Virus record (IMG/VR): IMGVR_UViG_3300007522_000043 | Coordinates: 1-31,768 of that record | Direction: 5' to 3' (one strand) | Origin: a virus | Length of the DNA: 31,768 nt | Shown here: positions 1-31,768 of the stretch, in pieces | Layout of the letters: the number at the start of each line of letters is the position of its first letter | How positions within the stretch are numbered: position 1 is the stretch's first letter | Program-made: the position numbers and the translations under genes | The notes under the pieces: model-generated | Databases searched by the model: none | What the model was told of the DNA's origin: nothing | Seen by the model: the letters and a program-made list of their open reading frames with translations, nothing else

Positions 1-86
1 CGAGTATTAATCGTTAATGCTGGAGGAGACACAGGTCTCACTCCAAGATATGCTAAAGGATTTCTCCCATCTAATCTTAATGCCAT
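1..86 (-). CDS. Start of a phage tail/fibre structural protein (partial, runs off the left edge)
   Basis: Only the first 28 codons are inside the window, beginning MALRLDGRNPLAYLGV and followed by a Pro-rich RPVSPP stretch. An AGGAGAGG Shine-Dalgarno sequence lies just upstream of the ATG at 86, 10 bases after the stop of the preceding Gly-rich adhesin gene, so it is the next cistron of the leftward fibre operon. The RxPxAYLGVxxxxPP opening resembles the N-terminus of tail-fibre or virion-surface proteins that I recall from podoviruses with N4-gp56-type capsids. That recollection is family knowledge, not a search. The rest of the gene lies beyond base 1, so its function cannot be stated further. 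Confidence 0.7.
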   Translation of the reverse strand, partial: MALRLDGRNPLAYLGVRPVSPPALTINT

Positions 87-96
87 AACCTCTCCT

Positions 97-1152
97 CTAT
101 TTCCATTCAATAATAAGTGCATAACCAACTGCACCATCACCACCAGCTCCAGCAGTATTACCAGTTACAGCACCACCACCGCCAGCTCCGCCCCCGCCAG
201 GCCATCCACCAGCACCACCAGCTCCGCCGTTAGTTGAAGCACCACCGCCGCCGCCGCCGCCGCCGCCGCTACCACCAGTTGGATAAGTAACACCACCAGA
301 GTTTGAATCATTTCCGGCACTACCTGCAGTACCCGTATCACCAGCTGCACCAACACCACCAGCAATAACTGTTAATCCACCTGTATGAGTAATTCTACCA
401 CCATTCCCACCAGATCTAGCAACAGACGAGTCACCGCCGCCGCCTCCACCACCTCCAGATGGTTGATAAATACCTACCACTACAAGACCTATAGCTCCAA
501 CAGTTACAGTACCATTCCCACCAGCACCATATATAAATCCTGTTATATCACTAGGACGAATCATGTTTAGATTTACCGCTCTTAGTGCCTCGTTTCCGCC
601 AGGTCCACCAGACTCACCATTAACACCTTGTGATGCAATAAATTGATTAGCTCCCCAATAACTTTGACTACTTTGTGAACCATTAGCTCCAGCAGCACCA
701 CCAGCACCACCAGCTGATACATTGACAGTAACTATATTGCCAGCTCCTCCCATTGTAGCAACAGGACCTTCTATTTTTGATGTAGGGGAACCAGTTCCAC
801 CACCGCCTCCATTAGCAGAACCACTTGCACCTACTTGACCACCTGCACCACCTCCTCCTCCAGAGACAAGAAATACAGACATATATTTGGTATCAGCATC
901 AATTGTATGGCTCCTAATACCTGCTGTAGTATATTCAGTCACTTTTATTCCACCACCACCAGCAGATTGAAAGGTAGGTAACGAACTAGCACCAGTTGAG
1001 GTAAGCACCGTTCCAGATGCACCTAATGCAGCGACAGATTGCTGAGCTCCTGTAGCAGTTGTGCCACCACAAATTACTGCATAAGCAGTTTGCGTGGAAC
1101 GATTAGTGCCGCCTTCAACTATAGGTGTCGGACTTTTCTTTTTAAATGACAT
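97..1152 (-). CDS. Glycine-rich tail adhesin (polyglycine domain protein)
   Basis: This 351-residue protein has two parts. Residues 1-70 hold a TPIVEGGTNRSTQTAYAVICGG-type opening, split here as TPIVEGGTNRS then TAYAVICGG, common at the start of phage fibre proteins. Residues 93-351 are extremely glycine-rich, with many GGGGG and GGAGG runs, and end in GYALIIEWK. This matches the glycine-rich domain family, where short Gly runs alternate with beta strands and the chain closes with a conserved IIEW-like strand. In T-even relatives such as the S16 gp38 adhesin, similar runs form polyglycine-II helices that carry host-recognition loops, so receptor binding is a reasonable inference. An AAGGAG ribosome site precedes the ATG. 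It is the seventh leftward gene of the fibre cluster. The non-Gly loops near residues 160-240 are the likely variable contact regions. Confidence 0.8.
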   Translation of the reverse strand: MSFKKKSPTPIVEGGTNRSTQTAYAVICGGTTATGAQQSVAALGASGTVLTSTGASSLPTFQSAGGGGIKVTEYTTAGIRSHTIDADTKYMSVFLVSGGGGGAGGQVGASGSANGGGGGTGSPTSKIEGPVATMGGAGNIVTVNVSAGGAGGAAGANGSQSSQSYWGANQFIASQGVNGESGGPGGNEALRAVNLNMIRPSDITGFIYGAGGNGTVTVGAIGLVVVGIYQPSGGGGGGGGDSSVARSGGNGGRITHTGGLTVIAGGVGAAGDTGTAGSAGNDSNSGGVTYPTGGSGGGGGGGGGASTNGGAGGAGGWPGGGGAGGGGAVTGNTAGAGGDGAVGYALIIEWK

Positions 1153-1162
1153 TATAATCTCC

Positions 1163-2599
1163 TTAAATTATCAAATATTTTGTACCATCAAATAAAGCAG
1201 TAATTGACTGAAATGCTGTATTCATAACTTGTGATGTAGCACCGTCAATCGTAACTACGCCACCCACTGTTGTAATCGTAATATTATTAGTAACTGCATC
1301 ACCCGTTGAGTCTTTAATATATACAACTCGTCCAGTCGTTGGAGCATTAGGTAAATTAACCGTTACTACACCAGCACTTACATTACATGCAATAACGATA
1401 TCTGTATCTAAAACTGTATACGGCGAAGCAGCATCATTTACTGAAGTTATAGCAAGATCTTTAAGCGCAATTGTTCCATTACGATCTTGAACCGTCAATG
1501 TACGAACTGTAGCTGTTGCAATCCCAGAAGCTTCAAATGCAATTTTTTTACTATTATCGCCATTATCAAAAATACGAAATGTATTATCAGCAAACTCTAC
1601 TCCACCACCACTACCACTACCACTACCACCAGCAATAATAGAAGGAACTAGACCGCGTAAATTAATCGTAGAACCAATTTTAGTCCACGTACCACCGGCA
1701 CTAGTTTGATGTCGTAAGTTAAATTTTGCTATGAGAAAACCAGTACCTTTAAATACAGGGGGAATAGTAAAGTTGGTATAGTTATTTGCATCAGCTAGCA
1801 ACAAATCATCAGTTCCATACGTTCCAGAAGGAAGATTAACAAAGAGCTTAGAGTCACCCGTATTTTTATTAACTACACCCCAAATAACAAGCGCAAAATA
1901 TCTATTAGACATTGATACACCAAGTGAATCAGTCAACAGAGTATTTAAATCAGTCGTAACAGTATAGGCAGCTACTGAGTCATTGACGACGTACATATTA
2001 GGAGTTCCTGTAAATGCAGGAAAGACATGGTCATGTAATTGAAGTATTTTACCAGCAGTAGAAGTAAATATAACATTGTCAGGTGAGGCACCATTAGGGG
2101 TAATAGTCAATGTTGGATCAACTCCACTTATCCACGATGAATTTTGCTCTCTAATCCAAAAGTTTATATCACTCACATGGCCTTGATTAGCTTGATTAAC
2201 AGTATGGTTTGTCCATGAACGTAACTGGTAAGAGCCTTGAGTCTGTAAAGATGCAGCACTCTGACACAAAACTGTTGCTAATGGAGCATGCTCTGTAGCT
2301 GGCCATCCAACCGTACTTGCTGTCAGTGTTTTTGAAGATTGTAAAAAATAAATATAATTAATTTGAGGGGATGAGTTAGAGCCTGCAGTCAATGTTAATG
2401 TAGCAGCTGGAGTTGTATCGTAATTATAAAATCCATCAGAAAAAACAAAGGTTAAATCACCTCCTGATGCTTTCTCTATTGATAAAGTAATCGTTGTTCC
2501 ATCAGATGCTACAGTAATAGAAACAGTATCTAATGTAGAACCATTCCATGAAAATACCGCTGTATCCCTAGTATCATCAGTTAAAGCATTATATGCCAT
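1163..2599 (-). CDS. Tail fibre protein
   Basis: I start this 478-residue protein at the ATG of MAYNALTDDTRD, which has AGGAAA at proper spacing. A start 15 codons upstream would overlap the previous gene and lacks such a site. The body contains WPATEHAPLATVLCQ, a Gly-rich hinge (GGSGSGSGGG) near residues 330-340 and ALVIWGVV/GFLIAKFNLRHQ strands, a combination I associate with phage virion-surface proteins. The last 95 residues form a beta domain (VNLPNAPTTGRVVYIKD, TNNITI, TIDGA) that is clearly homologous to the C-terminus of the next upstream gene at 2607-3212, showing domain duplication in the cluster. It probably trimerises as a tail fibre or appendage. No enzymatic motif is visible. 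The receptor is unknown. Confidence 0.75.
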   Translation of the reverse strand: MAYNALTDDTRDTAVFSWNGSTLDTVSITVASDGTTITLSIEKASGGDLTFVFSDGFYNYDTTPAATLTLTAGSNSSPQINYIYFLQSSKTLTASTVGWPATEHAPLATVLCQSAASLQTQGSYQLRSWTNHTVNQANQGHVSDINFWIREQNSSWISGVDPTLTITPNGASPDNVIFTSTAGKILQLHDHVFPAFTGTPNMYVVNDSVAAYTVTTDLNTLLTDSLGVSMSNRYFALVIWGVVNKNTGDSKLFVNLPSGTYGTDDLLLADANNYTNFTIPPVFKGTGFLIAKFNLRHQTSAGGTWTKIGSTINLRGLVPSIIAGGSGSGSGGGVEFADNTFRIFDNGDNSKKIAFEASGIATATVRTLTVQDRNGTIALKDLAITSVNDAASPYTVLDTDIVIACNVSAGVVTVNLPNAPTTGRVVYIKDSTGDAVTNNITITTVGGVVTIDGATSQVMNTAFQSITALFDGTKYLII

Positions 2600-2606
2600 A
2601 GTTTTC

Positions 2607-3212
2607 CTAGTAAATTTTGTATTCAGTACCTGAAAAAATAACATTAATCGATTGATATGCGGCAGTCATTACGTAAGTTGTAGCGCCGTCAATCGTAACC
2701 GTACCACCGACTGTCGTAAGCGTAATATTATTAGTTGCAGCATTACCCGTAGCATCTTTAATATTATAAAATCGACCAGTAGATGGAGCGTTTGGTAGAT
2801 TAACCTGCTTAGCCCCGCCAGAAGTATCTACACCTACAAACTGATCAGCTGCTAACACCACATAAGGCGTCGTCGTAACTGCCGTATAAGACAGCTCTTT
2901 AGCTGCTACTGAATTAATAGTAACTGTACTGCCAGTACCAGAAGTCGTAACATTGGTGCCACCCAGAATATTTAAAATACTTGAAGCCGGTACCGCAGAA
3001 CCACTATTAGTATTAAATTGATTAGGTACAGCATCTGATAACATAACCGTAAGATTAAAAAGACCTGCGTTACCTACAACAGATACATCACCTGTTCCAA
3101 TTAAGTTTATATTGCCTGAACCGTTAGGTCCAATTGCACCACCAGAGTTACCAGTTAGTGTTTTCACATCACTAATATTAACACCAAGCGAATATTGTCC
3201 AGCATTACTCAT
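2607..3212 (-). CDS. Short tail fibre/appendage protein with two duplicated modules
   Basis: The 201 residues split into two modules, each shared with a neighbour. Residues 15-102 (TGNSGGAIGPNGSGNINLIG, then GTGSTVTINS) align with the N-terminus of the 762-residue beta-helix fibre at 3620-5908. Residues 105-201 (QVNLPNAPSTGRFYNIKD, TIDGATTYVM) align with the C-terminus of the 478-residue fibre at 1163-2599. The protein therefore looks like a minimal fibre: an attachment module plus a terminal beta domain, without a long shaft. An AAGGAG site precedes the ATG and the stop lies 7 bases before the next gene, so translation is probably coupled. A role in the tail appendage is inferred from these relationships and position. 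Confidence 0.72.
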   Translation of the reverse strand: MSNAGQYSLGVNISDVKTLTGNSGGAIGPNGSGNINLIGTGDVSVVGNAGLFNLTVMLSDAVPNQFNTNSGSAVPASSILNILGGTNVTTSGTGSTVTINSVAAKELSYTAVTTTPYVVLAADQFVGVDTSGGAKQVNLPNAPSTGRFYNIKDATGNAATNNITLTTVGGTVTIDGATTYVMTAAYQSINVIFSGTEYKIY

Positions 3213-3249
3213 TTCGTAACTCCTTAATAATTAATTTCATATGTGTTCC

Positions 3250-3588
3250 TTAATCTAACGATCCGTACATAATGCTAAAATAAACTGAACCACTAGATGG
3301 AGCGCCAACTTGTTTTACATAAAGTCTTTCTCCTTCAGCTAAGAAGAATCCATTACTCTGTGTTTTATTAGCTGCAATATCTAATACGAGAAATCCATTA
3401 GAAGGTAACGGAAAATGATCCGTTACACCATCAAAAGAGAACTGTAATAATACGTCGGTTAAATTTTGAACAAATATTTGGCGTGCAGGCTTATTTAAAG
3501 AAGATCCAACTCCCATATATCCAGCAGCAATGGAACCAAACGCAAGTGATCGTTGTTCATCAAACCTAAATCTAATTGCTAAAGACAT
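3250..3588 (-). CDS. Small beta-rich virion protein, paralogue of the 5946-6281 gene
   Basis: A 112-residue protein without signal peptide or membrane segment. It shares its whole length with the 111-residue product at 5946-6281: the I-VQN-T, F-DG--DHFP, FL-LD and Y-KQ-G-PSSGSVY-S--YG positions are conserved, so the two genes are diverged duplicates that now sit on either side of the beta-helix fibre gene. The pattern of short strands and a DHFP loop suits a small decoration or fibre-associated beta-sandwich. I cannot name a characterised family. An AAGGA ribosome site precedes the ATG. A structural role is inferred from context. Confidence 0.65.
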   Translation of the reverse strand: MSLAIRFRFDEQRSLAFGSIAAGYMGVGSSLNKPARQIFVQNLTDVLLQFSFDGVTDHFPLPSNGFLVLDIAANKTQSNGFFLAEGERLYVKQVGAPSSGSVYFSIMYGSLD

Positions 3589-3619
3589 AATATTTTCCTT
3601 TTACATTTAAAAGTAACAA

Positions 3620-5908
3620 CTAACTAATAGTGCAGGTACCAACATTTTTAGTAAAGGCGGTTACGCCTGTTCCAGTATAATATTCTGCTAGGGCAGTTGC
3701 TGAAAAATTAATCGATTCTAATAACGTGGTACAATTAACATCATAATACACATTTGTGCATCTGTTATGGCCACCAGCTGTAGTCCTTAGCCCTAATCCA
3801 TCTGTGCCAAAATTAGCTTTAACTCCTCCTCTATTGTGCTCTAGTATAAGATCTCGCTTTGCCTCAAGAGCAAGATCCTGCAAAAGAACACCTGCCCCAC
3901 CGTTATTGTCACCAGAACCATTAGCTTGACCACCTTGATTGAAATAAAATTCAATATTTCGAGTGGCCCGTATGTCCAAATTACCTTCAAGCCAAACACC
4001 TTGTCCACCTGCTGAACCAACACCACTACCAGATCCAGCTCCACCAACATTTCTAGTAAAAATTATAGAGCCTGATGCGTTAATTACTGCTCCAATTGCT
4101 GATGCCTTTTTGAAACCAGCCCCAGCGTTAAAGGTAGCACCACCTGAATTAGCTCCTACATTATCTGTTGCAATAAAATTCTCAGCTGTATATAGACCAC
4201 CATCAATAGAGATACCATTACCAGCAAATTCACCAGCACTAGTACCCCCCCGATTTTCATAAAATGAAATAATATTTGTAGCAGTTATTGTAGCAGCAAG
4301 TTGAACAGCATTTCCACCAAAGTTTCCAAGATTGTTAGCAGCACCATTACCACCAGTATTTCCGTAAAAATTTACAGTATTAGAAGCTTTAATATTATTT
4401 GCTGCAAGAGGTAATTGTATGAGGCCTTTGCCTCCATTTGTACCACCATTACCACCAGTATTATTAAAGACTAATAGATTTGATACATTAATTTGGGCAC
4501 CGTTAAGGATTAATGCCTCTCCTCCAGTTCCTGAAACACTATTGCCAGCAACATTTTTAGACATTAATAGATTTGCTGCACTTATATCCATATCATTAAA
4601 AGTCACAGCTGATGATCCAACAACGTCAGAAACTCCCGTTGATGCTCCACCCTGATTTTCTATGAAATTACAATCAGCACTTCCCACTACTGAAGAATCT
4701 GTTGCAAAAATAATAGCGCTTGATGGAGCAACTGTTGATGCTGAATCGACACCTCTATTCCTTAAAAAAACAATATCTCTTGCAGAGTTGATTGTTCCCA
4801 AAATATCTACACCAGTTGCAACGCTAGCAGCACCAATTGCACCAGTATTAGCCAGTGCTAATAAAATACCACCACAATTCACAGTTCCGTTAATACGACA
4901 ACCTGCACCACCAGCAAATGAACCGCCAGTACTTGCTCCACCAACACCATTTCTGATAGTTATATCCGTGTCCGCTGTTATTGTACCACCAATAAGCACA
5001 CCGACGCCTCCAGCACTATTACTACTATCACCGCCTTTATTGTTTTTAAATTTGATATCTTTAGATGAGGCTATTGTTCCAGCAACTTCTACTGCATGGT
5101 TTTGTCCTGTGCCTGCAGCAACAATATAATTACAGATTAAGCAATCAAGAACTTTATTCGACGCATTGCCGATATTTCCTGCAATATCAACCTGTTTATT
5201 TTGGCTTAAGCCATCAAATATAATACTCCCTTTAACAATTAAGGTTTTAGTTGTAGCAATCGTAACATTACCACCAATAACGGTGAGATCACCATTAATT
5301 GTAAGATCTTCACTAACTGTAAAGTCACCATTAACAATTATATTTGCATCAATAATATTTGATCCTGCTGCAGTAGTTAATGTTAGATTTGGATAATTCG
5401 CTCCAGTTATTCCTGTAATAGTTCCAATCACTGAAATAGAAGCTTTATTAGCTACTTCGGCAATTACTTCTACATTGTTAGCAATAGATATAGTAAGGTT
5501 ATTTGATGAATTTAGATCAAAGTTAGCATTTACAACTATAGTTTTTTTCAAAAACATAGAACTTTTTATTTCAAATGCTGTAATAATCGAAGGATCTGGC
5601 TCAGAGTTAATGGTTACTGTAGATCCTGACCCTGAAGTATTTATTAATGTACCGCCTAAAACATTTAATATATTTAAAGCAGGTGAAGCATTTCCAGAAT
5701 CGGTTGTAAATGTATTAGCTAGAGTTCCAAGAGCACTAATAGTAAGGGTATTAGTTGCAGAATTACCAACTACTGACATATCTCCTGACCCAACAAGATT
5801 AATGTTAAATGTGCCATCTGGCCCAACAGCTCCACCACTATTTCCAGTAACAGTTTGAATATTACTAGAAGATGATCCTGAAATTATAAAATTACCGGAT
5901 TGACTCAT
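3620..5908 (-). CDS. Large beta-helix tail fibre with Pmp-like FxxN/GG repeats
   Basis: The 762-residue product begins with an attachment module (residues 15-102) shared with the 2607-3212 protein. Residues 130-250 are a strand-rich region of the kind GDFTVSEDLTINGDLTVIGG, suggesting stacked beta-helix coils. From about residue 287 to 695 come about a dozen repeats of roughly 35 residues, each containing a version of FxxNxGG: FKNNKGG 287, FLRNRG 381, FIENQGG 415, FYGNTGG 514, FYENRGG 549, FTRNVGG 617, FYFNQGG 654. A GG-A/G-hydrophobic motif follows about 15 residues later. FxxN and GGA(I/L/V) motifs are the hallmark of chlamydial polymorphic outer-membrane adhesins, which are beta-helices. 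No autotransporter barrel or signal peptide is present, so this is a virion fibre rather than a bacterial Pmp. An AGGAGAT site precedes the ATG. Confidence 0.78.
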   Translation of the reverse strand: MSQSGNFIISGSSSSNIQTVTGNSGGAVGPDGTFNINLVGSGDMSVVGNSATNTLTISALGTLANTFTTDSGNASPALNILNVLGGTLINTSGSGSTVTINSEPDPSIITAFEIKSSMFLKKTIVVNANFDLNSSNNLTISIANNVEVIAEVANKASISVIGTITGITGANYPNLTLTTAAGSNIIDANIIVNGDFTVSEDLTINGDLTVIGGNVTIATTKTLIVKGSIIFDGLSQNKQVDIAGNIGNASNKVLDCLICNYIVAAGTGQNHAVEVAGTIASSKDIKFKNNKGGDSSNSAGGVGVLIGGTITADTDITIRNGVGGASTGGSFAGGAGCRINGTVNCGGILLALANTGAIGAASVATGVDILGTINSARDIVFLRNRGVDSASTVAPSSAIIFATDSSVVGSADCNFIENQGGASTGVSDVVGSSAVTFNDMDISAANLLMSKNVAGNSVSGTGGEALILNGAQINVSNLLVFNNTGGNGGTNGGKGLIQLPLAANNIKASNTVNFYGNTGGNGAANNLGNFGGNAVQLAATITATNIISFYENRGGTSAGEFAGNGISIDGGLYTAENFIATDNVGANSGGATFNAGAGFKKASAIGAVINASGSIIFTRNVGGAGSGSGVGSAGGQGVWLEGNLDIRATRNIEFYFNQGGQANGSGDNNGGAGVLLQDLALEAKRDLILEHNRGGVKANFGTDGLGLRTTAGGHNRCTNVYYDVNCTTLLESINFSATALAEYYTGTGVTAFTKNVGTCTIS

Positions 5909-5945
5909 TGTATATCTCCTACTATATAATTATAAATTATGATCA

Positions 5946-6281
5946 TTATCTTTTTCCATAATAAAGAGATACGTAAACTGAACCAGAAGATGGTATTCCT
6001 AATTGTTTTGCATAAAACTGTGTACCAACACTCAAGAACAATCCACTCTCAGTTGGATGATTAGTAGTTACATCGAGAAGCAAAAAAGATCCTGCAGCTA
6101 TGGGGAAATGATCATTTATTCCATCATAAGATATCCATATAGCAGCATTAGTAAAATTTTGAACATGAATAATACTATTGGGTCTGGTTGTACCTGTACC
6201 TATTGGAGTATAGGTTGCTAAGATAGATGCGCCTGCAAGTTCTCTGCAAGTCTCAACTCTTAATTGCTTTCCTATAGACAT
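5946..6281 (-). CDS. Small beta-rich virion protein, paralogue of the 3250-3588 gene
   Basis: A 111-residue soluble protein, similar end to end to the 112-residue product at 3250-3588. Shared positions include VQNFTN/VQNLTD, YDGINDHFP/FDGVTDHFP and KQLGIPSSGSVYVS/KQVGAPSSGSVYFS. The pair flanks the beta-helix fibre gene, which suggests a duplication during growth of the fibre cluster. Fold and role are unknown to me. Context suggests a decoration, chaperone or adaptor for the fibres. AAGGA precedes the ATG. The terminator-like hairpin at 6306-6344 sits between its start and the end of the upstream gene, so it may be transcribed partly from its own promoter. Confidence 0.65.
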   Translation of the reverse strand: MSIGKQLRVETCRELAGASILATYTPIGTGTTRPNSIIHVQNFTNAAIWISYDGINDHFPIAAGSFLLLDVTTNHPTESGLFLSVGTQFYAKQLGIPSSGSVYVSLYYGKR

Positions 6282-6305
6282 AATATTCCTTATATAAATT
6301 ATATT

Positions 6306-6344
6306 AAATAATAGGCTTGCTCATAGTTAGCAAGCCTATTATTT
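6306..6344 (-). terminator. 16-bp perfect hairpin, probable terminator or attenuator
   Basis: Arms 6306-6321 and 6329-6344 are perfectly complementary over 16 bp around a 7-base loop. A GC-containing core (AGGCTTGCT) is nearest the loop and A/T-rich ends make U-rich tails possible on both strands. It starts 20 bases after the stop of the 577-residue fibre gene, so it can end or attenuate minus-strand transcription before the downstream fibre genes. There is no plus-strand gene ending here. Confidence 0.7.
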
Positions 6345-6364
6345 TCAAAAGTTGTAAATTGCTT

Positions 6365-8098
6365 CTACGCAACAGTCGTTACTGCAGTCCAAGTTGTTCC
6401 AGCGTTTGTATTCACATACATACGACTAGTTGTAGTAGAACCATCAGATCTTAAATACAGGCTACCTTTAGGAGCAGAGATAGTTGGGGCACCTGTTCCA
6501 ACGTAAATACCTGCAGTCTGAGTTCCGTTGCTTAAAGTTACACCAGCAGCAGCAGTAGTTGTAACAGATACACCACCAGCAGCTGCACTAATTTGTACAG
6601 CATTAGCAGCTGCTTCGCCACCACTTATTAGAACTGAACCACTTGTATTTGTAATAGATGTATCAACACCAACTCCACCACCATCAGTGATAGCTGTAGA
6701 TGTTCCTGAGGTAATAGCAACACCACCAACATCAGAGACTACTGCTATACTATCTGTTGAATTACCTTGTTGAGCGCGAATTCTAATTTTCTCCGAAGTT
6801 CCACTATTAGCATGTAAATAGATTGCATCAGCAGTATCTGCTGCTGACCTAGCTGTAACTACTCCAGCAGAGTTTATAAGAATTCCACCTTGTGAAGTAT
6901 TTATGCTTATTGCCTCTCCAGAAAATAAAGAAGAAGCAATGTTGACTTGAGTTCCTCCGTCAATATCTATTCCACTGGTAGATTGCAGACTTACACCAGT
7001 GTTTCCAGTTAAAGTAATACCACCAAGAGTAGCTGTTAAATCAATTGCAGATAAACTACTACCTTGCTGTGAATGAAGCTTGAGTGTTTCACTTGATCCA
7101 GCGTCAACATGTAAATAAATTGCCTCTACAGCATTTAAGTTTGATTTAACAGTTACAGCATTAGTGTTTTGAATTGAGATTGGTTCTCCAGAACCACCAA
7201 CAGCTTGGATAGATATCCCACCAGCACCTGCAAGTAAAGAAATAGCGTTTGCTATATTTTCACCACCAGAAATATTTACTGAACCAGCAGTACTAATGAT
7301 ATCGATATCAGCACCAGCAGCACCACCAGCAGTAATATCAATACCTGCTCCAGCTGTAGGGTTAGCAATAGAAATAGAGTCAGCAGCCGCTTCAGTTGCA
7401 GCTAATGAAATTGAACCGCCAGTTGCATTAAGTTGGATGTCTGCAGAAGCACCGATTACATTCCATGCTGATGTTAATACAGCATCAAATTGTACACCAC
7501 CAGAACCAGCAATTAAGTTAACAGCTGAGCTCGCGGCTAAACCAGATTGAATCTGAATACCACCAGCAGTAGATGTAAGATCTAAAGAATCTGCTGAAGT
7601 ACCCTGAGAAACCGTAAGATTCATTGTCTCTGCAGGTCCACCATTTGTAGAGAATGCTACAGCAGGAGCAGTGTTTGATGTAGAAGCAAATGTAATTGCG
7701 CTTCCTGAAGTAATATCAAAATCACCATTAATAATGGTATCACCAGTAACAGTAAGATTACTTGCTAGTACTACAGCACCCGTTACATTTAATGTGCCAC
7801 CAAGAACAGTATTACCACCAGCGTTAACTGTTAATACATTACCTGAACCACCAGTAACGGTTAGTGCAGCTACAGAAGAACCAGCAGTAGCTGCTGTTGT
7901 CCAAGTTGCAGATCCAGCTGTCACACTTGTTAATATGAAGAAATCGTTACTTGCTTTATTAGTCCAAATTGTGCCTATCTCAGCATAATCAGATACCGTA
8001 GGGTTTCTAGTCGAAACAATTGGTTGAGGAGCAAGTTTCTGTAATGCATTATCTATCCCATATGCAACATTAGTTCTAGATTTTCTGTTTACTGCCAT
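6365..8098 (-). CDS. Tail fibre with repetitive beta-solenoid shaft
   Basis: A 577-residue protein with an N-terminal module (residues 1-70: NPTVSDYAEIGTIWTN, then FFILTSVTAGSATW) that I recognise as a common phage fibre attachment segment. A long shaft rich in Gly, Ala, Ser, Thr and Ile follows, with about 70-130-residue repeats such as AIYLHxxxGxxE followed by QQGxSxxxI and GGIxI. The C-terminal 50 residues (GAPTISAPKGSLYLRSDG, RMYVNT, TTWTAVTT) are typical of a terminal domain in phage tail proteins. It is the first gene of the leftward fibre operon. The region upstream of its ATG is shared with the divergent RHH gene and holds a 13-bp repeated site, so it may be controlled by that regulator. 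There are no enzymatic motifs. Confidence 0.78.
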   Translation of the reverse strand: MAVNRKSRTNVAYGIDNALQKLAPQPIVSTRNPTVSDYAEIGTIWTNKASNDFFILTSVTAGSATWTTAATAGSSVAALTVTGGSGNVLTVNAGGNTVLGGTLNVTGAVVLASNLTVTGDTIINGDFDITSGSAITFASTSNTAPAVAFSTNGGPAETMNLTVSQGTSADSLDLTSTAGGIQIQSGLAASSAVNLIAGSGGVQFDAVLTSAWNVIGASADIQLNATGGSISLAATEAAADSISIANPTAGAGIDITAGGAAGADIDIISTAGSVNISGGENIANAISLLAGAGGISIQAVGGSGEPISIQNTNAVTVKSNLNAVEAIYLHVDAGSSETLKLHSQQGSSLSAIDLTATLGGITLTGNTGVSLQSTSGIDIDGGTQVNIASSLFSGEAISINTSQGGILINSAGVVTARSAADTADAIYLHANSGTSEKIRIRAQQGNSTDSIAVVSDVGGVAITSGTSTAITDGGGVGVDTSITNTSGSVLISGGEAAANAVQISAAAGGVSVTTTAAAGVTLSNGTQTAGIYVGTGAPTISAPKGSLYLRSDGSTTTSRMYVNTNAGTTWTAVTTVA

Positions 8099-8177
8099 TA
8101 ATATTCCTTATAGTAAGAATTGAATTTATGTCAGTAAACGAAATTAAGATTAATATGCAATATAATGTTGCAATTAA

Positions 8178-8206
8178 ATGATAATATGATACTATGATAA
8201 TATGAT
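8178..8206. promoter_or_regulatory. Repeated operator candidate between the RHH gene and the fibre operon
   Basis: ATGATAATATGAT occurs twice, at 8178-8190 and 8194-8206, a 13-bp direct repeat with a 16-bp period. It lies 22 bases upstream of the small RHH gene and about 80 bases upstream of the divergent fibre gene. A weak plus-strand promoter, TTGCAA (8168-8173), 16 bases, TACTAT (8190-8195), overlaps it. RHH repressors typically bind such short tandem sites over their own promoter, so autoregulation is inferred. Confidence 0.5.
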
Positions 8207-8227
8207 TAGATAGTAAAGAAAGTTAGA

Positions 8228-8380
8228 ATGAAAACAGAAAATGTACGACTTAACATCCAGATAGATATTAATTTAAGAAGCGAGTTGAAGCAACAAGCTG
8301 CTAAGAGAAATGTACCTTTAAAGATAATTATAACTCGAGCATTAATGGACTGGCTACAAAAACAAAAAAAATACGAATAA
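8228..8380 (+). CDS. Small ribbon-helix-helix (CopG/Arc-type) DNA-binding protein
   Basis: A 50-residue plus-strand protein starting MKTENVRLNIQIDINL. The pattern is that of a ribbon-helix-helix regulator: an N-terminal strand with alternating residues (VRLNIQIDI), helix A (LRSELKQQAAKRN), a turn with VPL, and helix B (KIIITRALMDWLQKQKK). RHH proteins act as dimers whose paired strands sit in the DNA major groove; residues R7, N9 and Q11 are the likely base contacts. It is divergent from the leftward fibre operon and has a 13-bp direct repeat upstream, so it probably represses itself and perhaps the fibre genes. The ribosome site is weak (AAAGAAAG). It is one of only a few plus-strand genes in the window. 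Confidence 0.68.
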   Translation: MKTENVRLNIQIDINLRSELKQQAAKRNVPLKIIITRALMDWLQKQKKYE

Positions 8381-8387
8381 CAATCTT

Positions 8388-8405
8388 TGGGCCCGCTCGG
8401 GCCCA
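8388..8405 (+). terminator. GC-rich 7-bp hairpin after the RHH gene
   Basis: TGGGCCC (8388-8394), a GCTC loop and GGGCCCA (8399-8405) form a perfect, very GC-rich stem in otherwise AT-rich DNA, 8 bases after the RHH stop. No T-run follows. It instead precedes a GGGGGG stretch and the ATG at 8419, so it could be a terminator without a U-tract or a translational control hairpin. CCCGC in the stem could also pair with the downstream GCGGG. Confidence 0.5.
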
Positions 8406-8418
8406 CGCGGGGGGACTT

Positions 8419-8496
8419 ATGGAAGATCTACTATCAGATATATTTATTACTTTACTGCTTCTATATTTTATGTATGAGGTAGGGCGTTTCAGGTAA
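8419..8496 (+). CDS. Possible 25-residue single-span membrane peptide
   Basis: A very short plus-strand frame, MEDLLSDIFITLLLLYF then MYEVGRFR, preceded by a GGGGGG purine run 5 bases before the ATG. The sequence is one hydrophobic helix (residues 7-18) with acidic residues before and Arg after it, as in small phage membrane peptides. It follows the RHH gene and the GC-rich hairpin in the same direction. There is no homology evidence and chance open frames of this length are common, so the call is tentative. Confidence 0.35.
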   Translation: MEDLLSDIFITLLLLYFMYEVGRFR

Positions 8497-8514
8497 TTAA
8501 GTATCAACTTTCCT

Positions 8515-10077
8515 TTATTTTAAATCTTTTTCTGATTTATCAAATTTATCAGCAAGTTTATTTAATTTATTTATTGATGATAGAACGCCAGCAGTGCTAT
8601 TTTTTGCTGCGGTACCAGCCATTTTCCATAATAGTTCTTTTCCTTCAGAGCTATTTTTTAAATGGTTTATAAACTTAGCTTCACGAACGCCAATATCAAA
8701 TGCTCCTGATACGCCTCTAGCTGTTCCAAATGCCATTAAAGGTTTAGCGCCTTTTTTAATATAGGGTATGTCTGTAGCTTCTAAAAGAACACCCAATGCT
8801 ACCTGTGTAAGTGGATTAGAAGCAATATTTACAATAGCATTTTTATTTTTAAAGTTGTCTACTATTGAAGAAAAACTGTTTTTCCAATTTGCTATTGAAT
8901 ATAACTTGTCAGCTTCTTTATATGCTTTTTTAAACTCTGGATGGTTTTTTCCTACCTCATCCAGTGCGTCAGACACAACATCTTTTAATTTGCTGTTAAA
9001 CCTTGATTGAGCTGATTTACTATTTGGAACATATACACTATTAAGGTCTCTTTTTATATCATATAGCTTATCAGCTGTTAAACCTTGCTGTGACAATCTT
9101 CTCTTCATTGATTCTATATTACCAAGCACTTCTGATTTTTCTTTTGGTAGATATTGAGAGACATCACTCCCAGTAAATTTATCAGTAGCTTCTTTTTTAA
9201 TCTTTTCTAAACTTGCGTTTCTTAATGTTTGACTTGATTCAGTAGCTTCTTTTTTAATATTTTCTAAATTTACTTTTTTTAATATTTGACCTAATTTAGA
9301 ACTAGATTCTTTGGGATTTACAACAATTTTGCTGCCTTCATCCTTCATAGTATTAAACAATCCTTGTATATGCTCAGATCTAATCTTAGGCACTTTTCCA
9401 AGTAACTGTGCAACTTTGCCAAACCCTAGTGCTCCTAGTACTGATGATCCCAGTTGAGCACCTTTTCCAAGTCCCATACTGTCAGCTATTGACCCTGCCA
9501 TGCCGCCCGAAAAATCAGCTCCAAGACCAACCATACTACTAGCACCCATCAAAGCCAATAAGGGAGCATTTCTAGCCGTCTTAAATAAATTTTCAGATAC
9601 GACATTATCGCCTTTCATATTTTCTTTTCCGAAAATACTATCAACTAGCCCCTCATACGTAGGAAGTTTATCCATTACAGGTTTAACCTTATCTTCAATA
9701 GCCTTACTAAGACTAGGAGTCAAAGAATCGTTTTTTAAACCTACAAAAAGAGAGTCTCTTTTCTTTTTTTCTTCAGCAGAACCTCCTGATATAAAATTGC
9801 CTAATTCGCTAACAATGTCTCCTACCCCTTTTGCTGCTGATCCAGCTATGCCCATGCCCATATTACCTGCTGATTTAGCAGCATTCATACCTGTCTGTGC
9901 TGCTGACTTCATATAGCTTAATGACGAATCAGAATTAGATTGTTGATCATTAGGTAGTTGCTGTGAAAGTTTATACTTACTAAAGTCAACTGAGACTGGA
10001 GTATCTTTATTATTTTGTGAACGCTTATATTTACTAAAATCAACTGTTACTGGAGTATCTTTATTATTTAATGCCAT
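8515..10077 (-). CDS. Probable DNA-ejection/internal virion protein (large)
   Basis: A 520-residue protein and the last of three consecutive leftward genes that resemble the ejection-protein group of podoviruses (P22 gp7, gp20, gp16 in role). The N-terminus carries an exact-style duplication: NNKDTPVTVDFSKYK at residues 4-18 and NNKDTPVSVDFSKYK at 22-36. Residues 55-95 and 170-230 are Gly/Ala-rich, weakly hydrophobic segments (GLGADFSGGMAGS, LGSSVLGALGFG) that could insert in membranes. Residues 230-420 are Lys/Glu-rich helices with two similar NIKKEATESS/KIKKEATDKF units. No lysozyme or transglycosylase motif is visible. Its ATG overlaps the previous stop by one base (TAATG), implying translational coupling. 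The role is inferred from order and composition. Confidence 0.6.
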   Translation of the reverse strand: MALNNKDTPVTVDFSKYKRSQNNKDTPVSVDFSKYKLSQQLPNDQQSNSDSSLSYMKSAAQTGMNAAKSAGNMGMGIAGSAAKGVGDIVSELGNFISGGSAEEKKKRDSLFVGLKNDSLTPSLSKAIEDKVKPVMDKLPTYEGLVDSIFGKENMKGDNVVSENLFKTARNAPLLALMGASSMVGLGADFSGGMAGSIADSMGLGKGAQLGSSVLGALGFGKVAQLLGKVPKIRSEHIQGLFNTMKDEGSKIVVNPKESSSKLGQILKKVNLENIKKEATESSQTLRNASLEKIKKEATDKFTGSDVSQYLPKEKSEVLGNIESMKRRLSQQGLTADKLYDIKRDLNSVYVPNSKSAQSRFNSKLKDVVSDALDEVGKNHPEFKKAYKEADKLYSIANWKNSFSSIVDNFKNKNAIVNIASNPLTQVALGVLLEATDIPYIKKGAKPLMAFGTARGVSGAFDIGVREAKFINHLKNSSEGKELLWKMAGTAAKNSTAGVLSSINKLNKLADKFDKSEKDLK

Positions 10078-10979
10078 TACTTCTCTTCCAAATAAATTTT
10101 TTCATTTGTTTCAGGATCTATTATATATACGTTACCAGTAGATTCTTCTCTGAATGCGTTTGGAGATTGCGCTTGTTGTTGCTGACCTTGCGCTTGTTGT
10201 TGTTGACTTGGTGCAAATTCAGAAGATTGCCCATAACTACTTAATACATCTTGAAGATTGCCTTCATTTAGTTGCTCACGTAAATCTAATGGCAATTTCC
10301 CGCCATATTGTTTTCTTATATCGTTGTAACGATCAGCTGTCTTAAAGACACCTTCACTTTCTTCAAGGATACTATTTATTAAAGCTAACTGAGTTCCATA
10401 AGGTTGATTAAGTTCAGGTTTAGCAGACTGCTCTAATTTTATCTTAAAGTTTGTTGGCTGCCCTTTTCTAGAATGAGCGACGGCAGATACTAACTTGTTA
10501 GAGTCTGCCATGTACTTTCTAATATCTTCATCTCGTTGAAAAATCTTTTGAAATTTTTCAGACAAGTGCCCTGAAAAGGTCGGCCATTTATCTTTGTTTT
10601 TAATTAAATTTTGTTTCATCTCGGAAGCAATTTTATAAAGATGGCCCGCATTCTTTTGATCTTCTGCTAATAATTTTAATTGAGGCTCTAAAAGTTTGCG
10701 CTGTGCAACTTCATCTTTATTTGATATTCCACTACCAGCTACTTTTCCCCTTACTATCTCTTTTAATATATCCGGATTGTCAAATCCGGATAAAGCTTTA
10801 GCTTCATCAGGACCATAGCCTAGAGCTTCAAGAGCGCTTGCATTTTTAACTTGTTGCCCCTGATTCGTCATGCTTCTCATTTTACCTTGGATCAATTGAT
10901 TTAAACCTGAACCTAGCCCTGTAGCCATATCTTTTTGCCATTGTCCCATAGGAGACAATCCTTCTAAAAACTTAACCAT
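10077..10979 (-). CDS. Probable ejection/internal virion protein (middle)
   Basis: A 300-residue, mostly helical protein beginning MVKFLEGLSPMGQWQKDMATG. It contains a long charged coiled-coil-like centre (residues 80-150) and a Gln-rich linker near residues 255-275 with repeated QQQQAQ. It ends with a compact segment, STGNVYIIDPETNEKIYLEEK. It sits 2 bases after the Met-rich gene and is coupled to the next gene through TAATG, so the three form one translational block between tail and fibre genes. That position and composition fit injected virion proteins of short-tailed phages. No catalytic motif is seen. AAAAGG upstream of the ATG is the ribosome site. Confidence 0.58.
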   Translation of the reverse strand: MVKFLEGLSPMGQWQKDMATGLGSGLNQLIQGKMRSMTNQGQQVKNASALEALGYGPDEAKALSGFDNPDILKEIVRGKVAGSGISNKDEVAQRKLLEPQLKLLAEDQKNAGHLYKIASEMKQNLIKNKDKWPTFSGHLSEKFQKIFQRDEDIRKYMADSNKLVSAVAHSRKGQPTNFKIKLEQSAKPELNQPYGTQLALINSILEESEGVFKTADRYNDIRKQYGGKLPLDLREQLNEGNLQDVLSSYGQSSEFAPSQQQQAQGQQQQAQSPNAFREESTGNVYIIDPETNEKIYLEEK

Positions 10980-10981
10980 GA

Positions 10982-11752
10982 TTAACCTTTTCTTAATATA
11001 TTGCTTGGGTTAGATAAAGTATTCATTACATTCATCATGGGACTATTTGGGGACAATCCAAATGGTTGTGTGTTTTGACTAAAGCCTTTTCCATACGTAC
11101 TTGGATTACCCATTGTATTCATCATGCTTGTTACTGGATTATTCTGAAACTGAAAAGAATTAGTTGATAATTCAGGCATTTGACCTTGTTGACCTATATC
11201 TCCAGATCCACCGGCTGTATCTCCACTGTTACTATTACTAAAAAGATTCTTCATGAATTCCATGAATCGATTATTACTATCGCCCGAGGAGTCACCCATG
11301 CCACTCATCATAAAAGGAGCCATTTGCTGCATCATGCTCGGTGATTCTTGCTGATAAAATTGTTCATTTTGTGGCTGCATACCAAGTTGAAGTAAGTTCA
11401 TCAAATTGCCTTGATTTAATCCTGCAAGAGATGAATCTAAATTTGATCCAGCTTCAGCCATAGAGTTTCTATAACCACTAGAAGTTAATGCATCCATTCC
11501 AGCAAATCGTTCAGCAATAGATGGCATTGTTTTTTGTTCGAAACCTCTACGAGCTTCGTTTTCCATGCCACCACCACCACCAAGTCCTTGAAGTGCTTGA
11601 GCTAAGAATTGATTTTGGGCCCCCATTTGTTGTTCATTAAATCGTGGTATTTGGGTAGTGCTTGCTGGGTTAGATTGGCCAAACTTAGCCATTAATCCGC
11701 CAACCGCAGGCTTTAACATTTTTGCTATTTGCATCATTGTCATTGGATCCAT
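10982..11752 (-). CDS. Probable ejection/internal virion protein (Met/Gln-rich)
   Basis: A 256-residue protein rich in Met, Gln, Asn and Gly. Residues 38-125 (FNEQQMGAQNQFLAQALQGL, then FEQKTMPSIAERFAGM and TSSGYRNSMAEAGSNLDSSL) form an amphipathic helical region of a type I have seen in phage proteins placed with ejection genes. The rest is low-complexity, with several MMN and NPS units. It is the first gene of the three-gene ejection block and starts in a divergent intergenic region opposite a plus-strand structural gene, so a promoter should lie at 11753-11835. AAGGAAG precedes the ATG. Function is inferred. Confidence 0.58.
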   Translation of the reverse strand: MDPMTMMQIAKMLKPAVGGLMAKFGQSNPASTTQIPRFNEQQMGAQNQFLAQALQGLGGGGGMENEARRGFEQKTMPSIAERFAGMDALTSSGYRNSMAEAGSNLDSSLAGLNQGNLMNLLQLGMQPQNEQFYQQESPSMMQQMAPFMMSGMGDSSGDSNNRFMEFMKNLFSNSNSGDTAGGSGDIGQQGQMPELSTNSFQFQNNPVTSMMNTMGNPSTYGKGFSQNTQPFGLSPNSPMMNVMNTLSNPSNILRKG

Positions 11753-11796
11753 AACAACTTCCTTATTTATATAATTAATCCATGATAAAGGTACTC

Positions 11797-11802
11797 TATA
11801 AT
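11797..11802 (+). promoter_or_regulatory. Candidate -10 box for the plus-strand structural gene
   Basis: A perfect TATAAT lies 34 bases before the ATG at 11836. The matching -35 is poor (TTAATC at 11775-11780, 16 bases upstream), so an activator or phage-encoded factor may be needed. The gene is the only long plus-strand gene in the structural region and must have its own promoter. Confidence 0.42.
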
Positions 11803-11835
11803 CTATATTAAAAAGTTCAATATAAAGGATAAGTT

Positions 11836-12387
11836 ATGGCTGGCCCAATTCCATCAGAAAGTAATTATGGATCATTTGTAGAAACCACCAGTATATGGGA
11901 TACATCCATTATTGAGGCTATTCCAAATATTGAAGAAGAGTTTTCTGAATTCTTAGTACAGCTCTATCAAAATCTTAATATCTTATCGATACAACTAAAC
12001 TTAAAAGATACTGGTCTTTACCCAAATGATGAATTCTTAACCAATAAATTGTTCTTTCCCAATACCACAGAGACTAATCTAGACGTGAGTCAATCACAAA
12101 GCTACAGGTCCGTATTTCGCAAGGTAATTGATTTTGGTGCATTGCCTAACGCGACAACAAAAAGTGTCGCTCATGGCATCCTGAGTGATGTGATGCTTGT
12201 ATCTATCATGGGAACCGCAAACAATGCTACCTTTGCAAGTAAAATACCTATTCCATACAGCTCTTCAGCAGCACTTAACCAAAACATTTCATTAGAAATG
12301 ACAGCAACAAATATTGTTATTACCACAGGAACTAATCGAACTTCCTATACAACTTGCTACGTTATAGTAGAATACATAAAAACGTAA
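11836..12387 (+). CDS. Virion structural protein encoded against the late operon
   Basis: A 183-residue soluble protein. The C-terminal half (FRKVIDFGALPNATTKSVAHG, split as FRKVIDFGALPN and TTKSVAHGI, then IPIPYSS, NIVITTGTNRTSY and YVIVEYIK) is a pattern I recall from small phage structural proteins located near tail genes, where it forms a compact beta domain. No signal or membrane segment. Unlike every neighbour it lies on the plus strand, flanked by a TATAAT box upstream and a long inverted repeat downstream, so it is expressed as a single-gene unit. AAAGGA precedes the ATG. The exact location in the virion is unknown. Confidence 0.65.
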   Translation: MAGPIPSESNYGSFVETTSIWDTSIIEAIPNIEEEFSEFLVQLYQNLNILSIQLNLKDTGLYPNDEFLTNKLFFPNTTETNLDVSQSQSYRSVFRKVIDFGALPNATTKSVAHGILSDVMLVSIMGTANNATFASKIPIPYSSSAALNQNISLEMTATNIVITTGTNRTSYTTCYVIVEYIKT

Positions 12388-12468
12388 TAACGATACCCTC
12401 TGAATTAGTGTTTTTCATTGAAGTATGTTACTCATATTGTAATTAGTTGCAATTGTACATCTTCTCCT

Positions 12469-12533
12469 TTTTCCCTTTTGAGATAGACGTGTTAACACCT
12501 TGTGTGTCAGGATGTTTATCTCAAAAGGGAAAA
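12469..12533. terminator. 17-bp perfect inverted repeat between convergent genes
   Basis: Arms 12469-12485 and 12517-12533 are perfectly complementary (TTTTCCCTTTTGAGATA and its reverse complement) with a 31-base spacer. The element lies between the stops of the convergent genes at 12387 and 12535, so a bidirectional terminator is the simplest reading, although no clean U-run follows the stem. The spacer contains the palindrome GTGTTAACAC (12489-12498) and the motif CACCTTGTGTG found in two repeat arrays elsewhere in the window. Confidence 0.55.
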
Positions 12534-12534
12534 C

Positions 12535-13095
12535 TTATTTAGACATATAGGCAGCAAAGAAACCTGCAACTGTAGTACATAAAGAAACTCCAGCTGTTAT
12601 TAAGATACTATATTTTTTAGACATTTTTTTCTTCAATCTCTCTTCTTGAGATTTTAATAGTTGAAATCTATTATGAAGCTGTTTTTCTTTACTTTCAATT
12701 GCTTGATGAGCTGATTGAAGCATCAAAGAGTGAATTCTAATATATTTAGATTCAACAGGACTTTCATCTCCAGACTTAATCCTTTTTAATTCAGTTATCG
12801 CGTGATTACCCTGATGCAAAGGAGAGTTTTTTTCTTGTCTTAATAACTCTTTTAAGAAGGGCTTAATGAAAAATGACTGTGATTTATACTCTAATGGATA
12901 ATAAGTAGAAATAGCTACTTCGGCAAGCGATTCAGAATCAGAATCAGATGATTCTGATAAAACTAAATCATTTGAAATTGAGGTAGATTCAGGGACAACA
13001 ATAGATAACGAAAAAGGATCACTCGGTCCCTCAAATCGATCATCCATCGAGCAGATAGGTAAAACACAAAAAAACAATACTAATACTTTTCTCAT
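12535..13095 (-). CDS. Signal-bearing membrane protein with coiled coil; accessory gene
   Basis: A 186-residue protein that opens with a signal-like segment (MRKVLVLFFCVLPICSMDD, cleavage likely after residue 15 or 16). A Ser/Glu/Asp-rich region follows at residues 35-58 (SESSDSDSESL), then a charged helix that probably forms a coiled coil (residues 128-162). A C-terminal hydrophobic span (ILITAGVSLCTTVAGFFAAYM) sits just before the end. The product would be membrane-anchored with most of the chain outside the cytoplasm. Spanins have some of these traits, but the order (C-terminal anchor after the coiled coil) differs. It lies between the tail-hub gene and a plus-strand gene, ending at the large inverted repeat, and looks like a host-derived addition. 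No function assigned. Confidence 0.6.
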   Translation of the reverse strand: MRKVLVLFFCVLPICSMDDRFEGPSDPFSLSIVVPESTSISNDLVLSESSDSDSESLAEVAISTYYPLEYKSQSFFIKPFLKELLRQEKNSPLHQGNHAITELKRIKSGDESPVESKYIRIHSLMLQSAHQAIESKEKQLHNRFQLLKSQEERLKKKMSKKYSILITAGVSLCTTVAGFFAAYMSK

Positions 13096-13104
13096 AAATA
13101 TTCC

Positions 13105-15309
13105 TTATTGTAATCTTGACCCCGTAGGGTTCGAATAAAATGTCATTGCATGAAGCTCAAATTCTGACCATGCAATATCACTATTTAATAATTGATCTTC
13201 ATTCATATATAAACGCAACTGAATACACTCACCATTCAAATTAGTATAAATAGGATGCCATAGTCTTTTCTGGCTGCTTTCTAAAGCATTTAATTCATAA
13301 GGAGTTGTTTCCAATATGCCAGTACCCAATAAAGAACCTGTTGCATCACCACCACTTAATAGTGAATGATTAGAAGATGAAGCAAAATAATCTACAGTAA
13401 ATTGCCCCTTAGCAGTTCTGTCGACTAAGAAATCTACTTTGTTAACCGAACAGTTATATCCTTGCTTGATATAAAAACTATATTGTTTGGTCAATATATC
13501 GATATTGGATACACGAGTTACGGTTCCACCACCAGTATACACACCAGTAAATGTCAGATTTTTAACCGTAATAGTATCTTTATTCACTACTGTATTTACT
13601 GCATAGAAACCATTAGCGTTTGTTACTCCTTGAGAATTTTCAATAGCAATGTAATCACCCTCGCCATCATTTCCAATGACAAGATTATGATTCATAATAG
13701 TTAATGTAAGAATGGAAGATGCGTAACTCATACCAGATATCTGTAAGGATGGAGCATTACGCGTTGAATTAATATCAACAATAAAAGTAAAACCTTGTTG
13801 ATTACCGGCAACAACAGACCTGTAGTTTTCTTCATATTGTTGACCAGCCCATGTCTCTACTGAACTTTGCCAAGTTTCTTCCATGGTTTCCCATGTAAAC
13901 GAAGTATTAGAAGATTGCTGAAAATATCCAAATACTGTAATCGAGTCATCATTTATAGCCCATGAATCAGTCTTATAGTTGTAAACTAAAGTTTTATTTG
14001 GAAATGGGTGGTCCGAGTTTTGTAGTATATTAGGATAGGTCCAATATACCATCTCTGAATAAAAGTCTCTTACCCCATGTACCCGCTTAACGCCATCATT
14101 ATCATTATTAATATTAAATACTTGATTAGGAATCTTATCATCGAGACGTTCAACGTTAGTTCCGCTGCATCTTACTATGCCTACATGGCCTATACCAAAT
14201 ACTGACTTATCAAATGGAATAATAGATCCAGAAGACTCAGCGCCGAGTTCAGTATTAATTTTTTGCCACTTAAAAGGCAGAACAAAGTTACCGATATATA
14301 CTAATTCCCATGTACTTTTTTCGAAGAATACAATAAGTCTATCTTTAAGGTATTCAGCACCAATTATAGCTTCTTTCGAAGTAGCATCAATAAATCCGCC
14401 TTTACTACCCTTGGTATCATACCAAGCTTCTGCAGCTAGAGGACTTCCAGCTTGAGAGAATCGACATCTATTTCTAAATGAAAAGTCAGATCCTCCAACG
14501 TTTTCTACTGTATTAAACATAAGCAATCGTCCCTTAAAAGGGATAACGATCTTAGCAGTTATAACATGGTCTGCGGCTACGTTTATATTTGGAGCGAATT
14601 TATTCCAATTGGATCCATCATACGTACGTATACCGTCAGTATTATTAAAATTCGTAACAAACAAAAGATAGTTATAACTTTCTGCACCTCGATAATTAGT
14701 AGCATAAAAGAATTCAGAATCAGTTGCTGTCCAAGTTGCAGCACCAGATACAGCCTCAGATGAAATACGTTCCCACCCAGTTGCTCCATATCCATAAGCA
14801 AAGTTTCTATCAAATGCAATAACAGTCTCTGCATTAGTAGCTATATTTTGATACGTCACAATACCCAAAACAGGTGTCGATGGATAAAAGTATATATCGC
14901 TACCAATAGCACCAGTAAATACGTATGCTCCGGTTGTTGTATTATAAGTTCCTGTAACTGTGCCAGTTGTATTAAGCAATACTGCTGGAGTGCCACTTAC
15001 ATTAGCGGTAAAAAGTTGATTACCAATAGAGAATTGTTGACCTACAGATGGAGTAGGTCCAGATGGAACAGTAGCAGAAGGCGTAGTAGTTAAATTAATT
15101 TTTAAACGCGAGCTATTAGCTAGAAATGAAGATGAGACAGGGCTACTAGCCTCAATAAGTCGACCACCAAATCGTTTACGTACTCTTCCACGAAAGACAT
15201 AAGCATTTTTGAGCATCTGAAATGCATTATCAGGAATTAACCAAGGCCTTACATTTGTCTCTTGACCAGCTGATAATGGTGCAATCATAAAACGATCAGT
15301 AGGTCTCAT
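13105..15309 (-). CDS. Tail hub/nozzle protein (tail tubular protein B-like)
   Basis: A 734-residue virion protein. The N-terminus (FMIAPLSAGQETNVRPWLIPDNAF, i.e. PLSAGQET followed by RPWLIPDNAF, then MLKNAYVFRGRVRKRFG) is typical of podoviral hub proteins that form the tail nozzle. The middle region (150-510) has WERISSE, TYDGSNW, FKGRLLMFN, LIVFFEKSTWELVYIGN and LVYNYKTDSWA strands, as in a beta-propeller-like fold. Residues 521-600 hold an inserted beta domain with MNHNLVIGNDGEG and NGFYAVNTV, also found in the 330- and 117-residue proteins upstream. The role, sealing the tail tube below the adaptor and holding fibres, follows from T7 gp12-type proteins; similarity here is by pattern and order. 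GGGAG precedes the ATG. Confidence 0.75.
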   Translation of the reverse strand: MRPTDRFMIAPLSAGQETNVRPWLIPDNAFQMLKNAYVFRGRVRKRFGGRLIEASSPVSSSFLANSSRLKINLTTTPSATVPSGPTPSVGQQFSIGNQLFTANVSGTPAVLLNTTGTVTGTYNTTTGAYVFTGAIGSDIYFYPSTPVLGIVTYQNIATNAETVIAFDRNFAYGYGATGWERISSEAVSGAATWTATDSEFFYATNYRGAESYNYLLFVTNFNNTDGIRTYDGSNWNKFAPNINVAADHVITAKIVIPFKGRLLMFNTVENVGGSDFSFRNRCRFSQAGSPLAAEAWYDTKGSKGGFIDATSKEAIIGAEYLKDRLIVFFEKSTWELVYIGNFVLPFKWQKINTELGAESSGSIIPFDKSVFGIGHVGIVRCSGTNVERLDDKIPNQVFNINNDNDGVKRVHGVRDFYSEMVYWTYPNILQNSDHPFPNKTLVYNYKTDSWAINDDSITVFGYFQQSSNTSFTWETMEETWQSSVETWAGQQYEENYRSVVAGNQQGFTFIVDINSTRNAPSLQISGMSYASSILTLTIMNHNLVIGNDGEGDYIAIENSQGVTNANGFYAVNTVVNKDTITVKNLTFTGVYTGGGTVTRVSNIDILTKQYSFYIKQGYNCSVNKVDFLVDRTAKGQFTVDYFASSSNHSLLSGGDATGSLLGTGILETTPYELNALESSQKRLWHPIYTNLNGECIQLRLYMNEDQLLNSDIAWSEFELHAMTFYSNPTGSRLQ

Positions 15310-15318
15310 ACTATCTCC

Positions 15319-15909
15319 CTAATATCCTATAGCAAACCAAGTAAATTCTTGAGCAACTCTTGTTCTTGTTGATTTTTGAATATAGGTAACTACATTCATA
15401 CTCGCATTAGCATATTGAAAAACTCTTGTAAATCTATCAGTTGATTCAGAACTAGGAGAGGATCCAGACACTGTTGCCGTTACCGCATATGCAGTTAAGA
15501 TTCCTGTAGGAAAAGCTGTAGTAAATGTAACTGTTGATAAACCAGCAGCATCAGAAGTAGCTCTACCCCATTTTATGATGATTCCAGAAGGAAGTGTCGT
15601 AGTTCCATTAGTTGTAGATGTAGTAGCACTTGTAAAATTACTCTCTGCTCCTGAAGATTCTTTTCGCATAAATAATTGAGAAGCACCACCTACTAATTTT
15701 GCATATAATGCAATCTCAGCCGCTCCTGTTGCAGGTGCTGCAGCTTGATTAGGCATAGTCACCCATTTGTGCTTACCTTCATCAGCAGCGCTAAATGTTC
15801 CATGATTGATATCAATTAACTGCTTTAATGCCTGAAAGTTAGCTAGCAATGCTGCTTGAGAGTCTTTTATCTTGTCAGTAGACTGTGGAATATTGTTATT
15901 ATAACTCAT
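15319..15909 (-). CDS. Short tail-fibre-like protein with gp53-type C-terminal domain
   Basis: The 196 residues comprise an N-terminal attachment part (IPQSTDKIKDSQAALLANFQ, then INHGTFSAADEGKHKWVTMP) and a C-terminal beta domain. The latter has LPSGIIIKWGRA, VTFTTAFPTGILTAYAVTAT and a final FTWFAIGY. That C-terminal pattern (G-I-x-KWG, F-x-x-AFP, and an aromatic FxWxAIG ending) is shared by many phage tail-fibre tips of the gp53-like type, so receptor or fibre function is likely. It lies between adaptor and hub genes rather than in the main fibre cluster, as is common in podoviruses with N4-gp56 capsids. The ribosome site is a modest GAGGG. Confidence 0.72.
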   Translation of the reverse strand: MSYNNNIPQSTDKIKDSQAALLANFQALKQLIDINHGTFSAADEGKHKWVTMPNQAAAPATGAAEIALYAKLVGGASQLFMRKESSGAESNFTSATTSTTNGTTTLPSGIIIKWGRATSDAAGLSTVTFTTAFPTGILTAYAVTATVSGSSPSSESTDRFTRVFQYANASMNVVTYIQKSTRTRVAQEFTWFAIGY

Positions 15910-15933
15910 TGCTGTGGTCCCTCTATAATATAT

Positions 15934-16977
15934 TTAAAATTGACCGTTTCCATTGCCTAGCCCACTACCATAGGAACCACCATTATTATTCTCAGTATAG
16001 ATAGTTGATGTCCGCTGAGTAGTTTGCTGAACAATAGTTCTTCGATTAATCAAAGTTTCTTGTTTTTTAAATTCAGGCATAATCATCTGAACACTTTCCA
16101 CGTCCATACGATCTTCAAACACCTTTTTAGAAGCTCCATATGCAATGTATTGCCACCACTCATTTAGATCAGGATTCTGAGAAGCGCTTAAAAGCTCAGT
16201 TGGTTGCCTAAATACACTCATTTGAATCTTATATGGTTGATCAGGAACAGGACGAACAGTAAATTTATCATCAAAAAACAGTATTGCTTGAGGTCTTGCT
16301 GGCTGCAAAGGAACAGTCTGACTGTTTATAACTGCACCACTCTTTGGAGCTGATGTAAACGTAACTACGTATTGTCCAGTCACATAATTAATATAATTAC
16401 TAGCATCTTGAACTGTAGTAGATGTAGGTGATCCGCCAGCCACATATAGATTTCCAAACGTAGGATTTATAGGATAATCGATCATCGATAGACCGGCATT
16501 GTTGGTACCTATTGAATCAAAAAGCACATTATTTTTTAGCAACACTGCTGAATTCGTACCGAATTGCTGAGCATTAATAAATCCATTAAATGATGTAATG
16601 GTTCCATTACCAACGCTACCTACCGAAGCAATATAGTTAATCTTAGGATATAGATTAAAGAACTGCTCTTGAGACTCAGAAAATAATGCTTTATAACCAG
16701 CTATATAAATAGGAGGCTCAACGTTTATATACTTATTTTTAAAGTTATATAATGGATCAGTAGCCGTAGTAGATGTTTCATATACATCTTGATATGGATT
16801 AGTATAAAATTCAAAAGTAGTTTTCAGGTTAAACAGTCGTAAATGCTCAGGGAAATCAAATAGTACAAACGTATTTATATATTGATCTAAATCAGCATCC
16901 GACAATATGCTTGTAGACAAACTTCGTGTTAATCTACGTACTTTTTTTCTTATCTCAGTTAAGGTTGATATAGCCAC
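15934..16977 (-). CDS. Head-tail adaptor (tail tubular protein A-like)
   Basis: A 347-residue protein started at a GTG codon: GGGAG lies at correct spacing, and the reading begins MAISTLTEIRKKVRRLTRS. Residues 1-50 form helices with SILSDADLDQYINTFVLFDF then PEHLRLF, a signature of phage adaptor proteins that dock under the portal (T7 gp11, P22 gp4 role). A beta-rich insertion at 115-235 (FNGFINAQQFG, GQYVVTFTSAP) follows, then a helical return around 265-310 (NEWWQYIAYGASKKVFEDR). A flexible Gly/Asn-rich tail closes it (GGSYGSGLGNGNGQF). Position between capsid module and tail hub agrees. No catalytic motif. Confidence 0.75.
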   Translation of the reverse strand: MAISTLTEIRKKVRRLTRSLSTSILSDADLDQYINTFVLFDFPEHLRLFNLKTTFEFYTNPYQDVYETSTTATDPLYNFKNKYINVEPPIYIAGYKALFSESQEQFFNLYPKINYIASVGSVGNGTITSFNGFINAQQFGTNSAVLLKNNVLFDSIGTNNAGLSMIDYPINPTFGNLYVAGGSPTSTTVQDASNYINYVTGQYVVTFTSAPKSGAVINSQTVPLQPARPQAILFFDDKFTVRPVPDQPYKIQMSVFRQPTELLSASQNPDLNEWWQYIAYGASKKVFEDRMDVESVQMIMPEFKKQETLINRRTIVQQTTQRTSTIYTENNNGGSYGSGLGNGNGQF

Positions 16978-17044
16978 ATTAAACTCCCATAGTTAATTCA
17001 GTCGTATACTACCATCTCTACCTTTATCTGCCATACAATTTTCA

Positions 17045-17398
17045 CTAGACTAAAACATTCTGTACTGCGGCTGTTAACATGCTGTTTATTTCACCAATAG
17101 GTACCACGTTAGGATATTGATAATTTAAAGGAAATGTAGTTGGTGTTATATAAATATCAAATTTTGAGGTATCAATGTCTATAGTAAAAGTAGTATTACC
17201 AGTTACAGTAATTACACCATACAAACTGTCTGCTTGTACGATACCATAACCAAGAGGTATGTGGAGTCTTGCTACGGTGCCTGTCAAATAACCATGATTA
17301 AACGTTGTTGTTACTTCAGCGTTTAGCATATTGGTAATATTATTTATAACTCTCATCGCAGGTTTATAGGTCGGATTCTCTACAGCTAATATAGACAT
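17045..17398 (-). CDS. Small structural protein with an FCCH/Ig-like beta domain
   Basis: A 117-residue protein. Residues 18-90 form one beta domain with the landmarks TTFNHGYLTGTVARLHIP, GYGIVQADSLYGVITVTG and TFTIDIDTSKFD. The same order (HGY/HNL turn, hydrophobic-Pro strand, Gly-Met/Ile-V, LxG-x-I/Y, then TxTVDIDSSxF) occurs at residues 184-258 of the 330-residue protein two genes upstream and at 521-600 of the tail hub. It appears to be a free-standing copy of a virion module used three times. It could decorate the head or neck. The ribosome site is AAAGGG. Confidence 0.65.
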   Translation of the reverse strand: MSILAVENPTYKPAMRVINNITNMLNAEVTTTFNHGYLTGTVARLHIPLGYGIVQADSLYGVITVTGNTTFTIDIDTSKFDIYITPTTFPLNYQYPNVVPIGEINSMLTAAVQNVLV

Positions 17399-17413
17399 AT
17401 TATACCCTTTTAC

Positions 17414-17785
17414 TTAAATTGCAGTTGGCACATCATCAATATCAACAAATTCAAGACTCTGGAAACTGCATCGTCTTATTTTTTCAGATATAGTGGTGAC
17501 TGGACGACCTTGATCATCATTCTTGTAATTGTATGATGGGTACCAGCAATTAGTATTTAGATGCTTAGCTACTCCAAGCGGAATTGAATACGTTTCACCA
17601 TCAACCAATGTATAAGTTTTCAGTTCATCACCTTTGTATTTTCTAAATACAAATTGCAGTTGACCGCTAGGTAATTCATGGAATCTAAAGATGCCTCTTA
17701 CTATTTCTCTTTCTTTTTCACGTTGAAAATTTAAATTTTCAATTGGACTAAATTTTTCTTTTTTCATTTCTAATTGCTGTGCCAT
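17414..17785 (-). CDS. Conserved small head-module protein
   Basis: A 123-residue protein with no signal or transmembrane segment. The core reads IVRGIFRFHELPSGQLQFVFRK, here split as IVRGIFRFHELPSG and LQFVFRKYKGDELKTYTLVDG, followed by YSIPLGVAKHLNTNCWYP and RRCSFQSLEF. I recall small proteins with the same y-hydrophobic-LVDGE-Y-x-PL-x-VAKHLN pattern next to capsid genes in phages with N4-gp56 major capsid proteins, but no activity is known to me. It lies after a 10-bp hairpin that separates it from the 330-residue gene, and an AAGGA site precedes its ATG. Confidence 0.65.
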   Translation of the reverse strand: MAQQLEMKKEKFSPIENLNFQREKEREIVRGIFRFHELPSGQLQFVFRKYKGDELKTYTLVDGETYSIPLGVAKHLNTNCWYPSYNYKNDDQGRPVTTISEKIRRCSFQSLEFVDIDDVPTAI

Positions 17786-17804
17786 AAAAGGTCCTTTTTA
17801 TAGA

Positions 17805-17831
17805 GGAGCCCAGTGTATTATACTGGGCTCC
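17805..17831 (-). terminator. 10-bp GC-rich hairpin between head genes
   Basis: GGAGCCCAGT (17805-17814) and ACTGGGCTCC (17822-17831) form a perfect stem around a 7-base loop. It is 23 bases after the stop of the 330-residue gene and 20 bases before the next start codon. On the minus strand no T-run follows, so it may be an RNA-processing, stabilising or attenuating hairpin that sets capsid-module expression above that of the tail genes. Confidence 0.6.
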
Positions 17832-17853
17832 ATTCATTTTAAATTCAATTAAC

Positions 17854-18846
17854 TTAGTTATTATCTACGCTAAATGATTTACCTGCAACCCAATACATTA
17901 CTTCGTTGAATGCTCCGCCAGGGTTGTTTAAACCGCCGTCAAGTTTCATACCGATATATCCTGTATTAACTGTTGCACCACTACTACCGTCTACGCCTGA
18001 AGCTATAGACTGAGCTAAATCTTGACCGATTGGAATTACTTCAGCAGCTGTGAAAGGAACAGCAGCTGTTAAAGGCCATGCAAATGCAGTAAATGCAGAT
18101 GAATTGATATCAACTGTAACTGTATTACCAGTTGTAGCAGTAGTATCAATAGCTGTAATTGTACCTGACAATCCATCCATTTCGACCATGCCATAAGAAG
18201 CCGGCACTACAAATCTAATCTTTTGTCCAACTTTATAACCATGTGTTACTGACATAGTTACAACAGCTGAATTAGCTAAAGAAATCTTTGTAATGAAACG
18301 ACGACGTGGATAAAAGATAGGATCAAATCTAACCTTTCTCCATGAACCAGTCGTACCAGCGATGATTTGTGACATATAATCAAGAGTGAATGTAATAGCA
18401 GTCAAAGTGTTATGTCCAACTGTAAAGTCGAATCCACCCAACTGTTGAGCACCCGTTACATTGATAAATCTTACAACATCACCAGCAGATAAACCATTAG
18501 AACCACTATTGGAAGTAAGCGGAATCGTAGCAGCTGATACAGCTGTAACAGTTGTATTTAATACTCCTACTGGATTTGATGTACTATCAATTAATGAAAA
18601 TCCATTTGTTGTAATTAACGTCTCTAAGTTTGCAGCGTTTGCAGCGTTAGATTTTAATGATGACCATTTAGATCCATCTGCAAAACCACGTTGCCAGTAG
18701 TATTTAACTCCTCGCGCTGTAGTTTGTGCCGCAGCAGCAGCAGTAGCGTTATAAACCATCATCCAGTCTACATCAGAACGCAATTCTAAGAACTTAGCCG
18801 TTCCATCAGACGTAAAACGTCCTTGTTGAATTATAGTATTATCCAT
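17854..18846 (-). CDS. Head/neck structural protein following the major capsid gene
   Basis: A 330-residue protein directly downstream of the capsid gene (9-base gap, GGGAG site). The N-terminal half has FLELRSDVDWMMVYNATAAA and VKYYWQRGFADGSKW, a pattern found in virion proteins adjacent to N4-gp56 capsids. Residues 184-258 contain the beta module shared with the 117-residue protein and the tail hub (SVTHGYKVGQKIRFVVP, GMVEMDGLSG, TVTVDINSSAF). The C-terminus reads GYIGMKLDGGLNNPGG then NEVMYWVAG. It may be an abundant decoration protein, given transcription from the same strong promoter and a hairpin just after its stop. No enzyme motif. Confidence 0.68.
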   Translation of the reverse strand: MDNTIIQQGRFTSDGTAKFLELRSDVDWMMVYNATAAAAAQTTARGVKYYWQRGFADGSKWSSLKSNAANAANLETLITTNGFSLIDSTSNPVGVLNTTVTAVSAATIPLTSNSGSNGLSAGDVVRFINVTGAQQLGGFDFTVGHNTLTAITFTLDYMSQIIAGTTGSWRKVRFDPIFYPRRRFITKISLANSAVVTMSVTHGYKVGQKIRFVVPASYGMVEMDGLSGTITAIDTTATTGNTVTVDINSSAFTAFAWPLTAAVPFTAAEVIPIGQDLAQSIASGVDGSSGATVNTGYIGMKLDGGLNNPGGAFNEVMYWVAGKSFSVDNN

Positions 18847-18855
18847 GATATCTCC

Positions 18856-19803
18856 CTATGATAATGTGCAACGAAGATTCAGAACCCAAAGATCATTTAA
18901 GATTCTAGGAACTTCCGCAAACTTATAACCAACTGAAGCATTTAATGCTAAAGGTCCATCATAAATTGGCGGTCTATATATAAATTGAGCACTATATTCA
19001 TCTTGCTCAATACAAGCATAAGCTTCCATGCCAACTATAAAGTTATTATAAACATCTTTACCAAGGTTTGATGCAGATGCTGTCTTAGAACCAACAGATG
19101 ATATTAAGAAACGAACGCTACCAATTGCGCCCCACTCTGAACGCAATGCATTCATAGGTGCAGGATATTGGTTCTTCTGGATAAATCCATCAATAGAGTC
19201 CATATCTTTAGTAAGATCCGTGTGAGAAAGCGAAAAATAAGCTTCTCGAACTGGAGCTGTACCAAATTTATCGTCACCCTCAATATTGTCTAAAATTGTA
19301 TAGGCATTACTTCCTAACAATGAGCGTACAACATCATCAACGTCTGAACGAGTCAATTCTGTTGGACTATCACCATTAACACCACCAACAGCGTTGATAA
19401 ATGCAGCTGTTCCAGCAAGCATATCACGTGTCAATTGATCTTCAGTTTGACGAAGTGAAACAGCAAGACGAGCTGCAGCTTCATTCAAAACGGGATCTTG
19501 ATTTTGAAGTGTAACTTGCTCGTTCAAAATTACATAAGTTCCATAAAATGAAATCTTTGCGTCTATGTCGACCGCAGTTAAATTTTGTGCACGAGGCGTG
19601 ACACCAGTAGTTCCTAAAGGAACCATCGCAGTAGCAAGTGGATTATATCTACGCATACGTAAAGTAGTACCACCATTTCTAGGGATACTTTTTAGTACTG
19701 CAGGTATTTTAAAAATTAAATTTGGCACTGACACAGATAAAAGCTTTAAGGAAAAGCTTAACTGAACCGGTGCTGGTAAGGTAACACTTGTCGTTATTGA
19801 CAT
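18856..19803 (-). CDS. Major capsid protein, N4-gp56 family
   Basis: A 315-residue protein that forms the icosahedral shell. The family fingerprint is visible: an N-terminal strand region, TTLRMRRYNPLATAMVPLGT with GVTPRAQNLTAVDIDAKISF (cited in two parts), then the central YGTYVILNEQVTLQNQDPVLNEAA helix, again as YGTYVILNEQ and DPVLNEAA. After these come LRQTEDQLTRDMLAG and a C-terminal AEVPRILNDLWVLNLR segment. Length is at the short end for the family. It follows the scaffold gene, as expected. Expression is probably high: a promoter at 19971-19998 and a 42-bp duplicated leader sit upstream, with AAGGA before the ATG. HK97-like fold is family knowledge. Confidence 0.85.
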   Translation of the reverse strand: MSITTSVTLPAPVQLSFSLKLLSVSVPNLIFKIPAVLKSIPRNGGTTLRMRRYNPLATAMVPLGTTGVTPRAQNLTAVDIDAKISFYGTYVILNEQVTLQNQDPVLNEAAARLAVSLRQTEDQLTRDMLAGTAAFINAVGGVNGDSPTELTRSDVDDVVRSLLGSNAYTILDNIEGDDKFGTAPVREAYFSLSHTDLTKDMDSIDGFIQKNQYPAPMNALRSEWGAIGSVRFLISSVGSKTASASNLGKDVYNNFIVGMEAYACIEQDEYSAQFIYRPPIYDGPLALNASVGYKFAEVPRILNDLWVLNLRCTLS

Positions 19804-19881
19804 ATTTTTCCTTGAAATGAATTAACTAATTGCTAACCACCTTAAGTTGGACGAATTCTTAACAAGGCTTTTGCGTCCGGA

Positions 19882-19965
19882 ATATAGAGTTGAGCGATGT
19901 CTCTATGTTTTATTTGCGCTCAGATATAGAGTTGAGCGATGTCTCTATGTTTTATTTGCGCTCAG
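19882..19965. repeat. Perfect 42-bp tandem duplication in the capsid leader
   Basis: Units 19882-19923 and 19924-19965 are identical over 42 bp. Read on the minus strand, each unit has two pairing options: TGAGCG with CGCTCA (20 bases apart) and ATAGAG with CTCTAT (11 bases apart), whose arms interleave. The array lies between the likely promoter (19971-19998) and the capsid start codon (19803), so it would be in the 5' leader of the capsid mRNA. Confidence 0.9.
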
Positions 19966-19970
19966 AGATA

Positions 19971-19998
19971 GTTATAGACAAGTTTCAGGATAAATCAA
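19971..19998 (-). promoter_or_regulatory. Candidate promoter for the major capsid gene
   Basis: On the minus strand TTGATT (19993-19998) is followed after 16 bases by TATAAC (19971-19976), a close match to the bacterial sigma-70 consensus. It lies just downstream of the scaffold terminator and upstream of the 42-bp repeats, which places transcription start near the first repeat. This explains how the capsid can be expressed separately from the scaffold. Confidence 0.55.
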
Positions 19999-20032
19999 CC
20001 GCAAATAAGTAATCTATTCAGTCAAATTTCTT

Positions 20033-20073
20033 AAAAAAAATTTCCACAGAACACCGCTAAGCATCCTGTGGAA
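20033..20073 (-). terminator. Rho-independent terminator after the scaffold gene
   Basis: On the minus strand TTCCACAG (20066-20073) pairs with CTGTGGAA (20042-20049) over 8 bp around a 16-base loop, followed by a run of T residues (eight As on plus at 20033-20040). It begins 44 bases after the scaffold stop codon and separates scaffold from capsid transcription. Confidence 0.75.
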
Positions 20074-20116
20074 TTATTTAATCAGTTTTAGAAGTAAATC
20101 TGACACGAATAGTATA

Positions 20117-21148
20117 CTACATTGCGCGTCTTGCTGCACTCATTTCTCTTAATAATTGTGATTTTAACTCTTCTGTAAGACCATTTGCAAACGCATTGGC
20201 CTTAGATAGTGGTGTATCACCCTGCTGAGGATTAACCGAGGTTAAAGGTCTAGGCTTTTGAGTATTAGCCATAGCTTTAACTCTATTATCTCTATGAATG
20301 TCATCCCTATAGATACCAAACTTCTTCATAATTGCATAAGCTGATGATGCTTTACTATACATATCTGATGTATCTCTTAAGGTTCGAGCTATTTGAGGGA
20401 ACTGACTGTTAAGTATCGCTACATTTTCATCCGATACAACTTTTTCAAAATCAGGGAACTCTTGTCTAATTTTAGACTCTACAGAAGTTTGTTTAGATTG
20501 TGACTCATAGTTCTTCAGCTGCTTTTCAAGTGATTTAATTCTATTTGTAACTTTTTTTACATAACGACCTTCAACGAGATCGTCTTCATTAATATTAAAA
20601 TCAATATCATCATCAACTGGTTGTTCTTCAGGCTCTTTTGGATTCCGTGAATTGTTTTGATGTTTTTGATAGTCCATCATTTGCTGAAATATAAGATCAC
20701 GTTCACGTTCTGCTTTTTCTTTAGCATCTTTAATATATTTAAAGCTTTCTTTAGCAGATGGCTTCACACCTTGTGTGTTCACACCTTGTGTGTTCACACC
20801 TTGTGTGTTCACACCTTTTTTGTTCGCACTTTGTGTGTTCGCACTTTGTGTGTCATCACTTTGTGTGTCATCACTTTCTGAATTTAAATATTCTGTATCA
20901 TCATCTTGTGTGTCTTCTTGGCTTGTAGATGATGAATTAGAAGAGTATTCTTCTGTATTATTTGCTTCTTGATTTTCGTACGTTTCTTCTTGAATTGTAT
21001 TTTTTTCTTCCATATGTTTATATACCTCTTTTGGGACTTGATCAGGGACATTGATTTCTTCAGGTAATGGCTGCGCAGCTATTTCTCTTCTTGTAACAAG
21101 TTGAGTTTGAGCATGATAACCGTTATTTATTTTTTTTGAAATAGACAT
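20117..21148 (-). CDS. Capsid scaffolding protein with a pentapeptide repeat array
   Basis: A 343-residue acidic, low-complexity and helical protein just upstream of the major capsid gene, the usual place of a scaffold. Residues 50-105 are rich in Glu, Asp, Ser and Asn. Residues 91-129 are pentapeptide repeats, from SDDTQ and SANTQ to GVNTQ, encoded by a 15-bp array. Residues 133-165 and 200-225 are strongly charged coiled-coil helices (IKDAKEKAERERDLIFQQMM; RIKSLEKQLKNYESQ). The basic C-terminus (LKSQLLREMSAARRAM) fits the helix-rich capsid-binding end known for other scaffolds. The repeats differ in composition from the rest and lie in what is probably a disordered linker. One base separates it from the preceding gene. 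Confidence 0.72.
   Translation of the reverse strand: MSISKKINNGYHAQTQLVTRREIAAQPLPEEINVPDQVPKEVYKHMEEKNTIQEETYENQEANNTEEYSSNSSSTSQEDTQDDDTEYLNSESDDTQSDDTQSANTQSANKKGVNTQGVNTQGVNTQGVKPSAKESFKYIKDAKEKAERERDLIFQQMMDYQKHQNNSRNPKEPEEQPVDDDIDFNINEDDLVEGRYVKKVTNRIKSLEKQLKNYESQSKQTSVESKIRQEFPDFEKVVSDENVAILNSQFPQIARTLRDTSDMYSKASSAYAIMKKFGIYRDDIHRDNRVKAMANTQKPRPLTSVNPQQGDTPLSKANAFANGLTEELKSQLLREMSAARRAM
20763..20882. repeat. 15-bp tandem array inside the scaffold gene
   Basis: Eight units of 15 bp run from 20763. Three are identical (TTCACACCTTGTGTG), one carries a T-rich variant (20808-20822), two read TTCGCACTTTGTGTG and two TCATCACTTTSTG-like. The gradient of changes from left to right suggests recent expansion at the left end. 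On the coding strand each unit adds one pentapeptide. Confidence 0.92.
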
Positions 21149-21149
21149 A

Positions 21150-21683
21150 CTATCTGCCCTCTAAAATTATACCATGATTCATGGTTTCACCATTAAATTT
21201 CTTAGCCATTCTAAAAAGAGTTCCATCATCAAAATCAAGAACAAACTTTAAGAGTCCTAGCTCGGATGGGACAATTAGATCCCTGTTTTCTTTAAATGTT
21301 TCACATGTTTCCTTATCAGGAACAACCCATAGAAATTCTACTGTTTCATTTATATGGTTGTATCTATATACGGTCTGATCATAGAAAGGAGTCGGGCAAG
21401 TTGAACGAGGTATAAAGTAATTACGTAACACATTCTCTAAAAGCTTTTCTTTTTTAACGAGTGCCTCTATGAAGAAACTGCCCTCGAAAGCAGCTGCATC
21501 CTTACAAACTTCATGACCCTTCACACTTGAACAATCTATTTGTTTTTTGGCATGATTAACACACCAAGACAACTCTTCAATATATTCCTTCTCTGAGGCT
21601 CTTTGAATCTCTCGCGGGTCAGCCTTTCCTGAACCTTTATCCCAAGCCTCTGAAGCTATCTTACCCATATTCTGATGCGCCAT
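21150..21683 (-). CDS. Conserved protein between portal and scaffold genes
   Basis: A 177-residue soluble protein. The N-terminal third is helical and charged; the C-terminal two-thirds contain FYDQTVYRYNHINETVEFLW, VVPDKETCETF, LLKFVLDFDDGTLFRMAKKF and NGETMNHG. I recall this DQTV-Y...FLW-VPD-ET...FV-DF-DGTL-x-AKK pattern as a conserved unknown near capsid genes of several podoviruses. It contains several cysteines (in SWCVNHAKK, DCSSVKGHEVC) that could bind metal. It ends 1 base before the scaffold start, so the two are co-translated. AAGGA precedes the ATG. Function unknown. Confidence 0.65.
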   Translation of the reverse strand: MAHQNMGKIASEAWDKGSGKADPREIQRASEKEYIEELSWCVNHAKKQIDCSSVKGHEVCKDAAAFEGSFFIEALVKKEKLLENVLRNYFIPRSTCPTPFYDQTVYRYNHINETVEFLWVVPDKETCETFKENRDLIVPSELGLLKFVLDFDDGTLFRMAKKFNGETMNHGIILEGR

Positions 21684-21787
21684 ATAGTTCCTTCTTTACA
21701 AGTATTCATAACTTTCTACGAAGTATAGGAAAAATTACTTAAAACAAATAGGGAAACATCAACTGGTACATTTTTAATTCATAGAAG

Positions 21788-21830
21788 TTTACTAAGTAAT
21801 GGAGGAGGTATATAATTATTTCATTATATA
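21788..21830 (+). promoter_or_regulatory. Promoter and overlapping palindromic operator for the RHH-lipoprotein operon
   Basis: TTTACT (21788-21793), 17 bases, then TATAAT (21811-21816) forms a good sigma-70 promoter 48 bases before the ATG. A perfect inverted repeat, TATATAAT (21809-21816) and ATTATATA (21823-21830) with a 6-base spacer, covers the -10 box. An RHH dimer pair bound there would block transcription, so autoregulation by the first gene is inferred. Confidence 0.6.
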
Positions 21831-21863
21831 CATACAATACGGAAGACGTAAAAGGAATCTAGT

Positions 21864-22070
21864 ATGAAAGAAAGATTATTTAGATTTACAGTTGATCTGC
21901 CAATAGAGCTTCATCAAATGTTAAAGAAGTTTTCAGTTGATTTGCAGACATCTATGAGAAATGTAGTAATCGATGCAATAAATGAAAAAATAATTTATTC
22001 AAAAATTGATAAAAAAGTAGAGAATAAAGAAGCAAAAGTAAACAACTCTATAGTGTCCAAATCTATTTAA
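21864..22070 (+). CDS. Ribbon-helix-helix regulator
   Basis: A 68-residue plus-strand protein. The first 45 residues follow the ribbon-helix-helix plan: strand LFRFTVDLP, helix A IELHQMLKKFSVDLQ, turn TSM and helix B RNVVIDAINEKII. A Lys/Asn-rich tail follows. Residues R7, T9 and D11 of the strand would face the DNA. RHH proteins of this size serve as repressors in phages and as antitoxins; no toxin gene is adjacent. The next gene is a tiny lipoprotein 9 bases downstream in the same direction. The gene has a strong promoter overlapped by a palindrome. AAAAGGA precedes the ATG. A second RHH gene lies at 8228 with a different operator-like repeat. Confidence 0.72.
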   Translation: MKERLFRFTVDLPIELHQMLKKFSVDLQTSMRNVVIDAINEKIIYSKIDKKVENKEAKVNNSIVSKSI

Positions 22071-22079
22071 AGGTATCAA

Positions 22080-22202
22080 ATGAAAAAATTACTAATGATC
22101 GCTCTATTATTAAGTATTGCAGGAATTAATTCTTGTTCAGAAAAAACTTATACTCCTTGTTCAACTGATGCACCTATAGAAGATGAAAAAGAGAATAAGT
22201 AA
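22080..22202 (+). CDS. Small lipoprotein-like peptide
   Basis: A 40-residue product: MKKLLMIALLLSIAGINSCS then a short acidic tail (EKTYTPCSTDAPIEDEKENK). The Lys-Lys start, 11-residue hydrophobic core and Cys19 look like a lipoprotein signal, though the residues before the Cys (I-N-S) are a weak lipobox. The mature part would be about 22 residues with one more Cys. It follows the RHH gene after 9 bases with AAAGGT as ribosome site, so they form one operon. Small lipoproteins in this position can act in superinfection exclusion or lysis (Rz1 type), but nothing here shows which. Confidence 0.58.
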   Translation: MKKLLMIALLLSIAGINSCSEKTYTPCSTDAPIEDEKENK

Positions 22203-22215
22203 ATAAAAAAGAACA

Positions 22216-22239
22216 CACCTTGCATTTTCACGCAAGGTG
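22216..22239. terminator. 8-bp hairpin between convergent genes
   Basis: CACCTTGC (22216-22223) and GCAAGGTG (22232-22239) pair perfectly around an 8-base loop. On the minus strand a T-rich tract (TGTTCTTTTTTA) follows, so it can terminate the secreted-protein gene. It also lies 13 bases after the lipoprotein stop. It merges directly into the 15-bp array at 22239. Confidence 0.6.
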
Positions 22240-22313
22240 CATTTACACAAGGTGCATTTACACAAGGAGTATTTACACAATATGTATTTACATAGGGTGT
22301 ATTTACATATCAT
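22239..22313. repeat. Intergenic 15-bp tandem array
   Basis: Five imperfect 15-bp units (GCATTTACACAAGGT, GCATTTACACAAGGA, GTATTTACACAATAT, GTATTTACATAGGGT, GTATTTACATATCAT) run up to and over the stop codon of the minus-strand gene at 22303. In the frame of that gene every unit carries TAA, so the array multiplies stop codons. It shares CACCTTGTGT with the scaffold array. Confidence 0.88.
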
Positions 22314-22713
22314 AGTTAAGTTCTGGAAGCTTTGACTTGATCAATGCGTACAAACGAACGTTCTCAGGATTAGGTAAACCATTCTTAAGTAGTAACTGAT
22401 TCTTGATCATGCATGCCTTAATATCTTGAGGTAATCTTGCATTGTCCATATCACGATATTGACATATATCAATAAATCTTTGAAGTGCCATAGCTGTAAC
22501 ACTGTCACGTTTTTTAAATCCATCATATAGCATACGATCTAAGCGTTGCTTTAATAAAAGCTCTTTATTAGAAAGTGTCTCTTCACCTACATCATTATCC
22601 CGCAACGCATATGTTGCTACTATAGGGGGGCTACTAGTTTCTGAGGAATACAAGGTAGATAAGGAAAGAAAAGCAATTACCCACTTAACTACTACTAATT
22701 TTTTAAACGTCAT
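22303..22713 (-). CDS. Secreted small protein, accessory gene
   Basis: A 136-residue protein with a likely signal peptide: MTFKKLVVVKWVIAFLSLST, cleavage near residue 23. The mature chain is helical and contains NKELLLKQRLDRMLYDGFKK, LQRFIDICQYRDMD and LPQDIKACMIKNQLLLKNG, with two Cys that could pair outside the cytoplasm. I recognise no family. Small secreted helical proteins like this are frequent in host genomes of intracellular bacteria and unusual within a phage structural cluster, so it may be a moron expressed in the prophage state. It stands alone: a terminator lies upstream (22774-22793) and a hairpin downstream. The ribosome site is weak. Confidence 0.58.
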   Translation of the reverse strand: MTFKKLVVVKWVIAFLSLSTLYSSETSSPPIVATYALRDNDVGEETLSNKELLLKQRLDRMLYDGFKKRDSVTAMALQRFIDICQYRDMDNARLPQDIKACMIKNQLLLKNGLPNPENVRLYALIKSKLPELNYDM

Positions 22714-22768
22714 AATTATTTCTTCTTTTTGGTTGGTTTTTTTCTTAATATTTTAAAATGCTTGGACA

Positions 22769-22793
22769 TTAAAAGGGGGACGGTTGTCCCCCT
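22769..22793 (-). terminator. Strong rho-independent terminator after the portal operon
   Basis: On the minus strand AGGGGGAC (rc of 22786-22793) pairs with GTCCCCCT (rc of 22774-22781) around a 4-base loop, followed immediately by a TTTT run. The 8-bp stem is very GC-rich against AT-rich surroundings. It starts 5 bases past the stop of the 49-residue gene and ends the portal transcription unit. Confidence 0.82.
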
Positions 22794-22798
22794 AAATT

Positions 22799-22948
22799 CT
22801 ATCTAGTTCTATATGCTCTTTGAGAAAGTAGTTGCTCATCAATTCGTCTTTGAAAAGCAGTCTTTTTATCTTTCATGTTCGTAGGCATACCTAATAAACG
22901 CCAAGCTATTTTAGTGGCTTTTTTGTTAGGTCGAATCGTAACTGGCAT
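22799..22948 (-). CDS. Small basic protein (49 residues)
   Basis: A 49-residue frame, MPVTIRPNKKATKIAWRLLG then MPTNMKDKKTAFQRRIDEQL and LSQRAYRTR. An AGGAG site at ideal spacing and a terminator immediately after the stop argue that it is real. The product is strongly basic (about a third Lys/Arg) and probably helical, so it may bind nucleic acid or the portal. It is the last gene of the unit that begins at the portal or at the promoter at 23328-23355. No family recognised. Confidence 0.6.
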   Translation of the reverse strand: MPVTIRPNKKATKIAWRLLGMPTNMKDKKTAFQRRIDEQLLSQRAYRTR

Positions 22949-22970
22949 AATTACTCCTGAAATCTAAAAG

Positions 22971-23210
22971 TTAGTATTTAGACTTTGAACGATTACGATT
23001 TGCACCCTTAACATCAGCATCAATTTGTTCATCGATACCACTTAATTTATCATTTAATTCACGACTTTTAAAATAATCATTACGAGGCCACTCTTTCATG
23101 ATAACTTTATCCGGCAAATTAGCAAATCCTAAATGTTCACCTGAAAACATTCCTTCTGAATGTGAAGTCATTTCTTTATCACCTGAATGATAACGTTTCT
23201 TTTTAGCCAT
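22971..23210 (-). CDS. Small conserved phage protein downstream of portal
   Basis: A 79-residue hydrophilic protein: MAKKKRYHSGDKEMTSHSEG, then FANLPDKVIMKEWPRNDYF and LNDKLSGIDEQIDADVKG with a basic tail. The LP-x-x-VIMKE-(W/Y)PR and LSGIDEQID motifs resemble small unknown proteins that I recall next to portal genes in podoviruses. An AGGAG site precedes the ATG. It has its own promoter candidate at 23328-23355 and is followed 22 bases later by another small gene. Abundance or location in the virion is unknown. Confidence 0.62.
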   Translation of the reverse strand: MAKKKRYHSGDKEMTSHSEGMFSGEHLGFANLPDKVIMKEWPRNDYFKSRELNDKLSGIDEQIDADVKGANRNRSKSKY

Positions 23211-23327
23211 AATAGACTCCTTAGTTAAAAATTGCAGTCATAAAAAGACATGCAAGGTTATAAAATAATACCTCTATTTAACATATCTCAAGATCTTTTA
23301 AGACCTGAAATATTAAATAACACTGAC

Positions 23328-23355
23328 ATCATAATCAATAAACAAATGTTTTCAA
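23328..23355 (-). promoter_or_regulatory. Promoter overlapping a 15-bp repeat
   Basis: On the minus strand TTGAAA (23350-23355), 16 bases and TATGAT (23328-23333) match the sigma-70 consensus at 5 of 6 positions each. The -35 box is part of the last 15-bp repeat. It would drive the two small genes at 23210-22799 independently of the portal gene. Confidence 0.55.
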
Positions 23356-23389
23356 CATGAATGTTCTCAACATGAATGTTTTCAACATG
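23345..23389. repeat. 15-bp tandem array downstream of the portal gene
   Basis: Three units of AATGTTTTCAACATG (the middle one with T to C at position 7) at 23345-23359, 23360-23374 and 23375-23389, plus a partial fourth unit up to the portal stop. On the minus strand the outer two units contain TTGAAA and the middle one TTGAGA, so each offers a -35-like hexamer. Each unit is also a near palindrome (AACAT/ATGTT). Confidence 0.9.
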
Positions 23390-23394
23390 CATGT

Positions 23395-25395
23395 TTATTG
23401 TTGGTCACGTTCTATTTTATCTTCTCTTAATGACTTCATCATTAAAATAAGTTTTTCTAGGTGAGCTACATCGAGGTCATCAAGTTCTTTAAGAGTTTTT
23501 GCTTTATCAAGTTCAGCAGCTGCATGATCACGTTCAGCTTCAGCATGACGTTCAAGTGCAAGCGCTCTATTTTCAGGAATACGAGATAATCTTTCTTCTC
23601 CAAGACCTTTGTCTGCAAAGCTACGAGAGTTAGCAAGGTTGGTACGAGCTGCTTGTTCTTGCATCTGTGATTGCATTTGTTGTTCCTGCAATTCAGATTC
23701 TTGTTTCGCTTGAGCTTCAGCATTCTTAATAATCTTATCCTTGCCTTGAAGAGTAGAAGCTTCTAACAGATCTTTAGTTGATATAGGAACGCCAACCTCT
23801 TTGAGATGTAACATCTGAGCAAACTGCATTTGACGTTGAGTCGTAGTGTTTAATCCATCTTCAATTGCCGAATCATAACGTCCAAATGATTTGTTGTAAA
23901 ACTGAGATGTAGGCTCATCTTCAATGATTCGTTTAATTTTTCCGGGCGTAAAATTATTCTGAATAATATTAATCATAATCTTACCTAGTTGCTTCTGTGA
24001 TCTATCAAGTTGATCAAAAAGAACCTGTAAAGTAGTTAGACCTGCACCTTGACGCAGCATAGAAAGAATTCCAGCCTTATCATCAGTAGCCGACCCAAGT
24101 AACTCTTCATTTACACCACTGATCTCTTGTATCTCTTGTCCAAGAATTTTGGATAGCTCGATCATTGATGGTGGAATCTGTGGAGGTTGAATTTGTTGAA
24201 CGTCAGTCATCTGAGCGTCTTCTTTAAGAGCCAAGCCACGACCTTGTCCACTCATGAACACATCTTTAGGATTAACTAATGAATTCTCTTTGTAAATCCA
24301 ACCAGAGTTGATCTGACTTTCAAGTATATCTAATTCAATAATCTTTCTACGATTATAAAGATACTGTGCATCTCTTAGTCCACGAACTACACCTTGTATT
24401 CTGTAAGAGAAATGAGGCATCTGTGGATTGTAGTAGCCAAGTACAGGTACAAATGGATATACATCGATCCCTAAAGGGTTGGGGCCATCATAGACAACCT
24501 TACCTTCAACAACGATAGCTACTTTAACCGTTGGAATCTCTTGTTCAACTATAGTGAGTGCAGGATATGCATCTAAAAACAAAGCTAAAGATTCATCATC
24601 ATTACCTGTCCATTCTTGTGTCTCACCAGTTTCTGAATCGATAAGCATCTTTTGAACTCTGTAATCTTTGTAGTAAAACTCATCATATGTCATGAGATTT
24701 TTATAGCCATAGTTATAAGACTCTGGCATAAATTGAAACTTACCATCACGGCCTGTCCCTGCAGCAGTAGGAGTAATATCCATAATCTCATCAGCTTGGC
24801 CAGGTAATAATGATAAAATCTCACGCTTAGATAAAAATGAACGTTTCCATAATCCATTACAGTCAGACAAGTCTGATTTTTTAAAAAATGGATCAATTAA
24901 AAATGAATTATAAGAACAGTTATCTACTTTAATGTTACCTGATACTGGATCAGATCTGTAATCTACCCAGACTTGCAGTAAATTTAAACCAGTAACAAGT
25001 GCACCTTGAAATGATTCTGAAATAGTCTCTAAAACACTCTCTTGATTGTTAGACCAAAGCATCACCTTGGTAAACTGATCGGCAGTCTTAGCATCTCCAT
25101 TCTCTACTGGCACTACAATGGTAGATTTACGCGTACGTCTTTGATGACCAGAAATCATATTGATGACACGCCGGATGCGATTAAAGTTGAATTGTTGTCG
25201 ACGATTAGCAGGAAGGGTACTGTATATATCATTCCAAAGAGTTTGATCACCAGCTTCAAACCTTGTGTCTGTATCAGCCTCGGACCAAAATGATTGATTG
25301 ATAGTGATTGATTCAGCATAGAAATTTTCCATGCGTTTTAAAATTCCTTGGTGCTCTTCACTATGATATTGGTTCGGAAGCTGAGGGAACAACAT
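23395..25395 (-). CDS. Portal protein
   Basis: The 666-residue protein forms the dodecameric ring at one capsid vertex through which DNA is packaged and to which the adaptor binds. Recognisable portal features are RRVINMISGHQRRTRKSTIV (residues 79-98), the GALVTGLNLLQVWVDYRSDP strand region, and the FLIDPFFKKSDLSDCNGLWK segment (around 184-203). YPFVPVLGYYNPQM, RDAQYLYNRRK and the clip/stem-type helices GQEIQEISGVNEELLG also fit. The C-terminal 120 residues form a long Gln/Glu/Ala-rich coiled coil (QEQQMQSQMQEQAARTN, RALALERHAEAERDHAAAEL), longer than in minimal portals and reminiscent of the barrel of P22-like portals. AGGAG precedes the ATG. It follows TerL after two accessory genes. Confidence 0.85.
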   Translation of the reverse strand: MLFPQLPNQYHSEEHQGILKRMENFYAESITINQSFWSEADTDTRFEAGDQTLWNDIYSTLPANRRQQFNFNRIRRVINMISGHQRRTRKSTIVVPVENGDAKTADQFTKVMLWSNNQESVLETISESFQGALVTGLNLLQVWVDYRSDPVSGNIKVDNCSYNSFLIDPFFKKSDLSDCNGLWKRSFLSKREILSLLPGQADEIMDITPTAAGTGRDGKFQFMPESYNYGYKNLMTYDEFYYKDYRVQKMLIDSETGETQEWTGNDDESLALFLDAYPALTIVEQEIPTVKVAIVVEGKVVYDGPNPLGIDVYPFVPVLGYYNPQMPHFSYRIQGVVRGLRDAQYLYNRRKIIELDILESQINSGWIYKENSLVNPKDVFMSGQGRGLALKEDAQMTDVQQIQPPQIPPSMIELSKILGQEIQEISGVNEELLGSATDDKAGILSMLRQGAGLTTLQVLFDQLDRSQKQLGKIMINIIQNNFTPGKIKRIIEDEPTSQFYNKSFGRYDSAIEDGLNTTTQRQMQFAQMLHLKEVGVPISTKDLLEASTLQGKDKIIKNAEAQAKQESELQEQQMQSQMQEQAARTNLANSRSFADKGLGEERLSRIPENRALALERHAEAERDHAAAELDKAKTLKELDDLDVAHLEKLILMMKSLREDKIERDQQ

Positions 25396-25500
25396 AGAAA
25401 AAACTCCTAATTCATTATTTTATATTAGCAACATCTCAGTCGCTATTTACTCATACAAAACATACTATTTAGTTATTTTTTTTGTACAAGGAATTAACAA

Positions 25501-26403
25501 TCATTTGTTATATCTAACTTTCATTCTTCGCTTCTTACTTTTCAAAATTGGTATACCTACTTGCTGATCATTATATTTTGAAATACCCATAGATACTATA
25601 GATAATACCATTTTCGTATCCTTATCAACTATCATAATTTTACTAGCTATCTCGTCAGGAACACGCTTAAAACAAACATTTTTCTTACACATCAAAGAAT
25701 CTTGGCATGAGCTATCATGAGGATGTAATGCACGATTAGACATTGCAGCATATTGCTGATCAAACGAATCATTAAAAGGTTTTAAACGATTAATAGCAGC
25801 AAGATCTGGCTGGACCATTTTCGCCCATTTCGCCCATTTTTTCGACCTGTTTTCAACTATCATAATTTTACTAACTATCTTGTCAGGAACACGCTTAAAA
25901 CAGACCTTTTGCTTGCAAATTAAAGGATCTTTGCATGGGCCATCATGAGGACGTAATGCACGATCAGACATTGCAGCATATTGCTGATCAAATGAATCAT
26001 TAAAAGATTTTAAATCAGCAATATCAGCACTATCTTGCTGGACCATTTTCGTATTCTTATCAACTATCATAATTCTACTAACTATCTTGTCAGGAACACG
26101 CTCAAAGCAGACATTTTTATTACACATCATAGGATCTTTGCATGTGCTATCATGAGGACGTAATGCACGAGCAGACATTGCAGCATATTGCTGATTAAAC
26201 GAAGCATTAAAAGATTTTAAACGATTAACAACACCACTATCTTGCTGGACCATAGGTGATTTACTACCATGTTTGATAGAAATTGGAGTCAAAGGGTCAT
26301 CCAATGCAGAGCTTAAACCTTTCGTGCTAATAATAAACCTACTCTTAATCTTATAAAGGACTCTAAATAGTAAATTACATACCAGACTTAATATATTACT
26401 CAT
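25501..26403 (-). CDS. Accessory protein with three Cys/His-rich repeats
   Basis: A 300-residue protein. Residues 4-18 are hydrophobic or amphipathic and could anchor it to a membrane. The body is three copies of a 69-76-residue repeat at residues 51-119, 120-195 and 196-264. Each has MVQxD, FN-SF-QQYAAMS-RAL-PHD, then Cys-rich CKDPMMCNKNVCF-like sequence, R-VPD-I-S-IMIV. The H-x3-C-x5-C-x4-C spacing is kept in all three, suggesting a small zinc-binding unit. Repeat two ends with an extra KKWAKWA. A partial fourth copy (MVLSIVSM) starts the tail, which ends very basic. The ATG overlaps the upstream stop (ATGA). I know no family. It sits between terminase and portal, where most phages have nothing. 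Confidence 0.65.
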   Translation of the reverse strand: MSNILSLVCNLLFRVLYKIKSRFIISTKGLSSALDDPLTPISIKHGSKSPMVQQDSGVVNRLKSFNASFNQQYAAMSARALRPHDSTCKDPMMCNKNVCFERVPDKIVSRIMIVDKNTKMVQQDSADIADLKSFNDSFDQQYAAMSDRALRPHDGPCKDPLICKQKVCFKRVPDKIVSKIMIVENRSKKWAKWAKMVQPDLAAINRLKPFNDSFDQQYAAMSNRALHPHDSSCQDSLMCKKNVCFKRVPDEIASKIMIVDKDTKMVLSIVSMGISKYNDQQVGIPILKSKKRRMKVRYNK

Positions 26404-26873
26404 TTAACAAAATCCTCTTCTTTAAACTTTTTAACATTCTGCAAGTTAACCTGATAAGCTTCTTCATCTAAAGGCCTACTTGATCCATACTCTTTATCTC
26501 CTGCTTCATAAACATCTGCTAACGAAATCTTTTCCATTTGATGATGATTAGGATCTTCACCAAATGGAAGAGCGTACAATATCTCATAAACTTTTTCGAG
26601 GATACATTCTTTATCATTTACCAACAGCTTAATACGATTCTTTAATGCATAACTCAAAATTAACTGCAAATAACGACGCTTCAGCTTCTTTAATGACTTC
26701 TCATCTCTACGATAAAATGGAGGAGTTAAATGAAACTTTTCATTCTTAAATGTAAGATCATAATTCTTTGCAGGCTCAGACAATATGCCATACAGTACAC
26801 TATAAACACCTTCTAGCCCACTATCCAACTGTTTTAAAGCAGCATCCAACTTTTTATATTCTTCTATTAACAC
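26400..26873 (-). CDS. Accessory protein between TerL and portal, unknown function
   Basis: A 157-residue helical protein read from a GTG codon with AAGGAG at good spacing. A leucine-containing N-terminal helix (EEYKKLDAALKQLDSGLEGV) is followed by FHLTPPFYRRDEKSLKKLKR, RRYLQLILSYALKNRIKLLV and an acidic tail with LDEEAYQVNLQNVKKF. No signal or motif of a known enzyme. It overlaps the Cys/His-repeat gene by 4 bases, so the two are translated together and may act together. TerL ends 36 bases upstream. Confidence 0.55.
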   Translation of the reverse strand: MLIEEYKKLDAALKQLDSGLEGVYSVLYGILSEPAKNYDLTFKNEKFHLTPPFYRRDEKSLKKLKRRYLQLILSYALKNRIKLLVNDKECILEKVYEILYALPFGEDPNHHQMEKISLADVYEAGDKEYGSSRPLDEEAYQVNLQNVKKFKEEDFVK

Positions 26874-26909
26874 AATTCTCCTTTGTATATTAATACCAGT
26901 ATTAACACA

Positions 26910-29306
26910 CTAGTATGGTGGTAAATCATTTCTAAATATATTTGGCATATTTGATTGGTGTCCATAACGAGCTTCGTTATATCTATCATCCAAATCCTTA
27001 GCAGATGATCCATCTCTGGTTTTAGAAATATTGGCACATAGATATCTCATACTGTCCGCATAATGAGAAGCCCAGTTATGCAACGGTCTTCCTTTATATA
27101 CTCTTCTCTTAACATCAAACTCTTGTCTATAGTTTTCTAATGACTTAATAAGATCAGCACAATTTCTCTGATCAATCCAAATCTTATTAAATGAACTACG
27201 TACACACTCTATACCATCCATAATATTGTCAGCTCTTCCAACTACAAATTTAACACCAAGCTGTCGAGCTTTCTCCAGTCGAGTAATACCTGTCCCCAGT
27301 TCAGCAACCTTTATATCATGAGGAGCAAAATGCTTACCATAACTGTAAGGTTTACTCTCAAGAACTCTAACGTAATGCTCTAAGCCTTCTTTGTTATTGT
27401 CATAACAATCTATTATGCGAACAGTTTGCCCAATAACTTGAAAAAAGATGATACATGTAGAATCTGACATACCAAGATCCCATGCAGTCGACACCGGAAA
27501 TCCATTTTCCCATGGAACCTGTCCGATCTGACCCTTTTGCCTCATAACATCAAGATATTTAGTATAGTATGACCCTTCGATACCCATATCAAAGCTACAG
27601 TAATACTCTTGCTGAATAAGATCTTCAGACATGAGTCCTTCACGACGCTCTCTGTCTATCTCTTCCATGGGGATATGATCTGTATCACTTAAAGAAAGCT
27701 TGTAAGCAAACCAGTCATCAGAATTAAGAGCAATTTGGTAAAGCTCCCACAAATGATTCTTGCCTCTTGGTGTAGATATAAACAAAGCCCAACCGTCGTT
27801 AGCAGCAAGAATAGGACGAATGAATTGATACGCTCGAGGATCCTGTAATGCATACTCACTAAATATAACTCCATATGGATTTGTACCGACTAAAGAATTT
27901 CCTGACCACATCTCTTTTCCATTACGGCGAACTTTAATAACACCTGACGGAACAGAAACACAGTAAACCTTACCTCTATAATTAACTTTATGAATATGAG
28001 ATTTACTTGATGCGCTTTTTAATCTTTTAAATTTAGACTTACGGACACGTAGTTTATACAATATATGTTTAGCTTGTATCAATCTTTTTCTTATATAAGA
28101 ATCTTTTTGTTTTCTAATTGAAATGTTTCCACTCAATCCCAGCTTAATAACAATCTCTTGAACATCATCAATCAGTTGTTTTGAAGTAGAATAATATGCC
28201 GTATATGCATTGTTACGTGTTCTATCTCCTAAAATAAGCCAATCAAATAATATCTGTAAGTATTTTTTACTTAGATTCTTTATATCTTTTGGTATAAACC
28301 TTGTTGGCTGATTACCAAACTTGGCAAAGTAACCATACATTTGATTACATTCTATTGTAAATCTATCTTTACCCTCTTGAAAATTAATACCTATATCTTG
28401 CAACAATGATCTTATTTTATTTCGACCATGCTCTTTTGTCTGGGCTATAGTTATACGATTAGTTTTACAATCTTGATACGTACTTCCTTGCCCAAGGAAT
28501 ATACCCAAGAATGCAACAAAGTGGTCCATCTTCATAGATCTTTCTTCTATTCTACCACGAGCATATGAAGACAGTTTTACCTTGGGAAATACGAAAACAT
28601 CTTTATTTATAGTGGATGACCAATTAGATTGCGATGGGATCATATCATGACGAATTGTTGGATCACTTATTTCTTTGAACTTATAAAACCCCTTACCAGA
28701 CTTTACAAACAATCTATGATTAGGAGTTACTCTAAAATCCATACTAGTATTGCTAATGGCATACAATTCACCATCATAATCATATTCCATATGTTCTGTT
28801 GGAGTATGATATTCTAAGTATCCATCAACTAATGTGGCTACTTTTTCTGATTGATCTAGATCCTTAAACAGTTTCCAACCATTTTCAGACAGTATTTCTG
28901 TTTGATCATCAAAGCAATCATAATTATCACTTCCAACCAATTGCAAAAGAGACCCATTTCTAAAACGAATCTTCATCTCTTGGCCATTCTTAGACGTTAT
29001 CAACTCGTCAGGTATATAGTCCAAGATACGCTTGCCTTCATTGGTAACACTATCCCAAATTACCTTCTTAGCTTGTGCATATGTAGGAAAAATATAATAC
29101 ACTACGCAAACCCTTAAAAGACATTGCCTCATTGCCAATTGGAATGCAGTCATATCTTTTCCACTACGTCGAGGCATTATCGCTACAACACGCTTATAAC
29201 CCTTGTTCTCTATAGCATCAAGAATCGGAAGCTGATAATCCCTAGGAACAAACTGATTGAGATGTATAGCAGACTGTACCGGTAAACCTTTAATAGGCTT
29301 GATCAT
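26910..29306 (-). CDS. terL: Terminase large subunit interrupted by an intein
   Basis: The 798-residue precursor is a packaging motor ATPase/nuclease with a 340-residue intein; without it the protein has a normal 458 residues. The ATPase part shows Walker A MPRRSGKD (44-51), Walker B-like GVIFSEYAL with catalytic Glu484, and the coupling motif FISTPRGKN (509-517). The RNase H-like nuclease has VSTAWDLGMSD (Asp610) and SHYADSMRYL (Asp751). The intein spans C131-N470, inserted between the Walker motifs, 14 residues before the catalytic Glu: the N-extein ends GSDNYD and the C-extein begins SLVGTNPYG. Splicing residues are Cys131, TPNHRLF (His197), penultimate Gly469, Asn470 and Ser471. AAAGGA precedes the ATG. 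The packaging motor acts with the TerS candidate and the portal. Confidence 0.9.
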   Translation of the reverse strand: MIKPIKGLPVQSAIHLNQFVPRDYQLPILDAIENKGYKRVVAIMPRRSGKDMTAFQLAMRQCLLRVCVVYYIFPTYAQAKKVIWDSVTNEGKRILDYIPDELITSKNGQEMKIRFRNGSLLQLVGSDNYDCFDDQTEILSENGWKLFKDLDQSEKVATLVDGYLEYHTPTEHMEYDYDGELYAISNTSMDFRVTPNHRLFVKSGKGFYKFKEISDPTIRHDMIPSQSNWSSTINKDVFVFPKVKLSSYARGRIEERSMKMDHFVAFLGIFLGQGSTYQDCKTNRITIAQTKEHGRNKIRSLLQDIGINFQEGKDRFTIECNQMYGYFAKFGNQPTRFIPKDIKNLSKKYLQILFDWLILGDRTRNNAYTAYYSTSKQLIDDVQEIVIKLGLSGNISIRKQKDSYIRKRLIQAKHILYKLRVRKSKFKRLKSASSKSHIHKVNYRGKVYCVSVPSGVIKVRRNGKEMWSGNSLVGTNPYGVIFSEYALQDPRAYQFIRPILAANDGWALFISTPRGKNHLWELYQIALNSDDWFAYKLSLSDTDHIPMEEIDRERREGLMSEDLIQQEYYCSFDMGIEGSYYTKYLDVMRQKGQIGQVPWENGFPVSTAWDLGMSDSTCIIFFQVIGQTVRIIDCYDNNKEGLEHYVRVLESKPYSYGKHFAPHDIKVAELGTGITRLEKARQLGVKFVVGRADNIMDGIECVRSSFNKIWIDQRNCADLIKSLENYRQEFDVKRRVYKGRPLHNWASHYADSMRYLCANISKTRDGSSAKDLDDRYNEARYGHQSNMPNIFRNDLPPY
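27897..28916 (-). mobile_element. Intein with a degenerate LAGLIDADG homing endonuclease
   Basis: In-frame element encoding residues 131-470 of the terminase. The Hint splicing domain is intact by eye: Cys at the first position, block B TPNHRLF, block F VYCVSVPSG and the end WSGN followed by Ser. The insert between has two LAGLIDADG-type segments, FVAFLGIFLGQGST (263-276) and LQILFDWLILGDRT (350-363). In the first, the catalytic acidic residue expected in LGxxxGDG is Gln, so DNA cleavage is probably lost while splicing remains. Confidence 0.88.
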
Positions 29307-29340
29307 CCAATTCCTTTTAAAGTATATGGTTAACTTATAT

Positions 29341-29398
29341 CCCCTACAGGGGAGAAAGAATAGAGTTGAGAACGGTTAATTCAAAAATCCTGTAGGGG
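29341..29398. promoter_or_regulatory. Inverted repeat flanking a weak promoter before terL
   Basis: CCCCTACAGG (29341-29350) and its reverse complement CCTGTAGGGG (29389-29398) are 38 bases apart in the gap before terL. Between them on the minus strand TTGAAT (29379-29384), 16 bases and TATTCT (29357-29362) form a weak promoter. The arms could be operator half sites or the base of an mRNA hairpin before the terminase gene. Confidence 0.42.
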
Positions 29399-29409
29399 AA
29401 AGAAGAGAC

Positions 29410-29856
29410 TTATAAAGAGTTATTAAGATCAGGCTCAACTGACTTGTCAGGAGCTGACTTGTCAGGAGCTGACTTGTCAGGAGCTGACTTGTCAGGAGCT
29501 GACTTGTCAGGAGATTTTGGTGTATTTTCTTCACAGTAGAGGCACGGGCATTCTTGAATTAGCCCGCCTGCTTTAAATCTTTTAAACATTGCATCTACAT
29601 TATCAAGGTTTGCTTTACTATCTGGAAATAGATCATAACATAAAGGGTATGAACGATGAGTAATAGATAAACCAATAGCTATATCTTTATGAAGTTTATT
29701 AAATGTGTGTTTTTCAAGATCAGTAAAGTTTTTTAAATTAGAAAAATCCATTTCATTGACTTCTTTAACTGCTTGATCAAGGTAAGCAAAGGTTAAAGAA
29801 AGAACTTTTTCTAATACTGGTCTAACTTCTTCAACTGTTAATTGTTTTTTTTCCAT
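29410..29856 (-). CDS. Unknown protein with C-terminal DKSAP repeats
   Basis: A 148-residue protein between the terminase subunit genes. Residues 1-95 are helical (VEEVRPVLEKVLSLTFAYLD; LEKHTFNKLHKDIAIGLS), and CPCLYCEEN near residue 103-111 holds three Cys that might bind metal. Residues 116-139 are PDKSA pentapeptides repeated four to five times, made by a 15-bp tandem DNA array (29441-29513), after which the chain ends in EPDLNNSL. Such a Pro/Lys/Asp tail should be disordered. The location suggests a packaging accessory, but no function can be read from sequence. AAAGGA precedes the ATG. Confidence 0.6.
   Translation of the reverse strand: MEKKQLTVEEVRPVLEKVLSLTFAYLDQAVKEVNEMDFSNLKNFTDLEKHTFNKLHKDIAIGLSITHRSYPLCYDLFPDSKANLDNVDAMFKRFKAGGLIQECPCLYCEENTPKSPDKSAPDKSAPDKSAPDKSAPDKSVEPDLNNSL
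29441..29513. repeat. 15-bp tandem array encoding DKSAP
   Basis: Four perfect units of GACTTGTCAGGAGCT (29441-29500) followed by 13 bases of a fifth. Perfect identity between copies, without silent changes, points to very recent expansion and to copy-number variability between relatives. Confidence 0.95.
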
Positions 29857-29874
29857 CGTATTTTCCTTTAAATA

Positions 29875-30519
29875 TTACTTAATTAATCTAGTGAAATTTT
29901 TACTCTTCATACTAGCTTGATATGCTACCTCTTCTGGAGTCTGCTTTTTAGGAGCAACCTCTTTCTTGCTTGGTTTTTCAGGTACTCTATCAGATGATGG
30001 AAATTTATTCATATATACATTCACATCGCTATTCTGATTCTTGGTCTCTATTTGCCTCAATGAAGAATGATATTCTCTTGCTTCTTTCCATTCAGGGTCA
30101 TAAGCATGCATATTATACAAAACTGTCCCAGAATCAAGTTTACGTTCTAATGATCCGTATTCTCTTCTTGTACCTATAATAGATTTAGCTAAATTATATG
30201 CAGCTCCAAAGTTAGGATACTTCTTAGCCCAGCTTGTATAAGTTTGAAATCCAATATGTTTATTATCAAAAAATGGTGCAATCTTGTAAGCTCGCTCTTC
30301 AGTCTTAGCCCAAATTACCATTTCTTGTCCTATTCTTTCTAGGAAAGCTTGCGTTACTGGTTTATATTTACCTTGAAAGCAATCTAGATAGTCTTCAAGC
30401 CAAGGTGAGACTTCAAATTCTTCTCTTTTTCGTTTCTTTAAAGGAACGTTTTGTTTTTTTGTTATTTTATTTTCTTTAATGCTAGGGTTATTTATTTTTG
30501 TTGTTTTGTCAGTCTTCAT
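29875..30519 (-). CDS. terS: Terminase small subunit candidate
   Basis: A 214-residue protein two genes upstream of terL. Residues 1-35 are a basic, disordered tail. The core has a helix-turn-helix-like stretch (FFDNKHIGFQTYTSWAKKYP then NFGAAYNLAKSIIGTRREYG) and a downstream LERKLDSGTVLYNMHAYDPE then WKEARE segment. That plan, HTH with a W-(K/R)xxP motif, helices, then an N/L-rich helix ending in x-WK-x, is shared by many phage small terminases that recognise the packaging site. The start codon overlaps the end of rusA by 11 bases. AAAGGA precedes the ATG. The C-terminus is basic and low-complexity. The call rests on pattern and order, not on a search. Confidence 0.6.
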   Translation of the reverse strand: MKTDKTTKINNPSIKENKITKKQNVPLKKRKREEFEVSPWLEDYLDCFQGKYKPVTQAFLERIGQEMVIWAKTEERAYKIAPFFDNKHIGFQTYTSWAKKYPNFGAAYNLAKSIIGTRREYGSLERKLDSGTVLYNMHAYDPEWKEAREYHSSLRQIETKNQNSDVNVYMNKFPSSDRVPEKPSKKEVAPKKQTPEEVAYQASMKSKNFTRLIK

Positions 30520-30946
30520 TGCTAATCCTTTCTAGAGTGAATACGGTTCTTGGATTATTGTCGTATTTTTTTTGAGCCTTAATTTCTGCTATTATTGCAT
30601 CATCTGAATAAAGCAGATTATTTGCGCAGTCACCAATCCACTTTATAAGGTTATCTAGATCAGGTTTGCTTATGTGTGGTATGCCTTCCATATCTAATTT
30701 TTTCTTATGTGAGTATGACTGAGGTATGGGCATATAAAATATAACTTCTAAGCGGAGAGCACCAGTAAGTGGTTTTACTCCTTCAAATTGATTTTCTAGA
30801 GTGATTGCAGTTACGAGTTTAAGTTCTTTTTGTGGATCCCACATCTTACGTTTTACATTATTGAAGAATGCTTTTGGGTTGATCCTTGCTCTTGCTAGAG
30901 GTATAGGATTACCTTTAATAACAAATTCATGTTTTGCATACTTCAT
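30509..30946 (-). CDS. rusA: RusA-family Holliday junction resolvase
   Basis: A 145-residue endonuclease that cuts four-way DNA junctions; length is normal for the family. The N-terminal strand GNPIPLARARIN (12-23) is the family's G-x-P-x-P-x-A/K-R-x-R motif. The acidic core SKPDLDNLIKWIGD (93-106) provides Asp96 and Asp98, and YSDDAIIAEIKAQKKY (113-128) provides Asp116, matching the three essential Asp of E. coli RusA. In phages RusA resolves recombination and replication intermediates before packaging, and its gene often lies by the terminase genes as here. AAGGAGAG precedes the ATG. The stop overlaps the start of the terS candidate by 11 bases. Confidence 0.88.
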   Translation of the reverse strand: MKYAKHEFVIKGNPIPLARARINPKAFFNNVKRKMWDPQKELKLVTAITLENQFEGVKPLTGALRLEVIFYMPIPQSYSHKKKLDMEGIPHISKPDLDNLIKWIGDCANNLLYSDDAIIAEIKAQKKYDNNPRTVFTLERISNED

Positions 30947-30998
30947 ACAGCTCTCCTTGTTATCTAACCTTACTTGTTAAATTTCTACAATTACATGT

Positions 30999-31008
30999 AC
31001 CCGCGGGT
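30999..31008. promoter_or_regulatory. GC-rich palindrome upstream of rusA
   Basis: ACCCGCGGGT is a perfect 10-bp palindrome in the 118-base gap before rusA, in strongly AT-rich DNA. A second palindromic site, GTTAC-T-GTAAC, lies at 31051-31061. No convincing promoter is visible between them and the start codon. Either could be an operator for the packaging operon. Confidence 0.35.
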
Positions 31009-31064
31009 GTTCGACTTTAAATCCTAGATTAGTTGTACCATATTAGTTTCGTTACTGTAACAAT

Positions 31065-31768
31065 TTACAGAAATGGGTTTTGTATATTTCTGTATGAAGG
31101 ATGTATGAACTTTCTGTCTACAGTACCTACGATTGGCTGGATGCTATGTTTTTCGAAATGACTATGCTGAGTTGCTATGTATTTTATTTGTTCGTCTATT
31201 GGCCTATCAATCTCTATTTTGTAAAAGTTTCTCTTCAACTGCCCAACTTTGTTAAAAGTTTTTTCTTTTTTATAAATGGGTTTAGAAGAAAGTTGATACT
31301 TATCGCACAATTCGTAGAATTCAGTCCATGGTACATGTAAGTTATTGTTTACACAAAACTCCTTACAAATGTTAAATAGCCAATTGAATGTATCTTTCTT
31401 GTTTATAAACTTAATTTGTTTTATAGCGTATTCAAATGATGCTTCTGGAAAGATGCTTAGACGAATGTGGGCCCATTTTGTAAGGCTAAGTGCTTCTGAC
31501 AAGGCAGTCATTGTAGAACTTATAGGAAACTCTTGCATGTCTACATCCTTTTTTATTAAAACTCCAAAGATTTGTTCTATTTCTTCAGTTATATTTTGAA
31601 AAGAGAGAGGAGATTGAAGGTCAGTTGAATAAAACATAGCCTCATCGTAGAGATTATCATGCTGATATTGGTAACTCTTAATAATAATACTATTATGGTG
31701 TAACAATTTCTTAAAATTACTTTCTATAACTGTTTTTGCTGTAGGTAAAAAGCTATACAACTCTTTTA
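31065..31768 (-). CDS. Unknown protein, N-terminus probably outside the window
   Basis: At least 231 residues. The reading frame stays open through the right edge; the first in-window initiator would be a TTG at 31760 without a proper ribosome site, so the true start is probably outside. The visible chain is rich in Lys, Phe, Tyr, Ile and Asn. It contains MTALSEALSLTKWAHIRLSI, KKDTFNWLFNICKEFCVNNN and ending HPSYRNIQNPFL. No catalytic motif, signal peptide or transmembrane span is seen. Position upstream of rusA and the terminase suggests early or replication functions, but this is context only. Confidence 0.55.
   Translation of the reverse strand, partial: KELYSFLPTAKTVIESNFKKLLHHNSIIIKSYQYQHDNLYDEAMFYSTDLQSPLSFQNITEEIEQIFGVLIKKDVDMQEFPISSTMTALSEALSLTKWAHIRLSIFPEASFEYAIKQIKFINKKDTFNWLFNICKEFCVNNNLHVPWTEFYELCDKYQLSSKPIYKKEKTFNKVGQLKRNFYKIEIDRPIDEQIKYIATQHSHFEKHSIQPIVGTVDRKFIHPSYRNIQNPFL

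Follow-up and report, generated by a model that had tools for sequence, protein, structure and literature searches.

We examined a gene on the minus strand (25501..26403) of the window, by which we mean the whole stretch of DNA analyzed, all 31,768 nucleotides of IMGVR_UViG_3300007522_000043. The gene encodes a protein of 300 amino acids with an N-terminal helix, three units that each carry one histidine and three cysteines (the HCCC motif), and a basic C-terminal tail. We use the name CYS for this gene and for the protein family with the motif. The gene starts with an ATG that overlaps the stop codon of the upstream gene (ATGA) and is preceded by a ribosome site (AAGAGGA). An earlier note on this DNA had placed the gene at 25612-26253; the open reading frame is real but larger, and the core of each unit is 64 amino acids.

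Each of the three units corresponds to one domain found with the HMM. All are on the minus strand: unit 1 is at 26062..26253 (aa 51-114, HMM domain 1), unit 2 at 25855..26046 (aa 120-183, domain 2), and unit 3 at 25627..25818 (aa 196-259, domain 3). Each contains exactly H-x3-C-x5-C-x4-C, at 26107..26154 in unit 1 (aa 84-99; H84, C88, C94 and C99 are invariant in the family alignment) and, by motif and family alignment, at 25900..25947 in unit 2 (aa 153-168) and 25672..25719 in unit 3 (aa 229-244). The blocks FN-SF-QQYAAMS and IMIV are also found in all three units, and pairs of units have protein identities of 70-73% and a DNA identity of 88%. An identical protein of 300 amino acids is encoded in two further IMG/VR contigs from other samples (99.6-99.7% DNA identity to the window over 13.7 and 6.5 kb). 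The triple array is intact in these two other assemblies and is thus not a single assembly error; the triplicated Cys/His repeat that the earlier note described is real.

CYS is between the genes for the terminase and the portal protein, as had been proposed, but it shares that slot with a second gene. This gene, s157 (26400..26873, minus strand), co-occurs with CYS, has a GTG start, and encodes 157 amino acids predicted to form a helix, a beta hairpin, a helix, and a flexible tail. Upstream is the intein-interrupted terminase gene TerL (26910..29306, minus strand; PHROG 2 and 2472, and junctions), and downstream is a P22-type portal protein (23395..25395, minus strand; Pfam PF16510, E 9e-73; PHROG 156). 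There was no terminator-like site in the window between 23000 and 30000.

Several other features of these genes are worth recording. The TerL intein (27897-28916) is 340 amino acids (aa 131-470, CFDDQTEIL...SGN/S) with a LAGLIDADG domain (Pfam PF14528), and long TerL open reading frames were also present in several related loci. The portal gene is in two open reading frames with a gap of 140-210 bp in L022, L085, L098, and L128, possibly due to a small insertion or a frameshift. The 97 bp at 23185-23281, downstream of the portal gene, are ~93% identical to the related locus L006, compared to 79% for portal DNA, and are probably a promoter and ribosome-site region before a small open reading frame.

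Relatives of CYS and the age of the triplication

Other phages encode CYS as a single-copy protein. A portal search of IMG/VR gave 80 related loci. In the gap between TerL and portal, 13 loci from other phages encoded a single-copy homologue of about 100-136 amino acids, representing 10 distinct proteins together with near-copies. We aligned the 10 homologues with the three units; this set was gathered by portal search, tblastn, and profile, and made no use of the Cys/His motif. Six columns were invariant, namely H, C, C, C, P, and D, and no others. A motif scan then raised the total to 43 distinct open reading frames outside the window, on about 40 viral contigs, and the same six residues, and no other column, were invariant in all 46 rows (43 open reading frames and three units). 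The loci from the motif scan were chosen by C[FW]xxxPDK[IM]V, so for those loci only the His and the first two Cys count as independent evidence, the last Cys and PDK being part of the search motif.

The spacing was mostly H-x3-C-x5-C-x4-C, with a range of H-x1/3-C-x4/5-C-x4-C (x1 in four members, x4 in five). In these phages, single-copy proteins with H-x1/3-C-x4/5-C-x4-C-[FWY] followed by PD are encoded in the TerL-portal gap, and relatives with 25-50% identity have retained exactly these residues. A scan by another block (QEDP) added only one new member, L158, indicating that the CYS set is near saturation for IMG/VR at this sensitivity. Among 3575 other open reading frames of these loci, the motif or PDK[IVM]V occurred in one, the s157 homologue of L108. 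CYS is almost certainly a real protein family.

Every other member of the family has one unit per open reading frame. Two loci have unusual arrangements. L125 (3628-4324) has two tandem single-unit genes of the CYS type, each with an additional C-terminal Cys cluster, and the upstream copy is without the PDKIV block. In the L098 homologue (3770-4336), a second Cys module (CAMC...CFTC) has been inserted after the N-terminal helix and before the conserved domain.

The units of CYS in the window are young. Pairs of units have 2-4 synonymous and ~20 non-synonymous differences (dN/dS of 1.2-2.7), indicating that divergence since the triplication was fast or unconstrained. Against the nearest relative, L006, portal had a dN/dS of 0.08, unit 1 of 0.14, and unit 3 of 0.21. 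Synonymous sites in units 1 and 3 were close to saturated, and unit 2 yielded no usable estimate. Of the 64 positions, 25 differ among the three units. Of the ten most strongly family-conserved positions, one varies among the units (P ~0.04 for such constancy). Functional positions have been spared in all three units despite the dN/dS of 1.2-2.7.

Because the units are young, conservation among the three alone is weak evidence for metal ligands. The single-copy relatives, which keep the H, C, C, and C, separate the ligand signal from the recency of the triplication. The triplication is a recent event in one lineage: two duplications would have turned one domain into three in the window phage, giving one anchored protein that bears three adaptor domains. 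It is a snapshot of the multiplication of a putative metal domain, with the predicted ligands fixed and the remainder changing freely.

CYS did not match known domains. There was no match in Pfam, NCBIfam, PHROGs, PADLOC, or PDB sequences (the profile search was empty), and Foldseek with the CYS model gave no match in PDB and no credible viral match in BFVD. The zinc-finger and metal families of Pfam and NCBIfam (zf-TAZ, zinc knuckle, CCCH, and others) had no match among CYS members, and PADLOC defense profiles gave only single-member matches with E of 0.01 or worse. Weak matches to DUF7107, LEAP-2, and Brr6_like were below the cut-offs of those families and scattered, and we rejected them. 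Neither CYS nor s157 was present in the isolated-phage records searched. These searches bear out the suggestion that CYS matches no known domain. Of the proposal of an undescribed metal-binding repeat family, the parts that hold are that the family is undescribed and has invariant H, C, C, and C; repeats are not the norm, as the normal form is single-copy. Both the CYS family and the CYS-s157 gene pair are described in none of the libraries searched, and the predicted metal site can be tested.

Predicted metal site and membrane helix

The one His and three Cys of each unit probably hold a metal, most likely zinc. We ran AF2 on unit 1 and the N-terminus with an alignment of 42 rows. The model (mean pLDDT of 70) had helices at 2-23 and 56-80 and short strands at 81-83 and 100-102. 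The strand at 81-83 is directly before His84, and pLDDT at the Cys/His site was about 60-65. The invariant His and the reducing cytoplasm favor metal binding over disulfides.

CYS is predicted to contact the membrane. The N-terminal helix of the window protein (codons 2-23, 26335..26400, minus strand, SNILSLVCNLLFRVLYKIKSRF) is predicted as a helix by AF2 (pLDDT ~80) and as hydrophobic or amphipathic by hydropathy and hydrophobic moment. Three relatives (L114, L128, and L158) have strongly hydrophobic N-terminal transmembrane helices followed by Lys/Arg, and others, including that in the window, have shorter amphipathic N-termini. Many members have basic tails. The Lys/Arg flank of a transmembrane helix stays cytoplasmic (the positive-inside rule), so the Lys/Arg after the helix in these three relatives would place the Cys/His domain in the cytoplasm and the C-terminus inside. 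We think it fairly likely that CYS contacts the membrane with its domain in the cytoplasm, and the clear transmembrane helices of these relatives lend support to the N-terminal anchor suggested earlier.

The CYS-s157 cassette and the likely host

CYS and s157 form a gene cassette. Using profiles for TerL, s157, CYS, and portal, we found the order TerL, s157, CYS, portal in nearly every complete locus, with the genes on one strand and often overlapping; in a few loci s157 was after CYS. In the loci scanned by profile, s157 was never found without CYS, and some divergent loci had CYS without a recognizable s157. CYS was never found outside of the TerL-portal slot in the records searched. The helix-hairpin-helix prediction for s157 was of high confidence. 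We found no family match for s157 where we searched, and its fold matches (Z ≤6.3), which were long-helix arrangements that included chain K of the phage E1004 core proteins (Z 4.5), were not trusted. The s157 homologues of L108 (L108:3107-3628), L056, L115, L117, L118, and L119 form one clade with Cys pairs of their own (CKC...CDGKC or CPCW...CDKKC), and that of L108 also has a PDKIV motif resembling that in CYS.

The cassette is old. Distances for CYS and s157 were correlated with those for portal (Mantel r of 0.74 and 0.82; 0 of 5000 permutations) and with each other (r of 0.81; partial correlation of 0.53 after portal). In a portal tree made by a quick method (89 rows), the presence of CYS required five changes. 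Both proteins evolve far faster than portal (mean identity of 35% for CYS and 23% for s157, compared to 70% for portal).

The cassette is also missing from sister phages. Both genes were absent anywhere in ten related phage records of 20-40 kb, and TerL is only 30-250 bp from portal in L061, L060, L015, and L025, indicating that packaging and portal assembly as such can proceed without the pair. The earlier note held that this slot is normally without accessory genes; in the 80 related phages, the gap ranged between ~30 bp and several kb and contained various open reading frames, including HNH-like ones, which contradicts that view. The pair was inherited in place and mostly vertically with portal, but is dispensable. 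CYS and s157 are probably a functional pair.

The phage group of the window, which is uncultured and tailed, probably infects Chlamydiota, for which there is good but not final evidence. When a portal profile was run across the entire collection, with one genome per species, the two loci that were confirmed came from Chlamydiota metagenome-assembled genomes, and relatives of portal were present in 10 of 234 Chlamydiota genomes. One of these (L161, G159:C1:9001-29000) has TerL and a truncated portal fragment on a 125-kb Chlamydiota contig and is a degraded prophage remnant; its flanking genes, from our reading of the open reading frames, are presumably dapA, purB, ung, and MFS transporters. A Simkaniaceae contig encodes a capsid protein 70% identical to that of the window. 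The portal relatives, with one a prophage remnant, make Chlamydiota a likelier host than Dependentiae, and the earlier hint of Dependentiae is not supported. The CYS family profile, which detects records known to hold CYS, had no match in the 234 genomes, and besides structural genes, protospacer-like DNA matches in Chlamydiota were only short and at chance level.

Capsid genes in these contigs can be interrupted. In L165 (15830-18568), a phage contig from a Chlamydiota metagenome-assembled genome, the major capsid gene is in five exon-like pieces. The pieces are separated by four insertions, each ~320-620 bp long, that resemble related introns within a single gene; these have common ends (AATTGACTTG..., ...AACAAGGGGCAAG..., CAGCCTGAACGACTAAA...GATGCGATAGTCTGAAC...GTAACAGAA) and had no Rfam match even at E 1. 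The capsid gene in L164 is likewise split.

Possible functions and known systems

We tentatively favor a reading of CYS as a membrane-tethered, zinc-stabilized late adaptor that acts with s157, perhaps at portal or procapsid assembly. The N-terminal helix would touch or span the membrane and be followed by a flexible linker and then a helix. The compact metal site would come next, its single His and its three Cys binding a structural ion that is most likely zinc. After the site there would be a strand of Pro-Asp-Lys-Ile-Val and, in most members, a basic tail, and the metal domain would face the cytoplasm. CYS would be made from the terminase-portal operon with s157, and the two would act jointly late in infection, as an adaptor or chaperone that keeps portal, procapsid, or packaging components at the inner membrane. 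The invariant residues and N-terminal helices argue well for metal binding, membrane contact, and the cytoplasmic side; gene order and co-occurrence hint at joint action with s157 and a role at the portal. Position beside portal and vertical inheritance favor a role in portal or procapsid assembly or packaging, and for CYS we regard a role at the portal as possible, short of an even chance. A more specific picture is doubtful: a two-gene module of Chlamydiota tailed phages in which a zinc adaptor, tethered to the membrane on its cytoplasmic side, works with a helical partner at the portal vertex, so that head assembly or packaging would include a step at the membrane, with tripling of the adaptor domain giving multivalency.

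Dispensability and fast evolution favor a host-directed accessory role about equally. CYS and s157 could be a late, moron-like pair that interacts with the host membrane or cytoplasm, for example in superinfection exclusion or counter-defense, with no part in virion assembly. The absence of the pair from sister phages, the variable slot that also houses HNH-like and other open reading frames, the fast evolution of both proteins, a dN/dS of 1 or more between the young units, and the membrane helix of CYS would all fit such a role. However, the slot and strand are constant, inheritance is mostly vertical with portal, CYS was never elsewhere in the records searched, and it matched no defense family. 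Knowing what the pair does would tell whether these phages carry out a portal step at the membrane or direct a late activity at the host.

It is improbable that CYS is a disulfide-bonded domain without metal. Three of the four invariant residues are Cys, and the envelope of the likely host group, Chlamydiota, is cysteine-rich and disulfide-linked and could be engaged by such a domain. However, the His varies no more than the Cys do, an odd number of Cys leaves one unpaired in each unit and many members have no other Cys, and the domain is predicted to be cytoplasmic. We consider it very unlikely that CYS is a release or lysis-timing factor, that is, a small protein of the membrane, its metal domain in the cytoplasm, that affects lysis or exit from an intracellular bacterium: several members have a membrane helix and no lysis gene was recognized by Pfam among the proteins scanned, but CYS is in the head module, and typical holins or spanins differ from a protein with one predicted transmembrane segment and a long conserved cytoplasmic domain. 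That the Cys/His pattern is a functionless echo of a recent duplication, as the 88% DNA identity and dN/dS of 1.2-2.7 among units might suggest, is contradicted by the single-copy relatives and by the low dN/dS of units 1 and 3 against L006 at near-saturated synonymous sites, and can be dismissed.

Other phages differ in what they have in this slot. Rhizobium phage RHph_Y1_10 has no gene between TerL and portal. Burkholderia phage BcepMigl, whose P22-type portal is distantly related, has a 147-aa gene (gp46) in the same slot as CYS and s157. However, gp46 is unlike either protein: its hhalign probability against s157 was 0.1% and it is without the HCCC motif.

The spacing in CYS resembles that of TAZ-type HCCC sites, a likeness and not membership. 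In the TAZ domain of p300/CBP (zf-TAZ), each zinc is bound by a His and three Cys, and the spacing is of the type H-x3-C-x4/5-C-x4-C. CYS would be alike in having HCCC per (putative) zinc and is alike in its similar spacing and in a helix that leads into the His. The TAZ domain is helical, binds three zinc ions, and folds in a zinc-dependent manner (PMC3534135). CYS has one site per domain rather than three and, unlike TAZ, is a phage protein with a membrane helix and a PDKIV strand, and is without a Pfam or PDB match.

The closest parallel in role may be gp40 of phage T4, which to our knowledge is not known as a zinc protein. A chaperone of this type is bound to the membrane, and assembly of the portal initiator requires it. 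T4 gp40 is a membrane-linked chaperone that helps the portal protein gp20 assemble on the inner membrane (PMC4493910, PMC9958956). CYS could likewise be a phage-encoded, membrane-linked portal helper, an analogy of role only.
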